NCBI GenBank assembly: GCA_964023275.1
Contig: OZ029914.1
Coordinates: 31,689,351 to 31,753,350 of the forward strand
DNA: 64,000 nucleotides
Direction of reading: 5' to 3'
Source: Norana najaformis
Lineage: Eukaryota; Annelida; Clitellata; Crassiclitellata; Hormogastridae
Shown here: positions 1 to 64,000 of the stretch, piece after piece
How the letters are laid out: the number at the start of each line of letters is the position of its first letter
How positions within the stretch are numbered: the stretch's first letter is position 1
Program-made: the position numbers and the translations under genes
Notes under the pieces: model-generated
Databases searched by the model: none
Seen by the model: the letters and a program-made list of their open reading frames with translations, nothing else
What the model was told of the DNA's origin: nothing

Positions 1-390
1 GGTCAGTCTGTTATCGTCATCGTCGTCGTCATCATCATCATCATCGTCGTCATCATTATCGAGACCACACCTCCACCACACCGTGCGCCATCGTTGCTAC
101 CACCAAAAACACTACCACCACCAATACTACCACCACCGCCGCACCATCATCATTAACAACATAATCGTCATTGTCATCATCATGAGCATTACCAATTACC
201 AACAGCAATAACAACCACATCCATCGGCTCAGACCGCACGGATTGGACACCGTTCTATTCGGCGTTTCACAGAAGCACATTTTCAATGTTCATCATCATC
301 ATCATCATCATCATTATCACCACCACAACCATAAACCATGGGCTCAACGCCCGTAGGGTTATTTTGAGTGTTGCGAACTGTTAATTGTAG
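1..390. other. Intronic sequence upstream of the first visible lipoxygenase exon
   Basis: GTC/ATC triplet runs lie at about 1-60 and 286-318, and CCA-rich imperfect repeats lie between them. The stretch ends in a good splice acceptor (pyrimidine-containing tract, then TTGTAG at 385-390) feeding the exon at 391. I see no exon in it. The ORFs on either strand are low-complexity Asp/Val/Pro products of the triplet repeats. Confidence 0.7.
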
Positions 391-3300
391 GCGATCAACC
401 GGCGATCATCCCTCTGGCGATTCAACTGAACGAAGCTCAGACGCCATCTGGCGGTGAGCCTCTCATCTTCACGAAACGCGACGACATCGGAACCTACTCG
501 GACTGGATGGTGGCCAAGATGTGGGTGCGGGTGGCAGCCACGAACGCCCAGATAATCGGTTCCAACATCTCCAACCATCTGATAATGGAGCCCGTGGCAC
601 TGGCTCTCCTCCGCAACCTACCGGCCGTTCACCCGGTCCACAAGCTGCTTGTCCAACACCTCAAGGACATCGTCGCCATCAACGCCATCTATCGACAGCA
701 CGTGTTGCCGGTAGATGGTGCTCTGGCTGAGGTCCTTGCGATCGCCAAGGGAATCCACCTTCAGTACATGGCGAAACTAATCGGCGAATTCAACTTCAAC
801 TCCTTCGATGGCGAAAGGACGCTACGTCGACGCAAACTACTCACCGATGACGACATCCTACCAGGTGAGAGTTTTAATTGGAAGCAGATGAGCATTTTAT
901 TGGCTTAGTTTTAACCAGGCGAGAAATATAATTAGAACTAGGTGAGAATTATAATCATAGGTATAACCAGCTTAGACTTATAATTATGACCAGGTAAGAA
1001 TTATAATTATACCCAGGTAACAATTATAACTTTATAATATATATATATATATATATGATCGAATGGGAGTAATATGATCAAACCTGGATATGAATAAAGA
1101 ATTAAGTTAAATATATTGCAGATCTGGTATACAGAAATAATTTTTCCGCATTAGCAGTTATGAAAAGGCCAAGAGAATTAACTTACAGAAATCACTGAAG
1201 CAAATTAATTAATTAAGATAAGTTTAATAAAGACTGTTACAGGCAACCTTAGTTGGTTCGTTGGTCGACATTCTCGTGATGTGCAGGGTCTCCCATCATT
1301 TTACAGGATAGCTAAGATGAAACTGCTTTACAATCTGAGTAAATCTTCCTGAGTTCCTCTGAGTTAAGATTACTTGTGGTTGAAACTAAAACTGAATATA
1401 GCCATAGCTAATTATAGCTATGTTAATAGTCTTCTCACTGCCACTAAGTAACAGGTGACCCTAAGTAAGCGGAACTTCTGTTCCTTCTGGGTATGCCTTT
1501 TGCATCCTTGTCAATTGTATATGCTTGTAACATGTATCGTTTTTTTGAATTGGGATCAATAAACGAGATGAATGAATGAATGAATCTGTGAGCCTGAGGT
1601 AAGTTCCGCATGAATGCTCAGATTTAAAAATTATGCGAGTATGATCTTGATCTCAGAATGTCAGAGAGAAGGGTGACACCTGTTTCAGGCTACTGGCTGC
1701 GAGACGACCTGTTGCGTCACTGGGCGGCAATCAAGGACTTTGTTTCCGAGATCATCGGCGTCTACTATAAGACAGACTCTGATGTGGCGTCGGATCCAGA
1801 ACTCAAGAACTTCACTGAGGACCTGCGTCAGAATGGTGGACTGCCTTCGGTCGTAAGTGCAACGATGACTATGATGACAACGACAGAGAAGAAGATGACT
1901 CTGACCAATGACGAAGACGACAACGAAAATGATGATAATGATGATGGCGACACTGAAGACGATAATGGAAGATCCTTATTGCAGTGGAATCTGAAGATCC
2001 CAAGTCCAAGACTTCATTCAGCGAGACGGTTATGACGACTATGTTGCAGTGTCTTTACGGCGACCATGAAGATACATGTCATTGTACATGTTTTTCTATA
2101 GCTACTATATGGGTTCGACCCTGCTCATTTTTCAATGAATTGATTGGGTGAGAACCTTGACCACCGCTGCTCGTCTGAATGGGCATCACACCATTTAAAC
2201 CCCGTGCATGGACCGTGCTAATCTCTTAACTATCCCTGCTATTGATATGCGAACAGGCATTCTCACGCACAGAGGCGCCTTGACGTACGCTTCAACCAAT
2301 GTAGCTAACCAGGCAGCGTAGTAGCTGGTTTTATCTGAAGAAAATCGTAAAATTACCTTTTGAGCAAAATTTAAATAATGATACCGATGCCTATTAATTA
2401 GACCTTATTGATAATAATGATAATGCTTGATTATTGTAAGGGCGACTTGTAAGTCCAACAACTGCTGTGATGAAAATAATAGCAGTCGTAGACTCGTATG
2501 TGATCATCTTTCATTCTTCCTCGAAAAGGGATAAGTAAGAATTCATTTTGAAGACAAACTTGAATGTTTGTTGTAGGTTTCACCTGAGACCATTGATGAA
2601 TTGATCCAGTTCGTAGCTACCGTAATTTACACGTGAGATTCATAGTCGTTGTCTTACTTGCTTAGGCTCAGAAATGTAATGTAATGTCAACTAGCAGCAG
2701 CAGCATCTGATATTTCTTTACCATTTCCATTGATCAAATCTTCGTCTGTCTTTCCCCACGCAGCAATTTAAAATATGTGCCCTAGTATACCTCGTGTGTG
2801 AGACCCTCATGCTGAAGACCGAACGGAATCTAGAACCCAGTCTGTGCTCAATTGATTCAAGGCACATACGAAAATGTGCTCTATTGATTCAAGGCACATA
2901 AGAATGAGGAATTTCTAGTAGGTCTACTGCTTGGTACAAAACTCTTTTTACAGGGATAAACTTTTATCCCGAAATATTCTAAGCAACCCAGAGAGAAGAA
3001 TCATAAGTTTAGCTTTTACTAAGAATAATTGATTTGAATTAGTAATTGTGTTATATGTAAGCCTATGATGAATCAAAGGCCTATGCTATGTAAAATAAAG
3101 GATGCTTAATTAGGCAAGAGTAGGCCTACATGATACAACTTATGACCTTGTACAAGTTGTATATATATATTATATGTACATTTGTATGAATGTATGTTTG
3201 TATTTATGTATGTATATATAGGCCTATGTATGTATGTGTACGTGTGTATGTCTTTGCTGGTTGTATAGGCATATTGAATAACATACCAGTTTCAGGTTAA

Positions 3301-4030
3301 ACTGGTTTTATTGCCTAAGCTATCTACAAGCGAAACAGAACTCCTAAATTAACAAAACGTCGGCCTCAAAGGGCGAGAAAACCAGCAGAAATCTCGTGAA
3401 GAGAAACGATGTTCACCAAGAGTCGGTAACGAAAAACGGCTCAGAAAGAACCAAAACGACCCCGAAAACCAAGCAAGTCATCCACTCAGGAAGACTAAAC
3501 ACGAATTTTCGAGAGAGACTGGCAACAACACGACCACGCAGGATCAATCTAAAATCCAGTCTGAACAAAATTAAGCACAATACCTCTATGTACTGTCGGA
3601 TTTCCCACCAAAATGTATAGAAGGCGTGAAACGTACGAGCCTGTCTTTAGCAGTGTGTGTTTATGCATATATATCTGGTTATTTATACTGTGCCTTTTAA
3701 ATAAACCTCACAAAGGGGTTAATTAGTATGAGTTTGTCTGATTCAGCGTGCGTCTATAATGGGCATCTGTGTGTTGTAGGTGTACCTCCCACCAGGCGGC
3801 GGTCAGTCGAGGCCTTCTGGACACGTTCGCCTACTGCCCCAACTCACCGCCTTGCATGATGAAACCACCGCCGACGGCCAGACACCCCAAGGGATACACG
3901 GAGCAAGAGATGAAGGATATGCTGCCCAATCCAGATCATGTCGAACGATTCATCGGATTCGTTATGTTGCTCTTCGGAGGATACAAACCAGCTGAGGTAT
4001 ACTGACCGCAGTCGTCGTTATCATCGTCGA

Positions 4031-4120
<90 letters not shown>

Positions 4121-4651
4121 AGTTGTCGTCATGAGCACCTTCACCGTTACCATATATTAGAGTCGTTAAATGAGTACACACTTAAGAAGCGTCAAACACC
4201 TGCAAGCTGTGGCTTATTGTCAGACATTTAGGGTAAGGCTGTACATTGACACCAGTTTACTAAAGCCATATTGGCTATAATATACCAAAATGCCTGATAA
4301 TAATGAAAAAGCTTATTTAATTATGCGGATTCTTACCCTCTATTCACACAACCCTTAGTAGCTTTATTAATTAATAACAGCAAATATAGTCTAATTAAGT
4401 AAGAGTTGGCTTTAATTCAGTCGAATGCCTTACGCGTACCTCTTATGTACAATTTTCTTCTTCATTTCCAGGTTGCCCTCGGAAGTTATCCAGATCGATA
4501 TTTTTCGGAAGCACCGTGCCTGATTGCCATCGAGAACTTCCGTCAGAGACTGCGTCAGGTGTCGGAGGACATTCGACTGCGCAATGCGAACATCGACTGT
4601 CCCTTCGAGTACCTTCTACCGAACAAGGTCCACCAGTGTTTCACCGTCTGA
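391..4651 (+). CDS. Lipoxygenase-like protein lacking all iron ligands (3' five exons; 5' end off window)
   Basis: Exons are 391-864, 1689-1852, 2577-2632, 3780-3996 and 4472-4651 (stop TGA). All junctions are GT-AG with matching phases, giving 362 codons. The protein aligns end to end with the catalytic domain of animal 5-lipoxygenase-type enzymes: an AKMWVR helix, RNLPAVHPVHKLL, RDDLLRHW, DPELKNF, then PNSPPCMMKPPPTA and a C-terminal exon starting VALGSYPDRYF. Active lipoxygenases bind non-haem iron through His-x4-His, a later His, an Asn or His four residues on, and the C-terminal Ile. Here the first helix reads ATNAQIIGSNISNHL, with no His at either position and one residue deleted. The later segment reads SHQAAVSRG, where His-Ala-Ala-Val-Asn is expected, so the His is Gln and the Asn is Ser. 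The protein ends in Val. Dioxygenase activity is therefore unlikely. The open frame argues for a retained non-catalytic role. The N-terminal PLAT domain would lie outside the window. Confidence 0.93.
1480..1585 (+). mobile_element. Possible LINE 3' end with (GAAT)n tail, in a lipoxygenase intron
   Basis: A stretch reading TTGGGATCAATAAACGAG is followed by a run of GAATGAATGAAT. This resembles the 3' terminus of non-LTR retrotransposons, which often end in a short tandem repeat. No coding remnant is visible upstream, so the call is tentative. Confidence 0.4.
2098..2235 (+). mobile_element. Interspersed repeat family B, copy 1 (lipoxygenase intron)
   Basis: It shares a ~140-bp consensus with copies at 18347, 31600 and 33650, and a short reversed copy at 7850. 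The shared core runs from a TATAGC start through TCGACCCTGCTCATTTTTCA, then a GGGTGAGAACCTT-like block, to CCGTGCATGGACCGTGCTA. It has no ORF and no recognised A or B box. It is a short non-autonomous repeat of unknown class. Confidence 0.75.
4031..4120 (+). repeat. Perfect (CAT)30 microsatellite in lipoxygenase intron
   Basis: Thirty uninterrupted CAT units begin 34 bp after the donor site of the fourth visible exon. The poly-His, poly-Met and poly-Asp ORFs over it are artefacts of the triplet repeat. Confidence 0.97.
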
Positions 4652-5484
4652 ACGATCATGCAACGATCACTAACCATCTTCACTTAATCACTCACTAGCT
4701 GCCTTATACAAGGCACCGTTTGGCGCTTGGCAACACTAATATAGGTAGCCTCTCTGCACCGGCTTAACATGAGCTTAATGAGCACATCGAAGACACTAAA
4801 AAGAAAACATTGTGCGCTGCTTCTTAGAAATAACAGCGCGCTAAAAAATTAAAGAGAATCCAAAACTTGCTAGAATTATCGCATCGGGATTTTTACACTA
4901 CAGTGACTTTACTAAGGATGCGTATCACATGCGCAAAAATACAGCAACGACGTAGCAGGACATCTGGCTTTTGTTCAAGCTTTATACTGCACACAAACAT
5001 TCTTTGCATGTTGATGATACTCGGCGCTGTTTAGCCACTATGTTTTCTTTTAATTTGAAAAGTTTGTTCATTTTCAGATTGTTAAACGATTTAATGGAGT
5101 GCCTATATATGTTATTTTAGTAACAAGCTAACATTAACACAGCGTATAAACCAAAAGGACTTGATTTATTTGTATCTAGTGTATCGCTTAACCTGTGTTT
5201 ATTTGGTTCAGCTGACTTACGGAAAATGCTTGAAGTTTACAGTTACTTATAAGACATGCTGTTTTAGTAATGTAGGCTTATAAATCTTTACGATATTTTG
5301 TTAATGCAGTTTGTGATGAAGCGAGAAGAAATTTATTTGGCTGTTTAGATTTATATTGTAAATTAAATGGCTATTTTGCGGGTTCTCGTTGTTGTCTTTG
5401 TTAGGCTTCAGACCTACAATGTAGGTATATTAGGCCATTCAGTTTAGTGGCCCACGTACCTTCGGTAGATGAGGACTGGTCTAA

Positions 5485-5660
5485 TCGTAATCATAAACTT
5501 GAGATTTCTACAGCGCCAGACGAAAGCTAAGTGAGGGAACAAGATTATTCACAGGCGCTCAGACAAAACAAAATCGATGGACAGGAAGTTCAGATTCGGT
5601 TCCAGGTCAAGATCCAGGACCTTCTGACAGGACGAGGAACTCTCCAGGCAGACAATGAGG
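5485..5660 (-). mobile_element. Interspersed repeat family A, copy 1
   Basis: The plus strand reads a degenerate (CGTAAT) run, GAGATTTCTACAGCGCC, CACAGGCGCTCAGACAAAAC and GGTTCCAGGTCAAGATCCA. This order is shared with eight other copies. The strand call assumes the hexamer run is the 3' tail, as in the LINE end at 59450. It is short and non-coding. Confidence 0.75.
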
Positions 5661-5785
5661 TAGATAAGCTCTATGGCAAACACTGAGGGGCTACGCTCGT
5701 GTATCCGGCTACGTATATGCAGCACTTTGTGAGATACAAGCGCTATATAGTAACTGTCTAGATAACTAACTTATTAAACTAACCA

Positions 5786-5890
5786 TAATCGTAATCGTAG
5801 TCGTAATCCCGAGATTTCTACAGCGCCCAACGAAAGCCAAGTCACGGTGACCTTCTTATACACAGGCGCTCAGTCAAAACAAAATTCATA
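5786..5890 (-). mobile_element. Interspersed repeat family A, copy 2 (truncated)
   Basis: It has the tail (CGTAAT)n and the core CCGAGATTTCTACAGCGCC through GGCGCTCAGTCAAAACAAAA, then stops before the GGTCAAGATCC block. It lies 125 bp from copy 1 in the same orientation. Confidence 0.75.
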
Positions 5891-6701
5891 AGAGTGGTTG
5901 AGAAAGGGGGCGCAATATTGCCATGGTCGATGTTTAATGTCACCAAAAATTTCTGACGACCTCTTCAATTCATCCACTTTATTCCACCGAATGGAGAAAA
6001 CATTTCCACAACATCTTGCCTGTTCTTGTCGTACTCTCGAACATAAAAATTATAATTTTTATCATACACGCTTTCTAATTTAATGCGCCATGTTTGTTGG
6101 CATCTCTGTCGGCGCTCAACGAATAGCTTCGGACAGCAGAGCAGAGACCCGCTCTCACGGCCAGTTTCGTTTGGCCTACACCTAGTCCTCAGCTGACCAA
6201 CAGTTGCCTTCAATGGTGCAGTGCGGGCCCACTATAAACCTAGTGAATGTGGTTGTCTGAGCTGGAACGTGTCGACCTCCTGATCTCCACCGACCTCCTG
6301 ATCTCCAAGTTCAAAAGACAAAATAGCCCATACATTAAACTATAGCTATACATTAAACCCTGGATGTTCCCAGTCAGTGAGCACTAGGAATTAGGAATTC
6401 AGTGTAGTTGTCAAATGCTAGAGTAGACCACATGTTGAGCATAGCCCGTTTCTTAACAATTACTTTTTCATGTTGTTAAAACACTATTCTTTATTAAATA
6501 ATTTTAAAATAAAATGAAAGCAGATGTTTGAAAAACTTTCTTGACATGCATTTCTACCCGTGCCAACCGTAGCCAAACCGATTGGATAATGACTTTATGT
6601 CACATGCTATTAGCGATCGGGAAATCATGGATTCGGTTCTGCTAGAACTGCACCAACTCTGCAATTCGGAGAGGTTCTCTTTCTGGGCCTGCACTTCACG
6701 T

Positions 6702-6832
6702 TTCAGGATCTGTAGGCCGTTTCGGCCTACGTTTCGGCCTACGTTCGGCCTACGTTCGGCCTACGTTTCGGCCTACGTTTCAGGATCTGTAGACCGTTTC
6801 GGCCTATGTTTCAGGATCTGTGGGCCGTCTGT
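6702..6832 (+). repeat. Minisatellite of 11-12 bp units based on TTCGGCCTACGT
   Basis: Several units of TTCGGCCTACGT (some lacking one T) are flanked by three copies of the longer phrase TTTCAGGATCTGT. The unit contains GGCCTA, related to the octamer TAGGCCTA scattered elsewhere in the window. Confidence 0.85.
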
Positions 6833-7321
6833 CGTTGAACAGCATAAATCTGAAACGTGGGAACATCCGGGTGCACAGCTGTTTCCCCTAGTTAACCTTA
6901 GAGTGGTCGGCCGGTGAACGTACGTACCGTGTGCACTTGCGTCACGATTGCCTACATTTTGGACGCATAGGCCAGTGTGCCAGTTGGGTGACATGTCAGA
7001 TACAGCTGGACATAATCAGCGTATTGGTGAACCCACGCTCCTACAGCCAGTCGTATACAGAATGTACAATAGCGGCCGAAGGACAGCCCTGTAGGACACC
7101 AAATGAAACTGATGCCTATGCCGATCTCATGGTTCGCCCTTCGAGACAAGAAAGACCATACAGTATGTGACAGTAGTGTACCTCAGCAAGGCTAATTAAA
7201 TATGCCATTGAAAATAACAGCGGGCAGCCGCTGGACTGTCCGTTAACCTCATAAGTGCGTCATCTATTAATTAAGCAATATCGAACGCCGTGCTCACGTC
7301 CAGAAGAGCAAGCAGGTAACA

Positions 7322-7430
7322 TGTCACACATGTATGCATGCATACATACATGAATGCATACACTTGCATACATGCGTACACGCCGTACACACATACATAA
7401 ATACATACATGCATACATACATACAGTACT
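7322..7430 (+). repeat. CATA/CATG-rich simple repeat
   Basis: Imperfect alternation of CATA, CATG and ACAC tetranucleotides, open in several frames only because of the repeat. Confidence 0.85.
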
Positions 7431-7849
7431 GCACCCGCAGGGGATGTCCACTTGGTTCCCATGTCGCATATAGCCTGCTGAGTTTGGGGATGCCAAAATC
7501 ATCCCACTTGACAATCAAAGTGCTGTGCCATAGAGGGCGCCTTTGATGCCAACGGTCAAAATTTTATGAGTCCCACAGGGTTTGCACACGTGGGTCCCAC
7601 AAAAAGTGTCCATGACTGTTGGATCCGTTTTAAGCCTCACAAAGGCGCCATCTTGGACCCATTATGAATCCTCTTGAACTTGTCGCCTGCAGTCGTCACG
7701 ACTTTCGTTTTTTGCTTGCATGACGGATCAGCTTATCTTAAGTTTATAGCTTATACCGCGACGCGGTAGCTGAGCTCACAACTTGTTTGCTAAATTACGA
7801 TTTTGTTTAGGCTACTGACCAGTTGTAGGCTATAGGCTTCCCTTCATTC

Positions 7850-7886
7850 ATTGAAAAATGAGCTGGGTCGAGGCCATACGGTTGAA
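7850..7886 (-). mobile_element. Interspersed repeat family B, short reversed fragment
   Basis: The reverse complement reads TATGGCCTCGACCCAGCTCA followed by TTTTTCAATGAA, matching the start of the family B consensus. Confidence 0.6.
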
Positions 7887-7978
7887 ATAGAAGAAAGTGT
7901 ACATTAACATTAACATCTACATTTATAAGCCTCCCTAATATGCCCGTATTCTTGCAAGTAAGAATAGCTAATCATAAC

Positions 7979-8080
7979 CATGATCGTAATCGTAATCTCG
8001 AGATTTCTACAGCGCTCAACGAAAGCTAAGTCGCGGGAACCAGCTTATTCACAGGCGCTCAGTCAAAACAAAATGATGAC
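7979..8080 (-). mobile_element. Interspersed repeat family A, copy 3
   Basis: The hexamer-rich CGTAATCGTAATCTCGAG start is followed by ATTTCTACAGCGCTCAACGA and GGCGCTCAGTCAAAACAAAA. It is truncated after the CAAAACAAAAT block, like copy 2. Confidence 0.75.
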
Positions 8081-8484
8081 GCCCTTCGAATGCTACCAAC
8101 AAAAGTAACAATGATATCAACACAAATCATAGGCGTGAGTAAGAGAAAAGGGAAGCGAGCAATTCGCATGTCGCTCGACTACTGAGGAAAGGCGTTACAT
8201 AAAGCCTTGATTGATTTCAGATCTAGACATCCTTGACTGTAGTCTCGTTGCTTGCAGTGCTGCATTGTGGGATTTATGTTGAGGTGGAGTGTTATGGGGA
8301 CCGATTCGTCTATAGAGAACGATCTCAGTTTTGCATTTAGATATCTTTGCATTCGTCATATGAGCAATACATATAATTTCTGGATTAATTAATTATCTGT
8401 CGGTTTGCGTGGACGGGTAATTTACTGTCATTGGTTGTCGTCAGTGTTTGTGTTCCGGTGTTTTGAAGGAGGTGCCTGCCTGCA

Positions 8485-11400
8485 ATGTCTCCGTTGGCAT
8501 CGATGAAGCAGAAGAAGAAGCGAATCAGAGCGGTTCAGCAGAAGTTACGGGTTTTTCGGGCAAAGGAACCACTCCTCAGCGTCCTCATGTGGGGTGTCAA
8601 TTACTCGGTAAATATGGTTTAGTCGTCACTGACTTGTGCCATGTTAGGGTATGTTTTGTGCTTATTCGTAAATAGGAGGAGTAACAGCAGAATTACGAGA
8701 TGAGGTTATGAGACTTCTGACGACCTAAAATGTTGGGATATTTAGGAACGCGTTTGAGAATCTTTTGGAAATTTAGAAGGGTTACTTAGAAGAGGAAGAA
8801 AACAAGAAGAACATTTTCAGGAGGGGTGTGGTTTAATTTTTTCATACTCGTGGCTGCCTCTCAGGGTTAGCTTAAGGGGGGGGGGCTCTTCTGTCCAGTT
8901 CAGGTGGATATTTCATTGTTCTTGCAGATTAATGAACTTGGTAATGTGACAATTCCAGTGATGCTAATGCCAGATGACTTTAAGTCTTACATCAAGATAC
9001 GAAATGACAACCACCTCTTCAACAAGTCAGTCTCATAATAATCTGCTTGCTATTCATCCTAGTGTTTCTTTCTGAAACTTTCTGTTTCGTGGTGTATATT
9101 AGACACAAAGAATTGTTTTTATTTGGCCTTCTGTTTGTCTTACCATTCTTTGGGGATTGCTGAGCAAATGGATGTTGCCATTAATTAGTGATATTAAAAT
9201 CATGTTATAAAGGGGAATTGTGAATACACCTTTGTTTGTTTCATGACCCAATGATGAAGTGATAGTAAATCCCAACCTCACCGTAACATTGTTCATTATA
9301 ATACAAATTTTGATATAACTTGGTTAAGGACATGGATTCCAAATTTGGTTGAGCTTTAAAAAAATTACCTACTTATAATACAATCTCATTATAATGTGGT
9401 TTTTGATATAGTTTCCAAAGATGACAGCATAAGGAGGTTCTGGTGTATCTGCCATTGTTAAGGAACTTATGAACCCTTATGGAGTCATTGCTGGCATCAC
9501 TCTGAATTATGTTGCATTCATTTGTTGATCAAATAAGATACAGACCACAGTTACTCATACCAACTTGCAAATGAAGATACAGTGAGAAGCAGCTGTCTTC
9601 ACTTGGAACTAGAACCTGTAATTAGTTGATATTTATTCTGAAAGTAGTCAGTAGATTTTTTATATTATGATGTTCAGATGCAAAGAAATTCAATCAATCA
9701 AATCAGTCAGTCAAATTGTTTATTGAATCACCAACAACCAACAATCTGAACAGTTACAACAGTTTCACCTAAAATATCACAAGTGCTGGTGTCAAAGGGC
9801 AATCCAGAAGGGACAGATGTCTCACTGTAGTAGGGTTACCCTCTCATATAATTGATATACAGGCGGTTAATGCTGGCGTCAAAGGGCAATCCAGAAGGGA
9901 CAGATGTCTCACTGTAGTAGGGTTACCCTCTCATATAATTGATATACAGGCGGTTAATGCTGGCGTCAAAGGGCAATCCAGAAGGGACAGGTGTCTCACT
10001 GTAGTAGGGTTACCCTCTCATATAATTGATTTACAGGTGGTTAATGCAGTACGGCTCGTATACTCATAAGTGATTCAAGGTCAAGATTAATTTTATACAA
10101 AATAAACCCGAACAGTGCAGTGCAAAGTGAAACTGATAAATCATGTGAACAATTTAAATCTGCGAGAACAGTAAGTGGCGTTTCAAATGTGCCTTAAAGA
10201 GATCAAGGCCAGGAACTTGAGTGAGGTCAGGAGGAAGAGTATTTCACAATTTAGGGCCTGAGCATTTTATAGAGAACTTCATTACATTACTATGAGCCCC
10301 ATACAAAAAAATTGTCCACAGATTTGCTCTAAACATTGCATCTTAAAGGTTAATTGGAACATTTTTAATTTTAATGCTGCAATTGCCTCAGAAATGGGAA
10401 TTATCAGCTAAAACTTGTATGAAATTGTTGAATTTACAAATAAAATGCAAAATAATAAAAAAATCAAAATATAACTACTGCTTTGGCTAATTTTTATGAT
10501 TTCTGGGATAAAGATAAACTGAAAAATTGTTCCTGAATATGCTGCAGATTCAAAGCGGCATGACCAATTTTTAGGTTTTGTAGCTTCAATCAAAGGGAAA
10601 ATTGGATTATTTTCAGTTTTCAGTTTTGAAATATATTTTAAAATAAAAGTTCTCTTCAAATTCAACTACTCAAATAAAATTGCTTTGACCTAACTGCAAG
10701 TGTGATAACTTTCTCTGCATGTATACTGATTAAATCAGCTTTACAAATGATGTATGGTATTTGTAGAGAGCAAGTTAAGCTAAATCATAATATTGAAATG
10801 GAGAGTTTGATAGCAGTAACAGAACCCAGCACTTGCTAAAGCATGAAATCTGGTACTGGTTTTTATATGACCCTTTGTACATCTATACTGTTAGACTGAT
10901 TGACTATAAATTTGTAATGTGTGAGTATGTTGTTGGCAGAATCTAAAATTGGACCAAGTTTGATAGCAATCTGGGTATTGTGAGCCCCAACAATAACTGT
11001 TGAGATCTTAAAATTAAGCCTGCAATGGACCTATACATGTAAATGAATTTGTTTAATGAAGAAACTGGAAAGATGAAATCATGTCTTGGTGTATAAATAT
11101 ATTTAGAATCATTGTATGCATTTAATATATATTATATATTTTCTGTTAGCAGGCAGATTGTCACAGCTAGCTAGTATTGCTATAATTTCTGAATCTTACT
11201 GACAGTGTAGATGAGCAGTTGTAATGTTTGAAAGTATTTGCACTTAATTTTTGCTGTTATACATGTGTCATTTGTGTTGTGTTGCCATTCACACTCATTC
11301 TTAAATTGTGAAGTTTTTTCTTACATTAATTAAGGTTTATGCATTTTCATGATAAGATGCGTGATCATTTTCAACATGAAGTAGAATTATTTTAATGATG

Positions 11401-14400
11401 AAGTAGTGGTGTCAAAATATTTTAAAAATTCAGCCCAGGTACCAATATTAATTTTAAGCGGATACTTGACTACTCGTCGCACCACCATTCGAGAAATAAT
11501 GTTGTCCTCTGACATGCATGTTTTGGTTGGAAACACTAATCAGTCATTTGTTAGCAAAGGCAAGATCACCTATATAATTCCTAGGTACATTTATATATGG
11601 CAAAATTCAGTTGAAATAAAAAACTTACACTTTTCTAAATATTTGCAATGCTTGTTATTTAAATCTTTGATACTTTTGACAATGCCATTGTAGTACACTA
11701 CTATTAATAGTCCAACCCAAAGTTATCTAAGATATTAAATATAGAAAGGTAATGTATATAGCACCATAATTAAAAGAGACAGGTTAATAAAGCTTAGTTA
11801 ATAATTTATAAATAGAATGTCTTCTACATGTAATTTGAAAATATTCACTGATATCATCATGAGTAGGTTAAAACTGTATCAGCTGTATACCATCAGTGTC
11901 AACTGCATAGAGCTGCCTGAGCATAGGAAAATGGTGATTGGCTCCAGTTGGCTTGAAGTCCTGCATCAGACTAAGCTGTTCAAGCACTTGAACTTGCCAT
12001 GGCTGGGCTAAGGAGACAACCGATATTTTCACATTTTTTTGGGATCTTAGTCATTTACCATACTAGTTTGATTGCTGTAACTAAGTTCGTATATCTGATG
12101 TTTCTGCCACAGGACTATTTAGTGAAATGCTATTATGCATACTGTGCTTCTCTCATGAGCAAACATTTCATCTAAAGTTGTATTTGCCTATTTATGTAAT
12201 AAAAAGCCGACCAGTCAGATAATTTGAATCAATTACACTTCAAAGCCTTGTGGATATTTTAACTCTTCTGTGGATGTAGTATGCAACTGCTCTGATGCAC
12301 TTGCTATTTTTGATATACGCTGAACATCTATACCAGCATATGTGTAAGTACCTCCTATACATTGTTTCTATGCTGGTGAAATAACAAAGATGCACTGTTT
12401 CAAAACGGGTGCGATAACAAAGATAACAACAACTACTATTGTTAAATCGTGTGCTAAAACTTGATCGGAGTTCCACTGTTTCTAATAAATGTATAGGTCA
12501 CAATGTTAAGGGCAACAGCCCTCATCTAACTCAGCCAAATTCTAAAACCTATAACACAGAACCCTAAACACCAGGCTCAACTGTAAAACTGAACACTTGA
12601 ATACAAGACAATCCCTTAAACACAAACTCATTGCTCCAGTTAGGTTATTTTATATTGTGCAGGCCTCAGGACATACATGTATGTAATCACCACATAAAAA
12701 TGTTATATACTATATAAATCTATTCTAGTTTACATAACGTTAAACACTATATATAAAAGTTTATATATGTGGGGTTTTTAGCTAAATTTACATGCTGTGA
12801 TTTGATTTAAACTAGGGTGGCCGGTAGTCTAGTGGTTAGCATGCTTGACTATCAGCTAAGAGGTTGGAGGTTCAAAATCCCACCCGGGCAGACATATTTT
12901 CAAGATTTCAGCTCCATCTGCAGCCCATAGCAAACTTGGCTGTAATGAGTACACCGACCATACACTGTCGATGGGAAGATCAGGTGGTGAGGGAGAGGAT
13001 TGGCCACCCGCCGTCATATGCTGAGGCTAAGACAAATGAAGCCACTAACACTTTGTACCCTCAGGCTAGCTTAATAGACTGCTCTTCTTCTCTTCTGTAG
13101 AAAAATATTGGAGTAATACAGACCTGCAGATTATGTTTGAAGTCGTTCCATTGTATCTTTGTGCCTGGCATTTGTATCACAGCTTTAAAAAACCTCAAAG
13201 GCACTCCTGACTAGCCTAAGGAGAAGAATATCAGGCCCTTGAGCTTACCATGACTAGGAACCTCATTTTCTAGGCCTCAGCTTATAAGTAGCTACTGGTA
13301 GTCCTCCCCTGCCACCTGATCTTCCCATCAACAATGTACAGTCATTGTACTCAATTTGTTGCTGAGTTCCCTAGAAACCACAAGTATAACAGAAATCTTA
13401 AACCATGCTTCTGGCCTGGAGGGAATTTGAACCCTTTCCTGACCTATGTAACCACTAGGCTGTGGCACACCCCTTCTCGAATGGCCTCACTGGTACTGAA
13501 ATTTAAGAACAGTGACTAGTCTGTGCGTAGCGGAATGATGCTGACTCAGATGGAGAAGATCTTTAATTTCAGGTTCATGAAGATACAAAGAATCACACCA
13601 GTGAAATCCCACATCTGTGATTGATAGTTCACAACAGATGTTATTCTGGATTCCTATGAATCCATTCATAGTTGCTTTTGCGAGGATGAGAATGATGTCA
13701 AGATGAACCAGGCACTCACAGCACTTGGCTGGTATCATCAAATGGCCTTCCTGTGGTTGATCATTGAATGCTGTGCACTTGACTATCAACCTCAGGAAGG
13801 CCAGTAACCAAAGCCGCTCAATAGTGGACAGTTAATGCTGCTTAATAGCCCTGGCTTATTATCACAGAACCACATCTGGAAATGCTGCATAGCTTCAGTT
13901 TTTATATTGTCCAAAAGGATAAGGCTATTCATTACACATTTAAAGTACACAGACTGATTTGCGTAATGTTCAGTCAGACCATTCAAACTGGTCTGACCGG
14001 CCAAACCTTTATCTATTACCGAATCTAATGACTCCTTTAGTGCCATCACCATAGAGCATCAATCAGTGGTTGCTTCAAGTGAAAGCATAGTTAAATCATA
14101 ATTCTTGGGGAGAAGCCTGGTTGAATTCCGATAGGTTAGAGAAACTAGAAGTAATGGAAATGGTATGAATATCGTCAAAAACTGAGTGACCCTAAGGCAG
14201 ACAGAAATGATTTGTCTGAAATGCTGATTTGGGCACAAAACAAATCTGAATGCACGCAAGTAATTGAGAAAAACCTGTTTTGTTTTGCATCTTTAATTAG
14301 ATGCCGACGTTGAAAAGATTTTACCCAGATATATGATAATATAGCCAACTCATGGTGTCATGGAATAAGATAATTTTCACTGGATGCAGTTGACCATCCA

Positions 14401-17400
14401 TGTGAAAATCCTTCTCTGCTGACCTCATGAACCATAAGTCTAAACTCCTATGCATGGAGTTGTGGGTATGGCGATCATTGCTAAGTCATCTGTCATAAAT
14501 TAACCAGCAGCTCTACCCATTATGTGTATAGGTTCCTAGGGGCTTTGCCAGGTCTGGTCTGTGGAATGACCTGTCAGAATTGGATTGGACTGATGGAATG
14601 GTTTTGATTTGGCTGTTATTTGTGCACATTGTACCAATGCTGCAGAGATATCCACCTCGGATTTGGTGTGGATAAGACTGCATGTAGATTTGTGTGCGTA
14701 AATCTCATTCTACACATGAAAATCAGAGCAACTACTATAAGCAATACATTACTACAGGCCGTTTGATATTGGCAGTAAGAGAACTGTCCTGGCTGCCATG
14801 TTGCACTATGTTAGTTACAGGTGTTTCTTCATCAGATGAAATGATATCATGAAAACAAGTCATTAATTAACTTTGATCACAGTATACATGTACACAGATT
14901 CTGAGTGACACAGGCTTGTAGTTTTATATATATATATGTTAGTGCACTGTGACTTTAGCACACAGACAACTAGATATGTGTATAAATAGCAGATTATTGT
15001 CCTGCTGCTTGATACTGGTCTTGTTTATTGTGTTTCCGTTAAAAATTTCTTCCTGTTATGCAGTTCGGTTCAAATCACCTATAGCTATGGACAGTTTTAG
15101 TATAGATTTCTCACTGATAAGAATTGATTTGAAAATCAACGTTAACTGCTAGCATTTTTTGCTGATTTGAAGGTTATAAACACAAATTCATAGAGCATTT
15201 CAGCCAGTATCTACCTGGTTGTCCCAAATGCGGTGCTGAAACTTTTAACACTGTCTTGTTGTAACTGGCAATATACAGCAATACCATTTTGTTACTGTAT
15301 TCAAAGCCATAAAGGCTGTGATTATTAAAATTCGTGCAAAAGCACACCATAATTGTTTTCCAAAAGTCTGATTTTGCCATTTTTTTACTATTGTGTATGC
15401 TTATGTATATGTAGCGGTATGTCTGTAAATGCTGTAACATGCTATAAAACTGATGACCTGTGGTGCCTCTCAGTCCTAAATTAGATGTCCTTGGTGTGAG
15501 TTGGAAATGATCCTCTGTGAGCCACATAGACTGTGTTTAGAATATCAGTCCGGAATGGCAGTCGATTGGGCTGTGTTATGTTTGTCTTACAAACAGTAGC
15601 ATCCCTGGTGAACAATGATGAACTTTGTATTTTCAAAACTATCGTTTGTCAGCATATCATGGTCATCATCTCCAACACCAACATAATTCATGTTACAATC
15701 TTTATCACTTCATCATCATTAAAGTGAGTAACAACTTTAGGACAAAATGAACCTAAGCTGAGCATTCGGAAGTAATTTCACTTGGCTGTGTTTTACTGCA
15801 TCTGATACGAATTTGTTCTGCTTGAGAATAGTCTGCTAATGATGTCAGCTGCATGCCTGTGCATTCCAAGTTCAGATGATCCATGCTTCTGTGGATCTGC
15901 CTAATGGTTTACTTCAGTTCAGGTCCACAGCCAGCATACATCAAATTAGTACACAGTGGTGCAGAGATCTTTGTCAACATGATCATGCCTACACCTCAGA
16001 GGATGCTATGTAAATGCTCAGTTTTGATTACTTTTGTAATCACTGTGATGGTATTTTTATCTCTGCACTGTTTAAGTTCATTTTTCACCATAGTGCTTTA
16101 TTCTCCTTCAATTTCTCTATAATACGTGTATGTCTGGTTTCCCATGGTTGTTCCGATTTGCTCCAAATCATCCTTTTCCAGAATATTTTTACCATCTGCC
16201 ACCTGAAAACCAGTTTGATCTCATCATTTCATGCTACGTGCGATGTGCGATTAGTTATTGGTTAATAAAGAATATACTTACTTACTCACTTTACTTGCCT
16301 CTGCATATTCTGCATCTCCTCCAGTTTTCTTGTAAACAGTAATGCTGTGTGTATTTCTTCTGGATACTATGTTACATTATATTTGATTACATTCATTACA
16401 TTATATTACATCTTACTTCATCACACAGCTGTGGACAGCCTGCAGTTATTTCATAGTTAAATACGGTACATTTCTGTAGGAAAGGACAGTTTTTCACAAA
16501 ACAGAAGAATAGATTTTCTAGTTGTCGTAGTAATGTGAAGTTGAAATTGTTGTCTATGATTTCTTAGGGACAACATGCCAAGTCATTTCAAGTTCAAGGA
16601 GTGGTGTCCTCTGGTGTTCAGAAACTTACGTGAACGATTTTGCATCGATGAAGACAGCTATTTGGTAATTATGAATAAACTGCTCAAATACAAATATAAC
16701 AAATGAAACAGGATTTGCACAAAGACTGTATATTGCAGAAAGAGTAACTGGATGTAATCAGATTTTTGGCCAGTGGTGTGTAATTTATATTGAAATAAAT
16801 CACTTATGCTCTGCCTGTGCTTCATTTTGCTTTCTTTGTTGGGATGTATTTATCAGCAGCAAGTAGCACATTAGCAAATTTATATTATTATGTTGAAGAT
16901 ACCCTGGATACTCGCTAAAATACGTTTCGTTATGACACAGTATCTGATATAACACAGTTGGGACATGGATTCCAAAATTAATACACCTACAGAAAATAAA
17001 TTCGTTTTAACATGACCTCGTTATAAGGCTGTTCTTGATTTGGCTGCCAAAGACAGTTTTATAATGAGTGTCTAGTGTATGCAATGTAATCTTTTTCTAC
17101 TGTTTTTAACATTTTATCTTAGTATATTTGTGTAACATCACAATCTAGTGATAAGCATCTATTTAGTGGTGCATTGCAGTTGTGCATTAAGGACTGAAGT
17201 CTCTATTGATGTGCTAGTGTAACTTGAAACCTCATACATCGTTGTTGCCAGTTGCCTGCTCAGCCAGGTAGCCAGCTACCTTGTACAGTGGCCATTTGTG
17301 TAGGATGCTTTTATGGAAAATCAGAAGTCTCGTACAGGTGCACTATGAACAATGATGAGTGACTTTGAATGAGCAAGTAAAGAGACAAAGGCTGAAATTC

Positions 17401-20400
17401 AGCTGACCTGGGTTGGCAACCAGCACTGCATCAAGGGTTTCAGGTTTGGTTTTATTCCAGTGACCAGAACCGGTCTTCAGCAAAAGAAATGCAAGAATAG
17501 ACAACACACAAAAACTCTTACATAATTTACTGCCCACTGCTTTGTTTGTGTATATTAGAGATGACTATCTGCAGGACCAGCGTCTTGCGTGTCCTAATAA
17601 AAGTCTTCTTAGCTGAAAAAGTCTTTGTTTCTCTATACTGACATATGTTTGATGCAGTGTGGGCTGAGGAAATGAATATTCTTGGTAGCCATGTAATGAC
17701 TAAACCTTACAGCATGTCCTGTTTACTGACAGACTAGTATTTGGTTAGAAATATTATTTATGAAGACACTGGTTGTGTGACTAAATATTGACTGGTGTGA
17801 TTCAGTGAGGCTTGTTTTTGGTAGCATGAGTTATGTTGACTCATTTCCTTTGCATGCAGACATGGTTTGTTGGATGAAGGGTGTAACAGTATGATGTTTA
17901 AAAGTCAGTTCAAAGCATGCAACTGATACTTATATATGATTTTGGGCACATCCTTTACCTTTTTGTTATTGCTACCTTTTTATTTGGTCTTGAACTGAAA
18001 ACTGTAATATTTACAGGAAACAGTATAGTGTCCTATCATATTGTTAAATTTAACAGGGATCATAAAATTTGGATATTAAATAAGAGGCACATTAATCATG
18101 CTAGCTCAAGCTATTTTTGGCAATCCTGTTTGAACTAATTGCTTTGGAGTACACTTTGAAGTAAAGAAGTTATTGTACAAATGAAAACAGCTCAATAAAA
18201 AAGCGGATGTTTTTAAAAAATTATATGAGGAAACAAAACTACATCTTTATATGTATGGTTTAATGTTGGTGTAGTAGTAAGTGACACTGTCTCTTAGGCT
18301 ATATTACACAGGGTTAATGTAAATGTGCAATTGTACAACGTTTTATTTAGCGACCGTGTAGCCTCGACCCTGCTCATATTGCAATGAATTGATCCGGTGA
18401 GGTCTTTCACTGCTGAGGTATCAACAGATGGCACTGCAAATCAAACTGCAAATGCCCATAAAAACCAGGCTTTCGTGAGTGGGAAAACTGGATATGAGGA
18501 GCATATGTAGGAAGTTTGGAAAAATTGGTTGTCTTGATCTGAAAGCCATCTGAGACAAGACTAACTCAACTCAAACTGTCTCACCTCAGATCAGCTGAAC
18601 CTCATATAATTGTGTTGTCTCTCCTAAACCTGCAACTGATGAATTTCTATCAGTCTGGGTACTAATGGACTTTCTAAGCAGCAGGTCGTTTTTTATCATT
18701 TACTTAGAACTAGAAAGAACCCGTTTATCCAGAATCTGTGCTTTGTTTGTCAGCACTGGACCTTGACACTAAACACTGATAAATTAACATAAATGCACAT
18801 AAAACACTGATTTAGACACAGCAACTACCTGCCAGGATTCACACACTTGATAATGGTAATGGTAATGATAACAACAACAACAGCATCAACAACAACAACA
18901 AATGGATTATAATCATACAATAACAGCACAATGTAACAAAGTGTCATTGTTCTGTTACTGTAACTATTTTGTAATAACGTCAAGTATTAATCAAGTAGTT
19001 GTATGCAATAATTTATCTATAAGAAGTATGACTGTGTTGGCCTAGTCATAATTCTTATGAATCATACTTATAATCTGTTCATAAGTAATACTTCCATCAC
19101 AAGAAGATGAAATATGGTCAGTCAGTCAATAAGCAGTCAATATATTCCAGTTGTGAGGGACCATTTGGAGGCTGCAAAGGAAAAATCCTAGATGTCTGTG
19201 TATGAGGAAGAGCCTTGGGATATGGAAAGGATATGGATGGAACTTTAATGTTGATCCTGCAATCCAAGAATAATTTATGTATTATCTAAAAAAATTCTTA
19301 AGTTCAAATGTTTGGAGTGGCCTTTCTAAGATCAATTTGAATTTCAGACTCAATAGCATACAGTTTATGGGGCAGACTATTTTTACCAGTTGTTAGCCTT
19401 GATTGGCTTACAGTTCTGTTTTCTCAGCCTAAAAGCATGTTACCTCTTTCCTATTAGAATTCTGGCCCTTGCAAGTTAATTTTTCCAAGTTTTTTGTCCA
19501 TTGTAGATGTTGACTTTTACTGTGTATGTCGAATTTACTTTCACAAATGAAGCCAGTGCTGATTTGATTCTAGAACATTGTTTCAAATTGTATATTTATG
19601 GCATTTCAGCTTTCCTTGACCAAGCATTGTCCGCGTGATGTGGACTCACCAGGACGAAGTGGAGCTAGGTTTCTGATGTCGTATGACAGAAAATTTGTCA
19701 TGAAAACACTCGCAAGTGAAGAAGTTACCGAGATGCACAGAATTCTAAAAGACTACCATCAGGCATGTTGCAGATGGTTTATGAGAGTTACCAGCTAAGT
19801 TAGAGATTGAAATATGACTGTCAGTCTATTATAATTAGTTGTCATTAGGTAAAGTCAGGTAAGGTAATCACTGTTTATTCTCACCCCTATCAATAACGAT
19901 CATCAGATGCTTGCATCTTTCAGCTGAAGGATGGAAATGTCTGTGGTAATTCCTAAACTGGACAACTATTCTAGGTATGTGTGATAATCAGTTACGATTC
20001 CATTAAGGAATTTATTATTGTTTACTGGCAACATGCGGACTAGTTCACTCATGACTTATCCTGTGGCTTGGACTTTTAATTCATGTCATGTAGTTCCTAA
20101 ACCCAATGAAAGGAGTTTTGTGAAAATTTGGTACTTACCTTGTGTGTTGTGTTGTTGTGGCATTTCTAAGTTACTAAATCCAAAACAAGATATTATAAGT
20201 TGATTTGTAAAGTGCAAGGTAGCCAAGTAACCAAGTGCACCACAAATGTGCTGAAGTAGCTACTAATAGGGTAGCATGGAAGTCGATTGATAACTGTGAG
20301 TGGGTGAGAGGCACTGTAGCTGATTGATAACTGAGAATGTGCTTACTCTTGACCTGCTGGCGCTTTCATCCATTTATTATGTTGTATTTCTTGGCAGACC

Positions 20401-23400
20401 ACAGTTGAGACCATCCCGGAACTGATAAGATAAGCACACAGTCTCCTGCCATGTACAGTGGTGCTAGTCTGTGCAAACACTTGAAACCTTGTTAGATAGG
20501 TAACTTATGTTAGTGAGGTGCTAGTCTGTGCAAACACTTGAAACCTTGTTAGATAGGTAACTTATGTTAGTGATCATTGTGTAACGTAGAATGCTTGTTC
20601 CCTGCAATGCAGTCGAATTCAGACATTAATGAGGATAGTAAGCAATAAGATTTCTTGTTTGCTGCTCAACTTCTGTTGTTTTTGTTGCAAATGTTGTCAG
20701 TATGTTGTGGAACGACATGCAGATACTCTGCTGCCTCAGTATCTTGGAATGTATCGCCTGACGGTAAATGATACGGAAACATACCTGGTCGTCATGCGCA
20801 ACGTCTTCAGCTCTCGACTCGCTATTCACAAGAAATATGACCTCAAAGTAATGAATCTGCATTTCTCTGATGGCAGTAGCTATTTACTTGCTTACTGACA
20901 TAATGGATTGTTGACTTCTGCCTGTTGCTTCCTGGTTTGGGATTCAAACCTCATTACGTCATCAAAAGTTGTCAATTTATTATTGAACATACATGGAATG
21001 AATATGTTGGTGTACTTCAGCCAAATGATTCTTAAACGTCTAGCAGACTTTAGATTATGGAGTGGCAAAATTATTAAGAATAACTGCATTCCTTTACAGT
21101 CAAGGGCACAGGACCCACGTTAGCCTTAGCCATCCATCATTCTGCACCATTGGCACATAGCCAGCTTGGGCCTAGTGGCCTTGTCTGTCTGTCTGGATGT
21201 TCCTAGTATGTGTTTTCTGACTAATGCAAAGGGACATTATCAGTTTTTTTTATTCCAGGACCTAAGAATGTAGTAATCTTAAACTGCCTTAATGGTTTTG
21301 TGACTGCTTCTTGAGATCCTTATTGTAATTGTAATTGTGATTGCAAATTTGTGAAGGGAAACTCCTAAGAGAGATTCCAAATGTAGTAGACTGTGTTTTC
21401 TCCATCCTCCCTCTGTCATCACTCTAAATTTCTCTATGTATTCAACTTCACTCTGTTTCTGTAAGATATGGCATTCTCTACTTTATGAATTTGCTTCACT
21501 GACAAATAATATTGTACATTCAAAACCAATCTTTTGATACATGCTTTAGATTTAGACTTCGTAAGAAATTTTAGTGTTTCTTTTCCTGTTTTCAACTATG
21601 AGTTTCTTACTTATGGGCTTCAACTGGACTTTATGAATAAATTAATACAGGCAATTAGATGAGGTTTATGTCACTAAATTAGACTAAACTAAGGCTGGAC
21701 AGCAGCCATTGATTGATTTCTTATGCATTACAATAACAACCTACAGAAGTTTCCGTCATGAGTAGGAGACACGTTGCCACCATGGTTAAATGCTCGTGTG
21801 CCATTTATAAACCTGCTGAGTTTTGCTCTTGAATGGGAAAATTCAGTTTGCTAATGAAATATCTACTCTATTGTTTCTGTCCATTGTTTGGTTGATTATG
21901 AATTGGCAAGGAATAATTTTTTGGTTATCAGAGTTACCGGATAGAACTACTAGCATCTGTGTCATGTGCGAGAACCTTGGTTTGGAAATTTTGAGGGTGA
22001 TTAAGAAGAGTGTGCTATCTTTGCTTCCAGGGTTCAACAGTTGATCGACAAGCAAGCGACAAAGAGAGGGCAAAGGACCTTCCCACATTCAAGGACAATG
22101 ACTTTGTAAGTGATGGGATCACCCTGCAGTTGGAACCAGAGCAGCGTGTTAAGCTCATCAGCACCCTCGAAGCAGACACTGGGGTTGGTTCTGAATGGAA
22201 TGTTTCCTATACATTTTTAGAAATTTATATTATCTAACCTGGAAATTTCTGTAATACCATTGTCATAATACACAAAGCATCAATCAATGGTTGCTTCTAA
22301 GAAAATCACATTCCAAAAGTATAATCCATTGAGTAGAACCAGTTGAGATACATGAGGCCCCTGAGACTGGAATGCAGGTTGTAGAGGATAAGTAAGCAAG
22401 TTTTTCTCACTTTAAGGAACTTAGAACTTGTTATCTGACCTGTGAGAGCCTTGGTAACAGGTGCAATGGCCATCTTTCAGGTTCGTCCTGATGATATTGC
22501 ATATGAGCTGGATTTTTGTGAATCATGCTTAACTGCTTCCTCTGATCGAGGACCTGTTGCTTTACAGTCAGCTGGTGGAGTGGACTTTTTTGCACTTCTT
22601 GATACAGACCATAATGGAGACTTGGGAAATATTTTGAAACTAAGATATTGTCAGTTCCAATCATATTTCACTTGGTTTATATGTGAGCGTTGAAGAGGTG
22701 AAACATTTGGATTTTCTGTTGTGGTTCTGATTGGAAGCTTCATCTGTATTATTGTCACTAGTTAATGACATAAAGCGATTAGATTTTAACAGATTGCAGA
22801 TGCATGTGCTAAGGAGTCATGTTAATCTTTCAGCAAAAACTTTCTGATCTCTTTACCAGCTCTAATCTTGTGATTTGCAGAATTTAGATGCATCATTGAA
22901 TATCCTAAAACTTGTTGCTTGAAACATGAATATTCATACAAACAACATTTAACTTGATTGATAAATTTCTGCCATGAAAACTTGTCTGTAAGTAGTCCTT
23001 TAGGGGGTCAGTTTAGTTAATTAGTTGTTACTGATGTTCTTATGTTTGATTTAATTTTATGAATATTCATTAACAGTGAAGTTATCTAATAAGATAATTA
23101 ATTATTAATTAATAGGATAATTATTAATTAATATACTGTACATTATGCTGCAGTTTCTGGCCAACCTGAATCTGATGGACTACAGTCTGCTGGTTGGCAT
23201 CCACGACTGTGATCGCCCCGACCCGCAGGTCAACGACCCATTTGACAGTGAGGAAAATGGGGTGGATGATGAGGACCCAGAGGAGAATGTGAACAGCGGG
23301 GCTGCTGCTGCTGCTGCTGGCCCCACCCCACCTGATAGCCCAATGGGAGCCTACGAGAGGCAGATGTCTGCTGACGAATTCGACCCGAAACTCGAAGCCT

Positions 23401-24408
23401 TTGCAGTGAAATGTAGCGATCGTAAGCATGCTTTTTGTGTTTGCGTAAACCTTTTTGACATACAGAAAACTTAGTGCTATTGTAAACAGCAGTTTTTGAG
23501 GTACTTTATAGATGCTATAATAAGTGTCTACATAGCTAGTAACTGCCATAATAAGTGTCTACATAGCTAGTAACTAACTAAACTGGATTATGCAGTGACA
23601 GAGTGGTGATATTTTGGTCATTTACCCCAGCACCTGGGGTACAAGTCTGAATGTTTGAACATTTATCTGTTAGAATAATTGTGTTATCCATAAGGTTGTT
23701 TGTTAGATTACAGAACCCAACCTTGGAGTACTTGGTGAGTAAGGCATGTAATTAACAATTACTGTACTTTACCCTTTGAACCCAGTGCAAAATTTTAAAA
23801 TAACAGTTTAATAATCATAGTCAAGGCTCATTTGAATTGGCAATCACCCTTCTTCACCATTCCTTTTTGCATTTTCTGTTTCAGGATAGTTTAGGCCTTT
23901 AACGCTTTTGATAGAAATGTTTTATTTTAGTTTTGGTCTTTCTGGTACTGGCATTTCATGAGATGGTCTGTCAGTTGTCAGTTTTAACTTATTTAAGTGT
24001 TATTACGTCAGAACTATGTTAGATTTAGAAGTAATGGTTAGTAGGGTCTGTTGATCTCCAGTTTTCATTGATGCAGGTTTGCAAGTTGAATTATGCAATT
24101 GACATCTGGGTGGATCTGATCATGCTGATGTTACTTAATTTATCATTGCCTAATAAGGTCATAATAGTTGTAATTATGATGTGAAAATGCTAATAAATAA
24201 AATGATTTGGACTTACATTACAGAATGCGGAAAGCAGGAGATCTACTTTATGGCCCTCATCGATATCCTGACTCATTATGGAGTTAAGAAGCGTACGGCA
24301 CAGGCTGCAAAGACCGTTAAACATGGTGCCGGTGCCGAGATATCTACTGTGAAGCCAGACCAGTATGCCCGGCGGTTTATGGAGTTCATTGACCGAGTCA
24401 TCAAATAG
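8485..24408 (+). CDS. PIP4K2: Phosphatidylinositol-5-phosphate 4-kinase type 2 (407 aa, 8 exons)
   Basis: Exons are 8485-8607, 8928-9025, 16568-16664, 19610-19762, 20701-20847, 22031-22183, 23154-23421 and 24224-24408; phases agree throughout. The enzyme phosphorylates PI5P at the 4-position to make PI(4,5)P2. The ATG at 8485 gives a basic N-terminus ([13 protein letters not shown]) followed by [12 protein letters not shown]. Length (407 aa) matches the vertebrate enzymes (about 406). Visible hallmarks are the [10 protein letters not shown] helix, [28 protein letters not shown], catalytic-loop [11 protein letters not shown] (residues 265-275), an acidic insert with six alanines and TPPDSP (315-320), and [12 protein letters not shown] in the activation segment, which marks the type 2 class rather than PIP5K. 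The nucleotide-site motif is MRNVF (189-193). The exon 4 donor is GC, the exon 2 donor GTCAGT and the exon 6 donor GTTGGT, all weaker than consensus. Whether this is the only PIP4K gene of the organism cannot be seen. Confidence 0.97.
9685..10330 (-). mobile_element. LINE 3' remnant in PIP4K2 intron 2
   Basis: On the minus strand, about 10166-10290 encodes [19 protein letters not shown], continuing to LFKAHLKRH. This is the typical C-terminal block of LINE reverse transcriptases (usually PxLWNxLP...FKxxLK), with the Trp codon mutated to TGA. Downstream is a short 3' region holding the 87-bp tandem repeat, then TTCAATAAACAATTTGACTG and a GATT-rich tail near 9690. Confidence 0.7.
9785..10046 (+). 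repeat. 87-bp tandem repeat, 3 copies
   Basis: Three near-identical units start with GTCAAAGGGCAATCCAGAAG at 9791, 9878 and 9965 (period 87). They differ at a few positions only, so the expansion is recent. They lie in the 3' part of the LINE remnant. Confidence 0.93.
12815..13100 (+). mobile_element. tRNA-derived SINE in PIP4K2 intron 2 (sense copy)
   Basis: It has a tRNA-like head with A box TAGTCTAGTGG and B box GGTTCAAAATCC about 40 bp apart. A body follows (CAGCTCCATCTGCAGCCCAT, then AGCAAA) that also occurs in the SINE at 37393. A downstream block, GATGGGAAGATCAGGTGG, recurs reversed in the neighbouring copy. The apparent ORF here is not a gene. Confidence 0.8.
13270..13490 (-). mobile_element. 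tRNA-derived SINE, reversed partner of the copy at 12815
   Basis: Read on the minus strand from 13490, it has an A-box-like CAGCCTAGTGG and B box GGTTCAAATTCC, then a diverged body and GATGGGAAGATCAGG, followed by TGGCAGGGGAGGA. With the first copy it forms an inverted pair separated by about 170 bp within one intron. Confidence 0.72.
18347..18440 (+). mobile_element. Interspersed repeat family B, copy 2 (PIP4K2 intron 3)
   Basis: It reads TAGCGACCGTGTAGCCTCGA, then CCCTGCTCATATTGCAATGA and a GGTGAGGTCTTTCA block, colinear with the copies at 2098, 31600 and 33650. The 3' half has decayed. Confidence 0.7.
19761..19768 (+). other. Non-canonical GC splice donor of PIP4K2 intron 4
   Basis: Exon 4 must end in phase 0 after YHQ, because exon 5 (acceptor AG at 20699-20700) resumes with [13 protein letters not shown] in phase 0, exactly as in vertebrate PIP4K2. 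The bases at the boundary are CAG/GCATGT. No GT within reach preserves both frame and family alignment. GC-AG introns are a known minor class with a strong AG before the cut, as here. Confidence 0.85.
20460..20573 (+). repeat. 57-bp tandem duplication in PIP4K2 intron 4
   Basis: Two essentially identical copies of a unit beginning GTGCTAGTCTGTGCAAACAC lie at 20460 and 20517. Confidence 0.92.
23497..23575 (+). repeat. About 33-bp direct duplication in PIP4K2 intron 7
   Basis: The phrase ATAATAAGTGTCTACATAGC followed by TAGTAACT occurs twice in a row just after exon 7. Confidence 0.85.
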
Positions 24409-24742
24409 AACTGATTCTAAGGTGCCATTCGCTGTGTCGTGGATGTCTTTAGCTGGGCCACGAGGACTGTTTCTTTTGCTGATTATTCTGTTGATATTGG
24501 TGGACTTTGGCCATGTACTGTTGATATCTTCTGCATCTTGTGGTTTTCAGAAGGATGTAAACGTAGTGAATTCTGCAGTTTGACCTACTTTGCCACTATA
24601 GTGTCTCTGTTTCTTGTTTTTTATTTGCCTGGGGCCAGAAAACGATTGTTGAGCCCATGATAGAAAATCCAAGAAGTTGTATATAGAGTTGAATGCACTT
24701 TTAGAATCTCCTGAAGTATAGAGCTGCTATATAGCAAAAAGA

Positions 24743-24748
24743 AATAAA
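24743..24748 (+). terminator. Candidate polyadenylation signal of PIP4K2
   Basis: An AATAAA hexamer lies 335 bp after the stop codon and is the first canonical signal downstream. Actual use cannot be read from sequence alone. Confidence 0.55.
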
Positions 24749-27741
24749 AGACATTCCACCTAGGAATGTGTTTTGAGTGCTATACTTGGGCAAGTGCTTC
24801 TTGTGCAGTGATAGAACATAGATGGGAAATTACTTTGAATGCATCACATGAAAGGTGCTTCTGTAGTGGTATAATACAGATGGGCAAATAGTTTGGGAGC
24901 ATTGGATTGGGGGTTCTTAGTGGTAGAATAGCAAAGGGCAACTGTTATGGTGGTGTTACACTGGAGGCTCTTACTTAATAGTAGAGCATAGATAGACGAC
25001 AAGTTCGGGATTACTGGGCATCTTAGGCAGATGTGAAAATTTGCTATCTAACTGTGCTTTGTCTCTGCTTGCAGTTCTGTTTAGTTTTTGGGATGACTGT
25101 TCCATGTTGCACTTGTTGTTGTGACTTTCTGAGCATCGGATCTTTTTTGTTTGTTTCTAGCTGGACATTTATATAGGCCCTTTTAGTAAACTGTCAAAGG
25201 ACTGGTACAGGGCTGTTTGGCAGTTCTAACAAGGGGCAACATATGATAAGCTGAAATGTTTAAAGAGAATTTTTACCAAAAAGATACCTACTGTATGTCA
25301 GACATGTTTGCACATCAAAGCATAAGGCTGTGAAACCAAAATGTCCGAAGCACTGCCTATGCGGTATGGTTATGATGCCGTTTTTCTTTGCAACTTCTGT
25401 TCCATTTACCATTGATGTCCATATATGTTTGCATGATTTGAAAGCATCTGTATGTTCTTGACAGTTTTTTATGGTTTTGTCAGATGTTATCCTGCACCGC
25501 TTCTGCCCAGTGCTGATAAAGCTACTATATTATCCAACAATCTGAGCTCAAAATGGTTGGTTTGTAGAATATCTGAAACCACGTTGAGGGGTCGTCACTG
25601 CCTAGGATGAAATGAAATCACATCCAGTGTAGTTGAAGTGATCTTTGCCCTTTTATCATTGAGTCATCGTTGCCACCTGAATTGGTTGATTCATGTCGTT
25701 TGCATGAAAAACAGTTTACTGTTATTTAAATTGGAATGCAATCTAGGAAATTACTTCATAGTAAGGTAATATAAGTCTGTATTTTTCTGTTTTTGAATAT
25801 TTATTTACACTTGTGTATTGGCTGTGAAACTTCGTTAACGAACCACATGCAGTTAAAAGTTGAAACACTGATTTAGTTATTATGCTGTTCTGCTTGAATG
25901 AGACTCTGAATGTTTTTGTGAAAATTTGATGTCTGTGGGAGACTATAGCAAACTATCTTCAACAACAAAGGTCTCATTGTGGTATTATTATTTTGCATTT
26001 ATGTAGCGCTAGTTGATAGTGCTGAACAGTTTTGTGTGAAGGACTTGCTGAAGGTCCCTACACAGTAATCATCCAAGAGGAGGCTTAAACCGGTACTGTA
26101 CACATTTCAAGCTGAGGGCTTTATCTAACAGGTTGCCATTCTTCACATGGTCCATCATTTGAGTCCTTTGCTCAAAGTGTGCTGGACCCTTGCTATAAAG
26201 CGGGATTCGCAATCCACATCGAGTACTGCATTATGGTGCGGGCCGCCTTAAATTGAAATGGTATTTTCTGACCGTGTGCATGTCTAGGTAGCTGTGTATT
26301 TGCGGGTTGTAGTTGGCTAACAAAAGCATTAGGGCTTGCAAGGTATGGTCACAAAAAACAAGTCTACAAGATACTCATATTGGGTGTCATTGATCTTCTG
26401 AAGGCTGCCAGAAAATTCCATTTAAATTAAAATTGTGTTTTGGAATAAAAGCGATTTTTAAATAAATTCAGTTGAATTCTTTGTAGATAACCAGTGTGCA
26501 TAAGTAACTTTGGGATCCATGGCTGTGACCGCATCTTACCCGAACTCTCATTATATCAACACTTGTTATAACAAGATTGCAGTGTGTAACAAGTCATTGC
26601 TGTACGTTTGTATATATTTTTTGTATCTGAACTTGAAAATGCATCTTATTTAAAGTCTCCCATACCCCAGAATCTTTGGGAGGTACTCGAGCAACAAACA
26701 TAAGAACACTGAAATTAAGAATTGCAGTTTTCTTTTGGGTCATGCCAGTACCGAATTTTATTGCTTGGTGACAGTGGCAGCTGCGTACGAACATCCTGAA
26801 TGTTTAACTGAATCTAGGTAGCTAAGCATTTTTCCATTGTCTCCAAAATGCAAAGCTGTGTGTGTGTGGTCCAGCAAAGTCGGTGTGGACAGTCTGTTCT
26901 GTTGCTTCTCATTTTGTGTCTCAGTTTGCTGTGGTTTCAGAACTTCTGAGCATTCTTTTGAATTTTTACATTGATTTCTATAATGTTTGCATTATGAGAG
27001 CTGCTAATATTGTCTCGATATTAAGAATACATGATATTTCTTCATGATCGCTAAGGCTTCTCTTGGCATCTTTGTTGCTGTTGTAATTATAAGTTTTCCA
27101 TTTATTCGGTTTTATATCTGTAGTAACTGGATGATTTATAATACGAAATATGGTGTTTAAAGAACATTTTTGTTATGAGGTGGTCTTACCTGTATTTTGA
27201 GGACCAGATATTGAATTACAAAACTAGCTAGCACAGATCAAATTTTCAGTTACTAATCTTGCTTTCAAGTTGATTTGCTCAATTGGATTGTGTCAGTTTT
27301 CTTTTGCACCTGTATATTTTAAAAGTTCTGCATACCCACATTCATGCATTAATTAATTAGTGCATATTAATTGATTAGCTCACAGTTCTTTAAAAAACAG
27401 TTATCTTGAAATTGTTAAGTCTGCTAGAGAAAGACATTTGTGAGAAGCCTAAAAATGCATGCATACCTCTGCAGCAACCTTTGAAGCCATCAAAATCAGT
27501 AACGCAGAGGCTCTGCTATTTTATCATGGTTTATTTTTTAATACAGCATACTGGAACATAGAAACAATCTGGACTAAGATTTTCTTCATCGTGTAGTGAG
27601 TAGAAGTTGGATTGATGTTGTTTTGTCTGTCATCAAAAGAACGTAAAACCCTTGACCATTGCCACTTTGGACTACAGCCCACTGGGGGCATGATTAAACG
27701 AATGTGACTTTCTGTAGTCCTTCAGTACCAAGATCTATGGA

Positions 27742-28010
27742 ATGGATGCCAAGTTAAATTTTTTCTTCCAGCGTTGCTTTCAGTTAGCTGTAACTCTGCC
27801 AATGCAGTGTATAACAAACATTCATTGCGGAACGGATGCCGAGTTAAATTTTTTCTTCCAGCGTTGCTTTCAGTTAGCTGTAACTCTGCCAATGCAGTGT
27901 ATAACAAACATTCATTGCGGAACGGATGTCGAGTTAAATTTTTTCTTCCAGCGTTGCTTTCAGTTAGCTGTAACTCTGCCAATGCAGCTTATAACTTACA
28001 TTCATGACAG
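27742..28010 (+). repeat. 90-bp tandem repeat, 3 copies
   Basis: Units containing AGTTAAATTTTTTCTTCCAG start at 27751, 27841 and 27931 (period 90). Since 90 is divisible by three, each frame that is open in one unit stays open through all three. This explains the repetitive ORFs on both strands. No host gene is implied. Confidence 0.92.
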
Positions 28011-29043
28011 CTGGGGCCTTGCTTCTCGGTGTACACTGTGTACTGATTCCTCCTTTCATGTTGAGTCTTTCTAAACCGGAAGTTTATGTTGACCTTGTTG
28101 TTTTCCAGAGCAGTGAAGGGAATAGTTTAATGCTTTTGGGCACAAAGTTTATGACTTGTGTCCTTTTAAAACCCACAGCTGCTGCTGTTTTACTGGGTTT
28201 AAGTTTAGCCCCTTAAATGCTATTGATTGGCTTGCATTGGGATGGGATTTAGGCAGGAAACTCAGAAACCCCTTCATGAGTGGGGCTTAGTATGAAGCCT
28301 TTAAAAATTGTATCAAGATATTTATTCTGTATTTAACTTCACGAAGTCATATTAATTGGGCGTACAGTCTTAAAATCTATGTTAATGTACTTTTATATTC
28401 CCGGACATTTTATTTGTTACAATATTTATTAATGGTCACTTTGTTGATTTCTCATTCAGTGGGAAAACAGGCATCTGAAGAAATTCTATTGTATAAATGC
28501 CCTGTTTAGATCCTTTGGTTTATGAGGGGAGACAGTTTGATCTGATGTTTGGGAGGATTTAATCCCTAAAACTGTAACTGTTAATGTAACTGTTTACAAA
28601 CTGGAGAATTTAATTCGAGTCTCACTTGGTGAATTCTGTGTCAGTCATTCCAGAGTTTTAATATGTGTACAGCCTGAATGTGTTGTTAATAATGATGTTT
28701 GTGTTAATTGCTTCTTTGATGATGAATCTCGTTTTTCGTCAACAGATTTGCTTACTTGTCCAGCTTTGTGTTCTTTTGCACATGTCAAATTGCAAAGACT
28801 TTCTGAAATAACGTAGCAGATTATTATTTAGGGTAATAATTAAGACATTAAATGATGTAAGTAATTAAGATATTAATTAATTACTTGATGTGCGACATAG
28901 TCATCTATTCAACTTTATTCTTGTAATCAAAGGATTTTTAAAATATATGTGGAACTTGTTTCTTTAAATGTTACTGCAGTTGTCGTCATCATTGCAGTTC
29001 ATCAGCATTAACTGCTGTTGCTGTTCAAGAGTCTGTGGCATTG

Positions 29044-29325
29044 CTGCTGGTGCTGTCTGTCTGTCTCTGTCTGCCTCTGTCTGACTGTCTGCCTGTCTCT
29101 GTCTGTCTGTCTGTCTCTGTCTGCCTCTGTCTGTCTGTCTTTCTCTATCTGTCTCTGTCTGCCTCTGTCTGTCTGTCTGAGAAATCTCTGTCTATATTAT
29201 ATGTCTATTGCTCTCCTCACTTTCACCTGTCTTTCATTGTGCCTGTCTCTGTCTGTCAGTTTGTGTGTCTGTTTGTCTGTGTGTCTGCCTGTCTGTGTGT
29301 GTCTGCCTGCCTGTCTGTCCAAATT
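29044..29325 (+). repeat. (TCTG)n-rich microsatellite with TCTGCC variants
   Basis: A long interrupted TCTG/TCTGCC tract is split by a non-repeat island at about 29180-29240. The Cys/Leu/Ser/Val-rich ORFs over it are repeat translations. Confidence 0.93.
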
Positions 29326-29639
29326 GAACCGCTGAAAGCATAAACGGGCAATAGTTTGACTGATTGTCAATTATATACGCGGGTGCAAACAAGTTCTGTC
29401 ATTCTGCCCTGGATCTACCAATCTACTATTCGTTATTGGGTAAAACACAAGCTGTGTGTCAGAGACAAATTGCTCTGTGGTCTGTAAAGTATCGACGTCT
29501 TCAAAACCTACATCCTCCTTAGGAGATGCTCGGTGGTTTTATGTTCCTTTGATGTTGCCGAAAAGGGATGAAACCTTCGGCGATGACGTAGTTAATTTCA
29601 TCCTCGATCCTATCAACGTCATTTCGCAGAACTATTGAA

Positions 29640-29870
29640 TTCTTTGCTGCTGATGCGGCCGTGTTTACGCTATAGATCATGGAAACATGCCCCACATATA
29701 TCTCGGTTCTTCTCTCTGTCCGCGATGACATTATCTGCTCCATGGCCAATGGCAAAGTAACTGCATTGTCTGTCGCCTTTGACACTGTCGACCATCCAAT
29801 CTTGCTCCGTTGCCTTGAGCGCTGGTTTGGTGTATCAATCTGGTCCTAAATTGGATCTAGTCATAATTAT
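29640..29870 (+). mobile_element. LINE reverse-transcriptase fragment (broken)
   Basis: Frame starting near 29709 encodes LLSVRDDIICSMANGK, then VTALSVAFDTVDHPILLRCL and ERWFGVS before a TAA. This matches the reverse-transcriptase palm region of CR1/Jockey-like LINEs, where the consensus is L..LLDLSAAFDTVDH..LL..L....G. Only about 50 codons remain, and upstream frames are disrupted. Confidence 0.8.
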
Positions 29871-29907
29871 CTTATTCCCTGTACTCTACTGCCTACATCA
29901 GTGTGAA

Positions 29908-30147
29908 AGTTTAACACTGGCTTTTTAAGTTTAACACTGGCTTTTTAAGTTTAACACTGGCTTTTTAAGTTTAACACTGGCTTTTTAAGTTTAACACTGG
30001 CTTTTTAAGTTTAACACTGGCTTTTTAAGTTTAGCACTGGCTTTTTAAGTTTAGCACTGGCTTTTTAAGTTTAGCACTGGCTTTTTAAGTTTAGCACTGG
30101 CTTTTTAAGTTTAACACTGGCTTTTTAAGTTTAACACTGGCTTTCAC
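29908..30147 (+). repeat. 20-bp minisatellite, 12 copies
   Basis: The unit TTAACACTGGCTTTTTAAGT repeats without length change from 29911. Copies 7-10 share one substitution (TTAGCACTGG), which points to block expansion of a variant unit. It lies between the LINE fragment and a family A repeat. Confidence 0.97.
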
Positions 30148-30186
30148 ATTGTTGGGTGTGCATGAAGCTTTAAAATTATCAGCATT

Positions 30187-30440
30187 CGTAATCGTTAGCT
30201 CGAGATTTCGGTGGCCAAATAAAGCTAAGTTACGGTGACCAGCTTATTCACGGGCCCTGAGTCAAAACAAAATCGATAGGCAGGAAGGGTTCAGTTCCAG
30301 GTCAAGATCCAAAAGTCGGGCGGGCAGACAGACGGCTTTGGTGAGTGGTGTATGGAACTGGAGTCGAAAGACAAATAAGAGAGGAAGAGGAAGAACCAGG
30401 ATAAGATTTGGCCAATGCAGTATCTCTTGGTTCACTAAAA
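30187..30440 (-). mobile_element. Interspersed repeat family A, copy 4 (long)
   Basis: It carries the CGTAATCG start, GCTCGAGATTTCGGTGG, CCTGAGTCAAAACAAAATCG, GGTTCAGTTCCAGGTCAAGA and the far block GGAAGAACCAGGATAAGAT. It is one of the longest copies, with the longest ones at 39205 and 47430. Confidence 0.8.
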
Positions 30441-31599
30441 TCTCTTACCGAAAGTAAGGTTTATGCCTAATTTTACAATTTGCTTACCAAGTTTTCCAAA
30501 ATGAGTTAGTATCTTTTGCCAGCAGATATTCATGCAAGTCATTAGAAATATACGAAATTTTCACTGATTTCTTGTTTCTAATGGCACACTTATATTCAGC
30601 TTTTGCATCGCTTTTGGTTTCATGTGTTGGACCCTGGCTGGACCGTCCACATGCTTCCCACGGATCAAGAACAACTATGGATTTTATCGTCAAGCAGTTA
30701 GCTCATCACCCTAATATATTTGTTGTGTGATGCGGTGGTTTTCGGACAGTAGCCTAATCATCCACAGCTTGACATAAAGGATCAACAATAGTGTTGTAGC
30801 CTACATGCGCACGTGAACACACAACAACACAGTTTGTATAGATATTAGAGGAGTCGATTTCAGTTAGACACATATTAGTAGTATGATCTGCTCTATCCCA
30901 CCTTTAACTGATTAAAAGTCCCATTGCTGTTTCGTACTGGTTAATTGTTATATATCTACAAGACAACTACTGGGTTTAATCGCTCTTCGTAATGTAATAG
31001 GATTAAAACAACTTTTGAGGTGCACAAAATTCGTAGAAGATACAGAATTAGAGAACAGAGTCGACGTGAAACGATCGAGAGTGCTTAGTATGTTCTACGT
31101 ATTATAACTGAATGCGTTGCCAAGCAACCTATGGCGTGCGGCAGCTAAAGCGGCGGTAGGGATACGTGACAAAGACCTCGATGTCAATGTCAAGACCAAT
31201 GTCAATACAATGACCTTTAAGAACAAGACTTACAATTAAGCGCATACGCGGCAACGACCAACGAATCTGGTTTAGTGAATTACTCAAGTGACAGTTGACT
31301 TTTCTGCGTTCGAATCTCAGACAAATTAAGCCCCTATAGCTTTCGTCATTTCTTCTCCAGACTAGACCAAGACCGAGGCGGTAGCCTTCAAGACCAATTT
31401 TCTCGAGATAAGGCGGTTCCGTAAGACTTCCCATCACTGGGCAGCAGCGACCTTATAAACCTAAGCTTAATTGCATCATACGTGGACCTTTCTCTTTAAT
31501 TTGACTGTAACTAGCACTACTCGCACAGAGGCGTATCAGTCTCTGTATGGCCTATGCAATATTAAAATGCAAATTATGTAGGCCATACACGGTTTTCTA
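30441..31599. other. Non-coding interval
   Basis: No exon, repeat family member or RNA gene was recognised. The minus-strand ORFs at 30484-30693 and 31129-31437 show no family motif. Confidence 0.5.
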
Positions 31600-31745
31600 T
31601 AGCGACCATATGGCCTCGATCCTGCTCATTTATCAGTGAACTGATCGGGTGAGATCCTTCATCACAGCTGCCCGTTTGAATGACCGCCACGCCATTTAAG
31701 GTCCCCGTCCATGGACCGTGCTAGCCCGAGATCAAAATCTCTGAA
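31600..31745 (+). mobile_element. Interspersed repeat family B, copy 3 (most complete)
   Basis: It starts TATAGCGACCATATGGCCTC, continues with a GATCCTGCTCATTTATCA block, then a GATCGGGTGAGATCCTTCA block, and ends at CCATGGACCGTGCTAGCC. It is the best match to the deduced consensus. Confidence 0.8.
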
Positions 31746-32429
31746 ATACAGGGGCTTGGGAGCCATGGTGCCAAAGGCGCCGATGCTCACACAAGTTTCG
31801 ACTCTGTGACGCCGAGGCTGGAGCATGCTCATGCTTTTTGGGCAATGGAAATCTCTACCTATTCTTATAGATTATATCGGATATAACTTATAATTTTATC
31901 TACCTTAGGTCTGTACTTGGCTGAGTTTGGCTCACACAACTTTTAAACACTTCCCATGCCACTGCTGAAATAGTGCAAGATGATATCGCTGACTGGTTTA
32001 ATACGCAACGTTTCAGACCTGCTGGATGGCCGCGTTGATGTTCCTTGAGATGTGATTAAGGCCTAATTGGCGCAAGCATAATTATATGCTTACACATACA
32101 GGCCCAAAATTGTGTAGGCCTACTCATTTCTGGGGTCAAAACCAGTACCAGGATTTTCAGTGCCTGGAGTTACTTAGTGTCGATTCTAGAGTTTTCAATT
32201 ATGGAAACAAGTAGGCCCTATGCGTAGCCTACTCAAAATTCTTCTCCACGTATCTGTATTCGTATGCGTTCACAAAGGCGATTCTCATGAACATCTCTAA
32301 CTTAGGCCTAAATAATTGCCATGCAGATAAAAAGGTCTAAATCCCTCTCGACTAGTCTCCTCTACTCTACTCTTCTCTTCTCTTCTAACCTCTCCTCTCC
32401 TCTTCTGACCTCTCCGGCTCCTCTCGTTG

Positions 32430-32480
32430 CACTATGTATCTTTATATATATATGTATATGTATATGTATATATATATCAT
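32430..32480 (+). repeat. TATATG/TATA-rich simple repeat
   Basis: An alternating TATATATATGTATATG tract follows a CTCTTCT-rich tract at about 32345-32410. Confidence 0.85.
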
Positions 32481-32599
32481 TTCCTCCGTCTTCGCAATAC
32501 GCCGGTGACAGTGTAAGCAGTCAGGCATACGTACGAATCAATTCAGTCCAGCGTGCGATCTTCTTCTTCGGCTGCAAACCTTCTACCCCGTCTCCCAGA

Positions 32600-32645
32600 G
32601 GGCTGCTCAATGGTCTGCAATGCTCCATTAGAATACATTGTTTAC
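32600..32645 (+). mobile_element. Fragment of the SINE found at 37393
   Basis: The phrase ATGGTCTGCAATGCTCCATT followed by AGAATACATT matches the middle of the SINE at 37393 with two substitutions. Its head and tail are not recognisable here. Confidence 0.55.
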
Positions 32646-32844
32646 GAGCTCCATAGGAAATCTTTATGTGTGACACGCAGGCGGTGCTTCCGCTTAACGT
32701 GTCTCCTGCAGAGTAGTAGGGATAGCAGCCGTCAGCGGTCGACTTTGATGCTGACGAAAATTGCGTCCCATAGCAGAGTTCCGCTTCTGATAATCCCATT
32801 GTGCAAACATCTTCGGCTATACTGCGTGAACAGAAATTCTATTC

Positions 32845-33025
32845 TGCGCCTCGACTGTGGATCGCTAGTCTGCCTGCTTGGCTCTTGGCTCTTGACTTGG
32901 TACCAAACCCTTCCCGCCTATCGATTTTGTTTTGACTGAGCGCCTGTGAATAAGCTGGTTCCCGCGACTTAGCTTTCGTTGGGCGCTGTAGAAGTCTCGA
33001 GCTTACGATTACGAATACGATCGCC
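32845..33025 (+). mobile_element. Interspersed repeat family A, copy 5
   Basis: It reads GGCTCTTGACTTGGTACC, then ATCGATTTTGTTTTGACTGA and GCGCCTGTGAATAAGCTGGT, then GGGCGCTGTAGAAGTCTCGA and a TTACGATTACGAATACGAT tail. It lies in the orientation taken as sense. Confidence 0.8.
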
Positions 33026-33149
33026 CTGTTCATCTAGACGCCTGCTGAGTTCAACTGAATGTGCAATTTATGTACGTAATGTATATAGGACATATATGCA
33101 CACAAGCAATACAAGCTAATATACATTGCGTTCTGAAACCAATGGGGGA

Positions 33150-33300
33150 CCTGCACGTGCCGCGCTCCCTTACGACGATGCGAACACATCTTGCTATCTC
33201 GTCCATTAGACCGTCCTTCTGGAACATTCTTCCTGCAGGTGATAATACGTGTGCCTACATTTCCGAGAGACGGTTCAAGAGCCATTTTAACACACATTAG
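33150..33300 (+). mobile_element. Possible LINE C-terminal fragment
   Basis: The frame encodes LTTMRTHLAISSIRPSFWNI, then LPA and later FKSHFNTH. The S..FWN.LP and FK..F order echoes the C-terminus of LINE ORF2. It is too short and diverged for a firm call. Confidence 0.4.
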
Positions 33301-33649
33301 AGGAACGCCTTTAAAAACTCCACTTTCAGAGTCTCTCAAAAGCATTGCAGCACTAATTGATATCAACAAGTGCTTATTATGGTAGTTTGAAAATGTTTGT
33401 TCATTCGTACATACGTATGTATACATATATACATTCATATATACATATATATATATATATGGATTTAGCAAGCTCTTTGGGAAAACTTCTTTAGCGATGT
33501 TAAAGTAAATGTCCCGATACGTGCATGAATATGAAAATCTGACAAAATATATGTAAGTATGCACATTACACACTAGTAAAGAATGAATATATTTTGTCTT
33601 GCAGTGAAATAAGACATCAAATATAAATGTAAATATAGGCCTATATGTT

Positions 33650-33765
33650 TTCTATAGCGACCATTAAGCTTCGACACTGCCCATTTTTCCATGACTTTAT
33701 CGGGTGAGATCCTTCACCACCGTTGCCTGTTTGAATGGACACCACGCCATTTTAGGCCCCCATGT
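33650..33765 (+). mobile_element. Interspersed repeat family B, copy 4
   Basis: The start TATAGCGACCATTAAGCTTC and the blocks ATCGGGTGAGATCCTTCACC and CACCACGCCATTTTAGGCCC match the copies at 2098 and 31600. Confidence 0.75.
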
Positions 33766-34110
33766 ACGTTTGGGTAGATAAGGTAATGTAATCTTTGAGG
33801 CTCTTTAGAAATTGTAACGTTCTCATTCGGTGTAATGTAGCTTATGCGAAATCTAGTATGTACCGTACTTGAAAGACATTATTAAATGATTTGCATCAAC
33901 CTACAATCCGAGAGCAATGTTCTTTCTTTCCATTCCTAAGCTGTTTGGACGATGGTCTATGGCTATCCGTGTAGTGTATCACACTACGTAAATAGCCTAT
34001 AATCTACGGAGTTTGCCAGTCATTCTTAAGTTATTCCATATCCCAAAGCACGCATATACTACTCTATTTTCGGTTTTTATATCTCTACTTATATTTTTAT
34101 ATGTATGCGT

Positions 34111-34262
34111 GTCTGTATACATTACACTGGATCACAACGATTTTGCTACTGAAAGTAATGCATATGCCTTATATTGATTCAAATGTGCTGATTCCAAATA
34201 TGAAGTCAGAATCTGCCCAGCACGTCTAGATTTTAAGTTATGCATGCATTCAAGTAATGACG
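34111..34262 (+). repeat. Left inverted repeat of the 34-36.5 kb element
   Basis: Its reverse complement matches the right arm in at least three blocks. The outer block is ACACTGGATCACAACGA (34124-34140). The middle block is GCTGATTCCAAATATGAAGT (34187-34206). The inner block is GCACGTCTAGATTTTAAG. The blocks occur in the same order and near-equal spacing in both arms. Confidence 0.85.
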
Positions 34263-34415
34263 TAAGGACTCGTTTTCGGTTATGTCTGTACATTCTGTTG
34301 TATGTGTCTCCACGATTGCTGCCAGTGATACGTGCATGCCTGCAAGTGTCGCCCGAAATATTCCTAGCAGCAAGCCTGCAGCAGCCGCTAGACATGATTA
34401 TGCATGTCAGCGAGC

Positions 34416-34444
34416 TGACGTCAGCATCAATACCAGTATATAAG
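34416..34444 (+). promoter_or_regulatory. Candidate promoter of the element: CRE-like site and TATA box
   Basis: A perfect palindromic TGACGTCA (34416-34423, the cAMP-response-element consensus) lies 13 bp before TATATAAG (34437-34444). The ATG follows at 34516. The spacing is plausible for a core promoter. Activity is inferred, not shown. Confidence 0.55.
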
Positions 34445-34515
34445 GCGAGATTGCGTAGAACGAATGTGAAGTTTTCTTAAATAGCTGTAGCTAGTGTGTG
34501 AGATTTAATTTTGAA

Positions 34516-36188
34516 ATGAATAGGCGAGGCTGTGTTAACCATCCAGACAATTTTTGCTATGTTTGTGGTAAATATACTCTTTGTGACCAGCGCAAGAAGT
34601 TAACTAAGAGAGTGATGATTGCTTACAAGTATTATTTTGGATGTCAAATCGGAGACGAGGATAAAAGTTGGGCACCTCATGTCTGCTGCACCGTGTGCTA
34701 CTCTGGGCTTACACAGTGGCTGAATGGCAAAAGGAATTCAATGCCGTTTGCTGTGCCTATGGTGTGGCGCGAGCCAAGAAATCATCATGCAGACTGTTAT
34801 TTCTGCATTACTAAAGTTGCTGGATTTTCGAAGAAAAATAAGTCTAAAATCGTTTATCCTGATTGCGAGTCCGCTCTAAAGCAAGTGCCGCATGATGAAG
34901 AGAATCCAGTACCATTTCCGCCTGCTGCGGGTGCTGATGAAACGGACAGTTCTGATGGTAATACAGAAGATGACGTTACTGTTTATGAATCCAGTGATCA
35001 AGATTTGGAAGAGGGTAGGCCGCATTTGATAAGGCAAGGTGAGTTAGATGATCTGGTGAGGGATCTATCTTTGTCAAAGGAGAAATCTGAACTGTTAGCC
35101 TCCAGACTACGGGAGTGGAACTTGCTTCAAAAAGGTACCACAACATCACACTTCCGTTATCGTCACAAACAGTTAGCTACATATTACAAACTGGAAAATG
35201 AGATCTGTTTCTGTACTGACGTGAACGGTCTCATGCTGAATTTAGGTTGCGATTACGTTCCTGATCAGTGGAGACTGTTCATAGATTCCAGCCAAGCGAG
35301 CTTGGAAGCTGTGTTGGTGCACAATGGTAACGAAAAGCCGTCTGTTCCTGTAGCCCACGCTGTAGGACTCAAAGAGACATATGATTCAATGAAACTCATT
35401 TTGAAAGTGATCAACTAATCAGACCACAAATGGAACATCTGTGCGGACCTCAAAGTGGTAGCACTTATTCTAGGCCTACAGCGGGGTACACAAAACATAT
35501 GTGCTTTTTGTGCTTGTGTAACAGTCGTGAGGACAGCAACCATCACAAAGTGAAACTGTGGCCTCCTAGATCTGAGCACATTGTTGGTCGGCACAACGTG
35601 CAACACGAACCATTGGTTCATCCATTGAAAGTGTACTTACCACCACGTCACATTAAACTGGGCCTCATGAGGAATTTCGTAGTGGCAATGGATCGTACTG
35701 GACAAGGCTTCCAGTATCTGAGAGATAAATTTGGAGCCGTCAAAACTGATGCTAAGCTGAAGGCTGGAATTTTTATTGGGCCAGAAATCCGCGAACTAAT
35801 GCATGATACTGTATTTAGAACCAAGCTCAACCCACTGGAATTTGCCGCTTGGATTTCATGTACGTTGGCGGTGCAAAACTTCCTTGGGAATCACCGAGCT
35901 GAGAACTATGCTGAACTCGTTAGCAACATGCTAACAGCATATAAGCAACTCGGCTGCCGGATGTCACTAAAAACACATTTCTTACATTCCCATCTGGATT
36001 TTTTCCCACCAAACTTGGGTGATGTAAGCGATGAGCATGGAGAGAGATTCCATCAAAACATCTCCACCTTTGAAGCAAGATATCAGGGCCACTGCAATTC
36101 CAACATGATGGGCGATTACTGCTGGTTTCTGCAGCGGGCAACAGCGGCCACTCACAAGCGCAAGAGCAAGTGTCTAAAACACTTTTGA
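34516..36188 (+). pseudogene. Zinc-finger-type putative transposase or element-encoded protein, broken (about 555 codons)
   Basis: The ATG at 34516 opens MNRRGCVNHPDNFCYVCGKY. A clean frame runs to TAA at 35416-35418 (LKVIN*), continues in the same frame as SDHKWNICADLKVVALILGL, then shifts near 35480 into the frame of YTKHMCFLCLCNSRED, which is open to TGA at 36188. So one stop and one frameshift interrupt an otherwise continuous protein. The N-terminus has Cys/His pairs like zinc knuckles (CYVC, CCTVC, HHADCYFC). The middle is acidic, then comes a leucine-rich helix. Acidic residues in WRLFIDSS, CADLK and EHGERFHQ could form a DDE/D-type triad, but this is inference. From memory, similar uncharacterised proteins are multicopy in many invertebrate genomes; no search was possible. 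No host function should be assigned. Confidence 0.8.
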
Positions 36189-36384
36189 ACTAGTATAGAG
36201 TTAAGCTAGAGACAAAATTTCGAAATGTATGCTTTCATCTGAGTAACATACATATATTTATATTACATTTAAAAACATATTTTAATTTCAAGTTATAAAA
36301 GAATAACATTTTGTTTCTTGTTATGAATACTCTGAGTTTGCATAATTACGCAGTTATAAGGAAATACTAGTTCTGTAAAGAGTT

Positions 36385-36553
36385 TGCATAATTATTAGCA
36401 TCTATGCTGCATATCTTAAGATCCTAACGTGCTACACAAAATCTGACTTCAGATTTGGAATCAGCAGATTAGATTTAGTGTAGTAGACATAACATATGCC
36501 TAGCAGCAGGCGAAAATTTTTTTCGTGTGATCCAGTGTTATATGTATACGAAG
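36385..36553 (-). repeat. Right inverted repeat of the 34-36.5 kb element
   Basis: It contains TCTGACTTCAGATTTGGAAT (36442-36461) and TCGTGTGATCCAGTGT (36523-36538), complementary to blocks of the left arm. It lies about 200 bp after the stop codon of the element's ORF. Confidence 0.85.
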
Positions 36554-37392
36554 AGTTTATATGTAAATGAACAGATATGGTTTCAGAGAAGTGTTTGTAA
36601 AGGAATGTAAGGAGCAGCAAGCGCTCGTCTTTGGCTGCTATTTAGCGCCTATCTGTTTATCTGTAGCCAATGATTATTTTTATTTATATACATAGCTTAA
36701 CCGCATACAATGCACACACAAGCTGCTATATAACTGTATATAGCCCATAGTTGCTATAGACATATGGCCTAAATTTAAGTCCGCTGTTGTTTGTGCCATC
36801 AGATGGCGAGACAGATTGACAGATCATGGTGAATATCATCACCTTCGTTGTCATCAGTGACGTCAATGACTGTCGCTGAAAGGCAGACGACGACGCTGCG
36901 CAGAAATGGCAGCTAAATTGGCGCATGCGCGGAAATTGGTTTAGGCTTGTTTTGGTTCTTTGATACTAATAGAGCGATGAATGGCGAAACGGATGAAGGA
37001 CTTGCATAGTAAGAGGAATAAAAACAACAGAATAAGAAATGACGAACAGAGAGGCCTCGAGCCCCATGTGGGCTGAAAAGGCTGACTTGTTGAAAACGGA
37101 TTTGACAGAGAGACGTCCGAGTAATAGACACGCAGAGGGAAATCACGGACAGGGAAACAGCTGTTGAAAGCATCAATTATGTGAAGAAAAGAAGGACCAG
37201 ACAATGCTTTCACCCTGTCCAGCTGTTGATGTCTATATGTGACTTAATCATTTTCGACAAAGAGGTAACGTCGCTGCATTTCAGCGCCCCACAAAACAAG
37301 GTTCGAATTCCAATGAATCTTATAACTACAGTTTGAAATCATGCTAACTCTATAAGATTGGCCACTTCCACCGTATGCCTATTCAACATGCG
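36554..37392. other. Non-coding interval
   Basis: No exon was recognised. The overlapping minus-strand ORFs at 36913-37213 (87 and 90 aa) lie in two frames over the same DNA and show no motif. A B-box-like GGTTCGAATTCC at about 37301 has no A box at tRNA spacing. Confidence 0.5.
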
Positions 37393-37735
37393 GTTGTGCA
37401 GTGGTCCAGTGGTTAGCGCGTTGGACTGTAAACGAAGATGTCGAGGGTTCAAACGCCCACCCGGCGGAAAAACGTTTCGAAACTTCTGTTCCACTTGCAT
37501 ACCGTAGCAAAAATCAAATGGTCTGCAAAGTTCCATTAGAATACATTAAACAAATAATTATGATATTAGGTAACCTTTGCGGTGATCTTTTAAAAATAAT
37601 TTTCTATGGGGGTTTATGGGTTCTTTACTCCGCCCCTACCGCACTTGGGTGGTGCCAGTTCCAAACCTGAATAAAGGAAGAGAGCGACGCTAATCATCTT
37701 TGTTATGACACAGCATCGTTAAAGAGAAACTACCC
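37393..37735 (+). mobile_element. tRNA-derived SINE, near full length
   Basis: The head has A box TGGTCCAGTGG and B box GGTTCAAACGC at tRNA spacing. The central segment CCACTTGCATACCGTAGCAA aligns with the SINE at 12815. A tail block, TTGGGTGGTGCCAGTTCC with AAACCTGAATAAAGGA, is shared with the 3' copy at 40715. Together the copies define a SINE of roughly 300-340 bp. Confidence 0.82.
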
Positions 37736-38394
37736 CTCTATGGGGTCTCTTTGGGCAGAAGTTCCCCTTTGATGAAGTGCCTGGCAGCAGAAGTGTGGAC
37801 AGTCTATTAGCGCAAGTGTTGGTGCCAGACTTGGAAAGCAGACGTGTATGAAGTGTTAAATGTTAACAGCCAATTCCTTTATCGTTCTTTTGGATTATTC
37901 ATGCCCTGCTGCAAAACCTGTTATTCTCGATCAGTTTTTATGTTTCTTCATAATTTTGTGCCATCAGCAAACATCTTTACTCCACAGCAGACGAAACTTT
38001 TTTGAATGGTTTAAATTTTCGAAACTGGACGAATCACTTATTAAGTTGACTGATTCTGCTGGTAGGCCTAACTTTGGTGTTGTCTTTACTAGTGATGCAA
38101 ATTTATGCTAATTTACCGGTAAATATTTTTGCGGTAAAAAAATCCGGATTTTTCCCCGATCGCAGTGGTAAAATAAATAAAAATGCGTTCACAAGTAGTA
38201 AAGAACGATTTAAGTGACGTAATCCCTTGGTTATGTCAAACACATAAGTTTAGTTAGTTATAAATTACAGTGAAATATTGAGATGAACAGTAACAGTGAT
38301 CCAGTATTGACTTGCTAACCAGAGTTTGTTTCCACATCATAAATTCTTATTATGTACAAAAGTCTGTATTCATCTACTGTCTCAGTATTATCGC
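37736..38394. other. Non-coding interval
   Basis: The ORF at 37860-38111 has no recognisable family motif. No structured repeat was seen. Confidence 0.45.
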
Positions 38395-38570
38395 TGTTCA
38401 ACTAGATCATCTGACTGCCTTTCACTATCTATACCCCAAAGACTAGAAGTTTCCTTGTTAAATGAGCTTTTTCAGCTACTGTGCCTAGATTTTGGAATTC
38501 TCTCCCTGTATTTGTTGTTCTGCTCAGTCGCTTCAGGAGTATTTTCGTTTCCTACTTAAGACTTAATCGT
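38395..38570 (+). mobile_element. LINE ORF2 C-terminal fragment, frameshifted
   Basis: One frame gives STRSSDCLSLSIPQRLE and the next gives SATVPRFWNSLPVFVVLLS. Joined by a frameshift, they match the conserved RS...L.VP.....F...P.LWN.LP block of CR1/L2-like reverse transcriptases. Confidence 0.7.
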
Positions 38571-39204
38571 ATTGTTTATCCACCACAGGCTGTCTCCTTG
38601 TCTTGGTGGACTGACCTGGTTTTGCTGCGTCATCGGTTGATTCCTTGTGCACTAGATACCGGCGCTGTAGAAGTTACAAATTCATTTTTAATTTTTATAG
38701 AACTTTTTAAAAATTAAATCCGGTATTTCTTTTATGTAGGTCAGAGGTCACCAAGGAAACGATACGCTGACAACAATATCAGATTACTGCAAATCTAAGC
38801 CGACTATAACAACCGAGACTTTATCAGTTATTTATCTGCGCGGGATTGCTCACGACGTTTCGTATTAGCTCGCTTATGCAAACTGCTTTTTATTTCAATT
38901 TAGCATTACAAATTATGTTCACAAGAGTTAAAAACGTGTGAAATATCTTCTTCATCGCGTATTTGTTAAATATGGGGATTATTGGCCGGAGGTTTTAAAA
39001 TGGGGTTATTTTCCTGATGGGTTATTGCCCATGGGGTTATTACCTTAGAACCTAGTATATACCATAATATACAGGCCCAAAATAGAGGCTTAATAATTAT
39101 ATAGGCCTAATATGGAGTATTCAGGCATAACATGCAATCGTAATCAATATATAGGCCTGCCTTGCAGGCCTAATATAGGCCTTACATGCAGACATCATTT
39201 TATA
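38571..39204. other. Non-coding interval with TAGGCCTA-type motifs
   Basis: It contains a GGGGTTATT-rich stretch at about 38970-39045 with internal repetition (ATGGGGTTAT repeated), and one TAGGCCTA octamer plus near-matches at 39100-39185. No exon was recognised. Confidence 0.5.
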
Positions 39205-39475
39205 TAATCGTAATCGTAATCGTAATCCCGAGATTTCTATACAGCACCCAAAGAAAGCCAAGTCACGGTGACCATCTTATTCACAGGCCCTCAGTCAAAA
39301 AATCGATAGGCAAAAGTGTTTGGTTCCAGGTCAAGTCGAGATCCAAGAGTCAGGCAGAGAGACAGCGTGCCATGGCAGCTAAGGTGGGTGATGTTTGGGA
39401 TTGGAGCGGAAAGAGGGATAAGAGGAAGCAGGAAAGTCAGGATAGGATCTGTGAAAGAGGAATATAGAAGCCTAA
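39205..39475 (-). mobile_element. Interspersed repeat family A, copy 6 (long)
   Basis: It has a perfect (CGTAAT) run, CCCGAGATTTCTATACAGCA, GGCCCTCAGTCAAAAAATCG, GGTTCCAGGTCAAGTCGAGA and the far block GTCAGGATAGGATCTGTGAA. The ORFs here are translations of the repeat. Confidence 0.85.
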
Positions 39476-39589
39476 TATATAAGCTTTATGCGCAGTGCTA
39501 ATAGATAGACTGAATACACAAGCCTAAGTTTTCTTTGCTTGTATCTTACTTTATAATGTCTGGCTACAAACATATATTGTCTTCTGGGT

Positions 39590-39812
39590 GCTTCGATCGC
39601 TTATACCGCATCAATTCCAAACACCATCCACAATAGCCGTCTGACTGTCTGCCTGCCTGACCCTTGGATCTTGACTTGGAACCGAATCTGACCCTTCTTG
39701 CCAATCGAAGTTGTTTTGACTGAGCGCCTGTAAGTAAGCTGGTAACCACGACTTAGCTCTTGTTGGACGCTGAAGAAATCTCGAGTTACAATTACGATTA
39801 CCACTGATGGGC
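39590..39812 (+). mobile_element. Interspersed repeat family A, copy 7 (inverted to copy 6)
   Basis: It carries the complementary sequence of copy 6, from CCAAACACCATCCACAATAG through TTGTTTTGACTGAGCGCCTG to CTCGAGTTACAATTACGATT. The two copies face each other with a ~115-bp gap and could form a hairpin in RNA. Confidence 0.85.
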
Positions 39813-40714
39813 ACATACTGTGTTTGTTTGATGAGTTGTATCTTGCAGACAATAGGAACCTGGACGTTAGGAACTTTGCAGGCATTAGGCCTATAGAACC
39901 TCTAGGCTGTGAATGATCCTTATCTAAGTAGGCTTACAAATGGTCCAGGGCTTAAATAATTAAGAACCCACGGAATTTTGCTTGTAGACATCGAGTCTGA
40001 GATAAGTATCTACACAATCGCATCAAGTGTATACTTTGCGACGTATACCGATATAAAAAGGAAGATGGGAGGGAAAAGAATGGGGATAGGGTGGCGAATT
40101 AGATGGAAGAGGGGTAGGAGAGGTGTGGGAGCCTATTGGTTAAGACAAGCAGCAAAACAATTACGTTTTATCGTTCTTCAGACGAAGGTTGAGCGCAGAT
40201 AAGTTAAGCCAGAAGAGCCGAAAAGACGCCAACAACAAAAATCTAAACAATACATAAAAGATATATACGTATCTATAGGCTACTATAGGGCTATTCGTAT
40301 TTGTATATATATATATATAAATGCATATACACACGCAAATATAACACGCAAATATATATAATATATATATATGAAATGCATATACACACGCACATATAAC
40401 ACGCAAATATATATTATATATATATACAGTATAGACGACCGATTGGTTACATACAGATACCCTTAATTTCAATTAACATCTCATGTTGACCATCGTCTCG
40501 TATACGTAGACGTCGTTAAAATTTGACTTTTGCATCTCGTGCAGTTTATATTGCATCCATAAAGCACGAGTGCGCATGCGTCCGAAGCTTCTACCGAGAG
40601 GTCGCGATGGACATAAGAATCCAACTCGCCTTTGACAGGTCGTCCAAAGTAGGCGCTATGTAAATATCCAGACATATAAACACACACACGTGCACACATA
40701 TATAACTTCGCCAC
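39813..40714. other. Non-coding interval with a TATA-rich duplication
   Basis: At 40316-40430 a ~55-bp unit containing GCATATACACACGCA and ATATAACACGCAAATATATA is present twice, separated by pure TA runs. No gene was recognised. Confidence 0.5.
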
Positions 40715-40830
40715 TGCTTTTAGTTGGGTAGTGCCAGTCCCAAGCCTGGATAAAGGAGGAGGGCGACGTCAACGGCCTTTGGTGCAATAAGATGTCATTA
40801 AACATGACTTAAATGAAACTACTACTACTA
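40715..40830 (+). mobile_element. 3' half of the 37393-type SINE with (ACT)n tail
   Basis: It reads TTGGGTAGTGCCAGTCCCAA, GCCTGGATAAAGGAGGAGGG and AAGATGTCATTAAACATGAC, ending in AAACTACTACTACTA. It matches the 3' part of the SINE at 37393 and shows its tail. Confidence 0.72.
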
Positions 40831-41129
40831 ATCGATATTTTCCGCTCCTCAGATTCAGGTGAACTGACATCGAACGGGTTGCAAATGCTTTAAATGAATA
40901 AAATTAAATAAATAAAAATACATACATACATAACTACGTAAATACAAACCATATGGTGTCCTCATTTTTTCTTAAATGTAAAGTCTCACTCTCCTTTGAC
41001 CCACTAATGCCATTTGGAAAATTTCAGAAAATTTGGAAAATATTTGGAAGTCCCTCAAGGTTACTGAATATCTAAACATTCTTCAATTTGGCACGATGCT
41101 TGCCAGTTTTAGACAAAGTTTTACGAATT

Positions 41130-41725
41130 AACTGCTGAATTAATGAGGACAGTTTTGGGATTATTGGAAAGTCTTTAGATTATAGATGCTATCAATCACT
41201 TTCCCGCGTTGTTGCAGAATTGACTACTTGGCTGACCTTCTTCCAAATTGTAGACATTGATGCTTTCTTGATCTCCGTCTTGAAGCCTGGAAGAAGACCT
41301 TGACTGTGTTTGTAGCGTCTTGTTACACTTTATGGTCTTAGTAAGAAGAAATTTTTAAAAGTTGAACTTAGAAAAAGAGTTTCACTTAAGCAATAGTGAA
41401 AACCTAGATATTGTTTAAATTTCCGTTAGACCGTCACGGTTGCACTTAATGAACTCTCCTCTATGTTATTCTATGACTTACAACAGATGCTGTTTCTGTA
41501 ATTCATCCTTTGTGATATTGGCGTTGAATGTCTGGATTGGAACTACACCACATTAGCACAGTCAAGGTCTTCTTCCAGGCTTCAACACGGAGATCAAGAA
41601 AGCATCAATGTCCACAGTTTGGGAGAAGGTCAGCAAAATAATCAATTCTATAACAAAGCGGGAAAGTGATTTCAGCAAATGTTCACCTCGATCGAATTTA
41701 GCCGAAATCACAAACTGTACTTCTC
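41130..41725. repeat. Fold-back inverted repeat (arms about 100-170 bp, loop about 250 bp)
   Basis: The segment at 41212-41310 (for example GACATTGATGCTTTCTTGAT and GAAGCCTGGAAGAAGACCTT) recurs as its reverse complement at 41563-41655. Similarity extends outward more weakly, for example AATCACTTTCCCGCG against CGGGAAAGTGATT, towards 41130 and 41725. The loop has no recognisable ORF. It could be a MITE-like or fold-back element. Confidence 0.82.
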
Positions 41726-42805
41726 AGTTAGATACAGAAGCTTTAAGGGGAGAGAGAGAGAGAGAGGAAGGGGGAGAGACAGCGAGAGCGATAGACGGAG
41801 AGACAGACAGACAGATGCTAGACTTTGGCTGATGTACCAAGAATGCGTTTCATCGTCCTCAAGCCAGCGGCCTACAGCGTTTGATCACCATATTTGTGCA
41901 GTCATTGCATTAGCAGGGTATCACTGATCGGGGTGTCTGTGACAGTTCTGGATGTGAACACTGCTGAATGTAAATATAAACAACAAATCTCCTGAATCGC
42001 TGAATTCCATGCATTTCACTTGCCGTAAGTTGTAGGCCTAGTACAGTTTTACTGCCTTCCAACAGTAGACCTATCTCTGTATTCAACGAATAGATAGCCT
42101 TCGCCATCCAACATGTTCGGTGTACGACACCAGGATTATGGGTCACATACGTTCTGTCTAACCCACCAAGATTGATCGACTTTATGCCATACGCGTTCAC
42201 ACATTCCTGGATTCGTTGAAAGTGAAATCGTTAAATCACTCGAGACATGTCTGACTCTCATTATAGGCTATGGAAGGTCTATTTTCCGCCAAGTATATAA
42301 TTATATACTTTATATAAACGTATTTTCTGCCTACAGGCAACCGACATCGACTATATTATAACAATTTAGTCGCGCCGATAGGTAGAGTGTCACCCTATCC
42401 AGTGTAACAATAGATGTTGTATAATGAGCAGGTCGTTAACTGAGGTTTATACATGACGACACCTGCGTTATATGTAGTACATGATACTGACCAATAGGCC
42501 TACCTGTTGTGAAACGGACAGAGAAAGTTGCACGTGTGAAGAGCTCTTTGAAGAAGACGCCTGGATTAGACGCCGCCATGCAGTCATCATCATCTCATCA
42601 AAGATGAAAATGCCGGATGTGCTTTTGCTGTAATCCAATCCTGACTTGTGTTCCACTAATTGGCATGTTTTGAATTTCCGTGTTAGGCCTACATGATGAA
42701 AAGGGAAATAAGATATACACATATCTTATTCCTTATGTATATATATATATATCTTATAAGATATAAGCACACGTATATTAGTTAATTAGTTGATTATCTA
42801 GGCAT
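41726..42805. other. Non-coding interval
   Basis: A GA-rich tract lies at 41745-41815. No exon was recognised. The minus-strand ORFs at 41910-42200 and 42468-42722 carry no family motif. Confidence 0.45.
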
Positions 42806-42860
42806 TTGATATAGCGCCTTTTATGTACCTCACAAAAGCGCTGCCTACACTAGCCTAATG
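42806..42860 (+). repeat. Interspersed repeat family D, copy 1
   Basis: The phrase ATATAGCGCCTTTTATGTAC then CTCACAAAAGCGCTGCCTAC also occurs at 60042 with three or four changes. Short copy of an unidentified element. Confidence 0.6.
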
Positions 42861-43007
42861 ATGTTAAATCTAATTAAAAACAGAAAGTTCGTCAGCAAAC
42901 AAAACAATGCACAGATAACGAGAAGAGTCACCAGTGGAGGGCTCACCCACGCACACACGTAGAGCCCAAACAACGGATTCCTATTTGACAGTTGACAAAA
43001 TGTTCAG

Positions 43008-43080
43008 AGTAAATAAGCTGGTTCCAGCAACTTAGCTTTTATTGGGCGCTGTAGAAATCTCGAGATTACGATTACGATCT
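43008..43080 (+). mobile_element. Interspersed repeat family A, copy 8 (3' end only)
   Basis: It has AATAAGCTGGTTCCAGCAAC, GGGCGCTGTAGAAATCTCGA and ATTACGATTACGAT. Only the 3' 70 bp remain, which is 5' truncation as expected for a retroelement. Confidence 0.78.
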
Positions 43081-45667
43081 GCACCAGGCTGTCATATCCC
43101 AAAAAATAAATGATCACACTTCATTAGACTTAGACCCCTACAGGACAAAATAATGCAAATGCATGTATGGCAACATTTATATAGCAACTTTTAAAACCTC
43201 TCAAAGGCCCCAACATATAGATACAGTATATACATGTACTATGCGCCTATATATTTAGATGCATGTACTATATGTAGAGGCCATATATATATATATACAT
43301 ATATATATATAGGCCTATGTGTTGTTTGATTGTAAGCGCTTTGTGTCGTTATGGCTGTCTGTTTATAACAGACCGGCTTTGAAGAATGAACTGACCTGGT
43401 TTTTCATTTCCTTTGATCCCCGGAGGTCAACTCAAAACTGTGCCGGAATAATTGACTCGACGTCCAAACTACGCCGTTCATAGCAGCGAATCGAACCCGA
43501 ACCTTATCAATATGCATGAGTTTTTGGTCCATTTACGTCGCAATCTGCAAATGTTTATTATAGTTAGAGATGTCCATAAGCAACATTAAATTTCAATAAT
43601 ACAATTTCACTTCTACGAATCAAGCGTGGCAATTGAATGTCAGGATTTATGGTTTCTCAATTTACATCACTGCCAAGCGCATAGAGTCTGAAAACCAGGG
43701 TTCTGTATGTGGGGCCTACTAATAGCCTAACCTCTTCTGGCAAGTCGCAGATACCCTTACTTCTCCCGAGGCAATTTTATGGCAAAATAACTGTAAGGGC
43801 GGCGTCACCGAAATAGGCCTACCTAATGGGAAGGAGGCATGCAGAGCAACAGAAGCAGCATGCAAAGTATGGAGTGCTTCTCCTTGATCGTCCAATGTAT
43901 TGGCTAAGATAAGAAGAGAAAGGCAGTATAGATTGCTCCTGCATAAGTATTTCGATTTCTCGATTTCTATCTACCCATTGATTGTTTGCTCATAATTTTT
44001 ATAAACCGGCAGAAAAGTGTTAAGATAATCTAATACAAAAGACTACCTTTATCTGAAATCTACATTTATTTAAAACCTAAAATTAGTCAATTAAAATTAA
44101 CTGAAACTTTGACTGAGTTCATTGTATGTTTCATATATATTTTTCAACATGGGCAATTATGTTTAACCAGACATCCAACCAGACTACCAGAATGAAACAG
44201 AAATCCGACTAAAACACGAAACGTTTAGGCCATATTCCTTACTATGTACGAAAGTCGTGTCATATTTTCACATAGACCTTGTGTTTTGTTTTTAAAAATT
44301 CTGACAGGTTCAAGCTATTTACGGAACCAAGGACATCAAATGACTTCCAAAATTTGAAGGGAAGTTTCACGCACTTACTACGCAGATAACTAGCGTTGTG
44401 TTTATGTAGGGCATTGTAGGCCATAGATAACTAGCATTGTGTATATGTAGGGCATAGGTAGCCCACAAAAACGCGTGTGTTCGAGATAAGCCACGATAAC
44501 AGTCCAACGATTGAGTGCCACCTCAGAACGAAACAGACTAGCCTTGTTGCGATCTCTGAATTAAGGTTTAATCTCGAATCCGTAACCTCAAAACCAACCT
44601 TGAATAAAAAAAACTACCTTAAAGCTTAACCACTCCCTTATAGTCATATGGGCCTATATACCTAAACTGCATACGTTTAATAAAATTTATAAAACCTTGG
44701 CTATTTTCTTGCTGCGGATTTACATTTGTTCGAAGATTAATCAACAATAAAGACTACAAGACCTCTATATTATCAACTCATCCAGTGTAGGCTGTTAGAA
44801 AGCTACAAATACAAGCATATGACCAATAGGCTATTGTGAAAATTTAATTTAGTTTTCTAATTAAAATGCGCATCAAATTCACCTCAACATTTGAAAAATT
44901 GTAGAACGCAGAATTATAATTTATAAATTTATAAATTTATATTTTTAAATACAGCACGACATTGCATATTGCAAGCTGTTAGCCTAATGAGTTAATGAAT
45001 TTTTGTTTGTCTATACTCCCGCCTGAAACCATTAGATGATTAGAATATAGGCCTAATGGTTATGACGACTGCGCTATAAATCTAACCGTCACCACATATT
45101 TCGCCTTTGGCGGCTCTGTTAGCTCTGTATCACTTTAACTTTGCAGTTTATAAAGGTCTACACGTACACAAATAGGCCTACATAAGTTTACACAACTTTT
45201 GATTAAACTATAGACTACGGTATAGCAAGTCGCAATTTACAGGCTCATAGGATTATTGGAATGTATATATGAGGAGGGTTGCTAGCCTATTTATCGCCAA
45301 AGGAATGACGTTCATGCAACCTAGAACAACAACCGTCGTAATCCGGTCAGTTGATGGCACAGCATAAACGAAATGGCACATAGATCAAGCCGTCCCTCTA
45401 CCCCAGAGCACCCTTGTCTCAGGGTTTAATCATACATAATCCTAGTCAAATAATTATAGAAGCTCCCATGTATATGTATATACGTCGTTCACCAAAATTT
45501 CCAATTTCCGCTCTCCCATGTACCGCAATATTTCTTTAAGCAAGTCCCAAAACAAAACATTATTACTGATTACTCAATATGACGGCGTTATGATGATTAT
45601 CCACCATTAACCAAAACAAGGTAAAGATAGGGAGGGGGATTGGCAATCATTCAACCTGGAGACCCTT
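43081..45667. other. Non-coding interval
   Basis: About 2.6 kb with no recognisable exon. It holds a ~40-bp duplication at 44387-44460 (AGATAACTAGC...GTGT..ATGTAGGGCAT twice), TA-rich runs at 43285-43310 and three exact TAGGCCTA octamers. No RNA gene was found. Confidence 0.5.
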
Positions 45668-46170
45668 CAACCTGAACTGGTTTCTATAGATCGCTTACTA
45701 CATCAGCTACTCATACGAAATATTTCTATTAATCTGAATTGGCTTCTAATAAATCGCTTACTACATCAGCTACTCATACGAAATATTTCTATTAATCTGA
45801 ATTGGCTTCTAATAAATCGCTTACTACATCAGCTACTAATACGAAATATTTCTATTAATCTGAATTGGCTTCTAATAAATCGCTTACTACATCAGCTACT
45901 AATACGAAATATTTCTATTAATCTGAATTGGCTTCTAATAAATCGCTTACTACATCAGCTACTAATACGAAATATTTCTATTAATCTGAATTGGCTTCTA
46001 ATAAATCGCTTACTACATCAGCTACTCATACGAAATATTTCTATTAATCTGAATTGGCTTCTAATAAATCGCTTACTACATCAGCTACTAATACGAAATA
46101 TTTCTATTAATCTGAATTGGCTTCTAATAAATCGCTTATACATAAGCTACTAATACGAAATATTTTAATT
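45668..46170 (+). repeat. 63-bp tandem array, 8 copies
   Basis: The unit begins CTGAATTGGCTTCTAATAAA and ends TACGAAATATTTCTATTAAT, with a period of exactly 63. The first and last copies are diverged. Internal copies differ mainly at one site (TACTCATACG against TACTAATACG). There are no unique spacers, so it is a satellite-like array, not CRISPR. Confidence 0.95.
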
Positions 46171-46517
46171 AATCGTCGGCGACTGCTTGCTTAGTGAGTC
46201 GCCTATATGCACTTGCCTTCTCTCTAGATCTGTGCTTAACTGACACCTTGCCACCCGCTGCACTAAGGACATCGTTAATCCCAGATTTTAAGTCTGATAC
46301 AAATGATAGCCAGCGTATGCCCCGCTGGGTTCAGTTAAATTGCGCCTAACCCCACAAATCGACTTGGTTGATGGGGATCCTGCTTTAAACCTACGAGCGA
46401 AAGGCAGTGCTGAATCGATTAATAGATGTTATCCAATGTTACCTAATACTTAATGCAGTCTGAACTGAACTGACCCACAGCCCTTTGAAGATGTTCATAA
46501 AATGGCGATTTATATAC

Positions 46518-46690
46518 ATATATGCATGCATACATACATACATACATACATACATGCATACATACATACATGCATACATACATACATGCATACATACATA
46601 CATGCATACATACATACATACATACATACATACATGCATACATGCATGAATGCATGCATGCATGCATAAATACATATTTACATACATGTT
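46518..46690 (+). repeat. (CATA)n/(CATG)n microsatellite
   Basis: Long imperfect tetranucleotide array; the Tyr/Met/Cys/His-rich ORFs on both strands are repeat artefacts. Confidence 0.95.
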
Positions 46691-46739
46691 TATTTTCATA
46701 CTTACATACATGCAATCGTTTTAGTTAGCTGGCGCCTAA

Positions 46740-46835
46740 ATGGCACTTGTATATTGCGCCTCTCACAGAACAAACTAATCGGGGGCTTTTCGATGTTTCT
46801 GGTGCTAGCGATGATGGTGATGATGTCGTAGCTAA
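46740..46835 (+). repeat. Dispersed duplication, copy 1 (second copy at 47295-47375)
   Basis: ATGGCACTTGTATATTGCGC and GGGGCTTTTCGATGTTTCTG, then GTGCTAGCGATGATGGTGAT, recur 550 bp downstream with few changes. Element class unknown. Confidence 0.75.
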
Positions 46836-47294
46836 AATGGATTATACATTTAAAATTGCACAATGGAAAACAGGGCTCGAATTCAGTTCTCGAATGTTCT
46901 GCAAAGTAAGCGACATATTTATGAAAGGCGCCTACGTCCTAATATAAATTTTGTAGTATACAAGATTCATTGTATTCTAAACATTGTACTCAGAGGTTTT
47001 GTCTAGGAATGGCGCGAACTATCGACTGAGGAACATGAAAGTCCAGACTGGTGCGTGGGACCGGAACTCTTCTGTACCTTTGGGCAACATATAGAGATGG
47101 GTTTCAGCTGACGGCGAGATAAGGAAAAAGAAGGACCTGAGGAACAGAGGAAGAAGATGAATGCGTAAGAAGTGAAGAGTAGGAGAAGAAAAGCAATCGT
47201 AATGGCATATTGTTATTGCAATTGATTTGTGACTTCTAAGATGGCGATCATTATACTCGTAATTAATTATGCTGATTCGTATTTTGTCTATTTA

Positions 47295-47375
47295 TATGGC
47301 GCCTGTAACATAACAAACTAATCAGGGGCTTTTTTCGATGTTTCTGGTGCTAGCGATGATGGTGATGATGTTGTA
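47295..47375 (+). repeat. Dispersed duplication, copy 2
   Basis: It starts ATGGCGCCTGTAACATAACA and contains the same GATGTTTCTGGTGCTAGCGA block as the copy at 46740. It runs directly into an ATC triplet tract. Confidence 0.75.
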
Positions 47376-47429
47376 GATGCAGATGATTCATCGTCATCAT
47401 CATCATCATCGTCGTCGTCATCATCATCA

Positions 47430-47680
47430 TCATAATCGTAATTCCGAGATTTCTACAGCGCCCAACGAAAGCCGCGCTGCGGGGACCAGCTTATTCATAG
47501 GCGCTCAGTCAAAACAAAATCGACAGGCAAAAAGGGTTCGGTTCCAGGTCAAGATCCAAAAGACAAGCCGAGAGACAATGTGGCAGCTAAGGGGGGATGG
47601 TGTTTGGAGTTGGAGAGGAGAGAGAGAGACAAGAGGAAGAAGGGGTGTCAGGATAGGATCTGTGAAAGAGGAAGACCATC
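47430..47680 (-). mobile_element. Interspersed repeat family A, copy 9 (long, well preserved)
   Basis: It starts with ATAATCGTAATTCCGAGATT, has TCTACAGCGCCCAACGAAAG, GGTTCGGTTCCAGGTCAAGA and GGATAGGATCTGTGAAAGAG, and is flanked on both sides by ATC triplet runs. The 160-aa plus-strand ORF across it combines the repeat with the triplets and is not a gene. Confidence 0.85.
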
Positions 47681-48760
47681 GTCGTCATCATCATCATCAT
47701 CATCATCATCATAATCAGGAACATAAAGGCTACTTTGCTAATGAAGAAGCCAATGATACATTCAGACTGTGTTTATTCACGCATATATCTATATATACAC
47801 ACAAACACATATACTTGATTAATACCTACTACTTAAAAGTCCGTTTCAGCAGCCAATAACTGCTGGCGTTGTCGGAAAGCTTAAATCACGAGTATACTTA
47901 GAAAGGCAGAGATGCAGAGACCAGTGTCACCGGGTATTTATGCGGGGCCTGGGCTGTTTCAAAGGCGCCAGCCTCACTTCTGCGATTAACTCACAATACA
48001 TCAGCAACATGGGTTGCTATGGCAACCAAAATAAATCGAAACCGTTGAAATCAGTCGAGAAATGACTAGAAAAGCTTTCGTTAGTGAAGTTCTACACGAA
48101 ACTTGTTAAGCATATATGTGCAACAGGTATAATGGATACGATGCGAAAGGTTAAGTGGATAGAGCGTGCGACTCTAAAACCAGCGAGTTAGTAGTAATTG
48201 GAGGCTTGGTCGAGGTTCAAGGCTTCCTATGGGGCGCCTCTGGGAAATTCAAGAGTCCTAATTGCTGCAGGGAACACAGATAAGGAGAGAACGAGATAGC
48301 TGTGTATCAACGGATGGATATGAGTCAGGGAAGAGACAGACAGACACAGTGATAAATGTTGCGTTTTAAAGCTCCTCGAAAGTCCCAGTTTCTTCAAATT
48401 ACACCCCCCGACTGTTAGGTGCAGAGATAAATCACACACGATGCTTTGGCATCGATTTCAATCCAGTCTTAGTCTAAACAAACCCGACCTGTTCCATCAT
48501 GCAAAATCGAGCAACAGATGCCGTCATCAGTAGGCGAAGAGGTTCAGTTGCCATTTGTTGCTAACAGAGCAATCAATCGTGGAGAATAATTAGGTGCTAT
48601 TATCTGTCGCTAAGCAGATGCAATCATCCATGTCCTTGCACATACAGTAATTCTTGGACGAACCACACTCGCGACCATCCATGGATCAACAAGATTTGTC
48701 TAGTAAAAGTAGCGGTCAGTCGTGCACGAACGAAGCACTGAACCGCGACCGCGTGTGTCC

Positions 48761-50026
48761 CTACATCCCTGACTCAGTGATCGTCACCCTTCCTCCATTC
48801 GTCGTGTGATTGTTGACGCAGAACCTGCTTCCGTACCACTGCTCGGCGCTGTCCTTGCGCTCCAGGTAGCGCTGGCATAGCAGGACGTCGCGACACGTCT
48901 GCCGGAAGTGAACGTTGACGATGCAGTAGAGGACGAAGTTGACGGCGAAGTTGATGAGCTGAAGAAAGTTGAAGACGTCCGTTGACGTCTTGAAGACGAC
49001 GAAACCGGAACTGGACGCGACGTGCTGGCGGAAAAAGGTGAGGATCTCCGACGGAGCGACAAGTAGGATGAAGAGTACGATGAGGCTGATCAGTGTCGGC
49101 GTGATACGGTGCCGCGACTCCTTGCGTGACGCGCGGGAGGCCACCGGAGCCATGTTCTTGTGCAGCTGATGAGAGCGTTGAAGGGCGCGCACGAGGCAGA
49201 CGTTACACCCGGTCAGGATGATGAGTGGTACGAAGATTCCGACGACCGAAGTGACGATGCTGTAGGCGATGACGAAGTTCTTGTCATTGTACAGGGCGCC
49301 GATCTCCTTGACGTGGTAGAAGCAGGGACACTGCACGGGGCTCGGCGGAGTTGCCGGCGTTATTCCCGACTCGTTGCACGGGTGGCGAGCAGGTACGTAG
49401 TGCCAGAAGCGTGGAAGGTTCAGGATGAGTGACCCGATGAAGTCGCCAATCAGGGCGGCCCTGGTTCCACGGAGACTGATGAAGCCCCGTGCATGCATCG
49501 GTCGGCAGACTGCCAGGTAACGGCTGAGAGCCATCGTCACCGTCAGCCAGGTGCTGCTCAGCAGGAAGATGTTTAGCATCGGCTCCTGGTACGTGTAGAA
49601 GTAGAGTCCGAACAGCCAGTCTTTGCTCGAGTAAGCGACGCGGCTCCTAACCGACGATGCTAACAGGTAACAGATGCACACCATCATGTCGGACACGGCC
49701 AGGGCAACCAGACCCATCTGAGCGGACTTTTCCATGTGGTCCATAGAGCGCTGTAACCGCTTCCGGGTCAAGACGATCAGGTTCAAGAGGTTGCCGATGA
49801 TGCCAAAGGCGCTGACCAACGGAACGCCGACTGTGTTGATGGCGCTCTCCAGTTGGTCCGGATTGTCTGCCTCGGCTGCGTTCAAGGCGTCAAGGGCTCG
49901 AGTGATGTTGTCCAGGTATTCGTCGCATATCACGTGACTGGGAGGGAGTGACGTCATCGTGTCCTCGAGAAATGTCTCATCGCTGGTGATCGATTCAAAC
50001 TGCCACATCTGCAGAAAGAGCGTCAA
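48761..50026 (-). CDS. Class A GPCR, FMRFamide/neuropeptide-receptor-like (421 aa, intronless)
   Basis: Seven hydrophobic segments are visible: TM1 about 65-86 with GNLLNL, TM2 104-125 with LAVSD, TM3 149-173, TM4 188-206, TM5 252-276, TM6 310-332 and TM7 350-371. TM7 ends AVNFVLYCIVNVHFRQTC, resembling the (S/A)VNFxIYC end of FMRFamide and myosuppressin receptors. So it probably senses a neuropeptide and signals through a G protein at the plasma membrane. DNITR (39-43) is an extracellular N-glycosylation site. Unusual points: the DRY motif is SRY (168-170), NPxxY is NFVLY (363-367), TM6 lacks the CWxP Cys-Trp (LLVAP), and no Cys is seen at the usual TM3 start. The first ATG (M1) is assumed. 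M7 is also possible, because it directly follows a TTTCTGCAG acceptor-like sequence that could join an untranslated exon. It has no close neighbour gene. Confidence 0.9.
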   Translation of the reverse strand: MTLFLQMWQFESITSDETFLEDTMTSLPPSHVICDEYLDNITRALDALNAAEADNPDQLESAINTVGVPLVSAFGIIGNLLNLIVLTRKRLQRSMDHMEKSAQMGLVALAVSDMMVCICYLLASSVRSRVAYSSKDWLFGLYFYTYQEPMLNIFLLSSTWLTVTMALSRYLAVCRPMHARGFISLRGTRAALIGDFIGSLILNLPRFWHYVPARHPCNESGITPATPPSPVQCPCFYHVKEIGALYNDKNFVIAYSIVTSVVGIFVPLIILTGCNVCLVRALQRSHQLHKNMAPVASRASRKESRHRITPTLISLIVLFILLVAPSEILTFFRQHVASSSGFVVFKTSTDVFNFLQLINFAVNFVLYCIVNVHFRQTCRDVLLCQRYLERKDSAEQWYGSRFCVNNHTTNGGRVTITESGM

Positions 50027-50314
50027 AGGTCATGGTTACACCATTAAACGAAATCAAAGGTCATATCCCCTTCATCTGAGTTTTGGAAGCCAGTGCAAAG
50101 AACGGGGAACAGGTGTGTCACTTGGAGCATACTCTGCCCTAAACTTAGATGGGACCCCGGCCGGCTTGGCCACTACTTTCGCTATTTCTAATCCTGACCC
50201 ATGAATCCCGCCCATTGTGTAGACATTTATGTGTTCCTGAACGCTCATACAGATAAGATTTTCTAGTTTATTAATTGTACAAAGTCCAGTACATTAACAG
50301 TTTATCACCCTGTC

Positions 50315-50367
<53 letters not shown>

Positions 50368-53300
50368 GATATTAATACTAATAATAATATGCTCGCTTAC
50401 ATAGCGCCATTTTAGTAAGGCATTGATCGATGATTGCTTGACTGGCTTACTTCATGGAGAAACCCAGCATCGAATCACGAATGCGCTAAATAAACTTGGA
50501 TTACTTTAGATTCAAGATGAAATAGCTTGTGGTAAATTGGTGAGACTTTAGCGCCACAGAAGTTATTAATACTTAAGTCTTTTTAAGGACCGTTCACTAG
50601 AGTTAAATTCCTAGCGATTAGAAATTATTCGATGGCGCCACTATCCATCGAATATAAAAAGTTTGTCCCTTAGTGCGTCAACAAGGTTGCCATCGGCTAC
50701 AAAACGAAATAAACAACGCTGATAACATGCTACTTCCTCTCTCGTTCATTGCAAAGCGGCATGCAAGTCCTTCGACAGACCAAATGCTAAGATAAATGTA
50801 AAAGCACATGTACTAAAGCCTCGACCCTGCTAAGCTGCCTTAGTGCAGTGGAATTCTCGTTCCTATCGTATTGTGTCGATCTCTGACATCACACGCGTTC
50901 AGTTAGCAGCAGCAACAAGTGCAGTTCAGCAACAGTAATAACAACTGCAACTAAGCAACAACAACAGTAGCTGCCTATAGCTGCAACAGCATCTTTGACG
51001 TTGCCAACAGCTACGTCGGCAACTGCCTCCTCACTCTGTCACCCTATTGATCGTTATGATCACATCGTAGCTCATCCTCTGCCTCAGTTTTCAAGAGGCG
51101 CCAAGTACCGTCGTCTGAATTCCGAGCATAATTCCTGATAAGGTATAGGTCAAAGTTCACGACAGCCAGTTATAACATCTGAGCTTATCCAAAACCCACC
51201 AACCCACCGCCCATTAATCCCCACCCACGGACCGGCGTCTTCTTTCAGGTTCTGGGCGGGAAGGAGGCATCGAGGACATGACCCGTGATGACCTCAAGTG
51301 CATAGATCGTTTGAAAACTATACGCAGACGACTCGGCTTTGTGGCATATCTGAAGAAATGTTTCTAGGAGCCATCTGGAATAAATCAAACGCCCGCAAAT
51401 TTCGACCACTTATGCGCTATGCCAATCTACCTCTGGGCCGCCGTTTAATATCATAACGATCTCATTCGCCGTTTTCATCATCGTAATCATCATCATCATC
51501 ATTACCACCAACATCATCGTCGCCATCATCGTCATCATCATCATCCTTCGCTACGTTATCAGTGCCGTGGTCGTCTTCATTTAAATTGTCGTTATCATAG
51601 TTGTCGTTGTTCGTCTTCAGAAAAAATGTTATTTTACCGTCTTTAATGAAGATCCAGCTTTTTCTTAAATTATCTTAATCTGATTTGTAGTCTTCGCAAA
51701 AGTAGAATCCAGATATAGCCAGTGACTGACAAGAGAGCTAATACTGTTTTTCTTCAAATGCACTCAAATCATTGTTGGCCAACCGTCGAAACTTATACCT
51801 ACTCGATCTATTCGGAATTACGATTCCGCAAGAGGTTCATTGCATTTATTAATGAAACCACCTTCCTCCTTCTCCTCCTCTTCGCCTTCCAGATCCGTTC
51901 CCAGAAGGGCCCTCTTGCGACGATTTCGTACAGCTGCGTGCAACTACAGAGAGATGACCGAATCAGAGCGGAAATCTTCCGACAACGGATTTCTTTGGCA
52001 AATATTCTCTCGTCCAATAATATTCCGAATAAACTACAGCTGACTACGGAAACCTTCTGGCGACTGGTTTCCTCTGCTCGCGCCTTTTCTTCTTATTGCG
52101 ACATCTAAGCTCCGGCATTCCTTGCTGCCACGCTGGTTCTCTGCGTCTGCTGGCCTGTGCAGTTCTCGGTTATGGTAGTCGTATAAGCGCATAGTGACCG
52201 CATTAGATAAAGCTTACGCGCACTTGCGCAGCTGATAAATATGGCCACAGAATCACGGAGGGGTAACGTTTAATAAGAGGATTGAATACGTGCCGTACCT
52301 TGCAGTTAACTGCACCAAGAAGAGAGCTTAGTATTAAGACGCAATTTTAATCGTCTCTTAACTTAAAACTAAATCTTCTTAATCGCGTGTATCTTCGTTT
52401 CTTTTTGCTCATGTACAAGGTTTGAGATTACGCATGCGTGTAATATGGTATTAGACCTAACTGTCTGCGTCTGCCTAAATTTGCTCCGTCTCTGCCTGAG
52501 TGTGTGCGCACGCGTGTACGCGTGTGTGTGTGGTGTGTGTACTTAAATCGGTATTTCTATGAGTCTGCTTTTCGGCCTTATTCCACGAGGTAAAACGGGG
52601 TCTTTCGAAAAGATAAAATAACACGATCAGCCAGGAATTTGCGATTGTGTACTCGAACATATATCTCTGTATGTTACCGCTGTAGGTAACGGCTACATCG
52701 CCTATGTATAACCGTAACCCCACATTCACATATTAATGTGCGCGAGATATTTATGGGGAAAGCGGAAAGATATCTGGGTTATTTAATCTATGCCAATACT
52801 TGACGTAGTAACAGCCATTGCTGTATATACAGACATAACGTTGCCTATGATGTATGAGAATTCTTATATTTATGTTTCAAAGCAGGGCCTTTCAGATTCA
52901 GAGAAGCCCAGGGCCACTGCAAATACGAGGCCCCAATCTCGAAGCATGCACATAATAAGTATGCTAATTCGCAGTTGTGAATTATAATACAAAAAGAAGA
53001 AATAGATATTAATAATTATTACATACAAACTGTTTTCAAAATCTGAGTTCTTTTGTCTAAGTGAGGCTTGGGTCAAATGGCCCTGCAGGCTCCTTTCTGA
53101 TAGGCCCTGTTTCGAAGCAGAATATTTTGTTTACCCAGCCCTGCAATTGGAACACCATAGGATAACGACAGATATCGGAAAGACATGAAGATGAATTAGG
53201 CGCCATAAGTAGGAGGATTGATGATGTCGTGGGCGATAATGGAAGACGCAAAAAGCGACTGCGGTTGGAGGACAACATCGCAGAAAACAACACATAATAC

Positions 53301-53439
53301 AACTTGGCTGAGATTTATATAGGATTTACTTGCTGTTAATTAGCGGTTTACTTATGGTTATTTTAGGTTTATTTATTCTTAATATATATAACTCCACTGA
53401 AGAGAAATATCGAGAAAGATTGGACAGACTTGTTTTACT
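50027..53439. other. Non-coding interval downstream of nothing recognisable (GPCR 5' side)
   Basis: It contains the probable GPCR 5' flank, a (GAT)n run at 50318-50366, CAA/CAG-rich sequence at 50910-51000 and an ATC-rich tract at 51478-51545. The 128-aa plus-strand ORF at 51722-52108 has no recognised domain, and two alternative ORFs overlap it. I do not call it a gene. No RNA gene was seen. Confidence 0.5.
50318..50366 (+). repeat. (GAT)n microsatellite
   Basis: About sixteen uninterrupted GAT triplets 300 bp upstream of the GPCR start. Confidence 0.95.
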
Positions 53440-53845
53440 AGGCCTATCCGTGACTTTATCTCTGGTTGTTTTCTTAACTCTGCTCGTGTCTCTGGTTGTT
53501 TTCTTAACTCTGCTCGTATCTCTGGTTGTTTTCTTAACTCTGCTCGTATCTATGATTGTTACTTAGCTTTGCTCATATCTAAGTTTATTGTCATAGCTCG
53601 CTCAGATCTATGGCCGTTCTCGCGGCTAAGGTCGTTCTCTTTACCGCTCAAATCTATGTTTGTTCTTTAGCTCGACTCACATCTGCGGTTGTTTTCTTAG
53701 CTCCGGAGATACTGTGGTTGTTCTTTTAGCTGTGTCACTGTTTGTGAGTCCCCGTTTTGCCATATGTGTTCATATCTGTGGTCGTTCTCGCGGCTAAGGC
53801 CGTTCTCTTTACTGCTCATATCTATGGTCGTTCTCTATGCAGCAG
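53440..53845 (+). repeat. Degenerate 30-bp minisatellite, roughly 13 units
   Basis: Three almost perfect units (TCTGGTTGTTTTCTTAACTC, then TGCTCGT) at 53461-53550 grade into diverged units with the same ATCTRTGGTYGTTCT rhythm up to 53845. The ORFs over it reflect the period of 30, a multiple of three. Confidence 0.82.
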
Positions 53846-54349
53846 TTCACGTCGGTCTTTCTTTCAGTCTCTGCAGAATATCTGAAGCCGTTCTCTCTGC
53901 AGACACAGATTCTGTGCAAAGCCTTCTGTCAGAGTTGAACATGGCAGCTTGGGACAAATCGTGTGATGAATTGATCGCTGACAATAAACATAATTGTTCC
54001 CATACATCAAAGAGGGATTTATCGGTCAGCAATCACGCAAACACCTATGATGCTTTGACTGACATTTCTTGCCGTCCCAAAATGGATGCACTATCTGTCT
54101 TCTGTCTGAATTTAGCACAACAGGCAAGCAGACAGTCATGTATATGCCGACTAATATAAGTCCTACTGACTGTCCTTCTATGTTTCTCTCTCTTTCTATT
54201 CGTTGGCGATATATAAATTTTAAGAATAAATAAGAATAAAACAAGTAATCCATCTAATCAAAGAACAATTAAATAAATTAAATAATTAGATAATATGGAT
54301 AATAAATAATAGTTTAAAAATTTAATAGTAGTAAACCACAATGAACAAG

Positions 54350-54500
54350 ACAACAGCAACTACAATAATACTAATAGTAGTAGTGGTAGTGGTAGTGGAA
54401 CTGATAGTGGTAGGGGTAATGGTAGTTATAGTAGTAGTGGTAGTAGTAGTGGTAGTAGTAGTAGAAGTGGTAGTAGTAGTTGTTGTTGTTGCAGTAGTAA
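54350..54500 (+). repeat. GTA/GTG triplet-rich repeat
   Basis: Imperfect GTAGTAGTGG arrays encode a run of valines in one frame. It is low complexity. Confidence 0.9.
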
Positions 54501-55994
54501 TAGCAGTAATAATACTATATAATAATATATAATAGGAGTAGTATATAGATAATCTCGGTTGAGGATAGGTTAACTTGCAATGTTTCTGCGAAGCTGTAAC
54601 CCACTGACATCATCTGTGACGCAGCTGCTCAAATTGACTACAAAGAAAAGAGCAGCCAAAAGCAAGCAAGAAAATAAGTAAGTTGGACTTTTTCGTCTGA
54701 AAAGTGGGGTGCATTGCGTGATACAGAGAAATTATCGGTATGACGGCCTACCCGTGTATATATCAATCTGTCTGTATATCTGTCTTTATCTGTCTGCCTG
54801 CCTACGTATGTCTCTGTTTATCCCTTCCTTGAGCATTTCCTGAGTATTGCTGCTGCCGGAAAGCTGCTAACAAGCGCGTGCCTGTTTGCCAGTTTGGAAT
54901 TGCTCTTGCTAAGGGTGAACGGCCTGATCTAAATCTGACAAATATTATATATATATATACATCTATATATATATCGGAATATTAAGGGGCGAACGTGATG
55001 AGTAGGGAGGTTAAACAGGTGGTGACCTGAAAATAATTGGCAGTGTGTTGTGTGTTTTGTTTATGAGGTATTTTGACAATTGTCGGCGTGTTTACGGATT
55101 GTTGCCGACTCCTTCCGTTGCCCTGTTGTTCTGTTGTCCGGCTTCAGGGCAACAGTCGGCGACCCGGCGCCTCCTTCCCTCCCTCTCTTTGTCGTCGTCG
55201 TCTTCTTCTTCGTGCTAATGGGTGAGCGTGTGATGTTGTCCTGCCCGAGTGATCGGTCGATCGATGCCCTGCTTTAACTAAAAATACACGATCGTTTTTT
55301 CGTCGGTTGGTTGGAGTCACGTCTAAATGCCGCACAAACATTTCGAATAATTTGCAAAATTAATTTATGCGCCGGCCACTATAGATCACGCAATACTATT
55401 ACACCTATGTAAATGACTGATATAGGACCTATACGATAGGGTTGGTTGGTCGGAGAAAGAGACAGACAGTGAGAGGGTGCACAGAGACATACATACGTAC
55501 ATGGAGACTAAGAGACAGAATCCTCATAAATGGGGCTAATCTAAAGACTTCTATAGCGCCGTTATCATAATGTCCAATGCATCAGGCGATGGTGATGAAA
55601 GCAAAGAAGAAAGGAGAAGAATAATATCAAAAGACAGATCAAGAGAAATGCAGAGAGAAGGGGATCAAGTGAAAGAGTAAAAGAAAGTTTAAGAGAAAGA
55701 CAGAAAGAAAGATCTAGAGAAATACCAAGAGAAGTACGAAGATCTTTCGATCGAGGAACATAGAAATGGATAAGGCATATAGTCGCAGCTGGATGGAACG
55801 AAGGAAGGATAAAACGTGTATATCAAAGTCCATCCTTCTGTTCGTTCAATCTGAATTGTGAGAGAAACAGGTTGAAAGAAGGAAAGATGCCAACATGGAC
55901 ACCTAACAAGTAAACTAGCAACTGAAAGACGAAGCACGATAAAGAAGATTAAACCAGGAAGTGCTAAGCTTTGGTCCAGCCATCAGTCAGGTCG

Positions 55995-55996
55995 AA

Positions 55997-56074
<78 letters not shown>

Positions 56075-56093
56075 ACAGGCAGACAGGCAGGCA
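55995..56093 (+). repeat. (GGCA)n microsatellite, about 24 units
   Basis: An almost perfect run of GGCA, with two GACA variants at the 3' end. Confidence 0.96.
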
Positions 56094-57395
56094 TAATTAC
56101 ATGCCGGTAGCTAGACGCGTATAAGCTTTGGTCCAGGCATCAACTCGCGTAAAACTGTGATTAGAAGGAAGAACGAAGCTACAATATCGACAAGACGACA
56201 ACACGTAGTGGAGAAGTGGGAATGTGTGCGAAAACGGACGAGAGAGGAAAAGAAACAGATCGAAGGAGAGAGAGAGAGAGAGAAAGAGAGAGAAAGAGAG
56301 AGAGAGCGAGAGAACATAAAGTGAGCTTTGCCCCAGGTGCATCAATTCTGTTGCCAAATGACGGCCTTGTTGTTCCATTACGGTCGTCAAATGTCTCCGT
56401 CACCGCCAACATCCGATATAGCATCGGAGCCTCATCCGGTCACACGAGGTGCCTGCTGTTCTGCCCTCTATCGCTAACGTTTCTGGCCAATGCACTGGCT
56501 TCTTAAGCCTGCGATTTAAAATCGCTTTGTTCTCGCTAAGTCGCCACATTCAAATCGCCCATTCAATGCATAATAATTAGCAAAGCAGTTTTGTTTTTTG
56601 CTCGTTTAAATGCCTGCTTCGTGTGAATAGGTCGCAGTTAAATCAGATCAAGCTCGAAACGCGTTGAACTGTTGTTGATTGATGCTTATACATTGTCAGA
56701 CGTTTCTTTTGTGTCTAAGCTTAAAACTAGTGACAGTATATATTAAAGCATTCCTTATTTAACTTTGAAGCCTCCGAGGCATAGGGCAGACGGCATTGTA
56801 GCGGGCGAAGAAAGGATGGGGAACCCATGACGAGATGTGCGTTCTAATACGACCTGGACGACATCCATGTGGCTATATAGAATCGGGGGTCATAGTGTCT
56901 GCCCCATAATGTCATCGCCGTCTGGGGGCCGAGGGCGCTCTGCCTGGTTGCCAAATGCGGGAATGGTGCCTGCTTGGTTGTCTCTGATCCAGGTCGCCAG
57001 ACTGCATTCCTAAGAAATTACGTACTATATCTGTCTGTGTCTTCTGTGTCTGTCTGTCTGTCTGTGTCTGTCTGTCTGTCTGTTTCACTCACTCACCAAC
57101 CCACCAATCTTGCCCTCCTTCCTTTCTTCTATGCACGAAAACAGGCCATATACGTACACCTGTTATACAGTATAGTAATATACATATATATATAACATAA
57201 ATATGGTATTATGTATTTAAATGCATATATGCGTATGTGCGTATCAGTGTGTATATAGATGTGTATAAACATATGTATATTTGTGTGTGTATATTTATAT
57301 GTACAGCTATGCATAAATATGTGTTGACCTGATTGTAGCTTAGTCTTGGTACGACGTTGACATTAGACACCAGCGCAATGGAAATCACTAATTAA

Positions 57396-57530
57396 AAATA
57401 ATGATGGTGATGATGATGACGATGATGATGATAACGATGATGATGATGATAATAACAATAATAATGATACTAATGATGATGATGATTATGATGATCATAA
57501 TAATAATAATAATAATAACAATAATTGTAA
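57396..57530 (+). repeat. GAT/AAT triplet repeat
   Basis: GATGAT-rich sequence grading into AATAATAAT. Confidence 0.9.
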
Positions 57531-57731
57531 TAAATGTAGATATATAGGTATGCGTATGTGCTTGCATGTGTATATGTGTACATATAATTTTTCATTTATA
57601 GGCATAAGTATGCATGTGTATTTGAGTATATATATGTATGTGAATACTTATATATATATATATACCTCTGTCCTTAAGGTTGTTCATTTGGCTGTGCAGG
57701 TTTTGTTTGTGTTATTTATTTCATATGCTAC

Positions 57732-58790
57732 ATGACAGGAAAGTGGAATGTCTTCAAGTACAGACATCAAAATCAGCAACGATGCTCTGGAGAACCACAC
57801 GACGAATACCAGACCAAGAAAGTGAATGAAGTGCTTCACTATAATATGTATACACCAAAAGCAGCACCAGCTCCAACGTCGCTTAAACAAGTCTGCACAT
57901 CCGGCTCGGAGACTGCAGGGGCCGGATGTGATAAGTTGGCTGTTAGAACAGGAACTGAAACAGAAACAAAAGCAACAGCAAAAGCAGCAACAAAGACTAC
58001 AACGATAATAGCAGCAGCAACAACTACAGATACTCCCACCAATTGTACTACCACTGCAGCGGCGAACACTACGGGAAATGAATCCAGGCTCAGCGATATA
58101 ACAATAGGAACTTGGATCGCAAGGACTCTATCTTATACAGGAGCACTGGCCTTAACAGTTAAGGAATTATAATGCTACAGATGAGACATCATATGACTAT
58201 GCGGGACAAGATGGTGCGGAGGGGAGAATTCTACCATGATCTAACATCTACCATGCACTATCAGGACAAAATTCTGACAGTTAGACGAGAAGACGACCAA
58301 TTACGAGAAGGAGTAGCGATGGTTATAATTATTAGCAAGAACGCGAAACAAGAATTTACAGGATATAATCTAATATCGCTGTGATTAAAGTCAGCAAGAT
58401 TCCGAACCAAGTTTGCCTAGATCACAGTCATCCAAGCCTATGTATGCTCCAACGTCAACAGCCACTGATGAAGAAATTGATGCCTTTTATGGACAACTTC
58501 AGTAGGTGTTTCTCAGAATTCCAAGACATGACGTTATGGTCATTGCCGGAGATTTCAACGCAAAGGTCGAGGGAGACAGAGACATCTGGGGAGGCACGAT
58601 TGGAAATACAGATGGGGAGACATGAACGACAGCGGGGAGGGATCCCTTCAGTCATGTGCTACAAATGACCCGAAATTCATAAATACATTTTTCAGTAGAA
58701 GAAACCACAGAGGAAATGGACATCGCCCGACGAATAGACACGTAACTTGATCGACTATGTCTTAATGAACAAAATATGGCGCTCAAACGA
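57732..58790 (+). pseudogene. LINE endonuclease (EEP/AP-type) remnant, RTE-like
   Basis: A frame ending near 58172 carries DITIGTWIARTLSYTGALAL, like the start of AP-endonuclease domains of RTE-type LINEs (usually TWNVRTL). Later pieces give GVAMVIIISKNAKQEF (catalytic-fold strand), YAPTSTATDEEIDAFYGQLQ (58443-58502) and, after an in-frame TAG, IPRHDVMVIAGDFNAKV with the GDFN motif. More stops follow. The piece is thus a multiply disrupted endonuclease; no reverse transcriptase follows. The Thr/Ala-rich stretch upstream (57930-58080) is low complexity and may be the element's 5' part. Confidence 0.78.
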
Positions 58791-59449
58791 GACAAATTGA
58801 ATATAATTAATTGCTCAAATTGCTTCCAATCACAAGTTAGTAATTGCCAACCTGAAGATGAGTCGAAGGAGAGGAAGTCAACTAACACAGAAGACCAAGT
58901 ACGGTAGGGCTACCTATTACGCTTGTAATTGATTGTTTCGCAGTTGAGGTTATGTAGCTTGTAATGAAGGCTTTCCGTTTTGACGGTTGATTGCATAACA
59001 TTACATTGTGTTTGGGTTACAAATCAGCCTCAGATGATTTGTAAACTTCAGATGGGTTTGTAGGTAATGTAAACCTAATTTTTCCAATGTTGTGTTAAGT
59101 GTGCGTTGGTTGTATTGGAAATTTTCATGATGTCATACCAGTGAGTTGTCGGGTTGTTGACTGGTTTGAGCGCGCTTCGATTACGCGTTGATCATATGCT
59201 TGGGGTTACTGGATGTGCCTAGATGCCACGCATCAAACACGTTGGTGTGACGTTGGCTGGTGAGTTTCTGATTGGTGGGAGTTCGAAAGCAACTTTCAAA
59301 TACACGCTTGCTATTGGTCAGCGTTCTCGAACATTGCCTGATGTCAGCGGTGACCGTTGACTTATCGGTATAGCCTATAAAATGCAATCGCAAATGCATT
59401 GTTGTTGTAATGTCAGGTTAGTTAATTAGCTAGCTAGTTATCTAGACAC
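58791..59449. other. Non-coding interval between two LINE remnants
   Basis: No exon was recognised. The minus-strand ORF at 59181-59399 has no motif. Confidence 0.45.
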
Positions 59450-60040
59450 TTTGTAATTGTAATTGTAATTGTAATCTGACATTTATAAAGCGCCACTTCA
59501 AGAATAGACTCATCAGAAGCGCTCCCGACCCGAACCAGTGAGACCACTGGCAAATAATACAGACTTCAGGCGCTTGCGAAACTGCGGAAGAGACAAACTG
59601 AGGAATATTAGCCGAAGCTCTCGGGAAAGGCGATTCCAGCTATTGGGTCCAACATAGGCAAAGCTTCTAGACTGCGCTGTAGCAGTGCGCATACGAGGGA
59701 CAGTCAGGAGTCCAAGGGAGGCCGACCGGAGAGTGCTACGGCCTGGAACCAAGGAGACCGAAATGCAGAAGTCCCTAAGATATGATGGAGCAGAGCCAAC
59801 AAGACAATTACGCATAAGCGTTAGGATCTTGAACTGGATATGCTGCTGAATGGGAAGCCAGTGTAGAGTGTCCCGTATAAAGGAAGTTACATGGCCATAC
59901 CTGGGGACGCCTCCAATAAGACGGGCAGAAGCACTGAGAACAGATTGAAGCTTGGAAATATTGGCAAGTGAGAGTCCAGCAAAGATAGCGTTACCAAAGT
60001 CCACCTTAGTGCAGATAAGGGCATGAATTAGAGTAGTAAC
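59450..60040 (-). mobile_element. 5'-truncated LINE 3' end with (ATTACA)n tail
   Basis: Minus-strand codons from about 60040 to the stop near 59513 encode the C-terminus of a CR1/L2/Jockey-like reverse transcriptase: VDFGNAIFAGLSL, LQSVLSASARLIGGV, DTLHWLPIQQHIQFKIL, APSYLRDF, RSASLGLLTVPR, GPNSWNRLSRELR and FRKRLKSVLF. At least 163 codons are open. A ~60-bp 3' UTR follows, then ATTACAATTACAATTACA at 59450-59475. It begins abruptly beside a family D repeat, as expected of 5' truncation during insertion. It is the youngest-looking LINE copy in the window. Confidence 0.88.
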
Positions 60041-60041
60041 T

Positions 60042-60100
60042 TAATATAGCGCCTTTTACGTACCTCACAATGCGCTGCCTACGCTATAGCCTATGAATGG
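60042..60100 (+). repeat. Interspersed repeat family D, copy 2
   Basis: ATATAGCGCCTTTTACGTAC and CTCACAATGCGCTGCCTACG match the copy at 42806. It directly abuts the truncated end of the LINE at 59450-60040. Confidence 0.6.
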
Positions 60101-61065
60101 TGCTGATGTAAAGGAATGCAAGGAAAACGACATAAATACGAGTAAAGGTGATTTTTCAGGGCCTCCTGTAAGCTTCGTTAAGAGAATCATCACCATTGTT
60201 TTCCGTCATCACTGCATAGCTTTTCAGTTAGGCCTATTCGATTATAGTAGCGCGTGCTAACAAACGCAGATTGTTGATTGCTGAGCACCTTCTCTTTAGA
60301 ACCGACGCGTTCGGTTCTGTTAACGGCGAATAAGATCGATAGCTTTGGACGCCAATCACGCTAATGTATCGATGGGTTGTTCTATTTGCGCTTGAAACAA
60401 CCGAAGCATTAAATAGATTACACCCGACCTGACCGAAAACAACACAGCTCCATCCATCTGGAAATTTATTTTATGCGATAATTTATGTATATACACATAA
60501 AAATGCGTGTGTATATGTATGCATACGTGGCTACCTATTGTGTAAATGAAACATCGACTTAAGTCTGAATCGCGGTACAGTGTGTCCATTCTTTGTTAAA
60601 GTTTTTTGGGATACCCAGAATGCAAGTCTCTATATTATATGCACAGAGAAAGAGAGCGTGTGTGGGTTTGTGGGTGTGTGTGTATCAACGTATTACTAGG
60701 TTGTGATGAGTCAGCAGGTGTTTTGAAAATCACGCGATTGCGTAATAGCGGGAGGCTGATCTAAAACAATATGTACTGGTCTGCTGTCTTGGCCGGAATG
60801 AACCTATATAAGCGGACGCAAATATATTCTAGAGAGACTCAAAATTTGTAGCAAAGGTCTATCGTGTGCTAAACTGAAAATTTGAATTACAAATACCGTT
60901 GATAGATTCGCGCGTTTAGAAAACTGACGATTCAAGGAAACATTTGTGATTGAACTGTTCGTTTAATTATAATTACGAAAATACCGCGTCTTTACTCGAG
61001 TTAACGCTGTGCTGCGAATCGGGCAAGTCGATGGTTCAAAATCCGATCGTTGACAACTTTGACAG
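60101..61065. other. Non-coding interval
   Basis: No exon, RNA gene or further repeat family was recognised; one TAGGCCTA octamer lies at about 60229. Confidence 0.45.
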
Positions 61066-61070
61066 ATCGA

Positions 61071-61152
<82 letters not shown>
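61066..61152 (+). repeat. (GA)n microsatellite
   Basis: About 40 GA dinucleotides, interrupted once near the start, followed by GGGA repeats. The Arg/Glu ORFs over it are artefacts. Confidence 0.96.
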
Positions 61153-61156
<4 letters not shown>

Positions 61157-61447
61157 AGGGAGGGAAGAGCGAGAGAGAGGAAAGTTTTCTGCGCTGGTGG
61201 TAGACCGTTTGTTTCTTGAAATAAAGATTGAAAGGTGATACTAGAAGTTGTTGTTTTCGTCGTCGTTTTTTTTTGATTGCCGACTTAACACATCCGACCC
61301 CAGTTCCCCGGCCGGTAATCGTGGTGCGTCCGATCCGGATTTCGTGAGTATGACCATTTCATTCGCTTTCTTGGCTTTGTGTGTTCATGTGGTGCTTGTC
61401 CACTGCTCCCAGGTGACCGATTCCTGGACACGCATCGTTAGTAAATG

Positions 61448-61690
61448 CGAGATGAGGAGACACGAATGACATCGGGGAGAAACTCCTTCAGTTCTGTGCT
61501 ACAAATGGCCTGAAGCTATTGAACACATTCTTCAAATAAAAAACACACAAAGACAATGGAGTGGACATCGTCCGACCGAAAGACAACTTGATCGATCATA
61601 ATGGACAAAATATGGAGTTTAATTGTGACAAACTGCAGATCATTCGACGCACAAATTGGTTCTGATCACAAGCCAGCAATGCTCAGTCAA
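61448..61690 (+). mobile_element. Second fragment of the RTE-like endonuclease LINE
   Basis: The DNA matches the 3' part of the remnant at 57732-58790: GGGGAGAAACTCCTTCAG, TGTGCTACAAATGGCC and ACATCGTCCGACCGAAAGAC. Decoded pieces read EKLLQFCATNGLKLLNTFF, a stop, then NGVDIVRPKDNLIDHNG. It covers only the end of the endonuclease domain and is broken by stops. It lies in the same orientation as the other copy, 2.7 kb away. Confidence 0.75.
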
Positions 61691-62227
61691 ATATATTTAT
61701 GTACTTGAGAATTGTCTGTTTTCTGCATGTATATTTATATATAACAGACGCTTTCCAAATCAAGTCATGAGTAGTAAGCTTAAAACCCACGTTTCGTGTT
61801 TAATGCCTTTCTGTATGTTCGTGTGCTCGTATTTGTCTGTAGGCCTATGTATGCTTCTTTCTCCCGTCACAGGCTTTGCGATGCTGGCCACGTGACCGTT
61901 AATTTCAATCTATTCTTATACGCTGCTTTTATCACACGTTGAAGGACTGTTTGCCATTCGTTACATAACACACCTCATCTGCGCAATTAAGGCATCTTCG
62001 ATATGATGAAGATTCTGACCAGGAAATTGCGTGTGAATTCCGTCTGAGTTTAAATTTCGACATTTAATGCTCTGCTGACAGAAATGGCACCCATATGCAT
62101 AAGCATATACATTGCAAGTACTTCTACACGTATAAGGGCATTGTTAATATCCGTAAAGAATGTTATAAACTGTTTTTATGTACGTTTTGCTATCTTGTTT
62201 TCATCGATATTGCGCTTATCCTTTAAC

Positions 62228-62345
62228 GAGGTGGCGGCGGTGGTTATGATGGTGGTTGTTGCGGCGGTGGTTGCGGCGGTGGTTGTGGCGGCATGGTGGT
62301 AGTTGTCGTGGTGGTGGTAGTGGTGTTGGTGGTGGTTGTTGTTAG
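62228..62345 (+). repeat. GGT/GGC triplet-rich repeat
   Basis: Imperfect GGTGGTTGTGGCGGT repeats, low complexity on both strands. Confidence 0.92.
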
Positions 62346-63104
62346 ATAAGTCTCATTCATCATAAATCAAGCAAGCAATAGACCCATCATTACCTAACAT
62401 TACCATGGTCCATGGCAAGACTGTAAGTTGCACTGTGGTAATCAAACACTTGCGACAGTAGTCCCACAGACAGCGGCCATAAAATTGCCAATTTACAACC
62501 CTAACATAACTTCGACACAAACCAGTCACTCTGAACTAACCTCCAGATTACCAAACAACATTTGCCCATAGTCGAAATGTGTTATCGATTCCTTTGTGAC
62601 TTACAATCACCAGGTCATGCAGTTTTTCACACAGACTGCATCCGTATGATTTAGACTAGACATGGGTCTAAACTCACGGGTAAATGCAATCATATATTGA
62701 CATTAGCCTCTCACAAAAGCCTATCCTACCTGTATGGAAAGCTGTATGGAAACTGAATCGTATGTTAATCAGATAAAGAGTGAACTCAAGCGAGGCAGCT
62801 GTCAAGGCTCTTCACTAAATCGACCGTCAAGTGCCAAGTCAATTATCTTCCTCTGCATTCCGACTGGACTGTAGGATTCAGATCTGATATAAATAAAAAT
62901 ACCTACTTTGAAATCTAATTTTCAGAAGATGCGCAGCTTACACAAACAATTACGCGAATTGACATTAGCTAATTTTATCATTGTCAAATATGTGGGGCCA
63001 CACAATTGCATACACGTCTCAATATAGCTTATATATCTATAGACATAATTATAGAATGCATGTATGTATCCAAAAACTGACATCAAGAAGAGACCATAGC
63101 ATCA

Positions 63105-63175
63105 CAGATGACCCAGCGCTTTTAAGAGATGCTTGAAAGGCGCAATATAAATGATTGTTACATTACATTACAGAA
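63105..63175 (+). mobile_element. Probable LINE 3' terminus with (ATTAC)n tail
   Basis: GCTTGAAAGGCGCAATATAA, then ATGATTGTTACATTACATTA, resembles the GCGCTATATAAAT ending plus short tandem tail of CR1/L2-like elements. The coding region is absent. Confidence 0.5.
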
Positions 63176-64000
63176 CAGTACAGAAGTCATAGATCAGCCG
63201 GAGCATAACAGTCTCTGTTGAATGGCCCTTCCTAAATAGTGATTTAAGCTTTGGCATTAGGATGCATGATTCCAGAAAGCACAATGTCTGCCCAGCCACT
63301 TTTCTCCTACTATCTCTAAGATAAACGTGAGATTGGAGATTTGGTGATAGCTACTGATGTCATTATGGTCCATGCCTGGCCTTTTGAGAGATGGCCGTAT
63401 GATGGGTAGCTTTTGACCTCTTGAAGATGTCCTTCAGCTAGTGACGCTTTGCAGAGTCCTGCGAGCAAGAATGGAGGCAGCTCATCAATACTAGTTTACC
63501 TTATGATCAACTTCTGTTGCAGGTCAAACTGCGTTTTTGCAATAGAAAATCAAAATAGGAATAAATATAACACTGAAAAAGGAAAAACGCTACAGTTTTA
63601 TTTCATAAATGCAAGACTAAATTTTTATGCACCTGTGCACACGTGATGTCTCTGCCGAAAGAGCTGAAAAGGCAAAAAACACTGGGATCATTGAATTTCA
63701 CCGAAATGAAAGTAAGAAGATATATGCCGTTAATATAAATCCGGGGCGCGCATGAATCCCAGACAAAGAGAATTAGCAACTCTAAAAACGACTGATCAAA
63801 GAAGTGCACCTTATCTGTTCGTTAGACGGTTTCTTCTGAGGACGAAAACGGCAAAGAAAAGAAATACAAAAATGTAAAATATAAAGAAAAATACGAAATA
63901 TAATACGCTCGAGTCGCATCAAATATCAACTAATCGCGCATGCAGTATGGTTGAAGATAAGGATCAAATGACAGAAAATGTGTAGGACGACTTGACGCTA

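Follow-up and report, generated by a model that had tools for sequence, protein, structure and literature searches.

The genome of the annelid Norana najaformis carries a lipoxygenase gene that has probably been retained as a pseudo-enzyme. Two of the three fixed histidines of the lipoxygenase iron site are lost, and the PLAT domain and lipoxygenase fold would have been kept for a role other than oxygenation. The gene lies at the start of the window, i.e., the 64,000-nucleotide stretch of DNA analyzed here (C2:31689351–31753350 in a 608-Mb assembly of 17 contigs). An earlier note on this DNA had proposed a retained pseudo-enzyme with every iron ligand replaced. Retention is still the best reading, with seven exons outside the window intact and conservation outside the metal site equal to that of the paralogues, but the list of lost ligands was wrong at the place of 5-LOX H372 and made too much of a serine and a valine.

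Gene structure and family membership

GT–AG introns and matching phases join five open exons on the plus strand between positions 391 and 4651 of the window, giving a product of 362 amino acids and bearing out what had been read from the letters alone. The GC content of these exons is 41–57%, compared with 34–40% in the introns. The lipoxygenase family profile PF00305 matches the product at 3.1e-34, far above chance, and a scan against NCBIfam gave no match. In phmmer searches the top matches among solved structures are coral 11R-LOX (3vf1, 8.4e-56) and human 5-LOX (3v92, 1.5e-55), and the catalytic half has 33–36% identity to solved animal PLAT-lipoxygenases.

Seven further exons, open and in phase, lie upstream within approximately 6 kb of the window. 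They were identified by querying the upstream 10 kb by tblastn with human lipoxygenase N termini, which returned PLAT and catalytic-domain pieces, and by reading the splice sites (Table 1). The gene has at least 12 exons, of which the window carries the last 5. Joined together, the 12 exons form a frame of 866 codons with its sole stop at the end (708 codons when counted from the start of the PLAT domain). Candidate start methionine codons are found at L020:4239, 4257, and 4620, and more exons farther upstream are possible. From the first methionine of the open stretch, the joined protein matches both PLAT (PF01477, 9e-14) and lipoxygenase (PF00305, 3.9e-42). With a catalytic-domain profile match and an N-terminal PLAT domain both present, the gene belongs to the lipoxygenases by descent. 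Premature stops, frameshifts, and damaged splice sites, the usual marks of a pseudogene, are absent from all 12 exons. Broken exons outside the window had been named beforehand as grounds for giving up the idea of retention, and none of the seven found is broken.

Table 1. Exons, ligand positions, and paralogues. Plain numbers are window positions; L020 is the upstream 10 kb, in which L020:10000 is window position 1. Residue numbers of 5-LOX are 3o8y chain numbers less 18.
Feature	Location	Strand	Evidence and remarks
Upstream exon N1	ends L020:4782	+	tblastn, splice sites
Upstream exon 2	L020:5341-5610	+	tblastn, splice sites
Upstream exon 3	L020:6481-6717	+	tblastn, splice sites
Upstream exon 4	L020:7358-7518	+	tblastn, splice sites
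Upstream exon 5	L020:8320-8445	+	tblastn, splice sites
Upstream exon 6	L020:9034-9103	+	tblastn, splice sites
Upstream exon 7	L020:9908-10000 (last base is window 1..1)	+	tblastn, splice sites
Exon with His-x4-His helix region	391..864	+	open frame, AG/GT, PF00305
Exon	1689..1852	+	open frame, GT-AG; tblastn
Exon	2577..2632	+	open frame, GT-AG
Exon with third-His helix	3780..3996	+	open frame, GT-AG; tblastn
Last exon, including stop codon	4472..4651	+	open frame
Ser57-Asn58, place of 5-LOX H367	561..566	+	Ser57 by phmmer, Asn58 by MAFFT; first fixed His lost
His62, place of 5-LOX H372	576..578	+	phmmer and MAFFT; second fixed His kept
His235-Gln236, against Gln549-His550 in 5-LOX	3790..3795	+	third fixed His lost
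Ser240, fourth ligand position (5-LOX N554)	3805..3807	+	alignment; residue also in human ALOX15B
Val362, C-terminal residue	4646..4648	+	conservative change from Ile
Paralogue gA	C6, 33.09 Mb (L021)		PF00305 search
Paralogue gB	C6, 29.92 Mb (L024)		PF00305 search
Paralogue gD	C4, 40.44 Mb (L026)		PF00305 search

Iron-ligand positions

The available part of a review (PMC13059375) describes three histidines as fixed in all lipoxygenases, a fourth ligand that is His, Asn, or Ser, and a C-terminal residue that is Ile or, rarely, Val. According to the accessible text of a 2024 review (PMC11593649), the fourth ligand position of human ALOX15B is occupied by Ser557. By this standard the window gene retains one of the three fixed histidine ligands (H62) where an enzyme should have all of them, while Ser240 and Val362 are among the residues accepted at the fourth position and at the terminal carboxyl. 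H62, found within NHLIMEP, occupies an invariant column of alignment A1, and the gaps placed by tblastn fit this register.

The His-x4-His helix had been described as having no His at either ligand position, which does not hold given that H62 aligns to H372 with both phmmer and MAFFT. The one-residue deletion reported at the same helix was recovered in the phmmer, MAFFT, and tblastn alignments, with slight variation in its exact place. The replacement of the third His by Gln also stands (H550 is Q236 in the alignments). The neighboring His235 occupies the spot where animal enzymes have Gln, and with no compensating gap it is displaced by one residue along the helix. The changes from Asn to Ser and from C-terminal Ile to Val were read correctly as Ser240 and Val362, but counting them as ligand losses went too far, given that both residues occur in active lipoxygenases. 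The statement that every iron ligand is replaced is wrong because H62 is kept and because Ser and Val are known in active members of the family. Judged from the alignments, the ligand positions lost beyond the range of active enzymes are two of five (H367 and H550), not five.

All three fixed histidines are present in 13/13 comparators, namely five animal enzymes with solved structures and eight of the ten bacterial loci identified, the partial L004 and L010 being excluded from this count. The bacterial comparators end in Val (one, L002), Ile (three), or Thr (four). Within the genome, a PF00305 search in which the best candidates were scored found at least four lipoxygenase loci: the window gene and the paralogues gA, gB, and gD. 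Each paralogue retains the three fixed histidines, and among the four loci found the ligand losses occur only in the window gene.

Two other features of the window gene were considered and rejected as special to it. The position of 5-LOX A410 has a role in stereocontrol and is occupied by Ala or Gly in all five animal enzymes with solved structures. The window gene has the bulky Tyr100 there (690..692, plus strand), but the three paralogues have Leu, Met, and Val. The GGGG motif is missing from the window gene and is also missing from gA and gB.

The C termini of two paralogues deserve a separate comment. In the last exon found in gA (L021 near 2950), the frame closes with '...WIPNSQ' and a stop; in that of gB (L024 near 3010), it continues with '...YIPTSQLIHTISVKL' and a stop. 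Both have a possible GTCAGT donor shortly before these ends, and a tiny last exon may hold the C-terminal ligand. A search for this exon in gA and gB gave one unconvincing pattern only.

Constraint and competing explanations

In alignment A1, 74 columns are invariant across the five solved animal lipoxygenases, and the window gene keeps 52 of them. When each solved enzyme is left out in turn, it keeps 74 of 77–88 invariant columns (84–96%). The losses were divided between the metal site, an author-chosen set of 11 columns covering 5-LOX 362–377 and 545–560 and including the ligands themselves, and the rest of the protein. Near the ligands, the window gene keeps 4/11 invariant columns in a larger alignment, compared with 8/11 for gA, 9/10 for gD, and just 6/11 for gB, although the three histidines of gB are intact. 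Elsewhere the counts are 47/63 for the window gene (48/63 in A1), 49/63 for gA, 47/63 for gB, and 26/34 for gD. The window gene and its paralogues are alike outside the site (p 0.86). The difference at the site, 4/11 against 23/32 in the pooled paralogues, is a modest contrast drawn from a small site set (one-sided p 0.042). Within the window protein, site and rest differ with p 0.017 in the larger alignment and 0.013 in A1. As far as aligned residues can indicate in this within-genome comparison, conservation outside the metal site is equal to that of the three paralogues found, and constraint has not been lost over the protein as a whole.

The length of the open frame bears on how long the gene could have drifted. 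When neutral substitution was applied to the 708-codon frame in 1000 runs each, the frame stayed stop-free in 42% of runs at 1% divergence, 9% at 3%, 2% at 5% (where 10% of residues are changed), and 0.1% at 10%. With frameshifts added at an assumed rate of 0.08 per substitution, the frame survives more rarely still. Long neutral drift after the losses is hard to reconcile with the intact frame, whereas a very recent death is compatible with it. In a tree, the window protein is found on its own branch (1.47) without a well-supported partner. This branch looked long (1.33 and 1.48) beside the coral enzymes, but an accelerated branch was rejected, given that comparable depth is seen in gD (1.35) and in the gA/gB pair (0.97 plus 0.24 and 0.60).

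A gene that died recently or came under relaxed selection, and that has not yet accumulated frame-breaking changes, would account for the family-invariant residues lost relative to the left-out active enzymes, and the proportion of frames that survive 1% neutral drift leaves room for it. Such a history is nonetheless unlikely with twelve exons open, splice sites intact, the deletion in frame, and conservation outside the site matching the paralogues; moreover, the change from the His codon of H367 to Ser57 (TCC) needs at least two base changes. Assembly or sequencing error is a far more remote prospect. The losses do rest on one assembly, but that assembly consists of 17 long contigs, and the losses fall in two separate exons, need several base changes, and never break the frame. 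A search of the genome yielded no second copy of the gene, and a search of the window no alternative exon with the histidines.

It is also conceivable, but improbable, that the protein is a metalloenzyme with a rebuilt site, in which H62, the Val carboxylate, Ser240, and either Gln236 or His235 hold iron or another metal for altered chemistry, for example, hydroperoxide conversion instead of oxygenation. H62, the permitted Ser240, and Val362 at the usual C-terminal place are all kept, and His235 adjoins the third ligand position. A precedent for altered chemistry is found within the family in eLOX3, which retains its iron ligands. According to the portion available of PMC13059375, eLOX3 mainly transforms hydroperoxides, and its main role, like that of the proposed window protein, is not ordinary dioxygenation; it differs in being an active hydroperoxide-transforming enzyme. 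The same review counts against a rebuilt site in treating the three histidines as fixed throughout the family, as does the offset of His235 on its helix without a compensating gap. In soybean Lox2, an iron-site change from His to Gln goes with lost activity, and the part of the report available words it as a probable cause with a "may" (PMC10459189). The soybean null allele represents the same kind of change as in the window gene, although it is a single change in a cultivated allele, whereas the window gene has two losses with constraint otherwise kept.

Possible roles and genomic neighborhood

Loss of catalytic residues from a conserved fold is what characterizes a pseudo-enzyme, and the predicted window protein appears to combine the two. 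H62, the permitted Ser, and the terminal Val count against this reading, and some metal binding is possible given these three residues. Without two fixed histidines, the protein is probably unable to hold catalytic iron or to oxygenate fatty acids. Because the rest of the fold stayed under ordinary constraint, the gene would have been kept for a non-oxygenase role, presumably under selection today. The PLAT domain would carry the protein to membranes, and either the old substrate pocket would bind a fatty acyl chain or the protein would bind an active lipoxygenase; in lipoxygenase signaling its most likely role would be that of a sink, a carrier, or a modulator. Retention of the PLAT domain and fold points to membrane targeting along with acyl-chain or lipoxygenase binding, between which the sequence cannot choose, and we infer a lipid-binding or regulatory role. 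The PLAT loop aromatics W13 and W75 of 5-LOX have a membrane role, and neither has an aromatic counterpart by eye in the translated window gene. Because these aromatics appear replaced, membrane binding by the PLAT domain may also be changed.

A broader reading, plausible but held tentatively, is that the gene belongs to a long-standing animal lineage whose members have the lipoxygenase fold but no iron; these proteins would have kept the PLAT domain and fold, abandoned oxygen chemistry, and come to serve as fatty-acid or hydroperoxide sensors, carriers, or partner subunits of active lipoxygenases. Among kinases and proteases, pseudo-enzymes have been studied extensively. No animal lipoxygenase pseudo-enzyme was found in the literature searched, which took in few subscription journals. 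Plant lipoxygenase gene-family surveys, in the parts available, report truncated members and suspected pseudogenes and describe no ligand losses there. Viral contigs scanned with the lipoxygenase alignment gave 42 pattern matches, none of them confirmed. The closest systems for comparison are the animal PLAT-lipoxygenases coral 11R-LOX (3vf1), human 5-LOX (3o8y), and coral 8R-LOX (2fnq), which have in common with the window gene the PLAT and lipoxygenase domains, the second fixed His, and a Val/Ile-type C terminus. Unlike them, the window gene lacks two of the three fixed histidines and has a one-residue deletion at the first. Human ALOX15B (15-LOX-2) shares the Ser at the fourth ligand position, as given in the accessible text of PMC11593649, but it is an active enzyme with its own three histidines present. 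Expression and conservation of the window gene, if borne out, would demonstrate that an animal can make use of the lipoxygenase fold in the absence of its iron site, and the gene would then be a natural means of telling lipid or partner binding apart from catalysis.

The remainder of the window holds several other features. Downstream of the lipoxygenase gene, a phosphatidylinositol 5-phosphate 4-kinase type-2 gene lies on the plus strand from 8485 to approximately 24400, with the end read from open frames only (1bo1, 1.7e-27; PF01504, 3.1e-8 at 23121–23474). On the minus strand, a 421-amino-acid open frame at 48761–50029 encodes a rhodopsin-family receptor (7tm_1, 8.9e-23) whose best solved match is GPR139 (3.8e-10). 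At 34495–36188 on the plus strand, long open frames of 307 and 267 amino acids overlap each other; neither has a Pfam match, and they perhaps derive from a mobile element. A dispersed repeat with the core CGAGATTTCTACAGCGC occurs on both strands at 5500, 5810, 7999, 32983, 39229, 39767, 43046, and 47445; these 8 matches in the window, with three or fewer mismatches, compare with 0.10 expected, and the repeat is perhaps a SINE.
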